Notes under the pieces: model-generated
The model's database searches: none
What the model saw: only the letters and a program-made list of their open reading frames with translations
What the model was told of the DNA's origin: nothing
DNA from: Stratiformator vulcanicus
Lineage (GTDB): Bacteria > Planctomycetota > Planctomycetia > Planctomycetales > Planctomycetaceae
Assembly: GCF_007744515.1 (NCBI RefSeq)
Contig: NZ_CP036268.1
Span: 1,713,712 to 1,777,711 of the forward strand
Direction of reading: 5' to 3'
Length of the DNA: 64,000 nt
In this document: positions 1 to 64,000 of the stretch, one piece after another
Layout: each line of letters starts with the position of its first letter
How positions within the stretch are numbered: position 1 is the stretch's first letter
Program-made: the position numbers and the translations under genes

Positions 1-235
1 GGCGCGTATTAACTGAGCCGACATTCGGATAGTTGTTGATCGCCAAATCGGCGAGACGCGAGGCCAAGGTCATCCGCCGATTGATTCGATATTCGGCTGC
101 CGAATCGCCGGGCCGGACTGCTTCGACAGATATCGGTGCTGCGTCTTGGCCGCACGCCGATTCGCCCATCAAGGGTAGACCGACGACCGAAACCGCGAGC
201 GAGAGAAATCTGAGTGAGTCGAAGAGCCGTCGCAT
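1..235 (-). CDS. Secreted protein of unknown function (5' end only)
   Basis: The ATG lies at 235 on the minus strand and the frame stays open to the window edge, giving the first 78 or so residues. The N-terminus MRRLFDSLRFLSL followed by a hydrophobic stretch ending near GESACGQDA looks like a signal peptide, so the product is probably exported. The rest visible is not recognisable as a family. The true 3' end lies outside the window. Confidence 0.6.
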   Translation of the reverse strand, partial: MRRLFDSLRFLSLAVSVVGLPLMGESACGQDAAPISVEAVRPGDSAAEYRINRRMTLASRLADLAINNYPNVGSVNTR

Positions 236-380
236 GTGAGGTTTCCGGTACCGGGGAGTGCGGTTGATGGACCGCTGCCTAGCATGATTGGCGGAACCAG
301 CAGCGGAAAGTCTCCACTCGACAAAAATCACCTGCAAGAGTGTTGAGGCGAACCGGGATCGTTGGTGAGAATGAGTCGCC

Positions 381-809
381 ATGAACATCCGCCTTTACGA
401 TCTGCTCGGGTTTGTTCAGCCGGGGCTGTTCTGCTTCTCGGTGGGATCGGCCCTGCTTGCCTGGCTGTATCTGTTCCTCTCGATCACAGCGTTGCTGGGG
501 AAGGAAGACCAAAGCCAGATTCGCGAATTTCAGTTTGGTGCGGTCAGACTGTCGGCCTTGGGAGCGGCCCTCGCTGCGTCGCTGGCAGGAGTTCAGGCGG
601 CCGAGAACTATCGCTCATTTCTCAATGCCTTCTTCGGCCTCGATCCCCGCATCTGGCTGATTGGCGGAGCGCTGATCGTGGGGCCGGGCATCCTCGCCGG
701 TTGCTGTTCGAACGGCTGGTTGAATCATAGCCGTCGAGAGCGTCAGCGAATCACAATCATCAGATTAAGATTCGAGGTAGAGATCCCGCGCCCCGACGAG
801 TTTCATTAG
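381..809 (+). CDS. Small membrane protein, unknown function
   Basis: The 142-residue product has hydrophobic segments at about 16-40, 55-70 and 92-112, consistent with three membrane helices, and an Arg-rich cytoplasmic-looking tail after residue 115. The ATG is preceded by the purine-rich stretch GAGAATGAG. It is divergent from the secreted-protein gene to its left and is followed after about 50 nt by another small membrane protein on the same strand, so the two may be cotranscribed. No family is recognised. Confidence 0.6.
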   Translation: MNIRLYDLLGFVQPGLFCFSVGSALLAWLYLFLSITALLGKEDQSQIREFQFGAVRLSALGAALAASLAGVQAAENYRSFLNAFFGLDPRIWLIGGALIVGPGILAGCCSNGWLNHSRRERQRITIIRLRFEVEIPRPDEFH

Positions 810-860
810 ACTCAGTGATCGACTCCACTTTGTTCGGCTGTCTCATTGTGAGGTCTCTGG

Positions 861-1133
861 ATGTGGCCGCTGATCTACATTATTGGATTTCTTTGCGTCG
901 TACTGGTCGTGGTAAAAGTGATCGAATGGGTGTGGCTCCATTTCGCTGGAATGGGCTCCGATGCGATCGGTCGAGGCGGAGCAATCTTGCCCCGGCGTCG
1001 CGGACTTTGCGAACGATGTCGCGGGCGGGGGTTTGAGCACCTGACGGGCGATCCCGAGAAAGTCTGCGAATGGTGTGATGGCACCGGCTGCGACCCGAGA
1101 GGGCCGGGGGACGATGCCGACATCGATCATTAG
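861..1133 (+). CDS. Membrane-anchored DnaJ-type zinc-finger mini-protein
   Basis: The 90-residue product has one N-terminal membrane helix (about residues 3-25) followed by a short soluble part with two CxxCxGxG-type motifs, CERCRGRG (about 50-57) and CEWCDGTG (about 69-76). Paired motifs of this kind bind one zinc ion in the cysteine-rich domain of DnaJ. There is no J domain. What is seen is a membrane-tethered zinc module. A role in protein folding or disulfide handling at the membrane is only inference. Confidence 0.6.
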   Translation: MWPLIYIIGFLCVVLVVVKVIEWVWLHFAGMGSDAIGRGGAILPRRRGLCERCRGRGFEHLTGDPEKVCEWCDGTGCDPRGPGDDADIDH

Positions 1134-1357
1134 TCTGCCGATCGGAGTTCGGTGGCTTTCATCCAATTCGCGCAACCAAGCCCCCTCGGTTGGAGGAACA
1201 CACGGTGCGCACCGCCTCTGTTCGCCCCGCCGGTGGGTGCAGTTACCTAATTGCAGCTTCCCATGCGGCGGATGTTGCCGCGGCAAAACTGCCGGGCGCG
1301 CGTCCGTTTTTTTTTAAGAGCTGTCAGCTATCGGCTGTCAGCTACCAGCAAGACTTG

Positions 1358-1413
1358 GGTAGCCCGGCCTTTCATGGCCGGGTGCCGACAGGCACAAGAT
1401 GCCGTTCGAGAAC
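1358..1413 (+). repeat. Hairpin module B, copy 1
   Basis: A hairpin formed by TAGCCCGGCC and GGCCGGGT with a short AT-rich loop is followed by GCCGACAGGCACAAGATGC and CGTTCGAGAACA. It matches 1613-1670 closely except in the loop, and 2184-2238 in inverted orientation. Confidence 0.8.
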
Positions 1414-1462
1414 ATTAAGAAAGAGTTGGAGGCCGACTGCGAGAGTGAAATTAATGAATTTC

Positions 1463-1606
1463 GAGTGGCACGGACAACGTCCGTGCGGCGCAGCCGCCAG
1501 AGTATTCAGCTACCGGCCATAATTAACATTGGACGCCGGACTGGTAGGGACATCTCTGCCCAGATGCTCTTGTCGCTGCGCGACCCGGACGATGTCCGGG
1601 CCACTC
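1463..1606 (+). repeat. 140-bp hairpin-ended element A, copy 1
   Basis: The element starts GAGTGGCACGGACAACGTCC and ends with the near-inverted complement GGACGATGTCCGGGCCACTC. The two ends are therefore terminal inverted repeats of about 23 bp, and each is itself a small hairpin. An internal GTCGCTGCGCGAC palindrome lies near the right end. Four copies occur in this window. No reading frame is carried, so the element would be non-autonomous. Confidence 0.85.
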
Positions 1607-1612
1607 TTAAAC

Positions 1613-1670
1613 GGGTAGCCCGGCCAATTTTGGCCGGGTGCCGACAGGCACAAGATGCCGTTCGAGAACA
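1613..1670 (+). repeat. Hairpin module B, copy 2
   Basis: This is a near-identical copy of 1358-1413. The loop of the GGCCGGGT hairpin differs (AATTT instead of TTTCAT) while the stem is kept, as expected if the fold is selected or copied as a unit. Confidence 0.8.
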
Positions 1671-1718
1671 CTAAAAGAGAGTGAGAGGCTGCCAACTGGA
1701 AAGAACTTAATAATCCCC

Positions 1719-1855
1719 GAGTGGCACGGACACCGTCCGTGCGGCGCAGCCGCCAGAGCATTCAGCTGCCGGCCACAATTAACATTGGACGCCGGACTGG
1801 TAAGGACATCTCTGCCTGAGTGCTCTACGCGACCCGGACGATGTCCGGGCCACAC
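1719..1855 (+). repeat. 140-bp hairpin-ended element A, copy 2
   Basis: It has the same terminal inverted repeats as copy 1, with a right end reading GGGCCACAC instead of GGGCCACTC and a deletion in the GTCGCTGCGCGAC inner palindrome. Length is 137 bp. Left-end loop bases differ (CAC instead of AAC), so the hairpin stem is kept. Confidence 0.85.
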
Positions 1856-1925
1856 TTTGATTTACTGTTTGAGAACAATATGAGATCGTTGAAGGCCGAC
1901 TACGAAAGTGAAATTAATAAATTCC

Positions 1926-2067
1926 GAGTGGCACGGACACCGTCCGTGCGGCGTAGCCGCAAGAGTATTCAGCTACCGACCACATACAACATTCGATGCC
2001 AAATTAGCAGGGATATCTCTGACTGAAATCTCTTGTCGCTGCGCGACCCGGACATCGTCCGGGCCAC
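1926..2067 (+). repeat. 140-bp hairpin-ended element A, copy 3
   Basis: This is the third tandem-spaced copy, about 142 bp and more diverged in the middle. Both hairpin ends (GAGTGGCACGGACACCGTCC and CCGGACATCGTCCGGGCCAC) and the inner GTCGCTGCGCGAC palindrome are conserved. Confidence 0.85.
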
Positions 2068-2183
2068 TCGCTTGAATCATCAATGTTGGTCATCGAATCG
2101 CCGATCTCGGCAGGGACCGACAGGCAGAAGATACTGTTCGAAGGCGTCACAGGAGTAAGGGTGGCCGACCACTCAAGGACACC

Positions 2184-2238
2184 TTCTCGAAAAGCATCTT
2201 GTCGCTGCGCGACCCGGCCGTGAACGGCCGGGCTACCC
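2184..2238 (-). repeat. Hairpin module B, inverted copy
   Basis: Read on the minus strand, this begins GGGTAGCCCGGCCGTTCACG and continues to GCATCTTTTCGAGAA, matching the two direct copies. Next to its hairpin it carries the GTCGCTGCGCGAC palindrome found in element A, so modules A and B share an internal part with different end hairpins. Confidence 0.75.
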
Positions 2239-2276
2239 GCGGTCGGGACGACCGGGCGCCGTCTCCGCCCGTCCCA

Positions 2277-2367
2277 TGACTTCCGACTCCTGACTCCTGA
2301 CTTCCGACTTCCGACTTCCGACTTCCGACTTCCGACTTCCGACTTCCGACTTCTGACTTCTGACTTC
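2277..2367. repeat. 13-unit heptanucleotide tandem array
   Basis: Thirteen uninterrupted 7-bp units of the form YGACTYC fill these 91 bases: eight are CGACTTC-like in the centre and TGACTTC or TGACTCC variants lie at the edges. The array ends 119 bp before the clpP1 start. Related heptamer runs occur at 52264-52303 and 55342-55362. Confidence 0.9.
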
Positions 2368-2486
2368 TGTTTCCCGCCTTCCCGCTCCCCCTCATTTCCC
2401 GCTCCTCCCAAACCGCTCTCCTTGATCGATTCCCCCTCGCAACGTATCGTTCGGGGCGTCAATTCGATTATGGAACGGAGTTCAAC

Positions 2487-3134
2487 ATGACCGACCCGCT
2501 TTCTTCCCTGGGGCTGTCCCTGTCGGGAGCCGCTCACAGCCCGACCGACCCGATGGCCGCCGCGCGGGATTACCAGCGTCAGCGGCAGATGGGCATCGGC
2601 GATCTGCTGCTTGAGAATCGCATTATCTTTCTCGCCGGGCCGATCATGGATGAGAATGCGAATCTCACCGTGATGAAGCTGCTGTACCTGCAGGCCGAGA
2701 ACCGGCACCAAGACATTCACATGTACGTCAACTCACCGGGCGGCAGCGTCACCGCCACGATGGCGATTTATGACGTCATGCAATTCTGCGATTGCGACGT
2801 GAGCACCTACTGCGTGGGGCTGGCGGCGTCGGGTGGGGCGATCGTGCTCGCCGGGGGGGCGAAGAAGAAACGGTATGCGCTGCCGCACGCCAAGATGATG
2901 ATCCACCAGCCGTACGGCGAAGTCGGCGGGCAGGTCTCCGACATCGAAATTCAGGCGCAGGACATCCTCAACACGCGGGAGTCCCTCAACCGTGTGCTGG
3001 CCGATCACACCGGCCAGCCGATCGAGCAGATCGCAAAGGACACCGAGCGGGATCGTTACCTGACCGCCCCGCAGGCCGTGGAATACGGCCTGGTCGATCA
3101 GGTCCTCGAAAAGGTGAAGCAACCGAAACCTTAA
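2487..3134 (+). CDS. clpP1: ATP-dependent Clp protease proteolytic subunit, first copy
   Basis: The 215-residue product is a ClpP-family serine peptidase that would form the barrel-shaped chamber fed by a Clp ATPase. The triad is visible: Ser115 in GLAASGGA, His140 in MMIHQP and Asp189 in TERDRYLTA. The oligomer and substrate-groove segment VNSPGGSVTATMAIYD is intact. The N-terminus is about 20 residues longer than usual. The start has GGAG eight bases upstream. It lies about 100 bp before a second clpP on the same strand. The nucleophile context AASGG differs from the usual AASMG seen in the neighbour, suggesting the two form a mixed ClpP1P2 complex or differ in specificity (inference). Confidence 0.93.
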   Translation: MTDPLSSLGLSLSGAAHSPTDPMAAARDYQRQRQMGIGDLLLENRIIFLAGPIMDENANLTVMKLLYLQAENRHQDIHMYVNSPGGSVTATMAIYDVMQFCDCDVSTYCVGLAASGGAIVLAGGAKKKRYALPHAKMMIHQPYGEVGGQVSDIEIQAQDILNTRESLNRVLADHTGQPIEQIAKDTERDRYLTAPQAVEYGLVDQVLEKVKQPKP

Positions 3135-3238
3135 CGTTTGATTCAATCTGTTCAGCCAAGACCGGAAGGGAGCGCGCTTCCTCTCGGGCGCGGCTGAACG
3201 GGAAACAGACATATCCCGCATTCAACGGAATTTGATCC

Positions 3239-3844
3239 ATGAATATGACCACTCTCGTCCCGTACGTGATCGACAAGAACGGCCGCGACGAACGGGCGAT
3301 GGATATCTACAGCCGGCTGCTGAAGGATCGCATCGTGATCCTCGGTTCGCAGGTCAACGATGACGTCGCCAACAGCCTTGTCGCCCAATTCCTGTTCCTC
3401 CAGTTCGAGGATCCCAAGGCCGATATCCACTTCTACATCAACAGCCCCGGCGGCAGCATCACCGCGGGGATGGCCATCTACGACACCATGCAGTTTTTGA
3501 GCTGCGAAGTGGCGACCTACTGTCTCGGTCAGGCGGCCAGCATGGGTTCGCTGCTGCTAACGGCCGGTACCAAGGGCAAGCGGCACGCGCTGCCGAATGC
3601 CCGGATCATGATCCACCAGCCTCTGGCCGGATATCAGGGGACGGCAACGGACCTCGACATCCACGCCAAGGAGGTCATTCGGATCAAGCGCAAAATGAAC
3701 GAGATCTACCAGAAGCACACCGGCCGGGGTCTGGAGGAACTCGAACGCGATACCGACCGCGATAATTTCCTCTCCGCCGAGGAAGCCCGCGAGTACGGGC
3801 TGATCGACAAGGTGATCGAAGAGATCGGCAAGCCGATTTCGTAG
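3239..3844 (+). CDS. clpP: ATP-dependent Clp protease proteolytic subunit, canonical copy
   Basis: The 201-residue product has usual ClpP length and a full triad: Ser101 in GQAASMGS, His126 in IMIHQP and Asp175 in [10 protein letters not shown]. The conserved [20 protein letters not shown] segment is present. It would hydrolyse unfolded proteins delivered by ClpX, ClpA or ClpC. The ribosome-binding site is weak (GGA at about ten bases). It follows clpP1 after about 100 bp and is closed by a strong intrinsic terminator at 3868-3899, so the two clpP genes are probably a transcription unit. Confidence 0.96.
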
Positions 3845-3867
3845 CCTGCATCAAATGTGATTTCGCA

Positions 3868-3899
3868 AAGCCCACGGGTCGCCGCCCGTGGGCTTTTCT
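3868..3899 (+). terminator. Intrinsic terminator of the clpP unit
   Basis: The stem AAGCCCACGGG pairs with CCCGTGGGCTT across a six-base loop, followed by TTTTCTT. It begins 23 bp after the clpP stop. Confidence 0.9.
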
Positions 3900-4008
3900 T
3901 GTGTACTCTCTGCAAGATGAATGGACGCGACGGGCTTCCACGATGGAACCGCAGCGCGCAACGCGTCATGCTGTGTTTTCACTCTTGCAACCCCGGAGAA
4001 ACGCATCG

Positions 4009-4434
4009 ATGGACGAAGTTGACACGCCGCACGATTCACTGACCGAAGAAGACGTATCGCATCTGAAGATTCTGGCGATCGTTCACTATGTGTTCGCGGG
4101 GCTGGCCTGCCTGGGGATGTGCTTCCCGGCTATGTATATTGGGGTCGGTATCGGCGCGATGAACGGCAATATGGAAGTCGAAGGTAACATGGACCCGGAA
4201 ACATTCGGGCAGATCTTTCTGGCCATCGGGATCGGACTTGCGGTTTTCATCCTGCTGGGGGCGTTCCTGCAATTCTATATTGGCCGGTCGTTGTCGACTC
4301 GCACGAACTACATGTTCTGCTTCGTGGTGTCGGCGATCAATTGTTTGAACATTCCGATCGGCACGCTGCTTGGCGTGTTTACAATCATTGTGCTGCAACG
4401 CCCGACGGTGAAAGAGGCCTTCGGGCAGGAGTGA
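4009..4434 (+). CDS. Four-helix small membrane protein, unknown function
   Basis: The start is placed at the ATG at 4009 (MDEVDTPHDS), which has GGAG ten bases upstream. The longer upstream frame would run into the clpP terminator. The 141-residue product has hydrophobic segments near residues 24-45, 67-90 and 98-130, with an acidic N-terminus and a short soluble tail, so it is an integral membrane protein. It resembles small conserved membrane proteins common in planctomycetes, but no function is known. It is followed after 45 bp by another membrane protein gene. Confidence 0.7.
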   Translation: MDEVDTPHDSLTEEDVSHLKILAIVHYVFAGLACLGMCFPAMYIGVGIGAMNGNMEVEGNMDPETFGQIFLAIGIGLAVFILLGAFLQFYIGRSLSTRTNYMFCFVVSAINCLNIPIGTLLGVFTIIVLQRPTVKEAFGQE

Positions 4435-4479
4435 ATGCGGATGCGGATTCGCATGAAGTCCCAAGAGTGAAGTTTGCAA

Positions 4480-4902
4480 ATGGACGACTTCCTGCCGGCG
4501 ATCTTTTGCGTCGCCGAACTGGTTTTCGCTTCGCCCTGTTTGATTGCGGCGTTCGGGTGCGGAATGCTGCTCGTTGCGAAGTCAGATCAGCTCGGGGCCG
4601 CAGCCATACCGGCTCTTGGCGCGATGGGACTGTTTTGTTTGGCCGAGGGCTCGGAGGCGATCTATCAACTGCTACCCGACTTCGGCCCGCTGCCAATTGG
4701 GGCACTCGACCTCTATTCCTGGGACTACGTTATAACCGAGGTCGCCGCTGCAATTTTTCGTGGCGGAGCGTGCGTGCTGTCTGTCGCTGCCTTGTTCACA
4801 CTGACGCCGCGAGACGTACTTCCACGCGATGAAGGCCGAGCACAACTCGAATCGCCAGGCCAAACCGTGTCTGATGATTTTTTCGAAGTCGACCTCCCAT
4901 GA
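4480..4902 (+). CDS. Small membrane protein, unknown function
   Basis: The ATG at 4480 (MDDFLPAIFCVAEL) has a purine-rich GAGTGAAG just upstream. The 140-residue product has three or four hydrophobic segments (about 5-30, 40-58 and 85-110) and an acidic C-terminal tail. It lies between a membrane protein and the HlyD gene on the same strand. No family is recognised. Confidence 0.6.
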   Translation: MDDFLPAIFCVAELVFASPCLIAAFGCGMLLVAKSDQLGAAAIPALGAMGLFCLAEGSEAIYQLLPDFGPLPIGALDLYSWDYVITEVAAAIFRGGACVLSVAALFTLTPRDVLPRDEGRAQLESPGQTVSDDFFEVDLP

Positions 4903-4934
4903 GCGGTTTCAACCTGTTTCGCGGACGACGTTAA

Positions 4935-5864
4935 TTGATCAACTCCCCCATTCAAATCGGTAGAATTCTGAGCGTGGCTTCGGTCGCGATGTTTGCTCCT
5001 GGGTATACGGCGCAAGCCGAACCACTTGTCGTTGAATCTGCTTTTGTCCGGCTCAATGAAGACGTCGAGGTGCCGGCGCGGCAGGCGGGGGCGCTCGCGG
5101 AGATCGCGATTCAGGAAGGAGCGACCGTCGAACGCGGGCAGTTGCTCGGGATCATTGACGACCGCGATGCGAAGTTGGAAGTCGAACGCGCCGATGCGGC
5201 GTTCCGCATCGCCGATCGGCAGGCCGAGGACCGCAGTCAGGTGATCTTTGCCAAAAGCGCGATGGAGTCGGCCGAACGTGAATTGCAGCGAGCTCAGCGA
5301 GCCCGCGAAGCCGTGCCCGGAAGCGTTTCACAGTCGGAAATTGAACGGCTCGCCATCGAAATGGAGCGGCGAGAGGCCGAGTTCAAACGTCTGGAGCAGG
5401 AGCACGCCGTCGCGAGGCTCACCGCGAAGTTGCGGCAATCGGAACTGAGCCAAGCCAAACTCAGACTCGAGTTAACCCAAATCGATTCCCCGCTCGGGGG
5501 AACCGTGGTCGAGTTATACAAGCACGCCGGAGAGTGGGTGGAGCCGGGGCAACCGGTGGCCCGCGTCTTGCAGATGGACCCCATCCGGGTTGAGGGATTC
5601 GTCCCGCACGCACAGATTCCCGAGGCCGGGCTGCGCAACTGGACGGTCCGCGTCGACAGCAACGAGACCGGCGAGAAACTTTCTGACTCAGGCCGTATCG
5701 CGTTCGTCGATCCTGAGATCGAACCGACCACCGGGCAGGTGCGGATCAGGGCCGAGATCGAAAATCCGGCTTATCGGATCAAGCCGGGCCGCCGGGTCCG
5801 TTTGGTGATTGCGCCGCCCGAGACCGAGGCGGATGAAGAGCCTTCGACCGGGCAAGGCGAGTAA
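4935..5864 (+). CDS. HlyD/RND-type membrane-fusion (periplasmic adaptor) protein
   Basis: The 309-residue product has a signal peptide (about 1-28, ending TAQA) if the TTG at 4935 is the start. The first ATG would cut the signal peptide away. A split lipoyl half-motif GALAEIAIQEGATVERGQLL lies at 52-71 and its partner LGGTVVELYKHAGEWVEPGQ at 187-206, with a long coiled-coil hairpin between (about 80-180). A beta-barrel part follows. Such proteins bridge an inner-membrane exporter and an outer-membrane channel. The stop lies 4 bp before the start of the PqqD/M50/lipoyl fusion, which argues that both belong to one export or processing machine. Confidence 0.85.
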   Translation: MINSPIQIGRILSVASVAMFAPGYTAQAEPLVVESAFVRLNEDVEVPARQAGALAEIAIQEGATVERGQLLGIIDDRDAKLEVERADAAFRIADRQAEDRSQVIFAKSAMESAERELQRAQRAREAVPGSVSQSEIERLAIEMERREAEFKRLEQEHAVARLTAKLRQSELSQAKLRLELTQIDSPLGGTVVELYKHAGEWVEPGQPVARVLQMDPIRVEGFVPHAQIPEAGLRNWTVRVDSNETGEKLSDSGRIAFVDPEIEPTTGQVRIRAEIENPAYRIKPGRRVRLVIAPPETEADEEPSTGQGE

Positions 5865-5868
5865 TACG

Positions 5869-8112
5869 GTGTCCGCATCAGGTCCGGCTTCCCCGGCTCC
5901 TTCACTCAACGAGCGCCGCATTCCGCTGCGGCAGCGGCCCGAACTGGCGGCCTATCCACAGCAATTTCGCGGTGAACGGGTCTGGTGCCTTAAAGACGCC
6001 ACCTCCCTGCGTTTCTTTCATCTGAACAACGAAGAGTACCACATCTTCCGCTGGCTCGACGGACGGCGGACCGTCGGCGAGCTGCTGTCTCTGTTTCGAG
6101 CCGAGTTTCCGGCGGTTCGCATCACGCCCGATCGCATTGTGGCGTTCGTTTCACAATTGGGACGGGAAGGGTTGTTGATCTCCGATGCTCCCGGCCACGG
6201 TGCTTCATTGTGGAGTGCAGCCCGCCGGCGCGACATGTTGCGAACGCTCATGCTGCCTTCCGGAGTCCTTTCGATTCGGCTGCCGGGCATCGATCCGCAA
6301 CCGCTGCTCCGCCCGCTCACGGCTCTGTGCGGTTGGGCGTTCGGTCCCGTCGGGCTGGTCCTCGGGACCATTTGGATCGCCCTCGGGGCAGCGGCCCTGT
6401 TTTCGATGAGCGACGAGCTCGTTCGAAGTCTGCCGCTGATGTCCGAATTCTTGACGGTCGACAATGTTCTCCTGCTGCTGGCGACCATCGCCGCGATGAA
6501 AGTGCTGCACGAATTCGGCCACGGAATTTGCTGCCTGCGTGTCGGCGGAGAGTGCCGCGAGTTGGGGGTACTCCTGTTGGTCTTCACACCGTGCCTCTAT
6601 TGCGATGTGAGCGATACATGGCGGATGCCCGAAAAATGGAAACGGATCGCCGTCGGTCTCGCCGGTATATGGGTCGAACTCCTGCTGGCGGCGACCGCGG
6701 CGCTCGTCTGGTGCGGAAGTGAACCGGGCATCTGGCGCACCCTCGCATTGAATGTGATGCTGATCGGGTCGATCAATACCCTGCTGTTCAACGGAAATCC
6801 GCTGCTGCGATATGACGGCTACTTCGTGCTGTCGGACTTGCTCGAGATTCCGAATCTCGCGGTCGAGGCCGGGCAACGTTGGCGAGAGCTGCTTCGAAAC
6901 TGGTTCTTCCCCGGTTCGGAACATCAATCGTTCGATGCCCGAAACCGCACGCTGCTCGTGTATGGTCTGCTCTCAACGCTCTATCGGCTGTTCGTGCTGG
7001 CGGTCATCTGGTTACTTGTCTGGCGTGTGCTCGAACCCTGCGGGCTTGGCGCGGTCGCGATCGCAATGGGCGCCTTCCTTGTGGTCGGGCTTGTTCTATC
7101 CCCAATAATGAATGTCGCAACTCTGTTGAAATCTCCAAGTCTTCGCGCATCGTTCTCCATCCCGAGGGCGATCGGATCGGCCGTTGCATTCGCCTTTTTG
7201 ATCGGGCTGTGCGTCGCCCTGCCGTTGCCCGACGCCGTTAGTGCACCGGTCACGATCCAACCGGCTGAGGGTGCGCCGGTGTACGTCGCGCGCGGCGGAA
7301 GAATCGATTCCGCCGTTGCGTCCGGAGCGTTCGTCAAACGAGGCGATGTCCTCATGAAATTGAACGATGCCGATTTGACGAGGGAATTGATTGAATCCAA
7401 AAGCGAAATTGCGGCCGCGACCGCACGCCTGGCCGGATTGGAAGCACGCCGCTTCGCTGAGCCGGAAGCAGCCGCGCTCCTGGAATTAACGCGAGAGTCG
7501 TTGAATTCCCTCAACGAAACCGTCGCGGAACTGCGGCGGAAGCGGGACCGGCTTTCGATTCGTGCTCCGATCACCGGACAGGTTGTCGCCGGAATAAATC
7601 GACCGGCTTCTTCTGACTCGACGGCCGAACCTGACCCGGCCGGCTCGCCCAACTGGACAGGTACCCCCCTCGCGCGCAAGAACCGCGGTGCGTGGCTACT
7701 ACCGGGAACGCTGATTTGTGAGATCGCGCCGTCTGAGAATCGCGAGGGAGTCGCCCTCGTCTCCGAAGACGGCATCGAACGCATTGCCGTCGGTACGGAA
7801 GTCCGACTTTGCCTCGATGCCCGACCGCTTGAAGTGATCGAAGGCCGAGTTGCAGTCATTGCTGAAGAGCCGGTTCGCGACCTGCCGGAAGAGGTCATCC
7901 GCTCGGGCCGACTCGCGGCCAAGGCCGCAGGCGACGGCTCAGTGGAATCGAATCAAACGGTCTACGAAGTTCGAATCGTGTTCTCGAACGAAGACAAAGT
8001 CGCCGGTCTTCCCGTTCGCTCCACCGGCACGGCTCGCCTCAGTGCCCCGGGGCGCACGCTTTGGGAAAGGGTTTATACCGGATTGAGGCGGGTGTTCAAT
8101 TTAAATGCGTGA
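5869..8112 (+). CDS. PqqD-like / site-2 protease (M50) / lipoyl-HlyD fusion membrane protein
   Basis: The start is taken as GTG at 5869, 4 bp after the preceding stop, with AAGGCGAG upstream. An ATG at 5833 is the alternative. In the 747-residue product, residues about 35-105 resemble PqqD, a small winged-helix fold that in other systems binds peptide leaders. Next come membrane helices with the zinc-protease motif HEFGH (214-218) and a second metal-ligand region RYDGYF with Asp316, typical of site-2 proteases. More helices follow (360-455), and then a periplasmic lipoyl/HlyD-like part (GGRIDSAVASGAFVKRGD at 477-494) with a coiled coil. Families of this design occur beside HlyD genes. A role in processing and exporting a peptide or regulating a transporter is inference. 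Confidence 0.85.
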   Translation: MSASGPASPAPSLNERRIPLRQRPELAAYPQQFRGERVWCLKDATSLRFFHLNNEEYHIFRWLDGRRTVGELLSLFRAEFPAVRITPDRIVAFVSQLGREGLLISDAPGHGASLWSAARRRDMLRTLMLPSGVLSIRLPGIDPQPLLRPLTALCGWAFGPVGLVLGTIWIALGAAALFSMSDELVRSLPLMSEFLTVDNVLLLLATIAAMKVLHEFGHGICCLRVGGECRELGVLLLVFTPCLYCDVSDTWRMPEKWKRIAVGLAGIWVELLLAATAALVWCGSEPGIWRTLALNVMLIGSINTLLFNGNPLLRYDGYFVLSDLLEIPNLAVEAGQRWRELLRNWFFPGSEHQSFDARNRTLLVYGLLSTLYRLFVLAVIWLLVWRVLEPCGLGAVAIAMGAFLVVGLVLSPIMNVATLLKSPSLRASFSIPRAIGSAVAFAFLIGLCVALPLPDAVSAPVTIQPAEGAPVYVARGGRIDSAVASGAFVKRGDVLMKLNDADLTRELIESKSEIAAATARLAGLEARRFAEPEAAALLELTRESLNSLNETVAELRRKRDRLSIRAPITGQVVAGINRPASSDSTAEPDPAGSPNWTGTPLARKNRGAWLLPGTLICEIAPSENREGVALVSEDGIERIAVGTEVRLCLDARPLEVIEGRVAVIAEEPVRDLPEEVIRSGRLAAKAAGDGSVESNQTVYEVRIVFSNEDKVAGLPVRSTGTARLSAPGRTLWERVYTGLRRVFNLNA

Positions 8113-8386
8113 AAACTAAATTCGTAATCTTCCAGAAGATTGATGTTTTCAACTCATCAGGTGAGTGTCTACCTTAAACAGTAACCTCTTCCGAACACCC
8201 GGCACGGTTTTCATTTTAGCGACTAGACGTACTTCACAGGCCGGTTCGCGCTATTTAGGATGTCCTTGGTGTGACAAACCTGATGGATTGCCGTCGTCGG
8301 GTATGCCAAGCGGGGTCGAATCAATCTGCGCGAACGTTGCGGCTTATGATCAAATTGCACGGCTCGAATATCTAAGTCAGCCAGAC

Positions 8387-9592
8387 TTAATTGTCGATTG
8401 GCCTCTTTAATAAGAGGATATTTCTGAGAGCGAGATCTTCTTTTTCTCTCGAAAAATGGTGATCTAACCGCAGCTTCCCTGCGGTCCCCAACTCGACTCG
8501 CAGGCTATTATTGGTGCCGAGCGCAATTAGTGCATCTGCGTGTGAGTCAATGTCTCCCGGCTCGAAGAGCAGGCCAGTTTTGCCATCGACCACGATTTCA
8601 GGAACGCCGCCGCTTCGGCCGGTAGCGACCGGGCAGCCAGCGTCCATCGCTTCAAGAAATACGACACCGAATGCTTCTTCCTGACGCGTCTGAGGGCCAA
8701 GTCTACTGTGCAGCGTGAAAACATGGTGCTCATCCATGAGTTGACGGACGCGGCTCGGTTCGATCGATCCCAGGATTGTTATTCGGTCTGAGACCACCGA
8801 AGACTGAGCAGCTGCTATGCAGTCATCCAATAACAGTCCGTCTCCGGCAATCGTCAGGGTGGCATCAAGCCCTCTTGCGCACGCTGTTTCAAAGGCTGAG
8901 ATCGTCTCAAGCGGGCCCTTACAATCGATTAATCGTCCGAGAAATAAGAATCGAATTGGCCCGTCACTCTCATGTTTCTCAGCAATCGTTTTTGTCAACG
9001 ATCGGCTTTCAATCCCATAAGGTTTGATGTACGTCTTGCAAGGTATGACGCCGGCTTGTGTTAATCGCAGGTGAACTGCTTCTGATGCCACGATCACTTC
9101 TGACCGGCGGCAAATATCTTGAACCCGGTCTAAATAAGATGCCGGATGCGCTTGTCGAAATGGAGGTCGACCCTCTCTCAAATCGAAAGTTGCGTCATAA
9201 CCATGAGCATGAATGACAGTACGTCGCTGGAGTCGGCAGATTGCCTCATCAAAAGCAATCGCTCTGGTCATGAAATGAATGAAGAGGGTGTCGGCTTTGA
9301 CCTCGTTAATGACCTTCTCGAATTGTTTGTTTAACGCCCAGTTGGAGTATAACTTGTACGGGATTCGTTTGAAGAGATATGGAAAATAAAAATCTGAGCT
9401 TTCGATATCCCTTATAGGGTTGCGGATACAGAAGAAGGGGGTGTCGCCGATCAGCTCGGCTGATTGGTCAGAAAGGGGGTCTGTGTCAATGACAGCTACT
9501 ACATTCGTCCCGATAGCAGAAAACATGCGTCGCATCCATGGCACGGAATTTCCACCAAGACCTTCTGTAATTAAGCAAATCCGGGGTTTCAA
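8387..9592 (-). CDS. Family 4 glycosyltransferase
   Basis: The 401-residue protein has the two-domain GT-B layout. The C-terminal half carries FLGRLIDCKGP (217-227) and the nucleotide-sugar EX7E motif with Glu306 and Glu314 in EEAFGVVFLEAMDAGCPV. These transfer a sugar from an activated donor to a growing glycan, retaining configuration. The start ATG is at 9592. Base composition is visibly less GC-rich than the surrounding genes, as often seen in polysaccharide loci. It lies downstream of Wzt- and Wzm-like export genes on the same strand, so its product probably builds or modifies the exported polymer. Confidence 0.88.
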   Translation of the reverse strand: MKPRICLITEGLGGNSVPWMRRMFSAIGTNVVAVIDTDPLSDQSAELIGDTPFFCIRNPIRDIESSDFYFPYLFKRIPYKLYSNWALNKQFEKVINEVKADTLFIHFMTRAIAFDEAICRLQRRTVIHAHGYDATFDLREGRPPFRQAHPASYLDRVQDICRRSEVIVASEAVHLRLTQAGVIPCKTYIKPYGIESRSLTKTIAEKHESDGPIRFLFLGRLIDCKGPLETISAFETACARGLDATLTIAGDGLLLDDCIAAAQSSVVSDRITILGSIEPSRVRQLMDEHHVFTLHSRLGPQTRQEEAFGVVFLEAMDAGCPVATGRSGGVPEIVVDGKTGLLFEPGDIDSHADALIALGTNNSLRVELGTAGKLRLDHHFSREKEDLALRNILLLKRPIDN

Positions 9593-9762
9593 TTGTGGTT
9601 TCCATAGAGTGGGGATGGAGCTTTAAAAGAGATCAATCAGTTCTAAGAAAATGCGTTTAACTACATGCGACTTGTGGCAACTGTTGAATTAAAACGCTTC
9701 GTGAAAAACCTGACGCGAACCGCAACACGTCTTCCAGTCGACCCGGCTTTAAGAATGAGTAG

Positions 9763-11037
9763 TCAGTCCGTTTCGACAGTAGTTTCGCCTTGAGAAACTG
9801 TCCATGTTGAGTCTGTCAAGCAATAGCCGTATCGGTTGGAGGTTGCGAATGGACGTGATGTCGAGTCGTTGAGAATTGCAAAAGGGAGAATATCCATTAC
9901 GACGTCGGTGGGCATCATACTGATGTCGTGTAATCCGAATGACCAGGAGTAGTGGCCCGGAAGCAGCGGCAGTGCGCTGATGGTGATTTTCACGAACGTC
10001 TTCTCATTAATCACTGTCTCTTGGTAGTCGGGGTCATCGAATGATGAGAGGTGAAGAACTTTGGTTCCGTCCTCCGAAGAGCACGTTGCCGAGAAATGGC
10101 CACTTTGGCTGGATGAGCCGTCGATGCAGAGTAGGATCTCTATCGAGTCATGCGTGCGGAATCGACAGTTGTGGGGGTGCGACGATAAATATTCTGCTCG
10201 CGCGAATCTCGCGTTTCCGTTACCGTATCGATGGGGATAGTCAATAAGGTCGATAGATGCCTGATCCTCGGCAGTTCGGTCGGACTGCAAATATTTGCTA
10301 ATGGCTTCTTGTGTTTCGCCGAAGTGGGTCATTTTTCCGCTATTGATGACCGCAACCGCATTACACATACGGCGCACCGCAGCCATATTATGACTTACAA
10401 ACAAGACCGTCCGGCCACTCTTGGCCACCTCGCCCATTTTTCCGAGGCAGCGTTTTTGGAACTCTGCATCGCCGACGGCCAGCACTTCATCGATAATTAA
10501 GATTTCCGGTTCGAGATGGGCGGCCACCGCGAAGCCGAGGCGGACACTCATTCCGCTCGAATAGCGTTTGACCGGTGTCTCTAGGAACTCTTCGACACCG
10601 GCGAATTCGACGATCTCTTCGAACTTGCGTTTGATCTCGGCCCGCGTCATGCCGAGGACGGTGCCGCTGAGGTAGATGTTCTCCCGCCCGGTTAATTCGG
10701 GGTGAAATCCTGTACCGACTTCCAATAAACTCCCGACGCGTCCCCTTAAATGCACCCGGCCGGAGGTCGGGTCGGTGATGCGACTCAATATTTTTAAGAG
10801 CGTGCTCTTACCCGCGCCGTTACGGCCGATGACCCCGACAACCTCGCCGGGCTGAACTTCGAAACTGACATCCTTGAGGGCCCAAAAGTCGTGCTTCGGG
10901 GACTTTCTCTTAAGGATCGAACCGGCAGCACTCACGAGGTCTTCTCGTAGCGATCGATAGGTTCGGCGCTGCTGCTTGGTGTCGGCGATGCGATAGCGTT
11001 TGGAAAGGTCTTCGACCTTAATCGAGTAATTGGACAT
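9763..11037 (-). CDS. Polysaccharide ABC exporter, ATP-binding subunit (Wzt-like)
   Basis: The 424-residue protein has an ATPase domain with Walker A GRNGAGKST (71-79), signature YSSGMS (159-164), Walker B ILIIDE (179-184) and switch His216. Beyond about residue 250 there is an extra beta-rich domain, as in Wzt proteins that recognise the polymer end. The N-terminus has the long linker before FWALKDVSFEV typical of the TagH/Wzt class. It follows the permease gene by 19 bp. The complex would export O-antigen-like or other surface polysaccharide across the inner membrane. Confidence 0.92.
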   Translation of the reverse strand: MSNYSIKVEDLSKRYRIADTKQQRRTYRSLREDLVSAAGSILKRKSPKHDFWALKDVSFEVQPGEVVGVIGRNGAGKSTLLKILSRITDPTSGRVHLRGRVGSLLEVGTGFHPELTGRENIYLSGTVLGMTRAEIKRKFEEIVEFAGVEEFLETPVKRYSSGMSVRLGFAVAAHLEPEILIIDEVLAVGDAEFQKRCLGKMGEVAKSGRTVLFVSHNMAAVRRMCNAVAVINSGKMTHFGETQEAISKYLQSDRTAEDQASIDLIDYPHRYGNGNARFARAEYLSSHPHNCRFRTHDSIEILLCIDGSSSQSGHFSATCSSEDGTKVLHLSSFDDPDYQETVINEKTFVKITISALPLLPGHYSWSFGLHDISMMPTDVVMDILPFAILNDSTSRPFATSNRYGYCLTDSTWTVSQGETTVETD

Positions 11038-11056
11038 GACTTAACCGCTGCCTCCG

Positions 11057-12115
11057 TCAAATCAGATCGGCGAAGGAGCTTTCGAAGCGGCGAAAAATTG
11101 CTGCCGAAAGCGGAACGATGATTGCGACAAATCCGCAGGAGACGCCAAAGTCCTGCCAGGGAAGCGGAACTCCGGTCAGTGTAGCGCGAAAGAATTCAAT
11201 AATCGCGTTCATGGGGTTTAATAGGGTGACCCAAGTGCGAAGAGCACTTGCTCCTTGTTTTTCTACGTTGAGAGACGGTGCGTCGTTGGGCTCCGCTTTG
11301 ACCTTGTCAGCCGAGTCGATTTGCGCTGCCTCTTCGCGGCTGTTCGCGGCGGTTTCAACAGTGGCGGGCTCCGTGGGGTTTGACGGGAGATAAATCGCCG
11401 GTGTGGCGAACAGTCCTGCCTGAATCACAAAGGGCACCGCGTAGCGAACGTCGCGGTAGACGACATTTAGCGCGGCGAGCAGGCAACCGATTGACATCGC
11501 CAACAGTGCCGCAGCAAGAATGGGCAGGGGTGATAAGAGAATCGCGGTCGACGGGACCACTCCGTAGGCGAACAGCAGCCCGATCAGCAAAATTCCACCG
11601 AAGGCGAAATCGACCACGGCGGGAGCTGCGGCGGCGAACGGAATCAGCAGTCGGGGGAAATAGACTTTGGTGATGAGTCGCTCGGCGCCCACAACGCTTT
11701 CGGCTGAAGCCGAAAGGGCCGTCGAGAACATCGTCCACAGCAACATGCCGCAGTAGACATAGAGCGGGTAGCGAGCGTCGGCTCCACCGGCCCCGATCGC
11801 GGGACCGACAAAGATCGTGAAGATCACCATCAATAGGGCCGGCCTGAGGACCGCCCAAGCGATGCCCAGGAATGTTTGCTTGTAGCGGACGCTCACGTCT
11901 CGCCAAGCCAGCAGAACGAACAGATCGCGGTATCGCCAAAGCTCGGCAAGATCGATGAACTGCCAAGGGCGGCGTGGCTCAATCACCGTTTCCACCGTGA
12001 CCAGTGATGTCACGGGGTCGCGTTGCTCGGTCGGGGCGTCGTTGGGTGGCTCGGCCAAAACGGACTGAGCGATCATGAAGGGAGAAGAGCGAGCAGGAAA
12101 CGTATCTGAATACAT
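11057..12115 (-). CDS. Polysaccharide ABC exporter, permease subunit (Wzm/TagG-like)
   Basis: The start is placed at ATG 12115 (MYSDTFPARSS) because the longer frame would overlap the tRNA-Leu gene. The 352-residue product has a cytoplasmic N-terminal amphipathic part (WRYRDLFVLLAWRDVSVRYK) followed by six membrane helices, the ABC2-membrane layout. Between the last two helices there is an unusually long polar loop (about 45 residues, from PSNPTEPATVETAAN to KQGASALRTW) that is not typical of the family. It pairs with the Wzt-like ATPase immediately downstream. Confidence 0.88.
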   Translation of the reverse strand: MYSDTFPARSSPFMIAQSVLAEPPNDAPTEQRDPVTSLVTVETVIEPRRPWQFIDLAELWRYRDLFVLLAWRDVSVRYKQTFLGIAWAVLRPALLMVIFTIFVGPAIGAGGADARYPLYVYCGMLLWTMFSTALSASAESVVGAERLITKVYFPRLLIPFAAAAPAVVDFAFGGILLIGLLFAYGVVPSTAILLSPLPILAAALLAMSIGCLLAALNVVYRDVRYAVPFVIQAGLFATPAIYLPSNPTEPATVETAANSREEAAQIDSADKVKAEPNDAPSLNVEKQGASALRTWVTLLNPMNAIIEFFRATLTGVPLPWQDFGVSCGFVAIIVPLSAAIFRRFESSFADLI

Positions 12116-12185
12116 CGACTGCGAATGCAGCGGTTTGTCGACGATTCGCCCGGAAAAGCGTATCGGACCTCGACCCCTGAAAAGT

Positions 12186-12270
<85 letters not shown>

Positions 12271-12400
12271 ATGGTGTGTCGAGACCGGACACCGAATCTG
12301 TGAGGAAAGTTCGCCGGTCTCAGCGGACCGGAGAATATATCAGTCGAGCGATGGGCTGCCAAGGAAATGGGATTTGCCGTCGGCACCCACGGCGTTGGGA

Positions 12401-13555
12401 TCATCCTTTCGCTGCCGTTTGGATGGCATTCGAAAGGCGAGCGAGGTGTCGGCCCTGACTCCCGGCGGGCTCGGTTGTCAGAATCACCGCGAAGAGATTG
12501 AGCGGGGGGTCGATCCACAGGGACGTGCCTGTTGCCCCCCAGTGACCGAACGCATTGGCGGCCAAAAAGTCACCGAAATAGGAGCCGTTCGCCGGCCAAT
12601 TCATTCTCCAGCCATAGCCCCAAGGGCGGCAGCGGCGCTCGTGTTCCGGGACATACGGCATTTCGGCCAATTGGTTTGACGTCGCAAACAGGGAGGTCTG
12701 CTCGAAGAAATTCGTGCCTCCGACAGGGCCCGGTCGGAGCATGATCACGGCGAATCTGGCCAAGTCCTCCGCCGAACTGATCAGCCCGCCCCACGGTGCG
12801 CCGAGGTTCCGCCAATAGGGGCTGTTCCAATGGCCCGACCCGTAATCGAGCATCTCCGGCAGCCGGATCTCGGCAATGCGTTCGGTGGCCGATTCCGTCT
12901 CGTAGGTCATGCCGACCATTCCCAAGGCGGTCTCATTCATACCGAGTTGACTGAAGAACTCACGTTTCAGAAACTCGCCGCACGATAGCCCGGTCGTCCG
13001 CTCGATGATCTCGCCCAACACCACAAACCCGAGGCTGGAATAAGTTACGTCGCGGCCGGGCTCAAATAGAAGTGGGACTGTGCAAGCTCGCTCAAGAAAG
13101 TGATCGAGCCCCGCGTTGTTCTGGCGGAGTTCGGCGTTGTCGTCGGGCATGTCGGGCAGGCCCGACGTGTGGGTGAGCAGATTGCGAATGCGAATGCTCC
13201 GCCGACCGCCCGCTTTGAAATCGGGAACATGGTCAATGACGCGATCGCTGAGCGTGAGTTCGCCCCGCTCGACGAGCATCAGCAACCCCATCGCCACGAT
13301 CGGCTTGGTGATCGATGCCACAAGATAGCGCGGGTTGTGACCGATCGGTTCGGCGCGATCGACGGTCCGCCAACCGAAATTGATCGGGCGCAAAATCGAG
13401 TCGCTGCTTCCCACCGCGATCGAAATCGCGGGCACTTCGCCGGTCTCACACATCTTCTCGGCCAGCGACATCACGCGTCGCCAACGCCGAGGGTCGAGTC
13501 CGGCTTCAGCAGGATCATCGGTCAACATTGCGTCGAGCGCCGCCGCCGGTGTCAT
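12401..13555 (-). CDS. Serine hydrolase, class C beta-lactamase-like
   Basis: The 384-residue product has the SxxK nucleophile motif SITK (Ser81, Lys84) and a late HWGATGT segment matching the third motif. The second motif, usually YxN, reads YSS (172-174). Families with these motifs include penicillin-binding peptidases, esterases and DD-peptidases, and substrate cannot be told from sequence. No signal peptide is seen, which suggests a cytoplasmic enzyme. A TTG at 13567 overlaps the stop of the upstream STAS gene and could be the start by coupling. The ATG at 13555 is chosen. Confidence 0.85.
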   Translation of the reverse strand: MTPAAALDAMLTDDPAEAGLDPRRWRRVMSLAEKMCETGEVPAISIAVGSSDSILRPINFGWRTVDRAEPIGHNPRYLVASITKPIVAMGLLMLVERGELTLSDRVIDHVPDFKAGGRRSIRIRNLLTHTSGLPDMPDDNAELRQNNAGLDHFLERACTVPLLFEPGRDVTYSSLGFVVLGEIIERTTGLSCGEFLKREFFSQLGMNETALGMVGMTYETESATERIAEIRLPEMLDYGSGHWNSPYWRNLGAPWGGLISSAEDLARFAVIMLRPGPVGGTNFFEQTSLFATSNQLAEMPYVPEHERRCRPWGYGWRMNWPANGSYFGDFLAANAFGHWGATGTSLWIDPPLNLFAVILTTEPAGSQGRHLARLSNAIQTAAKG

Positions 13556-13563
13556 GTCGCGGC

Positions 13564-13887
13564 TCAAACTTCGACCGTGTGCGTCGAGATCAACTGGTTC
13601 AGATTGGTGATGTCGAGGACTTCCAGAATGTCCTCGGAGGGATTAAAGAGCATCACCCGGACGCCATCGCGATTGAGCGAAGCGAGCAGCCCCAACATGC
13701 CCGACGCGATCAGTTTTAAGCCGGTCATATCGACGGCGAGTGCCTTGCCACCGGTTTTCTCGATCAGACGATTAAGCTCGTCCTGACAATCGGGGACGGA
13801 GATGTCGAGCGGATCGCGGTCGCCGAACCCGATCACGCACAACTCACCCGATTGATAAACGTCGAACGTTTCCTGAGCAGTCTTCAT
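13564..13887 (-). CDS. STAS-domain protein (anti-sigma-factor antagonist type)
   Basis: The 107-residue product is a single STAS domain. The loop-helix signature DMTGLKLIASGMLGLLASL contains the serine (in IASGML) at the usual phosphorylation position of SpoIIAA-like proteins. Such proteins bind anti-sigma kinases or scaffold signalling complexes. An ATG 30 bp upstream (13917) is the alternative start. No matching RsbW-like kinase or phosphatase is in the window. The stop overlaps the possible start of the serine hydrolase. Confidence 0.82.
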   Translation of the reverse strand: MKTAQETFDVYQSGELCVIGFGDRDPLDISVPDCQDELNRLIEKTGGKALAVDMTGLKLIASGMLGLLASLNRDGVRVMLFNPSEDILEVLDITNLNQLISTHTVEV

Positions 13888-14059
13888 GGTGGCCCGTCTG
13901 AAGGAGTCAACGATCATCCGACAGAATAGCAGTTGAACGCCTCCGGCGACACGAAATGAATCGTTCGATCACAATTCCGAGAAAGATCGAAAGTGTCTCA
14001 GCGCGGGCCGATCGACCGCACTTCGGACCGGAACGACTCAGCGGCTTAGCAACGAAGAA

Positions 14060-14091
14060 GGCCCGCCGCACCTCGAAAGGTACGGCGGGCC
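14060..14091 (-). terminator. Probable terminator of the DUF11 lipoprotein gene
   Basis: GGCCCGCCG and CGGCGGGCC form a 9-bp GC stem. On the minus strand it is followed by TTCTTCGTT. It lies about 115 bp after the stop of the 14205-15650 gene. Confidence 0.6.
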
Positions 14092-14204
14092 AACGGATCG
14101 CGGGGATCCGATCCAGGTTCAGGTCGTTTCAAACTGTCTTACTTTGACCAATCAGCAATAGGGGTAACGGCATTGATCGGCTGATCGGACGAGTTCGCAA
14201 TGGA

Positions 14205-15650
14205 TCAATGCACGCGGGTCTTGAAGGAGATGATCGCACCGTCTTTCGGGGTCATCGGTTCGTCGAAGGTGAAGGTCAAGATTTGGCTGCCCTCGCCGTT
14301 GGGAGCGACGTCGAGACTCGCAGCAACGTCGGACGTGCCGCTGTCGGGGATGTATTCGAGCCGCGGGGTCAGGTTGTCGACCAGTTTCACATCGGTGAGT
14401 GGTCGGCCGCCGGTGTTGTCGATTCGGATCGTGAAGGTGATCACGTCGCCCGGCTGCGCGAACTCGCGATCCGCCAATTTGACGACACGCATCACGCCCG
14501 GATCACGACCTTCCTCGATGCCCACGATCTCGGCTTCGCGGAACAGCACCGCCACTTCGTTCGCACCGGCGACACTCGCGGTGGCGATCGGGTTCTGGTT
14601 GCGACTCCACGTGACGGCTGCATGCATCGCTTGGGAGAGCACTGGCATCTCGTCGCGTTGAATCTGGCCGATCCGCACGAACGTCAGTTCCTGATACAGA
14701 TTGATCAGCTTGACGTGTTCGAGCAGCGACTCGTTTCGTTCCAACCCGGCTAAGCCAGACTGGCTTTCGATACCGCCGGCCCGCTCGCGGAGGCGAACGT
14801 CGGCCAGACGATCCCGTTGAATCTTCGTGTCGAGCCGATCGCCTTGAGCCAATGCGATGATGCCGTCACTGGTCTCGGCTTCGCCGGCCGATTCGACGAT
14901 ATGACCGCCGGCGGCTCCACTAATCGACCGGACTTCGCCGAAGCGGGGGGCATAGACGCAGACGCGATTACTTTCGGTAAAGCGAATCTTGCCGGTCAGG
15001 TCGCGGTATTGGGCGACGGTGTCTTCGGTATCGAGTCCGCCGAGGCCGTCATCGTCAAAGTGAATCGGGAGCGCTCGGTCACCGCCATCACAAAGATATT
15101 CGTCCGAGCCCGGGCCGCCGGGAATACAGACGGCACCGGCTGCTCCGTATGGGCCGCACCGTCCGCCGACAGCGTTTGCACCGGCGCCGGGTGGGCAAAC
15201 CAAGCCGTTGGCAGCGCCGGTCATCCCCGGTGGGCACCAATCATTCGATTGACCGACCGGAGCGATGGCCTCGCGACGTTCGGCGGGGCGGAAGGACACG
15301 GCGATATCGCTGCTGCGTTGAGATCCTGTCGTTGCGAATTCGTGTCCGGACGTCAGTTGGATATCGGACTGCTTCTCAACCCGCGGACTTGAGATCCGCG
15401 TCACGCCGGCCTCTTCGACTTGGCGATGCCGGTATTCTTCGACAACTTTGACCTGACTCGATTCGACGGGGAGGTTCCCGCCACCGTAAGAAACGTCGTC
15501 TCTCAGACTGAAGTCGCTCTTCGGTTGATTGACCGACTGACTGATCGATGCGCAGGAGCAAAGCCCGCAGAGCATCGCTGCGGCGAGCAGCAGCGAGGGC
15601 GAAGTCATCTTCAACTTTCGGCGGCCGATTGTGAGTTGCGTGGTCTTCAT
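14205..15650 (-). CDS. DUF11-domain lipoprotein
   Basis: The start is placed at ATG 15650, with a lipoprotein signal ending LCGLCSC. The 481-residue product has a cysteine/glycine-rich middle (about 130-195, with repeated CPPG and CGPYG motifs) and a C-terminal DUF11 conserved-repeat domain (GDVITFTIRIDNTGGRPLTD, then LVDNLTPRLEYIPDS), a beta-sandwich fold common in large surface proteins. It is probably anchored in a membrane and faces the outside. It is the last of three minus-strand genes for envelope proteins, followed by a hairpin terminator. Confidence 0.8.
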   Translation of the reverse strand: MKTTQLTIGRRKLKMTSPSLLLAAAMLCGLCSCASISQSVNQPKSDFSLRDDVSYGGGNLPVESSQVKVVEEYRHRQVEEAGVTRISSPRVEKQSDIQLTSGHEFATTGSQRSSDIAVSFRPAERREAIAPVGQSNDWCPPGMTGAANGLVCPPGAGANAVGGRCGPYGAAGAVCIPGGPGSDEYLCDGGDRALPIHFDDDGLGGLDTEDTVAQYRDLTGKIRFTESNRVCVYAPRFGEVRSISGAAGGHIVESAGEAETSDGIIALAQGDRLDTKIQRDRLADVRLRERAGGIESQSGLAGLERNESLLEHVKLINLYQELTFVRIGQIQRDEMPVLSQAMHAAVTWSRNQNPIATASVAGANEVAVLFREAEIVGIEEGRDPGVMRVVKLADREFAQPGDVITFTIRIDNTGGRPLTDVKLVDNLTPRLEYIPDSGTSDVAASLDVAPNGEGSQILTFTFDEPMTPKDGAIISFKTRVH

Positions 15651-15696
15651 TTCGTCGCCGCTCACCGTAGGACTGCTGATTGAGTTGCTGGCTGAA

Positions 15697-15782
15697 ACAA
15701 GCCCGAGGCGTAAGACACCGGGGAAATTGCTGATTGATCGACCATCGGCTTGCGCCTCCGGCTGGTATCGAAATCGCTTCTA
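15697..15782 (+). repeat. 86-bp inverted repeat C, copy 1
   Basis: It starts ACAAGCCCGAGGCG and ends near ATCGAAATCGCTTCTA. The left arm and TCGGCTTGCGCCTCCGGCT form the stem. It matches 35500-35585 along its whole length. Its last three bases are the stop codon of the gene at 15780-16553. Confidence 0.75.
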
Positions 15783-16553
15783 CTTTGGCAAATGCGGCGG
15801 CGCGATGCCGACGGGCGGGCCGCCCGTGTGATTCGCAGCCGGCCAGATCGGACCGCCGGGGCCGTAAAAGGTGGGTTCGGGATAATTCGGGTCGGGAGTC
15901 CGACCGCCGATGCGCACAATCGCGATCGGACGTCCGCGAAGTTCCGCCTCGGCCAGCAAATTGGCTCGCGGCGGGAAGTCGGCGACTTCAAACTTGCCGG
16001 GCTCGATCGCGGGGGCCGCGAATTGAGGGGTTTCCAAGTGCAGCACTTTCGTGACCAAACGGCCCGACAGTGCGATTTCGATTTCTTCGGTCGTGAATCG
16101 AACAGGTGCGGGGAAGTCGGCTTCGCGACCGGGCGGCGGGGCCGTGCGGCCCAGCACTTCGACCGACGGGTACAACTCGACGCCCGGGAAGTTGGTCAGT
16201 TCCGACAGGACGACCCGGTAGGTGTAGCCGACCGCCAATCCGATGCGACCGTCTTCGGAGGTCGGGACCGGCTCGGCCGGTCCACGGGCAAACACGCGTG
16301 ACCGTGCTCCGCCTTCGACCACGAATTGGACGAACTGAAAATCACCGGGGCAGGGCGGATTCACCTGTGTGGCCAGCAACGCGTTAACACCGACCGGCAA
16401 TTTGGCGTTGAACGGGTGATAGGGCTTCGGCGAGGGCCGCGGAAAGCGCCGGAGGTCTTGGCCGAAAGCGGAAGTCACGGAGAACGTCGATGCCATCAAC
16501 AGTCCGCACAGCAGAACCGTGGTGACTCTCAGGCATCCCCGCATCGTATTCAT
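15780..16553 (-). CDS. Secreted proline/glycine-rich protein, paralogue of the 16872-18101 gene
   Basis: The start is taken at ATG 16553 (MNTMRGCLRVTT) with a signal peptide ending SAFGQ. The longer frame would cross repeat element A. The 257-residue product has a beta-rich central part: YRVVLSELTNFPGVELYPSV followed by an FTTEEIEIALSGRLVTKVLH segment. This matches the neighbouring protein ([20 protein letters not shown] and [13 protein letters not shown]), so the two are duplicates that diverged. The C-terminus is rich in Pro and Gly. Function is unknown; envelope location is likely. Confidence 0.75.
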   Translation of the reverse strand: MNTMRGCLRVTTVLLCGLLMASTFSVTSAFGQDLRRFPRPSPKPYHPFNAKLPVGVNALLATQVNPPCPGDFQFVQFVVEGGARSRVFARGPAEPVPTSEDGRIGLAVGYTYRVVLSELTNFPGVELYPSVEVLGRTAPPPGREADFPAPVRFTTEEIEIALSGRLVTKVLHLETPQFAAPAIEPGKFEVADFPPRANLLAEAELRGRPIAIVRIGGRTPDPNYPEPTFYGPGGPIWPAANHTGGPPVGIAPPHLPK

Positions 16554-16652
16554 TCTCGATGGGAACCGGTTCACGTCAGCATCCGTTGCGAGGAATCGTC
16601 TCGTCGCTGATTTCATCGCCGATCCAATCTCGAATCGCATTGCCGACTTTTC

Positions 16653-16796
16653 GAGTGGCACGGACAACGTCCGTGCGGCGTAGCCGCCAGAGCATTCCGT
16701 TGCCGACCACGTTCGACATGGGATGCCGGACTGGTCGAGGCATTTCTACCCAAGTGCTCGTGTCGCTATGCGACCCGGACGTTGTCCGGGCCACTC
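16653..16796 (+). repeat. 140-bp hairpin-ended element A, copy 4
   Basis: This isolated copy lies 14 kb from the other three and has the same ends: GAGTGGCACGGACAACGTCC at left and CCGGACGTTGTCCGGGCCAC at right. It lies in the gap between two minus-strand genes for paralogous secreted proteins. Confidence 0.85.
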
Positions 16797-16816
16797 GCTC
16801 CGCTTTTCTTCCGCTA

Positions 16817-16844
16817 CTCCCTTCCGGTACTTGCCGGAAGGGAG
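16817..16844 (-). terminator. Hairpin after the 16872-18101 gene, possible terminator
   Basis: CTCCCTTCCGG and CCGGAAGGGAG form a perfect 11-bp stem with a six-base loop, 27 bp past the stop of the minus-strand gene. There is no clear U-tract, so the assignment is moderate. Confidence 0.5.
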
Positions 16845-16871
16845 CGTTGTCCTTCGTCCGTCCGCCGCTTC

Positions 16872-18101
16872 CTACTTCCAGGGCTGCTGCGGCGGCGGCA
16901 TCGGCGATCCGGGGGCGACCATGCCACCGGGGTAGTTCACTTCGCCCGGCCCGTAGGTCGGGTGCGACTCTTCGTAGTACATGTAACTGACGGGCTTCGG
17001 CAGTTTGATGCCCGGCTTGTGCTTCACGTCAACATTGAAGTGGTTGACAGGTCCGCCGACGTCGTGTTTCGACAGGTTGCGAACGCTGTGGCTTTGCAGA
17101 CCAGCCGGCATGCCGTACGGCAGGTGCGGCGGACCGGCGAGACCGATCGGAGTTCCGGTGCGGGGATCACCCCACGGCGGCGTGTTGACACCCGTGATCG
17201 GATGGACGGCCGGCATTCCCGGTCCTTGCGGCATTCCGGAGATCATCGGTCCGGGGACACGGATCGGGGTTTGGGCTTTGCTGGCGATCGGCACGGGCGG
17301 AACGAATTGACCTTCGTCCCCATCGTAAGCCGGTCCCTGCTGTTGGAACGAGATCGGATTCACACCACCGGCACCGGGGCCGGGGATTGGAGCCGGAGCC
17401 ATTTCGAGGTCGGCGTTACCGAGCCGGAGCACAGCCATGATCGTACCGCGTCGAGCGGCTTCGGCGACGGGATCGACACCGGGATCGAGTCGCGTCGAGA
17501 CGAGCGTTTCGACGCCGGCGATGGCCAGTTCCTGGTATCGGGGATCTGGCAGGTAGATGACTTTGGTGACGAAGTTATTCGACTCGACCTGATCGAGGTC
17601 TTCGACGGTCAGGTCGATCGGCACACTGTTGTGTGTGAGGTAGGCATCGGTCTGCGGCAGAGCCGGATAGACTTCGAGCGTCGGGTACAGCACGAGACCG
17701 GGTCGCCGGGCTACGTTCGACAGCTTCAGGCGATAGGTCGCGTTCTGCGGGAAGTTGTAGCGGGCCGGTGTGACGAGCTGATTCTCAGCGAATCCGCCCG
17801 GAACCTGCCAACCGACATGCATTCCCGTCGGCCCGACGAAGCGGACCTGCGTGGTCTTCATGGCGACCGGCGGACCACCCGGTCCACCCGGCATGTTGAA
17901 GCCGGCCTGTTGGATGCCCGGCTGTGCCATAAAGGGCAACACTCCCGGACCCGGTCCATCGACCATCGGGCCGGGACGTAACAATTGTTCGGCGGGCGGC
18001 GCAACAAAGGCGTCTTTACTGGAGACGACTTGCTGGCCGTCCACGGCACAACCCACACAGACGACGACGGCCGTCGCCAAGGCCAGGAAATAGAATCTCA
18101 T
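16872..18101 (-). CDS. Lipoprotein, proline/glycine-rich, paralogue of the 15780-16553 gene
   Basis: The start is ATG 18101, with AAGGGG seven bases upstream. The N-terminus [18 protein letters not shown] has a lipobox with Cys at residue 18. The 409-residue product has a beta-rich domain (about 80-230) shared with the downstream paralogue, flanked by long low-complexity Pro/Gly/Met-rich stretches ([14 protein letters not shown] and many more). This looks like a surface-exposed structural protein. The 5' region is divergent from the LolA-like gene at 18378, with about 275 bp between. Confidence 0.78.
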
Positions 18102-18377
18102 CTCTGCCCCTTCAATGGACTCGCGCGGGCCGTCCGCTTTCGGAACGACCGACAGGCTCGGTCTGACGGTTTGAAATAGTTCCGCATCACTTCGGTGCCG
18201 GGTCAGACCCTGCAGAACCTCTTTCGAAAGGTTCCGCCAATTGCGGTCGACCCGTACCCGCCTCGGCTCGTAGAATTCGAACCGCGGCGGCAAGGCGGCG
18301 CAAGTGCGACACCTGCTTAAGTCTTTTCGGAAGGCTCGCCCCGTTTCCTTTGGTAAAACCGGTACGTTCGGAACAAG

Positions 18378-19259
18378 ATGCACAATCCGCCCTTCGACCC
18401 CCCTCGTGGCCTGCGGCTGACGGCCGGACTAATGCTCTCGGCCCTATTTCTATGCCAGGGCAGCACTTACGCTCAGGAAGAGGGCCAGAAACGGCCCCCT
18501 TCCGCGGCTGAGTTGCTCACCCAGGCCCGAGAAAAAATTGAGGGCTACCGCACGCTTCGGGCGCGAATGATCGAGCAAATCGAGGTCGAAGGCGAAAAGG
18601 TCGTCGCGAAGGGCGTCTATCTTCAGGGGGCCAATAACCGTCTCCGATTGGAGCTCAAGGTCGACACCGGGCTGATCGATGCCAAATTGTTGCAAGTGTG
18701 CGACGGCGACATTTTGTGGACGACCTACGAGATCGGAGAGACGAAACGAATCCTGCGGCGCGATGTCCGCAACATCCTGCGATCGGCCAACGCCCGCGGA
18801 CCCAGCCTCACTACGGCGCTCGTCGCCGACCTTGGTTTGGGGGGCCTCCCGGCCATGCTCGCTTCGATCCAGAAGTATCACCAACTCGGCAATGTCGAAG
18901 AGATCAAACTCAAGGGCCGCAATTTCTACCGGCTCACGGGTCGGTGGAAAGAGGCCCTCGTCGAAGAGTGGGCGGCCAATTCCGGATATCGGCGGTCGTT
19001 TGAGCACATCCCTGAGATCGTCGAAGTTTTCATCGAACGAAACGAGTTGTTCCCCTATCGGGTTCGCTACTGGAAGGTCGATGACGCGGGAGAACGCCGA
19101 CCCGTGATCACGATCGACTTTCGCGATGTCGTCGTCAATTCCTCGATCGACCCCAGCGAGTTCGCCTACGTGCCGGCCGACAGTTCCCAAGTGCAAGACA
19201 TCACCGGCCTGTACTTGCAGAAGCTCCAAGGCCCGGCGCCGACACCGGGATCGAACTGA
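18378..19259 (+). CDS. LolA-like secreted protein
   Basis: The 293-residue product has a signal peptide (about 1-32, ending in STYAQ) and a single soluble domain. The pattern resembles LolA-type lipid/lipoprotein carriers: repeated amphipathic strands, [25 protein letters not shown] early on, [19 protein letters not shown] and a conserved [10 protein letters not shown] near the end. Many planctomycete proteins of this kind are known only as conserved families. It would act in the periplasm. Its TGA overlaps the ATG of the vWA gene (ATGA), so translation is coupled. Confidence 0.78.
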
Positions 19260-20284
19260 TGAAAGCGGACCCGGCACTTGGCAATCAGTGGCACGCAGGC
19301 GGTCGAGCCGAGACTTCCGCCGCGCCGCTCCGCGCGTCCGGCTGGGGGCTTTCATTCGTCTTTCACGTGTGTCTGTTGGTTTTTGCCGCGTCGAGTCTGA
19401 AAAGCTGCGGCGGATCCGCACCGGTCGACGCCGGCACCGACTACCGCGCCGTCGGACTCGTTGAGCGTCCCGCGAGCGATTCGATCTCGACGGAGACCAC
19501 CGAACCGGTCGAGCCAGCCATCGATGCGGCGGCGGAGATTTCCAACGTGCCGTCCGCGACCGCCCTCGATTCTGCGGCGCCGCCGATCGAACTCGACCTC
19601 CCGGAGGCCGACTTGATCGGTTCCGGCATTCCGAAACCGTCTCCGCTTCGCCCCCAATTTGTGCCGGACTCTGTCCCCAGCAACGTCGGCGCGGCATCGG
19701 GATCGCCGATGCCTGCCCCGGCGGGGCTCAAAGCCGGGGCCGCGGAATTCTTAGGCGTCTCAGACTCGGGCAAGCGGTTCGTCTATGTCATCGATCACTC
19801 CGGCAGTATGCAGGAGCACAACAAGCTCGCGATCGCCAAGGCGGAACTCATTTCGAGTTTGCAGGCGCTCGACGCCGAGCAGTTGTTTCAAATCGTGTTC
19901 TACAATCAGGACCCTCACACGCTCAAACTGCCGGTCCGTAAGGCCGACGGGATGTTTTATTCGACTGATATTAATCGCACGCTCGCCGGGCAGTTGATTA
20001 ATTCGGTGCGGGCTGATGGCGGAACCAATCACATGCCGGCCTTGGAACTGGCACTCTCATTTAAGCCCGACGTGATTTTCCTGCTGACCGATGCCGACGA
20101 ACCGCGGCTGTCCGCCAAGGAACTTGACGTGATTCGCCGCTGGAACAAGAACGGCGCCCGCATTCACTGTGTCGAGTTCGGAACCGGGCCGGAGATTGGC
20201 ACCGACAGTTATCTCGTCGATCTCGCCCGTCGCAACGGCGGCACGCGTCGCTATCACGATACCTCTCGTTTTGCGCGACGGTAA
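19259..20284 (+). CDS. Membrane-anchored vWA-domain protein
   Basis: The 341-residue product has one membrane helix at about 29-48, a Ser/Pro/Glu-rich spacer (50-165) and a C-terminal von Willebrand A domain. The metal-ion-dependent adhesion motif DxSxS reads DHSGS (179-183) and GGTNH supplies the later Thr. These domains bind divalent metal and partner proteins. It is translationally coupled to the LolA-like gene and followed by a helical-repeat protein. Confidence 0.87.
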   Translation: MKADPALGNQWHAGGRAETSAAPLRASGWGLSFVFHVCLLVFAASSLKSCGGSAPVDAGTDYRAVGLVERPASDSISTETTEPVEPAIDAAAEISNVPSATALDSAAPPIELDLPEADLIGSGIPKPSPLRPQFVPDSVPSNVGAASGSPMPAPAGLKAGAAEFLGVSDSGKRFVYVIDHSGSMQEHNKLAIAKAELISSLQALDAEQLFQIVFYNQDPHTLKLPVRKADGMFYSTDINRTLAGQLINSVRADGGTNHMPALELALSFKPDVIFLLTDADEPRLSAKELDVIRRWNKNGARIHCVEFGTGPEIGTDSYLVDLARRNGGTRRYHDTSRFARR

Positions 20285-20326
20285 ATTTCACGGCCATCCG
20301 TCCAAATCTTGTTGCTCTTCGATGCC

Positions 20327-21373
20327 ATGATCCGGACACTCATCGCAATCTTTGTAGCGATCTTAATTCTGTCGCTGCCTTCAGCCGGTATCGGACAGGA
20401 CCGGATCGTATTAAGGTCCGAGTCGGGGGCGAGCGAGATTCCGCTGACCGGGTCGATTCTCGAATACACCGGTGAAGAACTGACGATCCGCACGGGACCG
20501 GACGCCGTGCGAGTCTACGAAGCCGAGAGGATTCTGGGCGTCGAGACGCCACAGACCGAGCCCCATCGCGCTGCGATTAAGGCCTTCCAGGAAAGAAGAT
20601 TTCAGGACGCGTTCGATCTAACCATAAAGGCCGTTGAAGAAGAGCAGCGGCAGTGGGTGCGGCGAGAGATCCTCGCATTAAGAGTGAAGGTCGCGCTGGC
20701 GCTCGGCGATCGCATCGCGGCGCTCGACGCTTTTTTATCGATCGTGACGTCCGACCCGACCTCACGTCATTTCTCATTAATCCCGTTGCCTTGGAGATTG
20801 GAGCCGCCACCGAAAGACCTTGTGGCAGCCGCACGCATCTGGATGCGAGGCGGCTCGGAAGTTTCGAGGCTTTGCGGCGCATCGGTACTGATTCTGTCGG
20901 AAGACGAGAGCGAGCGGGCGCGGGCCGAACTCGATCAGTTAGCGATCAGTTTCGACGAGCGAGTTTATCATCTCGCCCGCGCCCAATTATGGCGGGGACG
21001 AATGGCGCGCGAAGGAAATTCCGCCTCGCGTGGCGTTCTGGCGAATTGGCAGGACCGCGTGCGCAACATGCCCGAAACGCTTCGCGGCGGGACGTTTTAT
21101 CTGATCGGCAAGTCGTACGGGGAATTACTTGACCACGAACAGGCCGCAGCCGCCTTATTATGGCTGCCCCTCGTGTATGACAGCGATCAACGCTTGGCCG
21201 CCGAGGCCGAATGGCGGGCCGCCGTTCATCTTCGCGCCATCGGTCGTAGCGCTGATGCCGTGACGCTGTGCAGCGAAGTAATGGGCCGCTTCGCTCACAC
21301 CCCCGCCGCCAAACAGGCCGAAGCGTTGCTCGACGAGATTCGAGACGAAGTGTCATCGGGCGGCGCAAACTGA
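20327..21373 (+). CDS. Secreted helical-repeat (TPR-like) protein
   Basis: The start is placed at ATG 20327 (MIRTLIAIFVAILIL), which gives a signal peptide ending AGIGQ. The product is 348 residues. After a short beta-rich part it consists of Ala/Leu/Arg-rich helices (for example KAFQERRFQDAFDLTIKAVE and YLIGKSYGELLDHEQAAAAL), consistent with TPR-like repeats used for protein contacts. It starts 42 bp after the vWA gene and converges on argS with one base between the two stop codons. Confidence 0.68.
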   Translation: MIRTLIAIFVAILILSLPSAGIGQDRIVLRSESGASEIPLTGSILEYTGEELTIRTGPDAVRVYEAERILGVETPQTEPHRAAIKAFQERRFQDAFDLTIKAVEEEQRQWVRREILALRVKVALALGDRIAALDAFLSIVTSDPTSRHFSLIPLPWRLEPPPKDLVAAARIWMRGGSEVSRLCGASVLILSEDESERARAELDQLAISFDERVYHLARAQLWRGRMAREGNSASRGVLANWQDRVRNMPETLRGGTFYLIGKSYGELLDHEQAAAALLWLPLVYDSDQRLAAEAEWRAAVHLRAIGRSADAVTLCSEVMGRFAHTPAAKQAEALLDEIRDEVSSGGAN

Positions 21374-21374
21374 G

Positions 21375-23342
21375 CTACATCCGCTCGCTAGTCTCAATTC
21401 CGAGCAGGTCGAGTCCTTGCTTAATGACACGAGCCGTCAGGTCGCACAGCAGGAGTCGGCTGCGGCGCTGCTCTTCGGTCTCCGCCTTTAAGACCGGACA
21501 CTGATCGTAGAAACTGCTGAAACGCGAGGCCGTCTCGAACAGGTAATCGGTCAGAATGTTCGGGCGGTAATCGCGCTCGACGGCTGCAACCGCCTCTGCG
21601 AAACGATTTAACTGCAACGCTAAGGTCCGCTCGGCCGGCTCTTTTAAGTCAAGGCTCGACGACTCCGTTCTTAGCTGCTCGCGATCGACGCCGCCGCGGC
21701 GGAGAATTCCGCAAACACGGGCATAGGCGTATTGCATATATGTCGCGGTGTCGCCGTTAGTGGCGAGCATCTTGTCCCAACTGAATACGTAGTCGCTCTC
21801 GCGGTTGTGCTTGAGATCGGCATATTTAATTCCGCCGATCCCGACGATCTCGGCGATGTGATCGCGTTGCTCTTCGTTTAATTCCGCCCCGTCCGGCTTC
21901 GCGTTATCATTTTCGTTAATGATCGCGCGGGCCCGCGTCACGGCTTCATCGAGCAAGCTCTCCAATCCGACGGTATCGCCCGAACGCGTTTTAAACGGCT
22001 TTTTATCATCGCCGAGTACCGTGCCGAAGCTAACGTGCCGATATTCAACGCCGTCATAGCCCCACCGCCGGGCGGTATCGAACAATTGCTCGAAGTGCTG
22101 AGACTGCCGTTTATCAACTACATATAGGATTGAGTCGGCGTGCCATTGATCGACACGATATTTAATCGTAGCGAGGTCGGTCGTCGCGTAGAGGAACGCG
22201 CCGTCCCGCTTGCGAATGATGAACGGCGCTTTGTGACCTTCGGTAAACACGACGGTCGCGCCGTCGCTTTCGGACGCCAGACCCTTTGCTTCGAGGTCGC
22301 TCACGACTTCCGACAGCATCGGCTGATAGAAGCTTTCGCCCAGCGTTTCATCGAACTTCACGCCGAGGCGTTGATAGACGCGATCAATCGCTTCGAGACA
22401 GGCCGGCAGGAATCGCTGCCACAACTCGGCGTTTTCCGCGTCGCCGGCGTGCAACTTCACGGTCTCATCGCGGGCGTTCCGAGCGATGTCGGGATGTTCG
22501 TTCGCTAAAGCGAGTAGCGCCGGATCGCTTTCGAGATCGGCGACGGAGGCTTCCGTCATTTGAAGGATGTCGGACGCGTCGGAGGCGACTCCCTTCAGTT
22601 TTGCCAGTTGTTTCTTCGACTTCTTATTCGTCGGGTCGGCTTCCGCTTCGGCTTCAGCCGCGGAGAGTTGGGTCTTCGCGACTTCGACTTTTTCCGCCAG
22701 TGCCGCCAACGAGGCTTTCGTCGCGTGGTAGTCCGAGAGGCGATTGACGAGGCGATACAACCTGGCAAGTTCGGCAACGGGATCGGCTTCGAAGGCGGAT
22801 TGATCGAGGAAATTCTTATATCCGTAGATGATCATCCCGAACTGGGTGCCCCAGTCGCCGATGTGATTGTCCCCGGTGACATCGTGCCCGAGGAATAGCA
22901 GAGTGCGTCGGATCGCATCTCCGATCACGCTACTGCGAAGGTGCCCGACATGCATCGGTTTGGCGACGTTCGGCGCGGAAAAGTCGACCACCACCTTCCG
23001 TGGCGACGTCGCCTTAGCCACCCCAAGTCGCTCGTCACTGACCAGGGTCATGGTTTCATCACGCAATCGACCCGGGGTGATCTTGAGGTTAATGAATCCC
23101 GGCCCGGCGATTTCGGGTGGTTCGCACAGGTCGGACACATCGAGATTCGCGACGATGTCAGCAGCAATCTCGCGAGGTTTCTTGCCGAGTTTGCCCTTGA
23201 GCGGCATCGCCATATTGGCTTGGAAGTCGCCGAACTTCGGGTCTTGCGATGTGCGGATCATCTCGAGGTAGGCCGTCGGATCGTCGACCAGCGGCGCCAG
23301 GGCAGCCTCGAAGCGGGGTTTCAGCGCGGCTAAAAAATCCAT
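21375..23342 (-). CDS. argS: Arginine--tRNA ligase
   Basis: The 655-residue class I synthetase attaches Arg to tRNA-Arg. The N-terminal Add1 domain is followed by the HIGH-type motif HVGH (131-134) in SAPNVAKPMHVGHLRSSVIG. In place of KMSKS there is a DKKPFKTRSGD segment, as in other ArgRS. The C-terminal DALR anticodon domain ends KQGLDLLGIETSERM. Compared with the usual length of about 560-590, there is a charged, coiled-coil-like insertion at about 212-290 (KVEVAKTQLSAAEAEAEAD). The window has no other argS. Confidence 0.96.
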   Translation of the reverse strand: MDFLAALKPRFEAALAPLVDDPTAYLEMIRTSQDPKFGDFQANMAMPLKGKLGKKPREIAADIVANLDVSDLCEPPEIAGPGFINLKITPGRLRDETMTLVSDERLGVAKATSPRKVVVDFSAPNVAKPMHVGHLRSSVIGDAIRRTLLFLGHDVTGDNHIGDWGTQFGMIIYGYKNFLDQSAFEADPVAELARLYRLVNRLSDYHATKASLAALAEKVEVAKTQLSAAEAEAEADPTNKKSKKQLAKLKGVASDASDILQMTEASVADLESDPALLALANEHPDIARNARDETVKLHAGDAENAELWQRFLPACLEAIDRVYQRLGVKFDETLGESFYQPMLSEVVSDLEAKGLASESDGATVVFTEGHKAPFIIRKRDGAFLYATTDLATIKYRVDQWHADSILYVVDKRQSQHFEQLFDTARRWGYDGVEYRHVSFGTVLGDDKKPFKTRSGDTVGLESLLDEAVTRARAIINENDNAKPDGAELNEEQRDHIAEIVGIGGIKYADLKHNRESDYVFSWDKMLATNGDTATYMQYAYARVCGILRRGGVDREQLRTESSSLDLKEPAERTLALQLNRFAEAVAAVERDYRPNILTDYLFETASRFSSFYDQCPVLKAETEEQRRSRLLLCDLTARVIKQGLDLLGIETSERM

Positions 23343-23374
23343 GACCGTGACACAAAAGGGGAAGAAGGCAGACT

Positions 23375-23438
23375 ACAAGCCGAGGTTCTTGAGAACCGCG
23401 GGATTAAACAACAAGCCGAGGTTCCTGAGAACCGCGGG
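23375..23438 (+). repeat. Two direct copies of hairpin repeat D
   Basis: ACAAGCCGAGGTTCTTGAGA at 23375 and ACAAGCCGAGGTTCCTGAGA at 23411 are each followed by ACCGCGGG. Each contains the GGTTC/GAACC inverted repeat. A third, slightly changed copy is at 23631-23660. Confidence 0.75.
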
Positions 23439-23596
23439 CCGAGCGGGGGGCGAGATCGTACACCAATGACATTCCCGAATCCGCGTTCGATCCGCACTTC
23501 ACAGGAAGTGCGGCTTGTTGATGGATAACATATCAATTCTCTTCATAACCCTCGCATGAAATAAGCGGACGAAGCGGGGCTTGCAGATACATCGAT

Positions 23597-23660
23597 CCGC
23601 TTACTACGTGCGCGGCTTGTGAGCCACACAGCAAGCCGAGGTTCCTGTGAGCCGCGGGCC
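23597..23660 (+). repeat. Repeat D copy joined to a CAAGCCG/CGGATCG module
   Basis: CGATCCGCTTACTACGTGCG at about 23592-23611 continues to CGGCTTG and is the reverse complement of the palindrome arm at 31713-31782, differing at one position. It is followed by repeat D (GCAAGCCGAGGTTCCTGTGA). Confidence 0.65.
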
Positions 23661-23756
23661 GATCGCAGAAGTGAATCACGAGCACTCATTCCCACTCCTC
23701 CCGGCGTTCGATCCGCACTTCGGAAGAAGAGTGGCTTGTGAGGCCTTAGTCACCGC

Positions 23757-24185
23757 TCAGGGAGTGCCTTCCTCGGCATCCTGATCGGGACCGGCATCGG
23801 AGTTGGGGAAAGAATCGGATTCCGCATCGGGTTCCGAACTTGGAACCGGCGTGTCATCCCCGTCGATTCGTTTCGCATCAGCCCACAGACCTTCGAGATC
23901 GTACAACTCACGAGACTCCGGCATAAAGACGTGCAACACGACGTCGCCGTAGTCGTGCAAGACCCATTGGTTCGCGTCGTGTCCTTCGACACCGAGCCGG
24001 CCCGACCGTTGCTCTTTCATCACCTTGTCGGCCTCTTCGGCGAGCGAAATCATCTGCCGGCGATTGCTGCCCGTCGCGATCACGAAGTAATCGAAGATCG
24101 GCGTCAGTTCGGTCAGGTCGAGCAGCACGACATCGGCGGCGCGAAAGTCCTTGCAAAGCTTCGCGAGGCGTCTGGCCGATTCCAA
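23757..24185 (-). CDS. rsfS: Ribosomal silencing factor RsfS
   Basis: The 142-residue product matches the RsfS/YbeB/Iojap family: VVLLDLTELTPIFDYFVIAT followed by GSNRRQM, then NQWVLHDYGDVVLHVF and a YDLEGLWADAK motif. The protein binds ribosomal protein uL14 and blocks subunit joining during nutrient stress. A disordered acidic tail (GDDTPVPSSEPDAESD) extends past the family domain. The TTG at 24185 has no ribosome-binding site in range. An in-frame ATT at 24230 with AAAGAGGA eight bases upstream is the better-spaced alternative and would add 15 residues. No nadD is adjacent. Confidence 0.92.
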   Translation of the reverse strand: MESARRLAKLCKDFRAADVVLLDLTELTPIFDYFVIATGSNRRQMISLAEEADKVMKEQRSGRLGVEGHDANQWVLHDYGDVVLHVFMPESRELYDLEGLWADAKRIDGDDTPVPSSEPDAESDSFPNSDAGPDQDAEEGTP

Positions 24186-24351
24186 GCCGCGAGCGCGTTG
24201 CTCCTCTAAATTTAAATCAGTCGTTTCAATCGGTCTAAATCCTCTTTGTGAAATCCGACGCGAAAGGCGCCGGGAAAGTTCGGGGCCGGGTCTGACCGTA
24301 GTCTAACCCAGAACGCGGCTTGGTCGATCGTTGAAGCGTCAAACGACCGGC

Positions 24352-26844
24352 CTACAGCCCGCTGAGACTGAATCGGACCACGAAGCCGGCAAAGACGATC
24401 GAGACCAGACTCATCAATTTGATGAGAATGTTCAGGCTCGGGCCGCTAGTGTCTTTGAAGGGATCGCCCACCGTGTCTCCCACGACGGTCGCCTTGTGAG
24501 CGTCGGTCCCTTTGCCGCCGTGCGCTCCGGCTTCGATGTATTTCTTGGCATTGTCCCAGGCCCCGCCGGCGTTGGCCATCATCACCGCCAGCGAGAACCC
24601 GCCGGTGAGTCCCCCCGCTAGTAATCCCATGGTGCCGGCGACTCCGAGGACCAGACCCACGACAATCGGTGTACCGACCCCGAGAATTGAAGGCACGATC
24701 ATTTCTCGCAGTGCGGCGGTCGTACTGATCGCGACGCAGCGGGCGTAATCGGGGGTGCCGGTGCCGTCGAGCAGGCCCGGGATTTCTTTGAACTGTCGCC
24801 GGACTTCTTCGACCATCTTGCCCGCGGCCCGGCCCACCGCTTTCATGGTGAGGGCGCAGAACAGGAAGGCGAGCATCACCCCGATGAACAGCCCGGCGAG
24901 CGTCCGCGGGTTCATGAGTGTGACGTTTGCGGCGGCAATAATGTCGGGAATAGTTGCCTCAGCCAGCGGCACCGTCCGGGGCGGGCCGTCGAAGAAATTG
25001 GCGATGGAGCGTCCCGGAATTAAGACCGGCTCTGGTGGGTTATCGCGTCCGTTCGACCAGTCAGCAAATAAACCTTCCCCGAGCGATATAGCTCCGATCT
25101 TCGGTGCCTCCAACGACTCCGCGACCGCTTCGAACTTCAGTTCCATTCCGGTGCGCACTTGCTCCACATAAGTGGCCAACAGCGCCGCGGCGGTCAGTGC
25201 GGCCGAACCGATCGCGAATCCTTTGCCGGTCGCCGCTGTGGTATTGCCGAGGCTATCGAGGGCGTCGGTTCGCTCCCGCACGACGTGGTCCTGTCCGCTC
25301 ATCTCGGCATTGCCGCCTGCGTTGTCGGCGATCGGTCCGTACGCGTCCGTCGCGAGGGTGATCCCGAGGGTCGACAGCATCCCGACCGCGGCGACCGCAA
25401 TGCCGTACAGCCCGAACGAGAACGTCGCGGCTGAGTCGTAGGCAAAGCCGGTGCAGCAGCCGAACGCGAGCATGATCGCGGTGACAATCACAAGGACCGG
25501 CACCCAAGTGCTCGCCATGCCTTCGGCGATACCGGCGATAATCACGGTCGCCGGCCCGGTGGTTGCTTGATCGGCAATGCGGCGGGTCGGTGCGTAAACC
25601 TCGCTCGTGGAATACTCGGTCCAACGACCGATCACGACACCCGATACGAGGCCCGTCACGATCGCACCGAAAACACCCCATAGGCTCACCGGTAGCACCT
25701 GGACTTCGTCCCCCAGACCCATCGATGCTCGGACCAGTAAAATCCAGACCAGAGCGAGCGCCAGCAGAATCACTGCGCCGCTGCTCACGAGTACGCCGCG
25801 ACCGAGCGCCGACATCAGCTCGCGCTGGTTGGCGTCTTCGCTGGTGCGGACCATAAAGATGCCGGCGATCGAGCATCCGATTCCTCCCGCCGCGAGCAGC
25901 AGAGGCAACAGGACCGACATCGCCTGCAGACCGGGCCACGGCGCGAACGCGGCAATCCCCAGAGCCGCCGCCGCGATAATCGAACCGAGGTATGACTCAT
26001 AGAGGTCGGCTCCCATGCCTGCGACATCGCCGACATTGTCGCCGACGTTATCGGCGATCGTAGCCGGGTTCCGCGGGTCATCTTCTCGCAGCGACTGTTC
26101 GACCTTGCCGACGAGATCGGCTCCGACGTCGGCGGCCTTCGTGAAGATGCCGCCGCCCACCCGGGCGAACAGGGCCACGCTGCTGGCACCGAGTACCGAG
26201 CAGAACAGCGTTCCCGCGATCTCCGTCATGTTCGGAGCGTAACCCAGCAGCGGCGTGAGGAACGTAAGCGCGGCGAACCATGCGGTCACATCGAGCAGCG
26301 CAAGCCCCACGACGGTCAGGCCCATGACCGCGCCGCTTCGAAACGCGACCCGAAGGCCCGCATCGAGAGAGGAGCAGCAGGCGTGCGTCGCACGGCCGCT
26401 CGCTCGCGTCGCCGTGGTCATGCCGAACCAGCCCGCGCAGGTCGAGTAGAGCGCGCCGGTGATAAACGCGAAGGGACCGAGCGGCGCCTGCACGCCGACC
26501 ACGTATGACAACACGGCCAGCAATCCGAACATCGCCGCCAGATAGACCGCGACCACCAGAAACTGCCGTTTCAAGTAGGCCGCCGCCCCAATGCGGACAC
26601 TCTCGGCGATGCTGCGGATTTTTTCCGAGCCTTCGTCTTGCCCGATCATCCAGCGGAAGAACTTAAAGGCGACCACCAGCGCCACGATTGACCCTGTCAG
26701 CGACAGGGCCAGCCCGATTCCAAACCCGAGCGTCGCATGGTCGGACCATGCGGCGGATTCCTGGGCGACGGCAACGTCAGAGACAAACAGGGCGGGAATG
26801 ACAGCAAGTCCCGCCGTGCGGCGGATCGACCGGTCGTCCATCAC
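24352..26844 (-). CDS. hppA: Membrane-bound ion-translocating pyrophosphatase, K+-dependent type
   Basis: The start is ATG 26844 with AAAGG ten bases upstream. The 830-residue protein has many membrane helices and the pyrophosphate motif DVGADLVGKVE (238-248), followed by DNVGDNVGDVAGMGADLYESY in two overlapping blocks. It couples PPi hydrolysis to pumping H+ or Na+. The signature GNTTAATGKG has Ala and Gly at the two positions that separate K+-dependent from K+-independent pumps, so this one is K+-dependent. About 80 residues (KFEAVAESLEAPKIGA to PLAEATIPDI) are inserted between helices relative to shorter relatives. Confidence 0.95.
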   Translation of the reverse strand: MMDDRSIRRTAGLAVIPALFVSDVAVAQESAAWSDHATLGFGIGLALSLTGSIVALVVAFKFFRWMIGQDEGSEKIRSIAESVRIGAAAYLKRQFLVVAVYLAAMFGLLAVLSYVVGVQAPLGPFAFITGALYSTCAGWFGMTTATRASGRATHACCSSLDAGLRVAFRSGAVMGLTVVGLALLDVTAWFAALTFLTPLLGYAPNMTEIAGTLFCSVLGASSVALFARVGGGIFTKAADVGADLVGKVEQSLREDDPRNPATIADNVGDNVGDVAGMGADLYESYLGSIIAAAALGIAAFAPWPGLQAMSVLLPLLLAAGGIGCSIAGIFMVRTSEDANQRELMSALGRGVLVSSGAVILLALALVWILLVRASMGLGDEVQVLPVSLWGVFGAIVTGLVSGVVIGRWTEYSTSEVYAPTRRIADQATTGPATVIIAGIAEGMASTWVPVLVIVTAIMLAFGCCTGFAYDSAATFSFGLYGIAVAAVGMLSTLGITLATDAYGPIADNAGGNAEMSGQDHVVRERTDALDSLGNTTAATGKGFAIGSAALTAAALLATYVEQVRTGMELKFEAVAESLEAPKIGAISLGEGLFADWSNGRDNPPEPVLIPGRSIANFFDGPPRTVPLAEATIPDIIAAANVTLMNPRTLAGLFIGVMLAFLFCALTMKAVGRAAGKMVEEVRRQFKEIPGLLDGTGTPDYARCVAISTTAALREMIVPSILGVGTPIVVGLVLGVAGTMGLLAGGLTGGFSLAVMMANAGGAWDNAKKYIEAGAHGGKGTDAHKATVVGDTVGDPFKDTSGPSLNILIKLMSLVSIVFAGFVVRFSLSGL

Positions 26845-27055
26845 CGGTAGCCTTTCAATGGGCGTCAATCGAGAGGGAATTTCTGAGCCGCAGTATCCCG
26901 CGTCAGCCCGACATGTCAACGCGAGCGACCACTTCCGGCGTTATTGCGGAAGCGAATCGACTGCGGCGGCTTCGGCGGAACTCGCCTCAATGACGCGTTC
27001 AAATGCGGCGGGGCGACATCCCGTTCGACGCGGAATCGGCGGCGTTGCCGACATC

Positions 27056-27090
27056 CGCAGATGGACCACTGTTTTCGTGGTCCACCTGCG
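27056..27090 (-). terminator. Hairpin after the ABC-2 operon, possible terminator
   Basis: CGCAGATGGACCAC and GTGGTCCACCTGCG form a 14-bp stem with one mismatch and a seven-base loop. It lies about 90 bp after the last gene of the minus-strand ABC operon and before the hppA start region. There is no strong U-tract. Confidence 0.5.
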
Positions 27091-27178
27091 ATCACATGAA
27101 TGCCGAGACGAGCAGTGTCGCATTAAGGGGAGCACCCAGTCCGGCTCAATTAGCAACGAGCTCAACGATCTCGTCGGC

Positions 27179-28519
27179 CTAATAGCGGGCCTCATTACGG
27201 AACATTTGCTCGATGTCGTTCATCGTAGATGGATCCTGATACTGGTTCCAGACTTCAATCATTGGCAGGTCGTCGGGGAGCGATTCGCCATCAAGATCGA
27301 CGTAGATCGCTTTGAGATAGCGGAAGGCCAGCAAGATGTCTTCGATGGTCCGCGGGTCGTCGGCCATCGCGGGGAACTTGTCCCGCATCAGGCGGAACTT
27401 CTTCAAGCCGGAAATGATCCGCTCTTTCGCCAGCTCGGTATCGCCTTCACGAAATGCTTGTTTCCCTTCGTAGATCTCCCGCCGTGCGTCGACGGTCGAT
27501 TGCTCTCCCTCGGCCCGCGCTCGTTCGCGCCAGTAGCGATAGTTCGTCATTTTTTGCAGACGGTCGACCGCCTGCTGCACGACGATTTCGCTCGTGTCGT
27601 TCAGCCGGGCCATTTCGAGGAAGTCTTCCTCATCCGCTTCCTGCCAGACCTCACCAATGCCGTAATTGAACGGCGTCTTACCGTACTCCTGGGTCCATTC
27701 GTCGAACGCGTCCTCCCAGGCCCGACCGGCATCGTCGCCGAACCGGCCTTCTTTGTGGTGCATCGCGGCATATTCGAGCAGTTGCCGGGCGGGCAATGAA
27801 CGGAACAGAGGTCGCGCCATGATGTGCTGAGGCGTTTCATCTTCAAGATCGTTCGCCCGCAGGTGATGATCCCGCGCAACGAGATAGCTGTCTTTGCCTT
27901 CCGGATTCAACTCGGTGTCGGGACCGCCGTTGTATGAGTCAACGTCAGGGTCCTCGACCCAGAAGTCGCGATACTGCCGCCACTCGTCGGCCCGGCCGAC
28001 CTTGTGAGAGATGATCTCGCCAACCTTGCTTCGCAGGTCGGGAATCTTGGCGTTTCGCTCGGCCCCTTCATCGGTGAACTTCGTGCCTTCTTTGACCCAG
28101 TAGAATCGGTCATCGACGTTGTCCCATGCCGCCGAAACGTTGTAGGCCAGATTCCATCCCTGGTGCTCCCACACCTCAATGAAGTGCGGCTGAAGTTGAA
28201 TGATCGAATTGACGACCGCCCGCAGGCTGCCCCAATTCTTGTGGTCTTTGTGCTTGTCGGCTTGCAGCCACAACTGATTGACCGCGATGCCGCGAAAACC
28301 GAGCAGCACGAGGTTCATGGTCGAACTGGACGGGTCGACGTCGCCGAGGCTCGTCTCACCGAGTTCGTACTGGCGCCGCATCGAGGAGAGTTGCCCGCCG
28401 CCGGAGATAGCCGCTTCACTGCGCCGCGGCAACCGGCCGAGTGTGATGATCGGCCCGAGCAGCAGCACGATGCCGACCAGATAGACGAGTTTGCGTTGCT
28501 GCGATGTGAGATGGCTCAT
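27179..28519 (-). CDS. Membrane-anchored protein of an ABC-2 operon, unknown function
   Basis: The ATG at 28519 overlaps the stop of the permease gene (ATGA), so translation is coupled. The 446-residue product has one N-terminal membrane helix (about 10-28, LVYLVGIVLLLGPIITLG) and a long soluble, helix-rich domain with many Trp and charged residues (WEHQGWNLAYNVSAAWDNV). This resembles helical-repeat proteins. It belongs to no family I recognise. Its place behind an ATPase and a permease suggests a partner of the exporter on the outer face. Confidence 0.75.
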   Translation of the reverse strand: MSHLTSQQRKLVYLVGIVLLLGPIITLGRLPRRSEAAISGGGQLSSMRRQYELGETSLGDVDPSSSTMNLVLLGFRGIAVNQLWLQADKHKDHKNWGSLRAVVNSIIQLQPHFIEVWEHQGWNLAYNVSAAWDNVDDRFYWVKEGTKFTDEGAERNAKIPDLRSKVGEIISHKVGRADEWRQYRDFWVEDPDVDSYNGGPDTELNPEGKDSYLVARDHHLRANDLEDETPQHIMARPLFRSLPARQLLEYAAMHHKEGRFGDDAGRAWEDAFDEWTQEYGKTPFNYGIGEVWQEADEEDFLEMARLNDTSEIVVQQAVDRLQKMTNYRYWRERARAEGEQSTVDARREIYEGKQAFREGDTELAKERIISGLKKFRLMRDKFPAMADDPRTIEDILLAFRYLKAIYVDLDGESLPDDLPMIEVWNQYQDPSTMNDIEQMFRNEARY

Positions 28520-30234
28520 TTCGCCTCCAATTCGCGGAACCTCAGCCCGAGGTGTCCGATAATCATGCACGGTATTAGGAATCCGAAAGTCGTGGCGACG
28601 GCCGGCAGCAAGGCTCGGCTCCAATCAATGTCGAAGCCGTGGGCCGGATACTTTGCCAGGTCATAGTCGGTCAGATTCGGGATCACGTGGCTGACGACCC
28701 ACAGGAACCCGAGAAAGGCCTTGTCGATATACTCCATGATCGTGACGCCGATACTCGGTTGGAAGTCGGTCGTCGGATTCATGTGCTGAAAAATTCTCAC
28801 GACGTTCTCAATCGGACCGCCGCCGTAACCATCGTCGCCTTGCACGTAGTCGGTGAGCAGCCCCTGCATAAACTCGACACCGAAGTAACCGACCACCAGC
28901 AGGGCGAATGTCAGGAAGGTCGCGACGGGACCTTTGACGAAACAACTTGCCGTCACGCCGATCGTGACAATCAGCCCGACCATCAGCCACAACCCGAAGA
29001 TCGCCTTGAAGTAACTGACGGCGAACGGACTGTCCGGGGTCCGAATGAAGAGGTCCGGTTGCGCGATCCCGAGATACTGCCCTTGATCGAGGCAGGAGAC
29101 TTCAATTTGCAATCCGTTGGTCAGCGAATGGGTGGAGGACTTCGTGAGGTCGTATTGATCGGGCAACTCGACCGTTGCCGTCTTCGCGACCAGGTCTTCC
29201 AGCAGATTGTAGGTCTTCGCTTGGCCGGTCTCGACGTCATACGCGGTCAGTTCCTGCGGGACGTTGTGAATATTCTTTTGGAATTCCTCGATCGGGAACG
29301 GGTTCGGATCGGTCACGCGGATATTTGGATTCGCAGGGTTCACGTAGGTGTATTGGACCAGCACCCCGCGGGTCATATCGCCCTTGTAGGTTCGAAACGC
29401 TTCGAAGTTCGATTCCAACTGAAGGACCGGTTCGGCATCGCCACCGGCACCGTCGGGGTCGACCAGCACGCCCGGCGTTACGCCTTCAAAGGTGAACAGC
29501 GCATGGGCCTTGGACGCCCCTTGCACGTAGGACCGATAGGTCCAGACATCGCCGACATTGACGCCCTTGTCGACCGGCTCGTTCTGAGCGTTATAGAAGT
29601 TGATCATCCCGTAGATCGGGACCCGGCTGACCAGTTCGGCCTGCTGCGATGCGGGAATCTGCCGCACGATCCAGACGTAGCCGACGCCTCCCATGATCAA
29701 GAGCACGAGCGTCAGGATCCCGGTCAGGCCGATCACGCGACCAAGGACGATCTCGCTACGGCGGACCGGTTTGGTGACGACCGTGTGCATCGATCGCCGG
29801 CGAATGTCTTCAGGAATACCCCAGCACGCCAGCAGCAGTGCGAGTGGAACGATCAGATAGCCGATCGTGGTCAGCACGAATGAGACGTAGACGGTGATCT
29901 GCAGGTCGGGCCGCATGTCGGACGACGTGAGAAACCACCCCGCGAACATGAACAACACGCCGAAAATCACAAAGACCAACAGCGCCTTGCGGCGGGCCGA
30001 CTCTTTGAATGTCAACATGGCCAGAGCCCATACGCGGCCCGGCGACGTCTTCAGTACATCAACGAACGCATCGAGAATTGCGCCAACGGCCCGGTTGAAA
30101 CCGGCCCCGCCGGTGGAAATCAACGCCGCCAAGAGTGCCAGAACTAAGGAAATTCCGGCGAGCACACCAACGATGATGGCCCAGCTCTGCAGGGCTTCGA
30201 CCAGCGGAAACGCAGTCAGATCTTCACGTACCAT
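28516..30234 (-). CDS. ABC-2 type transporter permease
   Basis: The 572-residue product has an N-terminal hydrophobic hairpin, a cytoplasmic loop with FKESARRKALLVFVIFGVLF, then membrane helices at about 85-185. A large extracytoplasmic domain (about 205-385) follows, and then more helices to the end. This is the ABC-2 permease layout seen in NosY/GldF-like exporters. It acts with the ATPase gene upstream (177 bp away) and is coupled to the membrane-anchored protein downstream. The substrate is unknown. Confidence 0.85.
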   Translation of the reverse strand: MVREDLTAFPLVEALQSWAIIVGVLAGISLVLALLAALISTGGAGFNRAVGAILDAFVDVLKTSPGRVWALAMLTFKESARRKALLVFVIFGVLFMFAGWFLTSSDMRPDLQITVYVSFVLTTIGYLIVPLALLLACWGIPEDIRRRSMHTVVTKPVRRSEIVLGRVIGLTGILTLVLLIMGGVGYVWIVRQIPASQQAELVSRVPIYGMINFYNAQNEPVDKGVNVGDVWTYRSYVQGASKAHALFTFEGVTPGVLVDPDGAGGDAEPVLQLESNFEAFRTYKGDMTRGVLVQYTYVNPANPNIRVTDPNPFPIEEFQKNIHNVPQELTAYDVETGQAKTYNLLEDLVAKTATVELPDQYDLTKSSTHSLTNGLQIEVSCLDQGQYLGIAQPDLFIRTPDSPFAVSYFKAIFGLWLMVGLIVTIGVTASCFVKGPVATFLTFALLVVGYFGVEFMQGLLTDYVQGDDGYGGGPIENVVRIFQHMNPTTDFQPSIGVTIMEYIDKAFLGFLWVVSHVIPNLTDYDLAKYPAHGFDIDWSRALLPAVATTFGFLIPCMIIGHLGLRFRELEAK

Positions 30235-30411
30235 GGTCAGCTATTCCGATATCGGCGGTTCCGGTCGATTCGCTCGACCGTTGGTCGCGACAAAAGTCGA
30301 CGACTTATCCGGTTCAAATTGAAATGAGGAATGTCTGCAGGCGGTCTTCGAAACACAACAACTCAGTCACCTCGGTTCGCAGCCCAGTTCGTGACCGAGC
30401 CCGAGGGGCCG

Positions 30412-31386
30412 TCAGCCGCCGGTGGCTGCTTCTTGGGGTTTGTCCGCATCACTCGCTGACGTTGAATCCGGGTTGTCTTCCGATTTGTCGCCATCGAACG
30501 GAGTGGCTCCGTCGACGAATCGTTGACCGGGACGCTCCGCACTTTGCTGCACGGTTCGCAGGAACAAGTCTTCGAGCGTTCGTCGCGGATGCGAGACGTC
30601 GTCGAGCTTCAGGCTGTGCTTTTGCAGCACGCCTTCGATCTCGCTGACGATTTCCGGAGTCAAAGCCGGAGTTCGCAAGAGCGTTTCGCCTTGCGACTGC
30701 AGCAGTTCATCGACGGTGCCGAGCAGCTTGAGCTCACCCTGATATAGGATCGCCACCCGATCGCAGACGTCTTCGATTTCGGCTAGCAGGTGACTGCAGA
30801 TGACCACCGTCTTGCCCTTGGCCTTCAGATCGGCAATCAGGTTCTTAACGTCGGCTCGGCCGTTCGGATCGAGACCGCTGGTCGGTTCGTCCAGAAAGAT
30901 GATATCGGGATCGTTGATCAACGCCTGGGCTAGTCCGATCCGGCGGGTCATCCCCTTCGAGTACTCCTTGAGCTGCCGCTTCCGAGCGTGGTCGAGCTTG
31001 ACCATTTTGATCAACTCGTCGGTCCGCTTGCGTCGCTCCGATCCCGAGAGCTTGAACAAACGACCGTAGAAGTCGAGCGTTTCTTCCGCGTTCAGGAAGC
31101 GGTAGAGGTACGATTCTTCCGGCAGATAGCCGATCTTCTCGTTCTTTTCGACGTCGGACGCCGGCCGACCAAGGATGCGAATTTCCCCGTCGGTCGGGAA
31201 GAGCAAGCCGAGCAGCAGCTTTAATGTGGTCGTCTTGCCTGAGCCGTTCGGGCCGAGCAAGCCGAAGACTTCGCCCTCCTGGACATCCAGGCTCAGTGAA
31301 TTGAGCGCCTGAACTTTTCGCCGACCCCAGAAGTCGCGGTAGTCTTTCGAAAGGTTTCGAATCTCAATGACGTTATCGGAGGCCAT
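30412..31386 (-). CDS. ABC transporter ATP-binding protein
   Basis: The 324-residue ATPase has Walker [10 protein letters not shown], signature [15 protein letters not shown], Walker [13 protein letters not shown] and switch His in VICSHLL. The C-terminal extension (from about 225) ends in an acidic Ser/Asp-rich tail. The sequence is of the CcmA/NatA kind that drives ABC-2 permeases. It is the first gene of the three-gene minus-strand exporter operon. Confidence 0.93.
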
Positions 31387-31821
31387 AGCGCTATCTCAGC
31401 TTACTTTCGGAGGCCGTTCGAACAGGTGAGGGCACAGTCGCTCTCAAAGAGCATTACTGCAGCCCGAACGGCTGTCGCAGAGTCGAGTTGTGAAATTGTC
31501 GCCGGGTTGCCCGGAATCGGCCCCAGGATATGAATCCAGATGCTTCCTGCTGAGCCTACGGCAACAGCCGCTTCCGCGTTGGAAATTTTTGCACCGATCC
31601 GAGCGATCGGGTGCGCACTCTAAGCTCAGCATTGAGGGTCCGCAACTATTCACGAACCGACACTGTCCGGCGGGCCGCCCGGAATGGTTCGATTCTAGGC
31701 AATTCTCTTCAACAAGCCGCGCACGAAGTAAGCGGATCGAATTAGCATCGACGCTCGATCCGCTTACTTCGTGCGCGGCTTGTCCGACGACCCGACTGGT
31801 CAACGATCAACTGATCAACGA
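31387..31821. other. Intergenic region with a long palindrome
   Basis: No gene is seen in these 435 bp. The main feature is the perfect inverted repeat at 31713-31782. Open frames here are small and have no conserved content. Confidence 0.65.
31713..31782. repeat. Perfect 28-bp inverted repeat (cruciform-forming)
   Basis: CAAGCCGCGCACGAAGTAAG continues to CGGATCGA on the left, and its exact reverse complement lies on the right, with 14 bases between. It lies about 40 bp past the stop of the DUF58 gene, between it and the ABC operon. A one-base variant of one arm is at about 23592-23618. Confidence 0.9.
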
Positions 31822-32718
31822 TCAGAATCGGGCTTCGCGACGGTCGAGGTACTCGATCAAAGCCCGATCAAATCGCATTGAGGTATCGAGCGCCACGTAA
31901 TCGGCGCCAATCGACAGGCATTCTCGCCGATAATCATCGCGAAGGGCCTCGATCGTTTCGACGTAGTCGGGTCTCATCCCGTCGGCGTCGATCACGAGCC
32001 GCTCCCCAGTTTCGGGGTCCTCGAGGTCGACGGTCCCGTCGAACGGGAATTTGACCTCGGCCTCGTCGAGCACATGAAACAGGATCACGTCGTGTCCGGC
32101 GTGCCGCAAACGACGCAGCCCCTCGATCACGCCGTCGGATTCCGCCAGCAGGTCGCTGAAAATCATCATTAAGCTGCGATGCTTCACCATCGAAGCGACT
32201 CGCTTGAGATTGGCCGCGATATCGGTCGTTCCCGTCGGCTGCAATTTTGAGAGCAGCCCCAGCAGGTTCCCGATCTGCGTCCGCTTGCTCTTGGCCGGCA
32301 GCGATGCCCGTATCTCGGTATCAAACGCGACCGCCCCGACGGGGTCCTGCTGCCCGACCATCAGGTAAGACAGTGCCGCGGCCAGACAGACCGCGTAATC
32401 GAACTTCGTTAGTTGCTGCCGATAGGTGTAGCCCATGCTCGCCGACAGATCGAGCAGCAGATAGCCGGTGATGTTCGTCTCGGCCTGATATTTCTTGACG
32501 TAATAGCGGTCGGTCTTGGCGTAGACGAGCCAGTCGATGTCCTTCGGGTCGTCCCCGTGCGAATAGCGCCGATGCTCGCTGAACTCGACGCTAAACCCAT
32601 GAAACGGCGACGTGTGCAACCCCGCGAGAAACCCCTCCACAATAAACCGCGCCCGCAAGTCGAGCCGACTGACCGTCTGGATCACTTCGGGCTTGAGGTA
32701 GCTTTCGACGGTTTGCAT
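31822..32718 (-). CDS. DUF58-domain protein with vWA-like fold
   Basis: The 298-residue product carries the DUF58 core SVEFSEHRRYSHGDDPKDID, followed by WLVYAKTDRYYVKKY, and then a metal-binding-like DLSASM segment (about 91-96) of vWA type. Families of this kind work with MoxR ATPases as metal-dependent cofactor or assembly chaperones. Its expected partner, MoxR, is at 34457-35473 on the same strand. Three unrelated genes (a four-helix-bundle protein and a toxin-antitoxin pair) lie between them. Confidence 0.92.
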   Translation of the reverse strand: MQTVESYLKPEVIQTVSRLDLRARFIVEGFLAGLHTSPFHGFSVEFSEHRRYSHGDDPKDIDWLVYAKTDRYYVKKYQAETNITGYLLLDLSASMGYTYRQQLTKFDYAVCLAAALSYLMVGQQDPVGAVAFDTEIRASLPAKSKRTQIGNLLGLLSKLQPTGTTDIAANLKRVASMVKHRSLMMIFSDLLAESDGVIEGLRRLRHAGHDVILFHVLDEAEVKFPFDGTVDLEDPETGERLVIDADGMRPDYVETIEALRDDYRRECLSIGADYVALDTSMRFDRALIEYLDRREARF

Positions 32719-32768
32719 GTGGCGCCGGTGCGAGTGGAGGTCGGTGCGTGGAGGCGTCGGGTTTCAGT

Positions 32769-33161
32769 TCAGTTCCGGTTGCCCGTCGTGCTCCACTGGT
32801 CTGCGTTTGATGCCATCTTGATGAGTTGAGCAATGAACTTGTCGTAGCGGTCGTCGAGTTCGAGTGCAATCTCGCGACTGAGATGGCCGCAACGTGAGGC
32901 GAACTGTAACCAACAGCGTGTCTCTTCCGCCTCGCTCTGCGAGTCGGTCAGCTTCGACGCAAAGTGGGCTGGGTATCTCCGTTTACCCCATGCTTCGGAA
33001 ATCGCGGCGCAGACAGCCCGCGATGATCGCCGAATCTGATCTGACAAAGAATATCGTTCTTCGATCGGGAACCGCCTCGACGCTTCGGAAATCTCCATCC
33101 CCGCCTCGAATGCAGTGATGTCTACGTCCAACTCTCGAAAATGCTTCACCCGCGCCATCAT
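32769..33161 (-). CDS. Four-helix-bundle protein (S23/IVP family)
   Basis: The 130-residue product has the family core SLSDQIRRSSRAVCAAISEA, then WGKRRYPAHFASKLTDSQSE and AEETRCWLQFASRCG. These small proteins form pentameric or dimeric four-helix bundles. Many are encoded within intervening sequences of 23S rRNA genes or scattered as small orphan genes. Its function is unknown. It lies between the DUF58 gene and the zeta-toxin-like gene. Confidence 0.88.
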   Translation of the reverse strand: MMARVKHFRELDVDITAFEAGMEISEASRRFPIEERYSLSDQIRRSSRAVCAAISEAWGKRRYPAHFASKLTDSQSEAEETRCWLQFASRCGHLSREIALELDDRYDKFIAQLIKMASNADQWSTTGNRN

Positions 33162-33206
33162 GTCTCCCCTGAACTCGACGCCCCCACCCCCTCACTCCGA
33201 CGCCCC

Positions 33207-33809
33207 TCACCCCCGCGACCACACCGACGTCAGCCACTCCGGCAGCGAGTCCGCCAGATCGATCGGCTGCGAAGACTCGAATGCAGCGACGAGCCGGTAC
33301 GGGTGGTTCAGATCGCTGTTGTCATAAACGAGCACGTGCGGCAGAGAATCGATCGCCCGCCGAAGGTTAGCGAGTGTGCGGTCGAAGCGCTCGAATATTT
33401 TGGTGTCGGGTACATCATGCCCGCCTTGCAGCACTCGCATGGCGACTCGCTTCTGACTCGTTAACGCTTCACCGATTCCGACAAAGCACATCACGACCGT
33501 GTACCCGGACTCGCCCGCCTGGCGGAGAAACTCGACCTTCGCTCCGACGGGATCGGACAGGACGGTCTCGAATACGAAACTCCTTTGCTCTTCGACGAAC
33601 GTCTGTCGGACCGACTCCGCGATTTCAGCGGCTTCGTAAGCACCGACTTCTAAGGCTTCCGCAAGGACGTCGGCGTTCACAAACGGCAAGCCGACACGGT
33701 CTTTCAACTGAGAATGAAAGAAGGTGCTCTTTCCGGCACCGTTCGATCCAGCAATACAAATCAGAAGCGGTCGTTGATCGAATAGAGCCCAGTCGATGCC
33801 CAGTTGCAT
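33207..33809 (-). CDS. Zeta-toxin-like P-loop kinase
   Basis: The start is ATG 33809, with GGGAAAA seven bases upstream. The TTG at 33824 has no such site. The 200-residue product has Walker A AGSNGAGKST with Lys27, followed by FVNADVLAEALE and RSFVFETVLSDP, the layout of zeta toxins. These phosphorylate UDP-N-acetylglucosamine and poison cell-wall synthesis. It starts 29 bp after the stop of a ParD-like antitoxin, so the two form a likely toxin-antitoxin pair. Related small kinases are not all toxins, so toxicity is inferred. Confidence 0.8.
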   Translation of the reverse strand: MQLGIDWALFDQRPLLICIAGSNGAGKSTFFHSQLKDRVGLPFVNADVLAEALEVGAYEAAEIAESVRQTFVEEQRSFVFETVLSDPVGAKVEFLRQAGESGYTVVMCFVGIGEALTSQKRVAMRVLQGGHDVPDTKIFERFDRTLANLRRAIDSLPHVLVYDNSDLNHPYRLVAAFESSQPIDLADSLPEWLTSVWSRG

Positions 33810-33838
33810 GTTGTATTTTCCCAACCTGAGCGGCGAAT

Positions 33839-34348
33839 TCAGTGGGGGTGAGTTGTCAGCTCCGTTGAAGACGCGTCTTTCAAGATTCCTGAAGATCGCA
33901 TTTGTTCAATCTGACGGGAAATGTCGTCTGCGACACCAACTAGAGTGACGGAGATCGAGTATTTCCTAGCTTCATTCTTGCCGGCGGATTCACAGGGAAC
34001 GAATTCCCGCCCGACGAACTTCCCCGTTGTTCGAGTTCCGTCAGCATTTGTCCGGACGAACGTTTCCGAAGAATCAGGCAAAGGCTCAAATTTCGGATAT
34101 GGTCCGGAAGCGAGAAACGCTTTCACCCGCGCTCGCCCGGCTTCCGAATCGACCGTCCGGAGTGCTTCGGAGACAGGCATTCGCCCGCTAGCCTCGCCGC
34201 TCACGCCTGTCTCGCCGAGGAGACTGCCCATTACACGTCCCAGCCCGGCCCAATACTCAAGCTGTTCCTCGACCGTCCGCCCCGACGAGGCGGCTGCCTC
34301 GGTTGCGGCATCAAACAACTTGGCATCAATTTCGAGAGGTTTGCTCAT
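33839..34348 (-). CDS. ParD-like antitoxin (putative)
   Basis: The 169-residue product begins MSKPLEIDAKLFDAATEAA, then ASSGRTVEEQLEYWAGLGR, matching the ParD-like ribbon-helix-helix antitoxin family at its N-terminus (residues 1-40). The C-terminal part is not typical and could bind the toxin. The ATG has AGGAT upstream. It is the first gene of the pair with the zeta-toxin-like kinase and lies between MoxR and the toxin. Confidence 0.72.
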   Translation of the reverse strand: MSKPLEIDAKLFDAATEAAASSGRTVEEQLEYWAGLGRVMGSLLGETGVSGEASGRMPVSEALRTVDSEAGRARVKAFLASGPYPKFEPLPDSSETFVRTNADGTRTTGKFVGREFVPCESAGKNEARKYSISVTLVGVADDISRQIEQMRSSGILKDASSTELTTHPH

Positions 34349-34456
34349 CCGTATATCCTAATTCCGTGCCCGCTCGAAGTCACTACTTTCTTGAATCAAC
34401 CCACACTCCCACACGCCTCTGCCCATCCCCCGTCTCCCCAGCCTCACGCTCCGTAA

Positions 34457-35473
<1,017 letters not shown>

Positions 35474-35499
35474 AGCTCTCTCCGTTCATGATGCAGCAT

Positions 35500-35585
35500 A
35501 CAAGCCCGAGGCGCAAGCCGTCGGGAAAATCGCTGGTTGATCGACCACCGGCTTGCGCCTCTGGCTAATATTGAAATCACTTCTA
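35500..35585 (+). repeat. 86-bp inverted repeat C, copy 2
   Basis: It matches 15697-15782 along its length, beginning ACAAGCCCGAGGCGCAAGCC and ending TTGAAATCACTTCTA. The arms AGCCCGAGGCGCAAGCCG and CGGCTTGCGCCTCTGGCT pair. It sits in the divergent promoter region of the MoxR and toroid-DUF4159 genes. Confidence 0.78.
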
Positions 35586-35766
35586 GTCTAGCCGCGCCGC
35601 TCGAGAAAGGTACGGCAGCCCCGCCCGCGCGAACACCGGCCGCCCATTGGAACAGGCCTCGTGCCCCGATACGATACAGCAAGTCACATCTTGCCCAGGG
35701 GCGTCTTGGCATCTCTGCCGAATCGACTCGGCAAAGCGGCAACCCGCATTCCGGAAGGCTTCGATC

Positions 35767-38178
35767 ATGCGGCACGGCTTCACACTGCTGCTCAGCTTCG
35801 CGGTTTGCGTCGGCACCACGTCACCGACCCCAGCACAGGATCTCTCTTCGAAAGAGGTGCTCGAGTCGATCGACCGGGGCGTCAAGTTCCTGCTCAACGA
35901 GCAAAATGCCAACGGCTCGTGGACCGCTTCGAACGATCAATTCGAAGTGGGAGTGACGAGCCTGAGCGTCCTCGCGCTGATCAACTCCGGCAAAAAGACC
36001 GATGATCCGGCGGTTCGCAAAGGGATCGCCTTTTTGCGGAAAAACTCCTCCCCCAAGCTGACTTACGAAATTTCGCTGCTGATCATGGCTCTCGCCGCCG
36101 CCAAGGACGGGCAGCGAGACCTCGTCACGATTCGTAATCTCGCCGATGATCTCGAACGCGGCCAGATCGTGCAGGGTCAGGGCCGGGGATCGTGGACCTA
36201 CTCAGTGCAGAACGGCTTACTCAACCTCGGCGGAGATCGCAGCAACGGCCAATATGCGGTCCTCGGTCTTCGCGAAGCGGTCTATTCCGGCGTCCCGGTC
36301 GACCGCAAGGTGTGGGACCGCGTCCGGCAGCATTGGCTCGCCAGCCAGAACCGCGACGGCGGATGGGGCTACACCGGCTTGGGCGGCGGAACGAGCCTCG
36401 GGAGCATGACGGTTGCCGGCATCGCCACGTTGTCGATCGTGCAATCGGTGATGGCCGAAGATGAGCTCAATGCCGACGGCAACCCCGTTTGCTGCGGCGG
36501 CGACGGGGCCGACGAAGAGATCGACGAGGCGCTCGCCCGGGCCGATCGCTGGATGCAGCGCCGATTCTCGGTCAAAAGCAATCCCGGTTCGCCGCAGTGG
36601 TTGCTCTATTATCTGTATGGCTTAGAACGAGCCGGCCGACTTAGTGGGAAGCGGTTTTTTGGAGAGCACGACTGGTATCGCGAAGGGGCCGACTTCCTCT
36701 TAAGGGGGCAATCGAACACATTCGGTTATTGGAAAGGCAACGGCGGCACCGAAGCCGACCCGGTCGTCGGCACGGCCTTCTCGCTCCTGTTTCTCTCCAA
36801 GGGTCTTGCACCAGTCTTAATCAATAAATTGGAATACGGGCCGAACGATCCAGTCGGAGCGGACGATCGAGCCTGGACTCGCTACGAGAACGACGCCCGA
36901 AATTTAACAGAGCATGTCAGCGGGTTGGAACGATGGCCGAAGTTATTGACGTGGCAGGTGGTCGACTTAGAAAAGGCGACAAAGAGCAATGACGTGGCGG
37001 CACTATTGCAAGCCCCGGTCCTGTATTTTAGCGGTGATCAGCCGATCGAAATGACCGAGGCAGAAATTAAACTTCTGCGCCGGTATGTTGATCTCGGTGG
37101 ATTTATCTTCGCGGTTAATAATTGCAAGTCAAAAGGGTTCGAGAAGAGCGTTGTCGAACTCGTTCTGCAAATGTATCCCGATGATGACCTCGACCTGCGT
37201 CGGTTGGAGCAGGACCACCCGATCTTTCGCGCCGAATATCGGCTCGATTCCCGCAATGTCGAGCTGCACGGCGTCGACGTCGGCTGCCGCACCTCAATCG
37301 TCTATAGTCCCGACGATCTCTCCTGTTTATGGGATCGCTGGCTGCCGGTCGATCCGCCGGGGCGCTCGCCCAAACTCGTCGGGCAAATCGCCCGCAAGAT
37401 GCGAATTGGCGTAAATGTCCTCGCCTATGCCACCGGCCGGGAGCCGCCCGCGAAGCTCGACGTGGAGACCCCCGAAGACGACGCCGAGGATGACACGACC
37501 ATTAAGCGCGGCCTCCTCGAAATCGCCAAGCTGAAGCACGGCGGCTCTTGGGACGTCGCCCCGCGGGCCCTTAAGAATCTGCTCAGAGCCTTAAACGAAA
37601 AGGCCGGTCTGGCCGCGTCGACGAAGCCGAACGAACTCGTCGCGACCGATCCCGACCTCTACCAATACCCGCTGATTTACATGCACGGCCGCACGGGCTT
37701 CAGTATGGACGAGGCCGAACACGATCGATTGCGAACCTACCTCGATCGCGGCGGCGTCCTGTTCGCCGATTCCTGCTGCGGGGCGAAAGAATTCGACCGC
37801 GCCTTTCGGAAATTTATTAAAGAACTATACCCCGGCCGGGAACTTGCGGCGATCCCCACCGACCACGAACTCTTTGACAATAAGATCGGCAGTGACCTGT
37901 CGAAAGTACGCCGCCGCGGCCCCCAGGCCGATGACCCCGACGCCCCGCTCGACGGCGAAGTCATCGTCGGCCCGCCGGTCCTCGAAGGGATCGAAATCGA
38001 CGACCGCCTCGTCGTGATCTACAGCAAATACGACATTAGCTGCGCGCTGGAAAAGCAGTCTTCCGCCGCCTGCGTGGGATACCTCGCCGAAGATGCCTTA
38101 AAGATCGCAATTAATATCGTGCGGTATTCGCTCTTGCAGGACTTGGGTGGGATTCGGTTGGGAGGGAATGGCCAATGA
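35767..38178 (+). CDS. Secreted toroid protein with two DUF4159 domains
   Basis: The start is ATG 35767 with GGAAGG upstream, and the signal peptide ends SPTPAQ. The first part of the 803-residue product (about 25-330) carries prenyltransferase/squalene-oxidase-type repeats (NANGSWTASNDQFEVGVTSL; NRDGGWGYTGLGGGTSLGSM), the alpha/alpha toroid fold. Two DUF4159-like domains follow: about 420-600 (APVLYFSGDQPIEMTEAEIK) and 630-790 (YPLIYMHGRTGFSMDEAEHD, then YSKYDISCALEK). DUF4159 is related to the class I glutamine amidotransferase fold. Two tandem copies in one chain are seen by internal similarity. No enzymatic role is known. Confidence 0.85.
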   Translation: MRHGFTLLLSFAVCVGTTSPTPAQDLSSKEVLESIDRGVKFLLNEQNANGSWTASNDQFEVGVTSLSVLALINSGKKTDDPAVRKGIAFLRKNSSPKLTYEISLLIMALAAAKDGQRDLVTIRNLADDLERGQIVQGQGRGSWTYSVQNGLLNLGGDRSNGQYAVLGLREAVYSGVPVDRKVWDRVRQHWLASQNRDGGWGYTGLGGGTSLGSMTVAGIATLSIVQSVMAEDELNADGNPVCCGGDGADEEIDEALARADRWMQRRFSVKSNPGSPQWLLYYLYGLERAGRLSGKRFFGEHDWYREGADFLLRGQSNTFGYWKGNGGTEADPVVGTAFSLLFLSKGLAPVLINKLEYGPNDPVGADDRAWTRYENDARNLTEHVSGLERWPKLLTWQVVDLEKATKSNDVAALLQAPVLYFSGDQPIEMTEAEIKLLRRYVDLGGFIFAVNNCKSKGFEKSVVELVLQMYPDDDLDLRRLEQDHPIFRAEYRLDSRNVELHGVDVGCRTSIVYSPDDLSCLWDRWLPVDPPGRSPKLVGQIARKMRIGVNVLAYATGREPPAKLDVETPEDDAEDDTTIKRGLLEIAKLKHGGSWDVAPRALKNLLRALNEKAGLAASTKPNELVATDPDLYQYPLIYMHGRTGFSMDEAEHDRLRTYLDRGGVLFADSCCGAKEFDRAFRKFIKELYPGRELAAIPTDHELFDNKIGSDLSKVRRRGPQADDPDAPLDGEVIVGPPVLEGIEIDDRLVVIYSKYDISCALEKQSSAACVGYLAEDALKIAINIVRYSLLQDLGGIRLGGNGQ

Positions 38179-38197
38179 ATCGACGTAAGGGGTTGGC

Positions 38198-39103
38198 ATG
38201 AGGTCATCGCCGAGAATGTGGGTTCGGTCGACGCTCATCGCTGCGGTCGGATGCTCCTATATTGGGTTCGCGATTCCGGGGATATACACCACCTATTCCC
38301 GACAGAAGGCCGTCCAATCGATCAAGAAAATCGATGGCTACGTCGGGCAGGACTGGAAATGGCGCGAACTGCAGCAGCGACTGGGGTTTAGGTCCCACGG
38401 AGGCCGAGTCCTTTGGTGGCCGGCGCGAATCACGAACCTTCGTCTCCCGATTATTTTAAGAGGGCGGGGAGGCGAACGCATCGTCCCCGGGGGCACAGAC
38501 GACGAGCGCAAAAAGGCTGCGTTCTCGCTGCTCGCGGCCATCGGAAAATTGGAATCATACAAGATTGATCTGGCGAGATGCGGGCTGCGTGACGAGTCCT
38601 TGCGTTTGGTAAATTGGCCTCACGTCAGCGTCTTGAACTTGGACCACAATCCGGTCAATGGGGCATTTTTGAGAGAGGCCTCGGACCTGAGGCAAATTTG
38701 GAGAATTAGTCTTCGCGACACGCTAATAAACGATGAAGCCATCGATACTCTGATTCGCCGGGCACCAGCTCTAAAAATGATTGACGTGAGCGACACTTCC
38801 GTATCGTCCGAGGCGATCGCGAAGCTTATTCGCCGGACCTCTATCCGAACCCTCTTAATCTCTGCAGATCAGATCACTCCGGCAGTCGTCAAGGCGGCTA
38901 GAGAAACGCAGCGACCGCTCGACTATTGGGTCGTCGCTCCCGACCGGCTCTTGGAACGAACAGGGGGAACCGACTTTGCAGTTTTCCCCGGCAAACTTTC
39001 CACAGGGTACGACAAGCTCGAAGTATCAACTGACGGTGTGCGAATTGTTCCGGCCCTGCTGGTGACAGCGGCTCAATTAGCCACAATCGCGGATACGTTT
39101 TAG
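38198..39103 (+). CDS. Membrane-anchored LRR-like protein
   Basis: The start has AAGGGG upstream. The 301-residue product has an N-terminal membrane helix (about 9-30) and a region of leucine-rich-repeat-like strands (HVSVLNLDHNPVNGAFLREA; LKMIDVSDTSVSSEAIAKLI), about four or five weak units. The C-terminus is unlike LRR. It follows the toroid-DUF4159 gene after 19 bp and converges on the next gene. Confidence 0.65.
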   Translation: MRSSPRMWVRSTLIAAVGCSYIGFAIPGIYTTYSRQKAVQSIKKIDGYVGQDWKWRELQQRLGFRSHGGRVLWWPARITNLRLPIILRGRGGERIVPGGTDDERKKAAFSLLAAIGKLESYKIDLARCGLRDESLRLVNWPHVSVLNLDHNPVNGAFLREASDLRQIWRISLRDTLINDEAIDTLIRRAPALKMIDVSDTSVSSEAIAKLIRRTSIRTLLISADQITPAVVKAARETQRPLDYWVVAPDRLLERTGGTDFAVFPGKLSTGYDKLEVSTDGVRIVPALLVTAAQLATIADTF

Positions 39104-39117
39104 GCGTTTCGGTAGTT

Positions 39118-39756
39118 TCATCGGCTGACTTCAATATTCGTCCCACCCAATAGCCCCAACGGTGCCGCGGCGACTGCCGTGTGAAGTGCCGTGAATGCGG
39201 CGACAACGCTGAACCAGGCGGGGTCGTCTGTCATGAGTTGGCTCAATTGCCGCGGGAGGTGGTCTTCGGCTGTGGCTGCAAGAATGAGCGGCAGCGGGAT
39301 TAGGACACCTATCCCACCCATTAAAATCGCCGTCCAGCGAATCGCCTTGTCGCTGGCCCTGAGATGCTCATCACCCCGCGTGTAGATGCAGCCTGCGGCG
39401 AAGCCGATCGTTCCGTTGGCGACCGCACCGAACGCGCACGTCAGTCCGATCACTAAGGGCAGGTTGTCCTCCTGCGTCCACACAACGTATGGGACGATCA
39501 TCGCAAAGGCGAAGTGCGCGGCACCAACGCCCGTGACAGCGAATAGTAGCGTTCGCAACGTCCAATGCGATACGCGTCTCGCAAAGCAGATCGACAGCAG
39601 CAGGCAGTAGAGCAGGGCGGGAGGCGTTAAGAATTCGATTTGGAAGAAATTTGACGTGAACCACAGCACGTAAATCATGAGGCCGCCGGCTACAAAACCA
39701 AGCCCGGCGGCACGGACGTAGGGAATGGGAGACGTCGGGATTGTGTAAGGCGGCAT
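39118..39756 (-). CDS. Multi-pass membrane protein, unknown function
   Basis: The ATG at 39756 (MPPYTIPTSPIPYVRAAGLG) is chosen over a TTG 9 bp upstream. The 212-residue product has about six hydrophobic segments with short loops, so it is an integral membrane protein. No family is recognised. Its stop converges on the LRR-like gene with 14 bp between. Codon use and composition are less GC-biased than in neighbouring genes. Confidence 0.62.
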   Translation of the reverse strand: MPPYTIPTSPIPYVRAAGLGFVAGGLMIYVLWFTSNFFQIEFLTPPALLYCLLLSICFARRVSHWTLRTLLFAVTGVGAAHFAFAMIVPYVVWTQEDNLPLVIGLTCAFGAVANGTIGFAAGCIYTRGDEHLRASDKAIRWTAILMGGIGVLIPLPLILAATAEDHLPRQLSQLMTDDPAWFSVVAAFTALHTAVAAAPLGLLGGTNIEVSR

Positions 39757-39800
39757 TAGTTTCAATCATTAGCTGTGTTAAGAAGTGCGATGTTGAATTG

Positions 39801-41153
39801 TCATCGCGGCGGTCGTGAGAGAACAGGCAGCGCCCATATCGCCCGGTCGCCGAGGTCGCCGCCGTCACCGAAATCGGTGATTAATTCCAATCGCCGGACT
39901 CCGGAAAGATCGATCGGGCCAACCGACACAGTTTGGCCTCGCTTTGAAATTAAGTCGCTGCGATAGAGTTCGCGCTCATCGCCCCGCACGATGAATTCGA
40001 CACTGGCATTCGGCCCCGCCGACCGCTCAAGACCAATTGTCGCGGTGAATGTCGAATAGGTGCCATCCACACCCCAAACAATCGTCGATCGGCTTCCCGT
40101 GATGATGCCGAATGGGACGATCTGCTCGCCGATGTGTAATCGCTCGCCGGCGAAATTGCGATTGGCCTGCGGTTTTAACGTCGGACCCAAGAGCCGTTCG
40201 TGGCTTGATTCGGCGAATTTCCAACCTTGAAGCGTTTTTAATTTGAGATCCTCTAAGTCCGATGGCGAACCCTTTCGGTCCGTCATGGTAAGAAGAGTTC
40301 GATTGGGGCCGAAGAACTCGATCTTCGATAATCCGTTCGGTAATAGTGTCAGCGTCGCTTGATCATCAAAACGCGGCGAAATTCGATAGCTGTTGTCGTC
40401 CAACGTAACTGATGTGGTGACAAGGACGCCTCCATTTCTCAGCGTGAGGTATGCCCACTGATCGACCGGCTTGAGGTCGCGGCGCAAAACGGGAGCCGGT
40501 TCGAATAGGGCGATATCGGACGGCGCGAAAGAAATTGTTTCGTCATTAACTTCGATCATGACGCTGCCAGAGCCCCAATCCATCAGCCGACCGGCATAAG
40601 TGAGACCGGAGGTGAGCTGAAGCCGGTCTTCGTAAGGTTTGACCTCAGCAAACAGTGCTGTTGCGTCTTCGCGAGGTCGATTCGAACGGAGGGAGACAAC
40701 CGTGTCGAGGGGAATCGAGATCGCCTGCTCTCCGCCGACACACAGCGTTCCGCTTAATGAATCATCGGCGATCGTCAGCCGGCTGAGCGGCAGCCGACTC
40801 TGGTCGACTAAGTCAATCCACCATTGGCCCGGTGCTGCAAAGTCTTTGCTGGTCGGAAAGGAGAGAGAACTGATATTCTCCCGCAGTATTAAATTCTCCC
40901 CCACGGCGATGGCTTGATCATCGAGCGACTTGAGTTTTCCGCTGTAAGTGACTCCATCCGTGGTGGTCAACGTGACCTCCGGCAGCTCAGCTTCGTCAGC
41001 AATCGCAAAGTTAAAATTACCTGAAATTAATATTAGCGCGACACTTGCGGCCCTTGAAAGTCCAAGACGGTGGCATGGTTGTTTATTCGGCCGACATCGA
41101 ATTCCTCGAGTCGGCGGAAAAAAGTATTGACGTAACGAAGGGGCTCTCATCAT
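39801..41153 (-). CDS. Secreted protein with C-terminal NPCBM-like domain
   Basis: The ATG at 41153 overlaps the stop of the upstream toroid gene (ATGA), giving a 450-residue protein with a long basic N-terminal part and signal-like helix (AASVALILISGNFNFAIADE). Beta-rich repeats with TTDGVTYSGKLKSLDDQAIA and LTSGLTYAGRLMDWGSGSVM follow, and then a C-terminal segment (FTATIGLERSAGPNASVEFI with GDERELYRSDL and SGVRRLELITDFGDG) characteristic of NPCBM/NEW2 carbohydrate-binding modules. It may bind a glycan outside the membrane. It is coupled to the toroid protein. Confidence 0.78.
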   Translation of the reverse strand: MMRAPSLRQYFFPPTRGIRCRPNKQPCHRLGLSRAASVALILISGNFNFAIADEAELPEVTLTTTDGVTYSGKLKSLDDQAIAVGENLILRENISSLSFPTSKDFAAPGQWWIDLVDQSRLPLSRLTIADDSLSGTLCVGGEQAISIPLDTVVSLRSNRPREDATALFAEVKPYEDRLQLTSGLTYAGRLMDWGSGSVMIEVNDETISFAPSDIALFEPAPVLRRDLKPVDQWAYLTLRNGGVLVTTSVTLDDNSYRISPRFDDQATLTLLPNGLSKIEFFGPNRTLLTMTDRKGSPSDLEDLKLKTLQGWKFAESSHERLLGPTLKPQANRNFAGERLHIGEQIVPFGIITGSRSTIVWGVDGTYSTFTATIGLERSAGPNASVEFIVRGDERELYRSDLISKRGQTVSVGPIDLSGVRRLELITDFGDGGDLGDRAIWALPVLSRPPR

Positions 41154-42199
41154 CGCTCGAACAATGGCAGGAGGTCGTTCGGCATTTGCAGGACGATTAA
41201 AGCCATCGCGGTGGAGTATTCTGGGCAAACAGTTTGTGAAAGCCATTGTCCACTTTCTCGTTGGCGATCGATTAAATCACTTCGAATCGCGGGATACCAC
41301 TTCGTCCATTGCTTTTTGCCGGCCCACCACATCGACTGAGCGGCGTAATAATGTCCGTAATAATAATAGGGCGGGTCGGTTGGTTGGTCCGAGAGCGGGC
41401 GATATTGGCTGATGAAATTTAAGGCCGCCTTAAATTCGTCCTGACGATCGGTTCCCGCGCTGAATAACGTTGCACAAGCCGCGGCCGAACGAGCAAACTG
41501 GCTGGGATCATCCCGCTCGGGCTGATATCGAAAACCGCCGTCTTCATTGCGGCAGGAGAGGACGTAGCCCACGCCCTTTTCAATCGTATCTTTCGGTACC
41601 GCGATTCCGACGTCCCGGGCAGCTCGTAGCGCCGTGAGTTGACACGTCGTGACAGAGATATCGGCCTCCTTGCGATTCGGCTGATAGCGCCATCCTCCTT
41701 GATCGGTCTGCGCATCGATAATGAGCCTCACCCCGTCGGAAATCGCCTCCCGGATTAATTGATTGTCCTTCGCCTCGCCATAAATTTGAGTCAGAAACAC
41801 GATGGCGAAGCCGTGATCATACATCGGACCTTGAGCGACGTATTTCGGATTGGAGATCAACCCTCCGGCCCGTCGTTGCGAGAGGACATATTGGAGGGCG
41901 TTTTCAACTGCTTCGCCTTCCGGCCCGCCGCCCGGAAGGTGCCCACCCGAGAGCATCGAAAGCCCGCACAACGACGTCACCGCCACGCTGCGGTCGAAGA
42001 CGCGCCCCGAGCCGAAAGAACCGTCTTTGTGCTGCTGCCGGAGCAGCCAACCCGTGCCGCGGGAGATGGCGGTCTTCGGAACCGACAAGTCCGCGCTGTC
42101 GTCTGCCGCCGCAGGAATACCGACGGCAACCGTCGCAACTGCAACCGCAATGATTCGCGACGCGATTTGAGCTGAACTCGACCGGAGGGTCGCATTCAG
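41150..42199 (-). CDS. Secreted squalene-cyclase-like toroid protein (start uncertain)
   Basis: The 349-residue product counted from a CTG at 42199 has a good signal peptide (RIIAVAVATVAVGIPAAADD). It carries the alpha/alpha-toroid repeats QHKDGSFGSGRVFDRSVAV, QTDQGGWRYQPNRKEADISV and RNEDGGFRYQPERDDPSQFA, as in squalene-hopene cyclases and prenyltransferase beta subunits. No acid catalytic DxDD motif is seen, so a binding or structural role is possible. No ATG, GTG or TTG occurs near the signal peptide without overlapping the lipoprotein gene. The true start is therefore unclear. It overlaps the downstream NPCBM-like gene. Confidence 0.78.
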   Translation of the reverse strand: MNATLRSSSAQIASRIIAVAVATVAVGIPAAADDSADLSVPKTAISRGTGWLLRQQHKDGSFGSGRVFDRSVAVTSLCGLSMLSGGHLPGGGPEGEAVENALQYVLSQRRAGGLISNPKYVAQGPMYDHGFAIVFLTQIYGEAKDNQLIREAISDGVRLIIDAQTDQGGWRYQPNRKEADISVTTCQLTALRAARDVGIAVPKDTIEKGVGYVLSCRNEDGGFRYQPERDDPSQFARSAAACATLFSAGTDRQDEFKAALNFISQYRPLSDQPTDPPYYYYGHYYAAQSMWWAGKKQWTKWYPAIRSDLIDRQRESGQWLSQTVCPEYSTAMALIVLQMPNDLLPLFER

Positions 42200-42230
42200 C
42201 GAAGCAGGCCGGTTCGTCGGAAGCGAGTCG

Positions 42231-42551
42231 CTACCGCACCGAATTGTCGTAGCGATAGTCCGACAGCGGCAGCGAATTCGACTGAGGCGCCACCGGCCCG
42301 AGGATGTCAGTCCCAGTGAGTCGCCGCTGGTCGCCGTAGGTGCTCTGGAAGTCACGGGGTCGCGAATCCGTGTCGGGGCCGATCGACTGATCGGGGAACG
42401 GGTCGAATCGCTGCAGCGACTGCCGCTCGACCGGATCGGGCGGCAGGCCGACGCTCGGAAGCCGCGTTTTCGCTGCATTGAAGCAGCCCGTGGCCGATAC
42501 AGCCAAAGCGGCCAAGCCCGCTGCAGTGATGAGTCGCCGAATTGGTTTCAT
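42231..42551 (-). CDS. Small lipoprotein
   Basis: The ATG at 42551 begins MKPIRRLITAAGLAALAVSA, followed by TGC, a lipobox with Cys at residue 23. The 106-residue product is otherwise Pro/Asp/Arg/Ser-rich and probably disordered (FPDQSIGPDTDSRPRDFQST). It is divergent from purQ across about 240 bp and lies upstream of the toroid and NPCBM-like genes on the same strand, likely an operon. Confidence 0.65.
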   Translation of the reverse strand: MKPIRRLITAAGLAALAVSATGCFNAAKTRLPSVGLPPDPVERQSLQRFDPFPDQSIGPDTDSRPRDFQSTYGDQRRLTGTDILGPVAPQSNSLPLSDYRYDNSVR

Positions 42552-42793
42552 CTGGTCGAATCCGTGACAAATTGCGGCCTTCGTGGCACAGCTCAAATTT
42601 AGCAGGCGGGGCGGCCTTGAGATAGGGCGAATCAGAGCCGAGACCACGGTCGACCGAATTCGAAAGCCCGATCGATCGCTGTCGCCATTTGACTCGCGGG
42701 GCCGGTGGCGTTCCGGGGTTTCGGAAAGTAGCATCACCAAACCGCTCCGCCCCGCAATTTTGACCCGTTCTCCACTCGATGAGGTAGCGGCCG

Positions 42794-43606
42794 ATGGCCC
42801 GACCCCGCGTCTGCATTCTTCGCGCTCCCGGCACCAATTGTGATGTCGAAACTGCTTACGCTTTCGACAGTTGCGGCGGAAGCAGCGAGCGTCTGCATGT
42901 CGCCGCGATACTGGAATCGCCTCGGCGGTTGCTCGATTTCGAGGTGCTTTGCATCCCGGGCGGCTTCAGCTACGGCGATGACATCGGGGCAGGAGTCATT
43001 TTCTCTGAGAAGCTCAAGGGCGAACTCGCCCCGATTGTGCAAGAGTTCCTCGACGGCGATCGGCTGATTCTCGGGATTTGCAACGGATTTCAGGTACTGA
43101 TTCGATCGGGGTTGCTCCCCGGTGGAGCGGGCGCGGTCGGGGAAGATGGCCGGGCCACAACGACGCTGGCGTGGAATGACAACGGGCGATTTGTCGATCG
43201 GTGGGTGCGTCTGGCCGTCGTCTCGGATCACAACGTTTTTCTTCGGGGCCTCCAAGATTTCGAGGTTCCGATCGCCCACGCTGAGGGCCGACTGTGTTTG
43301 GCCGACGAATCGGTTCTCTCAACATGGAAAGAGCACGGCCAAGCCGCGCTCTGTTATGCCCCGCGGAATGAAGCCGATTTGCCGGACGATCCGCTGACCG
43401 CCTCCGTGCCAGAACCCGACAATCCCAACGGCTCATTCGCCAATCTCGCCGGATTGAGCGATCCAACGGGACGAGTCCTCGGGCTAATGCCGCACCCGGA
43501 ACGGTTCCTGTTCGCAACGCAACATCCCCAGTGGACACGCAAGAACTTGCAGGGCCACGGCGCCGGGCGAAAGATTTTCGAAAATGCGATCAGCTACTTC
43601 GAATAG
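42794..43606 (+). CDS. purQ: Phosphoribosylformylglycinamidine synthase, glutaminase subunit
   Basis: The 270-residue product is a class I glutamine amidotransferase: the oxyanion and PGGFSYGDD segment, nucleophile Cys in LGICNGFQ, and MPHPERF near the C-terminus with the catalytic His/Glu. It releases ammonia for the PurL subunit in step four of purine synthesis. It is about 40 residues longer than typical PurQ because of a loop with PEPDNPNGSFANLAG. GAGG lies about 11 bases before the ATG. purL and purS are not in the window. Confidence 0.94.
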   Translation: MARPRVCILRAPGTNCDVETAYAFDSCGGSSERLHVAAILESPRRLLDFEVLCIPGGFSYGDDIGAGVIFSEKLKGELAPIVQEFLDGDRLILGICNGFQVLIRSGLLPGGAGAVGEDGRATTTLAWNDNGRFVDRWVRLAVVSDHNVFLRGLQDFEVPIAHAEGRLCLADESVLSTWKEHGQAALCYAPRNEADLPDDPLTASVPEPDNPNGSFANLAGLSDPTGRVLGLMPHPERFLFATQHPQWTRKNLQGHGAGRKIFENAISYFE

Positions 43607-43702
43607 CTTAATCCTTCTGCACATAGTATTGCCGACGGTAGTCTCCTTGACGGGCTGACGGCTTGTCTCCTGTTTCACACTCCTCGCTTCTTCGCCTGCG
43701 AC

Positions 43703-46700
43703 ATGTCGATTCCCGAATTTAGCGTTCGCAATAGTGTCTTGGTCAACATGCTGATGTTGTTGACGCTGATCGGCGGCGTCATTTTCGCGTTGACGCTCGT
43801 GAAAGAAATGTTCCCGGAGATTCGGCCGAATCGCATCAGCATTTCCGCGGTGTACCGCGGTGTTCAGCCTGCCGAAATGGAAAAGGCGATCACGATTAAG
43901 GTCGAAGAGGCGGTGCGCGACGTTGAAGGGGTCGAAAAGGTATCCTCGACCGTCTCAGAAGGCATCTCGTCCACCGTCGTGACGTTGCTGCAGGAAGTCG
44001 ACGATACCGACGCGGCCATGCAGCTTATTAAGAATCGGGTCGACGCGCTCGAGGATCTGCCCGACGATCTCGACAAGATCACCGTCGACAAGATGGAGCC
44101 GAAACTGCCGGTCATTATCGTCGCGATGTTCGGCGACGGCAGCGAAACAGAATTAAAACAAGCCGCGCGGGATTTGCGTGATGAATTGCTTCGGCTTCCC
44201 GGAGTGAGCGAAATTGAACTCGGCGGAACGCGCGACGATGAAATCAGCATCGAAGTTCGCCCTGAAAAATTAATCGAATACGACGTCACGTTCGACGAAG
44301 TCGCCGACGCGATCAGTCGCACGAATCTCGACGTTTCCGGTGGGCAACTCGAAGGAGTCCGCACTCGAACCGCAGTTCGTACTCTTGGGGAACGAACGCG
44401 GGGCCGCGACCTCGAAGACCTCGTTGTGCGGACCGAACTGGACGGACGAAAAATCTACTTACGCGACGTCGCAAAAATCATTGATGGATTTATCGACTCG
44501 GATCTCGAAAGTTATTTCAACGGTCGACGAGCCGCCAATTGTACCGTCTATAAAACGAAGTCGCAGGATGCGATTCAAATCTCGCGGTTGGTGAAAGCCT
44601 ATGTCGCCGGGCAAATGGACCAGCCTTTCGATCCTTACGGATTTGCGAAAGCGGCCGAGGCCGCTTGGTATGCAAAGCCGGTCGCCTATTTCACGGCACT
44701 CTCCGACTATCTGGTCATTAAGATCGGCGGCTTGCCTGACCCGGGCGAAGTTTATGAACAAAGCCGTCGCAATCCGCCGCGACACGGTTTCGATCTCGCG
44801 CTTCACAACGATCTCGCCCGCTTTGTTGAAGGCCGGCTCGACCTGCTGACCCGCAATGGACTGCAGGGCCTCGTGCTGGTGGTGATCTCCCTGAACCTGT
44901 TCTTGAACTGGCGCGTCGCATTCTGGGCGGCGATCGGCCTGCCGGTTTCGTTTCTCGGCACATTTATCGTGATGTGGTTGTTCGGAGTCTCGATCAACCT
45001 TCTGAGCATGTTCGGGTTGATTATTGTGCTCGGGATTATTGTCGATGACGCGATCGTGATCGGCGAGAATATCTATCGGCACGTGGAAGAGGGAATGCCC
45101 GCGATGCGGGCCGCCGTGGTCGGGGCCGAAGAAGTCATGTGGCCGGTCATCACCGCGGTCACAACGACCGTGGCCGCCTTTGCCCCGCTCTTTGCGATCG
45201 GTGGGCAGATCGGCACGTTCATGGGTCAGTTGCCGCTCGTGGTGATTGCGGCGCTATCGGTCTCACTGGTCGAAGCGATCATTATTCTGCCGAGCCACCT
45301 CTCCCATTTTCCCGACAAACAGGAAATTGAACGGCAGCGGATTAAGCGCCGACAGTGGTGGGTCACCCGCAAGCTCGATGCGTTGCAGGATGCCCGCGAC
45401 CGATTTATTCAAAACGTATTGATGACCTCTTACGAACGCCTACTTCGCTTCGCACTGAGGTGGCGCTACGTGACCGTGGCGACCTGCATGGCCACGGTCG
45501 TCGCGACATGCGGTCTCGTCGCGGGAGAGATTGTGCCCTTCGTATTCGTCCAAAAGATGGACAGCGAATCGCTCATCTGTGAGTTGGAATTGCCCGTCGG
45601 CACACCCAGTGATCGCGTCCGCCGCGTGACCGATCGCATCAGTGAATTCGCCAAAGAGCAGCCGGAAGTCGTCAACATTCAAGCTTACGTCGGCGAAATC
45701 TACGACATCGGCGGAGCGGGCGCGACGGGCGTCTCGCAGCAATCCCACCGGGGACAATTGATCATTGAATTAATGGCGGCCGATCAACGTGATCGCGCCG
45801 GGGGGCGATCGAGTGAAGGCGTGCTCGTCGAATTTCGTGAATTCTCTCGCCAGCTGAAAGGAATTAATTCCATTAAATGGTCGGCGATGTCGGGCGGGCC
45901 GGGCGGAAATGATATTGAAATTAATGTGACGGGTCCCGACTTCGCCGAAAATGTCCTCGTCGCCGATCAATTGAAGCAGGAACTTGCCCAATTCGAAGGG
46001 ACCTATGACCTCGACGACAATCATGATGAGGGTAAGCGAGAGGTTCGGCTGCGGCTGCGTGATTCCGCAAGATCGACCGGCATCACGACCGCCGACCTGG
46101 GCTCTCACGTGCGGTCGGCCACGTTCGGCCGTGAAGCGTTGCGGGTCACGCGGAACCGCGAAGATGTTCGCATCATGGTCCGGTATCCGGAACGATTTCG
46201 CGAAGACATCTCGAATATTGAAACGATGTACCTTCCTTCGCCCGGCGGAAGCGGAATGCGGTCGTGGGTACCGCTTCCGGCGGTGGCCGAAGTTACAATG
46301 TCCGAAAGCGATACCGTGATCCATCGCGCCGATCAACAGCGCTCGGTCACGGTCACCGGCAGTGTGAACGACGAGGTCGCCAAGTCATCGGAAATCCTGG
46401 CCGCGGTGGCTGAGGAGTTCGATGAAACCATGCGGCCCGACCATCCCTCGGTCCGCCTCGAATTTCGAGGAAAGATGGAAGAGCAGGGGAAAGCATTTGC
46501 CGGCTTGAGAGTAGCCGGGCCGGTCGCGCTGCTGTCGATTTACATGCTATTGGCGGGGTTGTTTCGCTCTTACGTGCAGCCACTGGTCGTAATGACGGCG
46601 ATTCCGTTCGGGATCGAAGGCGCCATTCTGGGCCACTGGATCACCGGCAATCCGCTGACGATTCTCAGTTGCATCGGGTTGGTCGCCCTCTCCGGGATTT

Positions 46701-47053
46701 TAGTCAACGATTCACTCGTGCTGGTTGACTTCATTAACGCTCGAGTCCGTGCTGGATTGAGTCCTTTCGAAGCGAGCGTGCAAGGGGCTAAGCTCCGATT
46801 GCGAGCCATTTTGCTTACCACTTTAACGACCGCCGCCGGCCTGACGCCGTTAATGTTCGAGACCAGCTTTCAGGCCAAGTTCTTAATTCCCATGGCAGTC
46901 ACCCTGACGTACGGCCTCATCTTCGCCACCGCTCTGACCCTAATTATCGTTCCCGCGATGAACATGATCGCCGAAGACCTCTTCGGCGGCATGATGGCAT
47001 CCGGCGAGGTGGAAGATGTGGGTGCCCAGCAGGAGAAGCCTGTCGCCGTTTGA
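43703..47053 (+). CDS. RND-family efflux pump inner-membrane protein (AcrB-like)
   Basis: The 1116-residue protein has the RND layout: first helix (about 9-33), periplasmic porter domain, a helix block with [20 protein letters not shown] (the paired Asp of the proton relay), a second porter domain and a second helix block ending near [13 protein letters not shown]. It exchanges protons for substrate in tripartite pumps. Substrate class cannot be told. No membrane-fusion or TolC-type gene is adjacent, so it must use a partner from elsewhere. It starts 96 bp after purQ. Confidence 0.93.
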
Positions 47054-47087
47054 TTATCGCGACGATTAAGGCAGCCCTCGAATCGTG

Positions 47088-47363
47088 CTAATCGCGCTTG
47101 TGTCCTTCAGCCTCAACGACTTCTGGGCTGCCGTCGTCCGCGTGGCTTGCTTCCTGTTCATCGCGAACCGCGGCTGCTCGGTCGATCAAATATTTGCCGA
47201 TTATGGCAAAAAATATCGGGACCAGCATCGCTCCGACCGCATAGCCGACGAAGGCGGGTGAATCAACGGGCGGCCGACCTTCGACGTTATTAAAGATAAT
47301 GTTGCAAGCGCTCACGCATCCCAGCCCGGCCAGGGTCAAGAACGCATAACCTGCCCATCGCAT
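47088..47363 (-). CDS. Small two-helix membrane protein
   Basis: The ATG at 47363 has TTGGAG upstream. The longer frame has a basic, low-complexity N-terminus and is rejected. The 91-residue product has hydrophobic segments at about 3-20 and 36-56, the second ending before an acidic tail (EQEASHADDGSPEVVEAEGH). No family is recognised. It converges on the RND gene. Confidence 0.6.
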   Translation of the reverse strand: MRWAGYAFLTLAGLGCVSACNIIFNNVEGRPPVDSPAFVGYAVGAMLVPIFFAIIGKYLIDRAAAVRDEQEASHADDGSPEVVEAEGHKRD

Positions 47364-47866
47364 TTTGTGTCTCCAAGTTTGTTGTCGATTGATTCCGTTG
47401 AGGGATAGTGCGGTTGGTCGCAGCTTGAGACTGGCCCGACGTCGTGTACTGACCGCCGACCGATGAATAGTGGCGATTTGCGGTGTGATGCCCATTTGCG
47501 GTGAGATGCCCGTGGTAAGACTGAAATTCTCTTTCCTGGGCAGGGCTTGGGGGTTGTGCCGATAGGATAACGCCGCACAACTCGATACGTCATCTCGAAA
47601 ATCGGAGTGCCAAACGTCGGTGTTGGCGAAGCCTCAGCCCGTCGCGGCATGTTTGGTCCTGCGAATCGGTGCGGAAAATATCACAAAATGCCGATTTCAG
47701 GACTCGCAGAGTGGAAAAATCGGTGGTACTCTTCTGCACAGCAGTGACATTGCTGCTGATTTCACCTTACGTCGCGGAATTCAGGGATGGTTCCGGCCCG
47801 AATGGTGCGACCAATTCGAGCGACCAATGATGGTCTCGCCCCAATTATGAATTCGAAAGGCTTTCG
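47364..47866. other. Intergenic region between two membrane protein genes
   Basis: No gene is supported in these 503 bp. An 18-bp unit, ATTTGCGGTGNGATGCCC, is repeated twice in tandem at about 47476-47511. The small open frames crossing it on both strands depend on this repeat and lack conserved content. Confidence 0.6.
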
Positions 47867-48778
47867 ATGTCTCGTTTTTCAGCCCGTCTGATTCGCCTGA
47901 GCCTGACTTGCGGCGTCCTTGCTTTACTCACGCCGACTGCTCACGCGCAGGACGGTGCTGATGCCCCAATCGATCCGGAATTCTTGGAGATTCAGCGGCT
48001 CTTCAATTCGATCGAGTGGACCTACGGCCCGGCGACTGCCCCGATCGGCGATAATGCGTCGATCGAGCTTACCGAAGGTTATCAAATTACCGGCTCGGCT
48101 GGTTCGCAGGCGTGGAACAAGATTACGCAGAACCCGCCGGACAGCACGGTTGCCACCTTGATGCCGTCCGACGATGAATCGAGCTGGTTCATCGCATTCG
48201 AGTTCGAAGACTCCGGCTACGTCAAAGACGACGAGGCAGCAGACCTCGATGCCGATGCCATTTTGAAGTCGATGCAGCAGGGCACCGAAGCCTCGAATAA
48301 GTACCGTCAGCAACAGGGTTGGGGTGCGATTCATGTCGACGGCTGGATCGTAGAGCCGACCTACGACGAGGAAACCAATCACCTCGTATGGGCGACCGAT
48401 CTGCGGGCGGACGATGGCGGACGAAGCGCGAATTACAGCATTCGGCTGCTCGGGCGCCGCGGCGTGATGAACGCTATTCTGGTTTGCGATCCGGAAAAGA
48501 TGTCGGAAATTCTGCCCAAAGTGAACCAACTGCTCGAAGGATTCGAATACAACGATGGCGAGCGATACGCCCAATGGACGACCGGTGACAAGGTTGCCGC
48601 TTATGGGCTGACCGGCTTGATCACCGGCGGCGCATTCGTGGCGGCTGCCAAGACTGGCCTGCTCGCCAAGTTGGGGATGTTGCTCGCCAAAGGCGGCAAA
48701 GCGATCGTCTTTGTGATTCTGGCCATTGGAGCGGGAATTTATAAGCTCTTTGGTGGACGAAGCAGCCAAGCTTCGTAG
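47867..48778 (+). CDS. DUF2167 membrane-anchored protein
   Basis: The 303-residue product has a signal peptide (ending AHAQ), a soluble DUF2167-type domain (IELTEGYQITGSAGSQAWNK; GWGAIHVDGWIVEPTYDEET followed by HLVWATDL) and C-terminal hydrophobic helices (about 240-260 and 272-295). DUF2167 proteins occur in many Gram-negative bacteria and have unknown roles. A strong intrinsic terminator follows at 48824-48859. Confidence 0.85.
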   Translation: MSRFSARLIRLSLTCGVLALLTPTAHAQDGADAPIDPEFLEIQRLFNSIEWTYGPATAPIGDNASIELTEGYQITGSAGSQAWNKITQNPPDSTVATLMPSDDESSWFIAFEFEDSGYVKDDEAADLDADAILKSMQQGTEASNKYRQQQGWGAIHVDGWIVEPTYDEETNHLVWATDLRADDGGRSANYSIRLLGRRGVMNAILVCDPEKMSEILPKVNQLLEGFEYNDGERYAQWTTGDKVAAYGLTGLITGGAFVAAAKTGLLAKLGMLLAKGGKAIVFVILAIGAGIYKLFGGRSSQAS

Positions 48779-48823
48779 CGAAGTTCTGCTCACTCGGCAC
48801 TGCTGCGATGTCGATCGAAATCG

Positions 48824-48859
48824 AAGCCTCGGAATGGCATTCATTCCGAGGCTTTTTCT
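48824..48859 (+). terminator. Intrinsic terminator after the DUF2167 gene
   Basis: AAGCCTCGGAATG pairs with CATTCCGAGGCTT through a five-base loop and is followed by TTTCTC. It starts 46 bp after the stop. Confidence 0.9.
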
Positions 48860-48946
48860 CGATTACGCATCCTCGCAACGTCGAAGCGAGTCGATCAGAA
48901 TGACCGTCCTGATCACAATTCTCTTCCTGCGACGTAGCTGCATCGG

Positions 48947-49873
48947 ATGGACTTCTATCGGCTCAGTGATACTGAACTCATTCTGCTGATCCTGGCAGCG
49001 CTCTATTTATTTGAGTGCGTGCTGTGGCTGGCTCCCGGAAAATCAATCTTCGGAGCCTCGTTCGGTCGCCCGCGCTGCCGAGTGGCTCACTCCGCGCTCA
49101 GCAATGACCGTGGAAGTTTCGTACTGCTCGGCCTCGCCCCGTGGTCAAAGGAATTCATCGTTGATGCCACCTCCATTCGAGATGCGGACGCCGCATTCGA
49201 TGTCGAAGCCGCGCGGGAGCGTTATCAAGAAATTCGACGGGTCACCGGGTCACTCGGTTTTCTCTGCACGTTGCAATTCTCCCTCGTATTCATCCTCGGC
49301 CCCGTCTTACTTTATGACCCGAAAGTTGTGATCGGCGGGCGGACCGTATGGGCTTATCTTCTCTTATGCCTGTGCTATTGGTTGTTCATTATTGGGCTGT
49401 ATTGGCTGGCGCATCGGTCGCTCTATCGAGAGAAAATGGGAGAGCGTTGGAAGAAGACGCTCATGATGCTTTGCTCGCCGGGGACAGCGATGCGGGCGGC
49501 GACGAACGTGGGGATGAATGCGTTCGACGGCTTTCATCCGTTGACCGTGGCGTGCGCGATCTGCGATCCGCGTGAATTCCAGAAACAGGCGGCCGAGGCC
49601 ATCCGATTTGCCTATTTTCCTGCCGAGGCCGAAGAGGCAGACTGTCCCGCCACCTTCCGTGATTTGCTTGAAGCGGTTGCACGGTTGGGCGGCGTCGATC
49701 CTGCTGACGTCTTAAAGCAACCGATGGCTGACCCCGATGCCCTCGCTTGGTGCAGGCGCTGCAATGGCCAATCGACGACGCACGATGAAACCTGCCCGAA
49801 CTGCGGCAGCCGCCACATGGTTGAGTTCGAGACGCCGGACGATACGCCGGTGGGTGACTTGGCTAAGGCTTGA
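48947..49873 (+). CDS. Membrane protein with C-terminal zinc ribbon
   Basis: The 308-residue product has membrane helices at about 9-27, 100-125 and 135-155. The C-terminus carries CRRC and CPNC knuckles spaced by about 13 residues (WCRRCNGQSTTHDETCPNC), a zinc-ribbon motif. The first knuckle is followed by a disordered acidic tail. No wider family is recognised. It converges on the FtsX-type permease gene. Confidence 0.72.
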   Translation: MDFYRLSDTELILLILAALYLFECVLWLAPGKSIFGASFGRPRCRVAHSALSNDRGSFVLLGLAPWSKEFIVDATSIRDADAAFDVEAARERYQEIRRVTGSLGFLCTLQFSLVFILGPVLLYDPKVVIGGRTVWAYLLLCLCYWLFIIGLYWLAHRSLYREKMGERWKKTLMMLCSPGTAMRAATNVGMNAFDGFHPLTVACAICDPREFQKQAAEAIRFAYFPAEAEEADCPATFRDLLEAVARLGGVDPADVLKQPMADPDALAWCRRCNGQSTTHDETCPNCGSRHMVEFETPDDTPVGDLAKA

Positions 49874-49899
49874 ACTATCGAATCTGGTCGGTGGTGCCG

Positions 49900-51279
49900 C
49901 TACTCCATCAGCGAGTCGGCGACATCGGCTTGATAGGCTCGCAGCCCGGGTAGGAAGCCTGCGAGGACCGCGATCACGACCAAGGCCGGGATGATATAGA
50001 GTTCGAGTGGGTCAAACGCGAGCGGGTCGATTAAGAGGTCGGTCATATCGCTGATCTTCGACGCCGCAGCGACGACCAGGGCGTGTCCTAATGCGAGTCC
50101 GACGAGGCCGCCCCCGACGCACAGCAGCAGGGATTCAATTAAGATGATCGAGAAGACCGTTTCGCGGCGTGCGCCGAGCGCCCGCATGATAGCGATCTCA
50201 CGCAGTCGTTCGGACATTGAATTATAGATACTGACGAAAATCCCGACGCCGGACACGATAAGGATGACAACCGTCAATGCGAGCAGTCCGTTGCGGACGT
50301 TTCCCACAATTTGCCGCTGAATCCGCGCGATTGGGCGGATCGGGTTGACCGCCTGCACTTTGTAGCCGCTATTTAATTGGGCGGCGAAAATCGGGACGGC
50401 GGCGGTCGCACCCCCGGTGGGCGAGCCGATTTTTACGAGAATGGAGGTGACTTCCTTTTGGATATCGGGAACCTCTTCTTCGTGAGCTCCATGATCGTGC
50501 CCGTGATCATGGTGGGCGTGGTCATGATGGGAATGGTCGTGGCGGCCGCCGTGTTTCTCGATTTCGGCTTCCATTTCGGGGCTGCCGTCGGCGAACGGCT
50601 CCAGACCATTAAATTCTCGCCAAGAGTTAATCGACTCTTCCATCGGCTTTTCGTGGCCGGAAATCAGATAGAAACCGTTGAGTTGCACGAAGGCGACCCG
50701 GTCGTTGGGCGTGCCGGTCGGGGCTAAGACCCCGACGATCGTAAATTCTTCATCGTGAACATGACCATCGGCCCCGCCGTGCACCATTTTAAACTTCGAC
50801 CCGACCTTCCAACCGTTTTCGCGGGCGACGGTCGAACCGATCACCGCATCGAACGAATCGCGAAGGCCTCTGCCGTCGATGCGATAGGGCCGATCGGGGC
50901 CGTAGCCGAGTTTAAAGTAGCGAGATACCGTGCCGACGATCGGGAAGCTGCCCTCCTGTGTGACGTCACCAAACGCAACGGGCACGGCCTGTTCGATGAG
51001 CGGGTTCTCTTGCAGTTGCTTGTAATAAAGGAAGGGCAGATTCTCGACCGGCGCGCCGATGTGATAAATCGTGCTGAGGACGAGCTGAGTATCAGAACCT
51101 TTGGGGCCGATGATCAGGTCGAAGGCCGTCGATCGCTGCGAGAACGCCCGATTGATGACGCCGGCGATGAGCAGGACGGCCACCATCAGCATCACACCGA
51201 GCGCGACGCTCAGGCCGGTCAGCGAAGAAGCCAAGGCCCGTTGACGCAAACTCTTAATTGCGATCGAAAAGAGAGACAT
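49900..51279 (-). CDS. FtsX/MacB-type ABC permease with histidine-rich loop
   Basis: The 459-residue product has one N-terminal helix (about 20-42), a large periplasmic domain (about 45-320) and three C-terminal helices with GIFVSIYNSMSERLREIAIM, followed by RALGARRETVF, the FtsX-family signature. Inside the periplasmic domain there is an insertion of 24 residues, 243-266, with 12 histidines alternating with Asp, Gly and Ala. Such loops bind zinc, nickel or copper in other transporters. The paired ATPase is 123 bp upstream on the same strand. Family members handle lipoproteins, lipids, peptides or macrolides, and the substrate here is unknown. Confidence 0.88.
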   Translation of the reverse strand: MSLFSIAIKSLRQRALASSLTGLSVALGVMLMVAVLLIAGVINRAFSQRSTAFDLIIGPKGSDTQLVLSTIYHIGAPVENLPFLYYKQLQENPLIEQAVPVAFGDVTQEGSFPIVGTVSRYFKLGYGPDRPYRIDGRGLRDSFDAVIGSTVARENGWKVGSKFKMVHGGADGHVHDEEFTIVGVLAPTGTPNDRVAFVQLNGFYLISGHEKPMEESINSWREFNGLEPFADGSPEMEAEIEKHGGRHDHSHHDHAHHDHGHDHGAHEEEVPDIQKEVTSILVKIGSPTGGATAAVPIFAAQLNSGYKVQAVNPIRPIARIQRQIVGNVRNGLLALTVVILIVSGVGIFVSIYNSMSERLREIAIMRALGARRETVFSIILIESLLLCVGGGLVGLALGHALVVAAASKISDMTDLLIDPLAFDPLELYIIPALVVIAVLAGFLPGLRAYQADVADSLME

Positions 51280-51402
51280 GGGAGCGGTGCGGGGTGAGAG
51301 GTGAGCGGTAAGAGTCGTGTGAATTAAGAGTTCGAGCCGTAGGGCCTCGAGCGATCATCGTGAAATTTGATAGGCCTTCAGCCGGCGAGACATCAACAAT
51401 TC

Positions 51403-52089
51403 TTAGACGGCAGCTCCCAAGGGGGCCGCGGCCTTGTTGAAGTCGACCAGTTTTTCGACGCGGTCGAATTGTTCAGCGACGGCGGGAGCGTGCGTGACGA
51501 GCAGCAACGTGACGTTCTGCTCGCCGCAGGCGCTTCGAATGAGTTCGAGGACGTTCTGCTGATTGGCGGAGTCGACGTTCGCCGTCGGTTCGTCGGCGAG
51601 CATCAGCGAGGGGCTATTCGCCAGGGCCCGTGCGACCGCGACTCGCTGCCGTTCGCCCACGGAGAGTTGAGCGGGTTTATTGCCGAGGCGGTGACTCAGT
51701 CCGACACGCGAAAGCAGTTCGGTCGCCCGCGAACGATCCGACTTCCCGCCGGAAAAGCTCATCCCGAGCAGGACATTTTCCAAGGCGGTAAATGCCGGGA
51801 GCAGATTGAACGTTTGGAAGACGAAGCCAATACGCTCGGCCCGAAAGCGGTCTCGGGCTGGCTCCGAAAGTCGGCTCACATCGACGTTATCGATGAGCAC
51901 CTGCCCGCTGTCCGGCGATCGGATTCCTGCGATGACGTTCAACAGCGTCGTCTTGCCACAACCGCTGGAGCCAAGCAGCACCGCCTGCTCACCACCCCGC
52001 ATTTCGAATCGTTCAATATCGAGCACGGGGACGGGGGTGCCGTCCGGTTGGCGGTACGACTTTTTCAGATTCTCGATCAACAGCGACAT
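51403..52089 (-). CDS. ABC transporter ATP-binding protein, LolD/MacB type
   Basis: The ATG at 52089 has a near-perfect GGAGGTGAT upstream. The 228-residue ATPase has Walker A GSSGCGKTT, signature LSVGERQRVAVARAL, Walker B LMLADEPTANVD and switch His in LVTHAP. Its sequence fits the LolD/MacB/FtsE group that works with FtsX-type permeases, here the histidine-rich one downstream. Confidence 0.93.
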   Translation of the reverse strand: MSLLIENLKKSYRQPDGTPVPVLDIERFEMRGGEQAVLLGSSGCGKTTLLNVIAGIRSPDSGQVLIDNVDVSRLSEPARDRFRAERIGFVFQTFNLLPAFTALENVLLGMSFSGGKSDRSRATELLSRVGLSHRLGNKPAQLSVGERQRVAVARALANSPSLMLADEPTANVDSANQQNVLELIRSACGEQNVTLLLVTHAPAVAEQFDRVEKLVDFNKAAAPLGAAV

Positions 52090-52263
52090 CAATCACCTCC
52101 GTTGTGCGGTTCCCCCGACTACGTCGAACCGGGACGAGGTGTTGGCGAGTTATCTGTGATGTTCTGGCGAATCGCAAATGATCGCGGCGCAATAACGCGT
52201 GCATTTCGACGAGCACATTTCCGGTCGACCCCAGACTGGCGGCTAACAGCTATCATCTCTGGC

Positions 52264-52303
52264 CTCTCGACTCTTGTCTCTCGACTCTTGTCTCTCGACT
52301 CCC
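52264..52303. repeat. 14-bp tandem repeat built of two heptamers
   Basis: CTCTCGACTCTTGT is repeated twice and then partly a third time. It lies between the ATPase and egtB genes, about 90 bp before the egtB start. The unit is two seven-base halves. Confidence 0.75.
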
Positions 52304-52393
52304 TCTACCCGCTTTCAGCATTTCCCCGGTGCGAGGTGCGGTCTGGGTCGTTAGAGTATTTCGCTCACAAGAACGCCGAGCGACTGGACCGGC

Positions 52394-53719
<1,326 letters not shown>

Positions 53720-53761
53720 TCAGGTAGTTGAAAGGATGCTCCTACAACGAGGAGCCGGGTT

Positions 53762-54109
53762 TTGCAGCTAAGAGAATTGGCGTTTTTTACTGACGACGTA
53801 CCTGCTCTCGCGAAGTGGTGGTCGACCATTTTGGGTCAGTCACCAGATTATTCGAGCGACGGGATCACCACGTTCGACCTATCGGGCGTGACGATCTTGA
53901 TCCACAAGACTTATGTGCCGGAAGACGGTGATCCGCCTTGCGAAGATCATGTCGCATTTAGCGTCGACGACATCGACACGTCCGTCGCATTACTAGCTGA
54001 AAACGGAATCGAATCGGTTGTTCCGCCTCGCGACTATCCGTGGGGACGCTCGGCATACCTCAGAGATACCGCGCAGCACCTGATCGAATTACAACAGTCA
54101 GACGAATGA
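53762..54109 (+). CDS. VOC/glyoxalase-family protein
   Basis: The 115-residue product is a short vicinal-oxygen-chelate domain: LRELAFFTDDVPALAKWWST, VTILIHKTYVPEDGD, HVAFSVDDIDTSVALLAENG and YLRDTAQHLIELQQS. These are metal-binding betaalphabeta units used by glyoxalases, dioxygenases and antibiotic-resistance proteins. A TTG start is supported by GAGGAG nine bases upstream; no ATG fits. It follows egtB after 42 bp. Substrate is unknown. Confidence 0.8.
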   Translation: MQLRELAFFTDDVPALAKWWSTILGQSPDYSSDGITTFDLSGVTILIHKTYVPEDGDPPCEDHVAFSVDDIDTSVALLAENGIESVVPPRDYPWGRSAYLRDTAQHLIELQQSDE

Positions 54110-54141
54110 GTGCATTCGTCAACTCTTGATTGGCAGGTTTG

Positions 54142-55212
54142 CTATTTTGCTTCGCTGGGGTCGACCCAGTATTGCAGGTGCACGACCTCTCCGGCCTTGT
54201 GTTCTGAGCCGGGTTCGGGAATTTGCCGGGCGACGTGATGGATCTGCTGTTTCGCGGTGGCTGCGCCGCCGGCATGAAACTGTGGGCTGTAGCCTTTGGC
54301 CTGCAGGACTTCTTTGGCTTTGCTGAAGTGCAGGCCCACGACCGAAGGAACCGTCGCCTTGGACTCCTGCTTGCGCAATGGCGCCGCCGGCGGAGCCGCT
54401 GCGGTCTGTTCGGTTTGCACCTTCTTGTAACCCCGGAGATTCGGCCGGAACGGGTCGCCGCCACCGAGCCATTGCAGCAGGCTGCTCCGGTTGATCACCA
54501 TGTTATCAAAGCGGTAAGTCGTCTCTTTCGCACCGCCGGGATCGAGCAGTTTCACGGCTTCGGGCAGGTAGTTGGTCGTATCTAGGATGACCTCGGCCCA
54601 CCGCCAGTTTGACGCATCTTGCTTCCAGTTCGGCAGGATGAACAACTTGACCCGCTTGCCAACGCGGCCCGCGATGTGAATTTTATAGCGCTGTTTCGCT
54701 TTGTCCGGCGGCATGCCGAACAGAAACGGCAGCGGGCCGTCCATGATATTCTGCCCGCGGCTTTGCTCCGGGATCGTGTGGAGTTTGTACTCTTCGACCT
54801 TGTCATTGATTTCGACCACCCGTGCGCCGTCGCAAATCCATCGCTCATTGGCGTCGGATCGAAGTTCAAACGGCTTTCCCACCTTCTTATTTGTCGCCGG
54901 CGGGTATTTCGCGAGTTCCGCGTCGCTGAGGCCTTCGATATCCATGCGTCCGCGATCGGGCGCTTCAAAATAAAACTTCCCTTTGGCGCGCTTTTCGATG
55001 CCGAACGTGAAGTCGTACACCCAGCGGCGGTGCGTCCCGTTGAGCTTCTCGATCTTTTTGGTCTCGAGATGCCACTCCTGGAGCAGCTTGTCGAGCGCTG
55101 GATCGGGCTTGGCGGGTTGAGCAGGCGCCTGCTGCGCTGATGCCGTCGCCCCGAAGAGCGCGACAATCAGAATCGAAAACAGGCCGGTAGAGAGAGTCGT
55201 GGAGCCACGCAT
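54142..55212 (-). CDS. Secreted LolA-like protein with C-terminal PASTA domain
   Basis: The ATG at 55212 gives a 356-residue product with a signal peptide (ending ATASAQ). Residues about 35-255 form a LolA-like part of planctomycete type (AKGKFYFEAPDRGRMDIEGL; FGMPPDKAKQRYKIHIAGRV). After a Pro/Ala/Lys linker a PASTA domain follows (VPSVVGLHFSKAKEVLQAKG and then a QIPEPGSEHKAGEVVHLQYW stretch). PASTA modules bind muropeptides or beta-lactams in other proteins. This fusion suggests a link between lipid carriage and the envelope (inference). Confidence 0.85.
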   Translation of the reverse strand: MRGSTTLSTGLFSILIVALFGATASAQQAPAQPAKPDPALDKLLQEWHLETKKIEKLNGTHRRWVYDFTFGIEKRAKGKFYFEAPDRGRMDIEGLSDAELAKYPPATNKKVGKPFELRSDANERWICDGARVVEINDKVEEYKLHTIPEQSRGQNIMDGPLPFLFGMPPDKAKQRYKIHIAGRVGKRVKLFILPNWKQDASNWRWAEVILDTTNYLPEAVKLLDPGGAKETTYRFDNMVINRSSLLQWLGGGDPFRPNLRGYKKVQTEQTAAAPPAAPLRKQESKATVPSVVGLHFSKAKEVLQAKGYSPQFHAGGAATAKQQIHHVARQIPEPGSEHKAGEVVHLQYWVDPSEAK

Positions 55213-55341
55213 GAGCAGCACGTTCCTTGGGCCGGGTCGGTCAAAGACGTCACAGACAAGATTCAATGCCGAAGCGGGAACCGCCCCGGCGGATGGACCG
55301 GGGGTTCTAGCACGACCCCGATCGGTCGCAAAGGGCGGTTC

Positions 55342-55362
55342 GTTGAGAGTTGAGAGTTGAGA
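55342..55362. repeat. Three-unit heptamer run
   Basis: GTTGAGA is repeated three times between the LolA-like and histidine-phosphatase genes, of the same heptamer-run kind seen at 2277-2367. Confidence 0.75.
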
Positions 55363-55373
55363 GGCGAGTGGCG

Positions 55374-56012
55374 TCAGTTGGCCGTGATGTGGAAGTCGGC
55401 GTTGAGCGTCTTGACACGGCGACGCTGTTTGGCGGGAGAGTCTTCAATAATATTGACGCAGCAATTGGTCTGCTCGATATCTTTCGCCTCGGAAATCGAC
55501 TGGCCGAGCAGGTGAGATAGATAAGCCCGGTTGACCACGTTGTGCGCCACGACCGCGAACGATTCGCCGCGATGCTTCTCGATCAATTCGTCGAAGACCG
55601 GTCGAACCCGGTTCAGCACTTGGGCGTAGCTCTCGCCGCCAAGATAAGGTGTGTTGCCTGAATCGCGACGAAAGGCGGCGTAGTCGTCCGGAAAATCTCG
55701 CTCGATCGTGCCCCAGTCGAGTGACTCCCAGAGGCCGACATCGACTTCGATCAGTCGGGAATCGGTTTGTGGTGACAAATCGTGATGCCGAGCGACTTCG
55801 CCCGCTGTCTCTACGGCGCGGACCATCGTGCTGGCGTAGATCGCTTGAAGCGGGATTTCGGCAAGCTGTCGCCCGACGGCTTCGGCCTGAGAGCGGCCGG
55901 TCGGACTGAGCGGGAGGTCGACCGAGGACCCCTGCAGAATATAGGGTCGCTGTTCGTTCGCCGAAGTGGCTCCGTGACGGACCAAATATAACAGAGTGTT
56001 CTTGTCGGACAT
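55374..56012 (-). CDS. Histidine phosphatase family protein
   Basis: The ATG at 56012 gives a 212-residue phosphoglycerate-mutase-like protein. The catalytic [11 protein letters not shown] (10-20) has His13, with Arg12 beside it. A second His lies in [32 protein letters not shown] and [20 protein letters not shown] are typical of this class, which covers phosphatases of small molecules such as sugar phosphates and nucleosides as well as mutases. A longer frame upstream reads into intergenic sequence. Confidence 0.88.
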
Positions 56013-56479
56013 CCGGCGATCTTTCGGAGCGCTCATTCGAGCGACTCGATCAGGGCGATTGGGTAAAGGCAATTGGGGTCGGGGCGGATTATGGTCCGCG
56101 CGCGAAAGCTCGGCAACCGACGGGTTCGGTGTGGTTCGCTCGCCCTATTTTGCCTCGGCGGCGTGCTTTGCCGAGTCGCGTGGTCCGGCGAGCCGCTGCG
56201 ATCATCACATCCCGAAAATCTTACCAGAGCGCGACAACCGCTACAGGCGGTGGACCGACAGGACCGATACCACCGACAGGATCGTCCTTTTGCGCGGTCG
56301 GCAGGTCTGCCCTGCTGCCCGATCGATCAGACGGTCTCCTGTCGCCGCTCGGCGACACAGCGGTAGGAAGCGAGCGTTCGGTGGCGAGAGCCGTCCGAGA
56401 GATCCTCACGAATCTCTCGGCGCGGGTACTGCCAACGGAGGTATCGCGGAGCGAGAATGCAACAGACAGGGACGTTCTG
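56013..56479. other. Long divergent upstream region
   Basis: These 467 bp lie between the divergent histidine-phosphatase gene and the beta-barrel gene. I see the repeated stretch ACCGACAGGA near 56255-56280, but no clear gene, promoter or riboswitch. Confidence 0.55.
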
Positions 56480-58279
56480 ATGCGGAAGATCAACCTGTTC
56501 GGAACGATGGCCGGGTTGCTGACGATTCTCGTCGGCCTGCGGCATACGGCTTTGGCCGATGGGCCTCCGCCCGCACCGGCGATGTCCGGTCAGTATGGGG
56601 CCTACGTTCCACCCGGTCCGGCTGCCGGCAACGTGCCTTACACGCCGGTCGCTCCCGGTCCGGGACCGGGCAAGCCAGGGGGATTTTCTCCCGACGTCCA
56701 TCCGTGGCCTAAGATGTCGCCCTTTGCGGCGGCCTATCAAAAGCACGAGAACGACAGCGGCCTGTGGTTCCGCGACGTCCGCCCGTTCGGCAAAAAATAT
56801 CGCGTTGATGTGAGTGCGCTGCGGGCTGAGTTCCGTACGCCGGCTGGGACTCCGATTGGTGCACTCTCCGATTTCACGTCGACGTTTAGTTCGCAGCCGG
56901 TGCAGCCGGTCGCCGGACTACTTCCGGACTTTCAAACTGACATTGACGGCTTTAATACGATCGGTGATCCGGGCGGAGTTCGGTTTGTCGGAATGGCGAG
57001 CTTAGGAAGCCCTCTTCAGGTGAGCCCGTTTCTTACGTTGTTCACGGGCGGTCCCACCGGTCAGCCGAGCCTCTTACCGCAATCGACCGATGTCGGCGTC
57101 TCCATTGATACCTTCACGGGGGCAGCTCCTACGGGGGCGGGTTTCAAAGGCATTACCGGTCGAATTTTCGATGATGATTCGACGTTCCTCTTTGACGGGA
57201 ACGATTTCTTCGCGGGACAGGATCGTGATTTGCCTGGCAGTACAGGCTTCCAATTTGAATTCGAGGTCGAGCAGGAAGATGAGACGAGTGTTGAGGTCTC
57301 AGGATGGTTCGTCGGCGATAGCCCGCTTTCGTTCGAACGTGGACTTCTCGGAGGCGTTGACCTTTACACGGTCTTTGACGACCCCACGAATTCGACGACG
57401 CGATCCACCACGATTCCGAATCGCCAGCAAGACGCGGACATCACCAACAATTTGCGTGTGGCGGGTATCGTCCTGCTGGATAACCCCTTCCCCAATGATC
57501 CTACCGGGACACCGCTCTACACGGTGCTACCTTACGACATGTATTTCAGGGTCGAGCACACGACGGAGGTCGGTGGTACCGACGTCAAATACCACATGCA
57601 GCCGATCTACAAGTCGACGGGGGTTCGTCTTCGACCTTATGCAGGTTTGAAATATGCTCACCTCCGAGAAGGCTTCGAAATGTTCGGGGCAAGCTCCGGC
57701 TTGAACGTCGACTATGACCTGAACGGACTTCCGACGGCTGTCACACTTCAGCCGACCTTGGACTTCACCGGTGATGGTGTCCCGGATTCGGTCCTGCCTT
57801 TCGATAGCCAGATGAATGCCGAAGTGACTTCAAACCTCTTCGGCCCGACCGCCGGTATCGACTTCTTGTTCGGAAGCGACGACGTTTCGGTCGCCGGAGA
57901 TTTGGCTTTCGGCCTTTTGGGGAACTGGGAGCAAACAAAGATTTCAGGGGACGGCTTCGGCACCGCCGAGGCGACGTCGGGCGGCATTCAGTCGTTCTCG
58001 AGTAGCGAACGAAACGCTCACATCTCGCCCTCGTTCGAGGCCTCAGTTCACGGCCAGGCGAAGCTGTTCAAATACGTCCCTTACATAAATCGATACAAGT
58101 TTTTCAGCGAAGCACGATTCCGAACAGGTATCACATTCCTGAATGTCTGGGAGGTCGCTCGGCCGCTCGAACAGATCGTGTGGACGTCGAGCGATGCCGT
58201 CGACCCCTACATCGGCGCGGCGGATCGCGACAACTGGTACCTCCACTACTGGGACTTCGGTGTCAGTTGGACCTTCTGA
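56480..58279 (+). CDS. Outer-membrane beta-barrel protein
   Basis: The ATG at 56480 (MRKINLFGTMAGLLTILVGL) gives a signal peptide ending TALADG and a mature protein of about 570 residues. After a Pro/Gly-rich segment (PGPAAGNVPYTPVAPGPGPG) the chain alternates short hydrophobic strands with polar loops and ends in FGVSWTF, with the aromatic C-terminal residue typical of outer-membrane barrels. It resembles the BBP7-like beta-barrel families common in planctomycetes, but the exact family is not certain. A strong terminator follows at 58335. Confidence 0.78.
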   Translation: MRKINLFGTMAGLLTILVGLRHTALADGPPPAPAMSGQYGAYVPPGPAAGNVPYTPVAPGPGPGKPGGFSPDVHPWPKMSPFAAAYQKHENDSGLWFRDVRPFGKKYRVDVSALRAEFRTPAGTPIGALSDFTSTFSSQPVQPVAGLLPDFQTDIDGFNTIGDPGGVRFVGMASLGSPLQVSPFLTLFTGGPTGQPSLLPQSTDVGVSIDTFTGAAPTGAGFKGITGRIFDDDSTFLFDGNDFFAGQDRDLPGSTGFQFEFEVEQEDETSVEVSGWFVGDSPLSFERGLLGGVDLYTVFDDPTNSTTRSTTIPNRQQDADITNNLRVAGIVLLDNPFPNDPTGTPLYTVLPYDMYFRVEHTTEVGGTDVKYHMQPIYKSTGVRLRPYAGLKYAHLREGFEMFGASSGLNVDYDLNGLPTAVTLQPTLDFTGDGVPDSVLPFDSQMNAEVTSNLFGPTAGIDFLFGSDDVSVAGDLAFGLLGNWEQTKISGDGFGTAEATSGGIQSFSSSERNAHISPSFEASVHGQAKLFKYVPYINRYKFFSEARFRTGITFLNVWEVARPLEQIVWTSSDAVDPYIGAADRDNWYLHYWDFGVSWTF

Positions 58280-58334
58280 CAGAGCGGGCCTTCTGACAGA
58301 GTCTTTCCAGACGAACATTGCGACAACGATCAGA

Positions 58335-58368
58335 ACACGGCCCGAATCACCGGGTCGTGTTTTTCTTT
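58335..58368 (+). terminator. Intrinsic terminator of the beta-barrel gene
   Basis: ACACGGCCCG pairs with CGGGTCGTGT (one G-U) across a six-base loop, followed by TTTTCTTT. It starts 55 bp after the stop. Confidence 0.85.
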
Positions 58369-58585
58369 GCGCTCGGCGAGAGAATCGCCGGGTTTCGAAC
58401 TCCGCGATCGGATCGTTACCGATGGTTCCCGGACCAAACTTGACGTTGTAAGCATTCGTCGTTTTGCCGCGGCGGGGGCCGACCCGTCCCGCTGAAAACG
58501 AATTGGATTTGGTTGTCGCTCACCCTGTTCGCCGGTAGGTTCACCGACACGGGACTGTTTTTGAGAAAGAGGCGGGTCAGACGCG

Positions 58586-58957
58586 ATGCCAAGCGAGCCA
58601 CTGCGAATACTGGTCATCGAAGAACATCAGATTCTGAGGGAATCGCTACACATGCTGCTGAACCAGGATGAGCGGTTCACCCTGTGCGATTCGATGGATG
58701 CCGACGAAGCCCTCAAATGGCTCAACTGTCCTGATCAGGAGGCTGATGTCGTGCTGATCGGCCTGCGGGCCGAAGATGACCAGAGCAGGGCGGTCAAACT
58801 GGTCCGGAAAGCTTGTCCGGACGCGGCGGTCATCGGGATGGTCGGAATTATCGAAGACCATACCAAATACGAGGAAGCCGGGTGTGATGCGGTCTGGGAC
58901 AAGTCGACCCCGCCTCATGAATTGATCGACCGCATCGCGGAATTCATGACCGAGTGA
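58586..58957 (+). CDS. Receiver-like domain lacking the phospho-acceptor Asp
   Basis: The 123-residue product is a single CheY-like domain. It keeps the conserved Lys in DKSTPP and an acidic pair in IEEHQ. The strand that should end in the phospho-acceptor Asp reads ADVVLIGL, with Gly59 in that position. Such a protein cannot be phosphorylated in the usual way and may work as a constitutive binding partner. Neighbours give no clue; it sits alone between a beta-barrel gene and bacterioferritin. Confidence 0.82.
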   Translation: MPSEPLRILVIEEHQILRESLHMLLNQDERFTLCDSMDADEALKWLNCPDQEADVVLIGLRAEDDQSRAVKLVRKACPDAAVIGMVGIIEDHTKYEEAGCDAVWDKSTPPHELIDRIAEFMTE

Positions 58958-59089
58958 GCTCGATCAAGATTTCTGTGAAATCTGGAACCGCTGTTCGCGT
59001 GCGAAATCGCCGACGCGGCGCTACACTTTCAGGCGGCTGACAATCAACCGCGAACACAACACCACTGAGCGAACGGAGCGGCAGAAGTT

Positions 59090-59593
59090 ATGAAGGGAAG
59101 CGAGAAGGTTATTGATGCGTTGAACGGAGGACTCACGATCGAACTGACGGCGATCAACCTCTATTTCATTCACGCGAAGATGTGCAACGACTGGGGGCTG
59201 TTCGAACTCGGCAAGCACTTCTACGAGGAATCGATGGAGGAGATGGTCCACGCCGAAAAGGTGATCGACCGTATCCTGTTCCTCGAAGGTGTGCCCGAGA
59301 TCGCCCGCTATCACACGATCAAAGTGGGCAAGACACCCGAAGAGCAAATCGCCAACGGTCTTGAACTCGAGATGGTCGGCCAGAGGGCCTACAACGAGGG
59401 CATCAAAGTCGCCGTTGAAGAAGGTGACAACGGAACACGCGATCTGATGAGTCGCCTGCTGATTGAAACCGAAGAGAGTGTCGATTGGGCCGAAGCCCAG
59501 CAGGAACTCATCAAGATGATCGGCTTGCAGAACTACCTGCAGCAGCGAACCGGCAGCATCTCCAATCCCGGCGCATCCGACGGCGAGGCGTGA
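59090..59593 (+). CDS. bfr: Bacterioferritin, two ferroxidase ligands replaced
   Basis: The 167-residue product aligns with E. coli Bfr without gaps up to residue 133. It stores iron as a 24-mer. Glu18, Glu51, His54 and Glu94 of the diiron site and Met52, the haem ligand, are present. Glu127 reads Thr and His130 reads Ser (LLIETEESVDW), so two metal ligands are missing. The C-terminal GLQNYLQQR is conserved. A ferredoxin of Bfd type is encoded convergently 134 bp away. The 5' region has no Fur-like box that I can see. Confidence 0.92.
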   Translation: MKGSEKVIDALNGGLTIELTAINLYFIHAKMCNDWGLFELGKHFYEESMEEMVHAEKVIDRILFLEGVPEIARYHTIKVGKTPEEQIANGLELEMVGQRAYNEGIKVAVEEGDNGTRDLMSRLLIETEESVDWAEAQQELIKMIGLQNYLQQRTGSISNPGASDGEA

Positions 59594-59629
59594 GTCGCGG
59601 CCGATTGAACGTCGCCCAATATCAATCCT

Positions 59630-59707
59630 GTTTAGCCGCGACCGTCAGGAAGCGCGGACAGCGATGGTTTGATCGCACACCGCGCTCCTTAACGGTCGCG
59701 GCTAAAC
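59630..59707. repeat. Long imperfect inverted repeat between bfr and bfd
   Basis: GTTTAGCCGCGACCGT followed by CAGGAAGCGCGG pairs with CCGCGCTCCTTA and ACGGTCGCGGCTAAAC, a 28-bp stem with three mismatches and a 22-bp loop. It could act as a two-way terminator between the convergent genes. Confidence 0.75.
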
Positions 59708-59727
59708 GGGCCTCTTCAAAATCAGGC

Positions 59728-59946
59728 CTATTCGTCGGCGGGCAGCACGCGACGAATCTTGCGGTGGCAGGCGGTGCATCCGCCGCCGGCGCCGCACAAC
59801 ATCGTGACTTCCTGCACCGAGCGGCATCCCGAATGGACCGCCGTGCGGACTTCGTCTTCGCGGACCTTCAGGCAATGGCAGAGGAAGCGGGCGTGCGCCC
59901 CTGCAGTAAGTGCGGTATCGGCGACTGGTGCGGCGGGAGGAGTCAT
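59728..59946 (-). CDS. bfd: Bacterioferritin-associated ferredoxin (Bfd-like)
   Basis: The ATG at 59946 gives a 72-residue protein with the [2Fe-2S] pattern C-x-C (Cys23, Cys25) and C-x2-C (Cys57, Cys60), spaced by 31 residues. An extra Cys51 lies between. Bfd reduces the haem of bacterioferritin and releases iron. The upstream region holds an inverted repeat that fits a Fur site 51-69 bp from the start, so it is probably switched on when iron is low. Convergent with bfr. Confidence 0.85.
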   Translation of the reverse strand: MTPPAAPVADTALTAGAHARFLCHCLKVREDEVRTAVHSGCRSVQEVTMLCGAGGGCTACHRKIRRVLPADE

Positions 59947-60363
59947 TGAGCGGGACGTCTCGTCAACGGGTGGCGGGCTCAGGACGATTCGCTTAAATTG
60001 AGACTCAATCTCAATAGGCGAATCATAATCCTTCACCCGCCGGACGCAAGAGCTGTTTCTTGAAATTTTTACATGGCTGAAATTCGGTAGCACGAACGTC
60101 CGAGACGGAGTCCGCTCCGGCGGCGACTGCTACGAGTTGGAGAGCATTGCGACTTGTTATGCCGAGATAGACATCCAAAAATCTCGCTCGCGGCTCGCCC
60201 GGCTTCTCGTCTTAAAGTGTTTTTTAGATCGGGTTTACGGGGTTTTCTGTCTGTTCACGTCAAGAAATTTGCTCATTTCGTCAAAGATTCGTAACTCCCG
60301 TACGAATGGCTATCTGAATGCGGCCAAGTGCCGCTTACGGGTTCCAACAAACGGGAGAGAGGG
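59947..60363. other. Divergent promoter region of bfd and the coiled-coil gene
   Basis: These 417 bp lack a supported gene. They hold the Fur-like box near 60006 and the upstream region of the coiled-coil gene. A 79-residue frame inside (60137-60376) lacks conserved content and is rejected. Confidence 0.55.
59997..60015. promoter_or_regulatory. Fur-like operator upstream of bfd
   Basis: ATTGAGACTCAATCTCAAT is a perfect 7-5-7 inverted repeat of 19 bp. It is close to the gamma-proteobacterial Fur core TGAGA-N5-TCTCA. It is centred 60 bp upstream of the bfd ATG, which fits repression by Fur when iron is plentiful. Confidence 0.65.
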
Positions 60364-61200
60364 ATGTTTAAGTTAGTCAAAAAGCTGGCCGTGGGTGCCA
60401 GTGTTGCCGCGTTGCTCGGGACATTCGTGTTTGGTCGCGACGTTTTCAGCTACGTTCGGACGTCAGCCAGTTCGGTGCGTGACGCCGTGCGAGCCGAGGT
60501 GCCGGTTGAATTCGAAATTCGCCGAGCCGAGCAAATGGTCGGGGAGATCGTGCCCGAGATCGAACGCTGCATGCACGTGATTGCCGAACAGCAGTACGAC
60601 ATCGAGCAGCGAACCGAATCGCTTCAGAAACAGGAATTGGCACTGTCCGATCAGAAAGCCGCGATCCTGGCACTGCGGAGCGATCTCGGCTCCGGCAAGC
60701 AGAGCTTCGTCTATGCGAGCCGCAGCTACTCGTCGAATGACGTGAAGCAGGACCTCGCCCGCCGGTTCGAGCGGTTCAAGACGAGCGAACAGACTCTGGA
60801 ACGGGATCGCGACGTGTTGTCAGCCCGCATGGCCGCTTTGGCTGCAAACGAGGACAAGCTCGACAACATGCTTTCGGCAAAGCAGGACCTCGTCGTCAAG
60901 CTCGAGAACCTCGAAGCGCGGCTCAATGCCGTGCAGGCACGCGAAGCGATCAGCGACATCAAGATCGATGACTCGCAATTGTCGCGGGCGAAAGAGCTGA
61001 TCAGCCGACTCGATCACATGGTCGGGACCCGCGAGAAGAAGCTCGACAACGAAGGCCGCTACACCGGCATGATTCCGGTCGAAGCGGAAGCCGATGCGAC
61101 GAAGAACGTCGAGAACGTCGTCGAAGACATCGACTCGTACTTCGAGTCGAGCGACGGCTTGCCGACATCGCCGACCGGCATCAATTCGGCATCGCTGTAG
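60364..61200 (+). CDS. Membrane-anchored coiled-coil protein, unknown function
   Basis: The ATG at 60364 has GGGAGA upstream. The 278-residue product starts with a membrane helix (about 7-24, LAVGASVAALLGTFVFG) and continues as a long, charged helical rod (EIERCMHVIAEQQYDIEQRT; KTSEQTLERDRDVLSARMAA; LENLEARLNAVQ) with heptad-type patterns. This is a probable coiled coil. The last 40 residues are acidic and Ser/Pro-rich. It may bridge or space envelope layers, but no family is recognised; a PspA-like fold is possible but unsupported. Confidence 0.7.
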   Translation: MFKLVKKLAVGASVAALLGTFVFGRDVFSYVRTSASSVRDAVRAEVPVEFEIRRAEQMVGEIVPEIERCMHVIAEQQYDIEQRTESLQKQELALSDQKAAILALRSDLGSGKQSFVYASRSYSSNDVKQDLARRFERFKTSEQTLERDRDVLSARMAALAANEDKLDNMLSAKQDLVVKLENLEARLNAVQAREAISDIKIDDSQLSRAKELISRLDHMVGTREKKLDNEGRYTGMIPVEAEADATKNVENVVEDIDSYFESSDGLPTSPTGINSASL

Positions 61201-61447
61201 CGGCTTTGTCGTAGCTGAAAAGCGACGGACGGGAACCCGATTCGGCGGGGCAGGAGGCCCCGCCCGTTTCCGTGCGCAATCGCTCTTGAGACGCGTCCGC
61301 GAGGAACCACGTTGAATCGTTTTGGATCAACGCCCTCATCGGACCATGTCCGCTATCGCTATGACTTTTCGAATCAGCCCGGTGGCCCAATGATGGATGC
61401 ATCACCAACCAGCACTCGGAATTGGCGGCGCAACGCGTCGATCGAAT

Positions 61448-61681
61448 ATGGCGTCCATCGAAGCGGCTCTGTACTTCGCAGTCTTCATCGCCGTCGCGGC
61501 AACGCTGTTCGCCGCGTTTACGATCTGGCTGTGGATGCTCTTCGAATGCGTGATGTACGAGCCGGACGAGGGACCCTCTCGGGGGATATGGCTGACCCTG
61601 ATGTTTCTCATCGGGCCGATCGGATCGCTCATTTACTTCTGCTTTCGCCGACGAGAACGCATCGAACTGTACGGGGAGTAA
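61448..61681 (+). CDS. PLDc_N-domain membrane protein
   Basis: The ATG at 61448 gives a 77-residue protein with two membrane helices and the core WLWMLFECVMYEPDEGPSRG, then WLTLMFLIGPIGSLIYFCFR, followed by RR. This is the PLDc_N module found at the N-terminus of cardiolipin synthases and as a stand-alone protein. Alone it has no catalytic HKD motif. Role unknown. Confidence 0.78.
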   Translation: MASIEAALYFAVFIAVAATLFAAFTIWLWMLFECVMYEPDEGPSRGIWLTLMFLIGPIGSLIYFCFRRRERIELYGE

Positions 61682-61816
61682 TTCGAGAGCGGAAAGCGGG
61701 AAGCGGAAAGCCGAAGCGTGTTGGACCGATGCACTGCAAAATCTGAAATTGATCCGAATGCCGCTGCGATACGTTTCGAACAATAGAAGACAGCTTTCAA
61801 TGATAAGGCCGCAACA

Positions 61817-63931
61817 ATGACTGCTGGCACGGCCCCGACCGCACCACGGACCGGTAAACCCATGAAGTTCACCTACCCTCCGAATTCGCAGCCGCTCAGC
61901 GGCTACACGATCAACCGCGCGATTCATCGCGGCGGCTTCGGAGAGGTTTACTACGCGCTGTCGGACGGCGGCAAAGAGGTCGCGCTGAAGTTGTTGCATC
62001 AGCACACCGACGTCGAACTCCGCGGCGCGCGGCAGTGTCTCAATCTCAGCCATCCGAACCTCGTCACGATTTTCGATATCCGCGAGGACGAAAACGGCGA
62101 CCATTGGGTCGTGATGGAATACGTCGACGGCCCCCGGCTTTCCGATGTACTCGACCGCCGCGGTCGGCTCTCTGTCGAAGAGACACTCGCATGGCTCGAG
62201 GGCATGGCGGGCGGACTGACTTATCTGCACAACCGCGGCCTCGTTCACCGCGATCTGAAGCCCTCGAACGTATTTCGCGAGGGAGAGACCGTCAAAGTCG
62301 GCGACGTCGGACTCTCGAAGTTCATCAGCGAGAGTCGACGCAGCGCCCACACTCAATCGGTCGGCACCGTCTATTACATGGCCCCGGAAGTCGCCAAGGG
62401 CCGCTACGGTCGCGAGGTCGACGTCTACGCCCTCGGCGTGATGACCTACGAGATGCTCACCGGTGATTTACCTTTCGACGGTGAGTCGACGGGTGAGATA
62501 TTGATGAAGCACCTGACCGACAAGCCGGATCTGTCCGGCGTGCCGGAACACCTCCGCCCGGTTCTGGCTGCCGCACTTGAGAAAGATCCGCAAAAACGGA
62601 CCGCGACGGTCGGTGACCTGGTCGAGAACTTTCGAGCCGTTGCGGATGTGTCGTCGCCGACTCCACTCCGCAGCGCGGTCCGCACGACTGCCATTGGTCC
62701 AGAAGCTTCATTGAATCTGTCGACAGACGCAAATGCGCCTCGCGAAGCGGCGCTCGATATCCCGGAAGAGTCATTCCACGGCCGAAAACTTGCTGCCTCA
62801 CGGGGAACGTTGCTCGACATGCCGGCTGGTTTGTTCGGCAGTGTCGGCGGTCTGATTCTCGCGCTCGGTTACAGCGCGCAAATGCCCGGCCCGCCGATGG
62901 GCAAAGCGTTGCTGCTTGGGTTGGGAGTTGTGGGTGGATTTCTGGTCTCCGAAGGTTTTGCCCGCGCGATTTGGCGCGACTACGCACGCTCTCAGCCCGA
63001 TCACTCGCAGGCCTTGGAAGTCGGTTTCTGGAAGGCGGTGACGGCACTGTGGGTGATGGTCATCGTTGCCGCGTTCGCGTTTCCGCAAGTGCTCGGAATT
63101 CCGCGACCGCTCGGCATGTTTGTCGGGATCGGGGCAGCAGTCTTCTTCGCGTTCGTTAAACCGCATTCACGGTCGAAGTCGCTACGCCGGAAGAGTGAGC
63201 GGTTTCGGCAAGTCCGAAGTCAGAACCGATGTCGCTCCGGGACTGGGAGGAAATCAGCGGTGCAGTGCCGGACCTATTCACCGGCCACGCCGAGAGTCGA
63301 AACACCCCGATCGATCCCTGCCGTTCGACGAGCGAAAGAGATGTCCGGGGCATTCGTTATTTCGACGTTCGCAGCAGGGTTTCTGGCTTTCGTCCTCGCA
63401 GCATTCAACTTTATGCCGCCGGAAGCGGCGATTGCCTTCGGCACGACGACGGCACTGGGATCGTCGCTCGTCGTCTCGACCGCCAAACTCCGCGAAGGTG
63501 CGGGGCAGACCCGCGGTCGCCGATGGTTGATCGCCGGTGCTGGTGTCCTCGTCGGCTTATTCGCCTTCGCGATGAACGACTGGCTGATGGTCAGTCCGGA
63601 ACGGATCGGTGAACCCGACGCCTTGCTGCGAAACCTGCACGATGTCTCGCCCGGCTTGCAGATGAAAGACGGCATCGCCCCCACGGCATTCGCTTACGCG
63701 TCATTTTTCGCCCTGCTGTTCGGCGTCCGTCGTTGGTGGCGGCACGTCGATTCATATCGCAGGTATCGATTCAACATCTCAACGGTATTGGTCACGGCCG
63801 GTGTGGGTTGGCTGCTGACGTTATTCGTTTACTTCCCGCATGATCTCGGCCCGCTCTGGGCAGCGGCAATCGCGACGATCGCACAGGTCGCCGCGCCGTG
63901 GACACCGCCGAAAGATCGGCAGGCCGCCTGA
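61817..63931 (+). CDS. Membrane Ser/Thr protein kinase
   Basis: The 704-residue product has an N-terminal Hanks-type kinase domain (about 28-280): glycine loop HRGGFGEV (37-44), Lys58 in VALKLL, HRDLKPSN (144-151) and activation-loop start DVGLSK (163-168), with Val where DFG has Phe. APEVAKG and the DVYALGVMTYEMLTG segment are present. A Ser/Thr/Pro linker and then about eight hydrophobic segments (330-700) form a large membrane domain. It phosphorylates Ser/Thr in other proteins. Its stop is directly followed by the ATG of the next gene. Confidence 0.9.
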   Translation: MTAGTAPTAPRTGKPMKFTYPPNSQPLSGYTINRAIHRGGFGEVYYALSDGGKEVALKLLHQHTDVELRGARQCLNLSHPNLVTIFDIREDENGDHWVVMEYVDGPRLSDVLDRRGRLSVEETLAWLEGMAGGLTYLHNRGLVHRDLKPSNVFREGETVKVGDVGLSKFISESRRSAHTQSVGTVYYMAPEVAKGRYGREVDVYALGVMTYEMLTGDLPFDGESTGEILMKHLTDKPDLSGVPEHLRPVLAAALEKDPQKRTATVGDLVENFRAVADVSSPTPLRSAVRTTAIGPEASLNLSTDANAPREAALDIPEESFHGRKLAASRGTLLDMPAGLFGSVGGLILALGYSAQMPGPPMGKALLLGLGVVGGFLVSEGFARAIWRDYARSQPDHSQALEVGFWKAVTALWVMVIVAAFAFPQVLGIPRPLGMFVGIGAAVFFAFVKPHSRSKSLRRKSERFRQVRSQNRCRSGTGRKSAVQCRTYSPATPRVETPRSIPAVRRAKEMSGAFVISTFAAGFLAFVLAAFNFMPPEAAIAFGTTTALGSSLVVSTAKLREGAGQTRGRRWLIAGAGVLVGLFAFAMNDWLMVSPERIGEPDALLRNLHDVSPGLQMKDGIAPTAFAYASFFALLFGVRRWWRHVDSYRRYRFNISTVLVTAGVGWLLTLFVYFPHDLGPLWAAAIATIAQVAAPWTPPKDRQAA

Positions 63932-64000
63932 ATGGAACCTTCTTTGATGGTGCTGGGAGCAGCAGATATGACTGTCGCCGTGGTTGGAATCGGATTGGTA
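63932..64000 (+). CDS. Start of a protein cut by the window edge
   Basis: The ATG directly follows the kinase stop. The first 23 residues, MEPSLMVLGAADMTVAVVGI followed by GLV, contain a hydrophobic run. Product unknown. It is probably cotranscribed with the kinase. Confidence 0.45.
   Translation, partial: MEPSLMVLGAADMTVAVVGIGLV

Follow-up and report, generated by a model that had tools for sequence, protein, structure and literature searches.

Which substrate is moved by an ABC permease that carries 12 histidines within 24 residues? The question is raised by a gene of Stratiformator vulcanicus that is located on the minus strand at 49900..51279 of the window, i.e., the whole stretch of 64,000 nucleotides that was analysed. 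A sequence-only reading, which gave no strand, had described the product as an FtsX-type ABC permease, and both the coordinates and the assignment are correct. The 459 aa, ZrgB/PA4065-like protein combines a MacB-type periplasmic core (Pfam MacB_PCD, residues 18-203) with an FtsX C-terminal domain (residues 335-450), each scoring above its cut-off. Its AlphaFold model, built from 51 sequences, has a pLDDT of 87.6 and contains long helices at residues 15-47, 314-357, 372-413 and 425-450, with a soluble domain between the first and the remaining three.

In a Foldseek search with this model, MacB (5gko, E 8.5e-16) is the top match, accompanied by chains of LolCDE. The best VIA-align match is 5xu1_M (Z 22.7, rmsd 6.6, 354 aligned residues), followed by LolE-type chains (Z ~20), chain 9rld_E of LolCDE (Z 19.9), the heme exporter HrtB (Z 19.6) and MacB (Z ~19). 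A fold that is common to MacB and LolCDE shows no function for the permease, and the curated NCBIfam models reject several family names: the permease reaches 40.7 bits against a cut-off of 966 for the MacB macrolide exporter, in addition to having its ATPase encoded by a separate gene rather than fused, 22.4 bits against 362 for LolC/LolE, and 21.0 to 23.2 bits against 225 to 255 for the cell division protein FtsX. DevC and YbbP likewise score far under their curated cut-offs, and a phage search gave no match that would point to a phage origin.

The ATPase gene (51403..52089, minus strand) is found just upstream of the permease gene, with a gap of 123 bases, and is preceded by a ribosome-binding-like GGAGGTG at 52094-52100. 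It encodes a 228 aa protein, LolD-like by score, with Walker A, signature, Walker B and H-loop motifs. The gene pair itself is observed, and permease and ATPase probably work together as a ZrgB/ZrgC-type (PA4065/PA4064) ABC machine. The window shows no other component gene next to the pair. On one side lies a plus-strand gene (48947-49873) for a protein without a good family match; on the other, adjoining the ATPase gene on the opposite strand, a gene for an EgtB-type ergothioneine biosynthesis protein (52394-53719, plus strand; TIGR03440, 572 bits against a cut-off of 360). The region between the ATPase start and egtB contains short repeats of GTCGAGAGACAAGA-like units (~52260-52300). Farther away, the window encodes an RND efflux permease of 1116 aa (43703-47053; ACR_tran, E 7.7e-180) and a DUF2167 protein of 303 aa (47867-48778; E 8.4e-70).

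The histidine-rich loop comprises residues 243-266 (50482..50553, minus strand) and is predicted to be disordered. It consists of 12 His, 4 Asp and 4 Gly in 24 residues, exactly the histidine count given by the sequence-only reading, and is beyond chance: at the His fraction of 1.8% found in the 39 non-overlapping window ORFs of at least 200 aa, the probability of 12 or more His in 24 residues is 2.7e-15 per position, and the next-highest density in these ORFs is 4 in 24. The loop is also the lowest-confidence part of the AlphaFold model (pLDDT <50 at residues 227-231, 252-257 and 259-264). The order of helix 15-47, soluble domain and three helices from residue 314 on resembles that in MacB and LolE, an analogy that places the loop in the periplasmic domain. 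A simple DNA repeat is ruled out as its origin by the mixed codons (7 CAC and 5 CAT for His; 2 GAC and 2 GAT for Asp) and by Tandem Repeats Finder, which detects only a single weak 15-base array (2.7 copies, 76% matches). Codon mixture and chance probability together point to selection at the protein level, or to drift of a long-standing protein feature.

Conservation of the loop was analysed in 81 planctomycete sequences, i.e., the window gene together with 80 named loci, which rank best among 469 relatives; the set includes near-copies, and several loci belong to the same genomes as the 59-genome set considered below. Within residues 210-277, at least five His are present in 45 sequences and at least three in 55, while 18 contain none. 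On a tree of 102 sequences, made without the loop, a minimum of 11 changes is needed for the His-rich state, set at four His or above. The loop thus appears to be a labile appendage that has been enriched in His repeatedly. His-rich loops occur at the same place in relatives from Planctomycetes, Rhizobiaceae, Paracoccaceae/Roseobacteraceae and Azospirillum, and the earlier view that they are foreign to such permeases does not hold for this sub-family. Nor is the loop supported as the key metal feature, as had been proposed with conservation in orthologues as the check: it lacks His in 18 of the 81 sequences and its His-rich state is unstable on the tree, while absence from close orthologues had been named as the refuting condition. 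The function therefore cannot rest on the loop alone.

Four histidines outside the loop are far more constant. H167 (codon 50779..50781) ends the strand 162-167 and is His in 80 of the 81 planctomycete sequences, the sole exception being a Cys in locus L150, and in all 21 relatives from other phyla. These 21 were taken from plasmid records of Pseudomonadota and Deinococcota. Loci L161 and L168 are almost identical. H175 (50755..50757), at the start of strand 174-185, is invariant in both sets, and in the AlphaFold model H167 and H175 flank the hairpin turn between the two strands. H209 (50653..50655) lies directly before the variable loop and is present in 81/81 planctomycete sequences; the 21 other relatives all have a His two residues earlier. 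H399 (50083..50085), in the third transmembrane helix (372-413), is found in 80/81 planctomycete sequences, the exception (L135) being cut off by its contig, and is not conserved outside Planctomycetes. All four codons are read from the minus strand. In six FtsX-type paralogues that the genome also encodes, neither position 167 nor position 175 is a His, and neither the triad nor the loop was found. H167, H175 and H209 probably form, or contribute to, a metal site, with zinc as the most likely metal.

The choice of zinc derives from the nearest relatives. The closest characterised relative of the permease is PA4065/ZrgB: the two proteins find each other in searches and share 28% identity over nearly their whole length in a pairwise alignment. 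When PA4065 is searched against the S. vulcanicus genome, only the window gene is recovered, in two pieces (E 2.8e-27 and 1.4e-14), and nothing else of the FtsX kind is recovered at E 1e-3. The Zrg genes belong to the Zur regulon, and a passage in PMC9817125 describes that zinc deficiency in Vibrio parahaemolyticus raises expression of zrgE (DUF3299), zrgB, zrgC, zrgA and zrgD 76- to 206-fold; induction of the ZrgB and PA4065 operons by zinc starvation is reported in sections of PMC9817125, PMC11481552 and PMC9820375. In Vibrio cholerae, the system sustains growth when zinc is scarce and is read as a zinc importer (in part of PMC9820375), and a Pseudomonas aeruginosa PA4065 mutant performs worse in zinc-poor medium once other uptake systems are gone (in part of PMC11481552). 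The metal link drawn by the sequence-only reading is therefore retained in a modified form, in which kinship to ZrgB/PA4065 and the three near-invariant histidines make zinc most likely, and the loop is not supported as the key feature. With moderate confidence, the pair is proposed to be a zinc-handling ABC machine of the Zrg kind that lacks ZrgA and has a His arm on the permease itself.

It is unlikely that the machine instead serves a metal-unrelated substrate, such as a lipoprotein, a lipid or a peptide, and that its His-rich loop is neutral sequence of low complexity, gained and lost over time. The fold common to LolCDE and MacB, the 18 sequences with a His-free loop and the repeated state changes on the tree would suit this explanation, but the retention of H167, H175 and H209 across three bacterial groups, the repeated His enrichment of a variable loop and the regulation by zinc in the closest relatives that have been studied are left unexplained by it.

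The literature on the PA4065 system itself is divided, as ZrgBC/PA4064-PA4065 is considered a zinc importer in V. cholerae (part of PMC9820375) and a pyochelin exporter in P. aeruginosa (part of PMC11481552). According to the passages on the PA4065 mutant in the latter source, ICP-MS revealed no relevant Zn change, which speaks against zinc handling, while pyochelin and cobalt accumulated, and the authors propose export of pyochelin(-Co). The window machine could by analogy export a metallophore or a metal complex, with the His features sensing or releasing the metal. Its MacB-type fold, with 5gko and 5xu1_M as best matches, agrees with such a role, as do three alphaproteobacterial relatives from Rhodobacterales (two of them near-copies), in which the genes for a biotin/lipoyl-binding protein, perhaps an export adaptor, the ATPase, the permease and a DUF3299 protein follow each other. 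The window, however, contains neither an adaptor nor a metallophore gene beside the pair, and the Vibrio system supports low-zinc growth, which makes this a distinctly unlikely explanation.

The zinc-handling machine has a candidate partner in the DUF3299 protein (OB-fold-like, ZrgE/PA4066 family), which co-occurs tightly with the permease. In the S. vulcanicus genome, a pair of DUF3299-type genes stands in a row with a CPFC gene at ~1.830-1.833 Mb (L051:6041-9134), ~67 kb from the permease. Both DUF3299-type proteins bear a CCFG motif, and the secreted CPFC protein has no Pfam match at 0.1. Among 59 genomes, a close permease match is present in 37/37 of the same family (S. vulcanicus included), as a full or split full-length match, and in 6/22 others of the class. 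The resulting 43 permease genomes, which are those of the same family plus any other with a best match at E 1e-20 or lower, were compared with the 16 remaining ones. A planctomycete profile of the first of the two DUF3299 types (A4) matches at E <1e-40 in 39/43 and 0/16, respectively, for which the Fisher p of 4e-11 is too good because related genomes are not independent. Outside the family, the profile is found in 6/6 permease-bearing genomes against 0/16 without the permease; within family f2, genome G058 has both permease and DUF3299, and the remaining f2 genomes have neither. The four permease genomes without a match at E 1e-40, which count against the zinc machine, have a completeness of 87, 86, 79 and 90%. 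In the 16 permease-free genomes, A4 yields weak matches (E 1e-7 to 1e-15), mostly to the N-terminal membrane part and in some cases to the DUF3299 part. The profile also matches PDB entry 4hsp (PA4066) with E 4.6e-5. The Pfam model for DUF3299 alone, which is found in 22/59 genomes, gives a much weaker picture.

The DUF3299 gene is at most 2 kb from the permease gene in 13 of the 39 genomes; one further genome has it at a distance of 8.8 kb. Across 88 loci, some of which are cut by contig ends and some of which represent the same genome twice, a DUF3299-type cluster follows within 6 kb downstream of the permease in 25, and a secreted CPFC protein (~425 aa) in 20. The CPFC family (A5) is less specific, being missing in permease genomes G045 and G058 and present in nine permease-free genomes.

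Beyond the Planctomycetes, a search of plasmids with the window protein returned 115 records, and those opened fall into a few operon kinds. The Zrg-type operon of Phaeobacter inhibens DSM 17395 comprises genes for a Fur regulator, a DUF2796 protein (ZrgA), the ATPase, the permease and a DUF3299 protein; similar operons occur in Sulfitobacter and Aeromonas. A P. aeruginosa record (L072, CP109682.1) contains DUF2796, ATPase, permease and DUF3299 genes. For its DUF2796 protein, the PDB matches are entries named PA4063, and for its DUF3299 protein the match is 4hsp, which is PA4066 according to part of PMC8561739; this identifies the operon as PA4063-PA4066. This "plasmid" record looks chromosomal, since PA4063-PA4066 are accompanied by ribD, nrdR and oprG, as does record L075 (NZ_AP026896.1), with 4.94 Mb. 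In Catenovulum, the DUF3299 gene diverges from the ATPase/permease pair.

A different order, consisting of alkaline phosphatase, a small secreted CPFC protein, ATPase and permease, is present in 10 of the 21 non-planctomycete relatives; three other records among the 21 carry no annotation. The cassettes (L073, L074, L077, L079, L162-L165, L167 and L170) recur in Alphaproteobacteria and Deinococcota, and the one in Paracoccus liaowanqingii (L170) is followed by a gene for the copper chaperone PCu(A)C. An alignment of 13 DUF3299-like proteins from different contexts contains six invariant positions, one of which is a Cys. Four small CPFC proteins align with the DUF3299 proteins and share this Cys, the only invariant one, at a mean column identity of 20%; none of the three that were tested has a DUF3299 Pfam match, and their kinship to DUF3299 therefore rests on a weak alignment. 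It is very unlikely that the machine supplies or recovers metal for secreted metalloenzymes, with a DUF3299-type protein as carrier to clients such as alkaline phosphatase, because, despite the cassette order and the shared Cys, the CPFC-DUF3299 alignment is weak, the alkaline phosphatase may merely share phosphate control, and the window has no alkaline phosphatase gene beside the pair.

The proposed zinc-handling machine would have to operate without ZrgA, although sections of PMC9820375 report that ZrgA is needed for Zrg function in V. cholerae. ZrgA (PF10986) has no match in the S. vulcanicus genome and none above the cut-off in any of the 59 genomes, among which there are two weak sub-cut-off matches; as a positive control, the same search recovered ZrgA in 3/3 records known to hold it. 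The His content of residues 195-277 varies with the genomic context: 1 to 3 His in the four ZrgA-linked permeases, 14 to 16 in the three beside the biotin/lipoyl-binding protein, and, among the alkaline phosphatase-linked permeases, 8 to 14 in 4/10 and 1 or 2 in 6/10. The Catenovulum permease, with no ZrgA annotated nearby, has 3. These counts are no more than suggestive of a complementarity in which either ZrgA or the permease loop would be present, and the ZrgA-linked permeases form one branch of the tree and are thus not independent in this respect. Also speaking against the zinc-handling reading are the many relatives in which the loop is absent or His-poor, and V. cholerae, where the His-rich loop of ZrgA is dispensable in vivo (part of PMC9820375).

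Regulation was addressed in 75 non-redundant regions upstream of the ATPase gene. No Zur-like box was seen there: the best match to a proteobacterial Zur consensus averages 8.19, against 8.28 for shuffled sequences, and no 8-mer is shared by more than 8 of the 75 regions. The missing box counts against the zinc machine, but it is compatible with zinc control through another motif. The genome contains one Fur-family gene and a ZnuA homologue.

If the pair does handle zinc, each machine would consist of two permeases, MacB-like in their periplasmic domains, and a pair of separate ATPases. The His-rich loop could serve as an accessory arm, gathering or buffering zinc ahead of the H167/H175/H209 site and handing it over to these three histidines, a task that may be fulfilled by the separate His-rich ZrgA in Vibrio and Pseudomonas. 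ATP hydrolysis would then drive a MacB/LolC-like movement of the periplasmic domains, by which the metal might be passed on, perhaps to or from the DUF3299 protein; alternatively, a partner that bears the metal, for example the DUF3299 protein itself, might be moved. The end point could be the cytoplasm or the periplasm, and the process import, export or delivery within the envelope. More tentatively, and with doubt prevailing, the Zrg-linked, alkaline phosphatase-linked and planctomycete branches may all belong to one family of ATP-driven envelope zinc shuttles, defined by the three-histidine site and a DUF3299/CPFC partner, in which the His-rich segment can move between ZrgA and the permease.

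Compared with known systems, the permease fold is like that of MacB (MacAB-TolC) and LolCDE, but the ATPase is a separate protein and the scores are far below the NCBIfam cut-offs. ZnuABC is also a zinc system with a His-rich segment, located in ZnuA (part of PMC8561739), but it uses another type of permease, and the ZnuA homologue of S. vulcanicus is encoded separately. The alkaline phosphatase-linked permeases of Deinococcus, Thermus, Rhizobium, Paracoccus and Azospirillum belong to the same family as the window permease, share its three histidines and have a His-rich loop in 4/10, but they form a separate branch of the tree (SH-aLRT 98), outside the Planctomycetes, and are accompanied by alkaline phosphatase and a small CPFC protein. 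A full-text search of open-access papers yielded no published name for them and no paper on a planctomycete member.

The closest resemblance is to ZrgABCDE/PA4063-PA4066, which likewise combines a separate ATPase with a four-helix MacB-type permease, and whose permeases share the three histidines. A ZrgE/PA4066-type DUF3299 protein is encoded in the S. vulcanicus genome, though distant from the pair, and adjoins the permease in part of its relatives. In contrast, ZrgA (DUF2796) is a component of ZrgABCDE that was not found here, and the window permease bears a His-rich loop where ZrgA-linked permeases have few histidines. This comparison places a zinc-type system in nearly every examined genome of one planctomycete family (37/37). 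It also names H167, H175, H209 and their equivalents as targets for mutation, and DUF3299 as the partner that goes with the permease across Planctomycetes. Because ZrgA is missing, the window system is not a strict member of ZrgABCDE; it is a new variant of the Zrg-type transporter, and such natural variants without ZrgA, with or without a His-rich arm, together with the residues and the partner named above, allow harmless organisms to be used for directly testing the dispute between importer and exporter.
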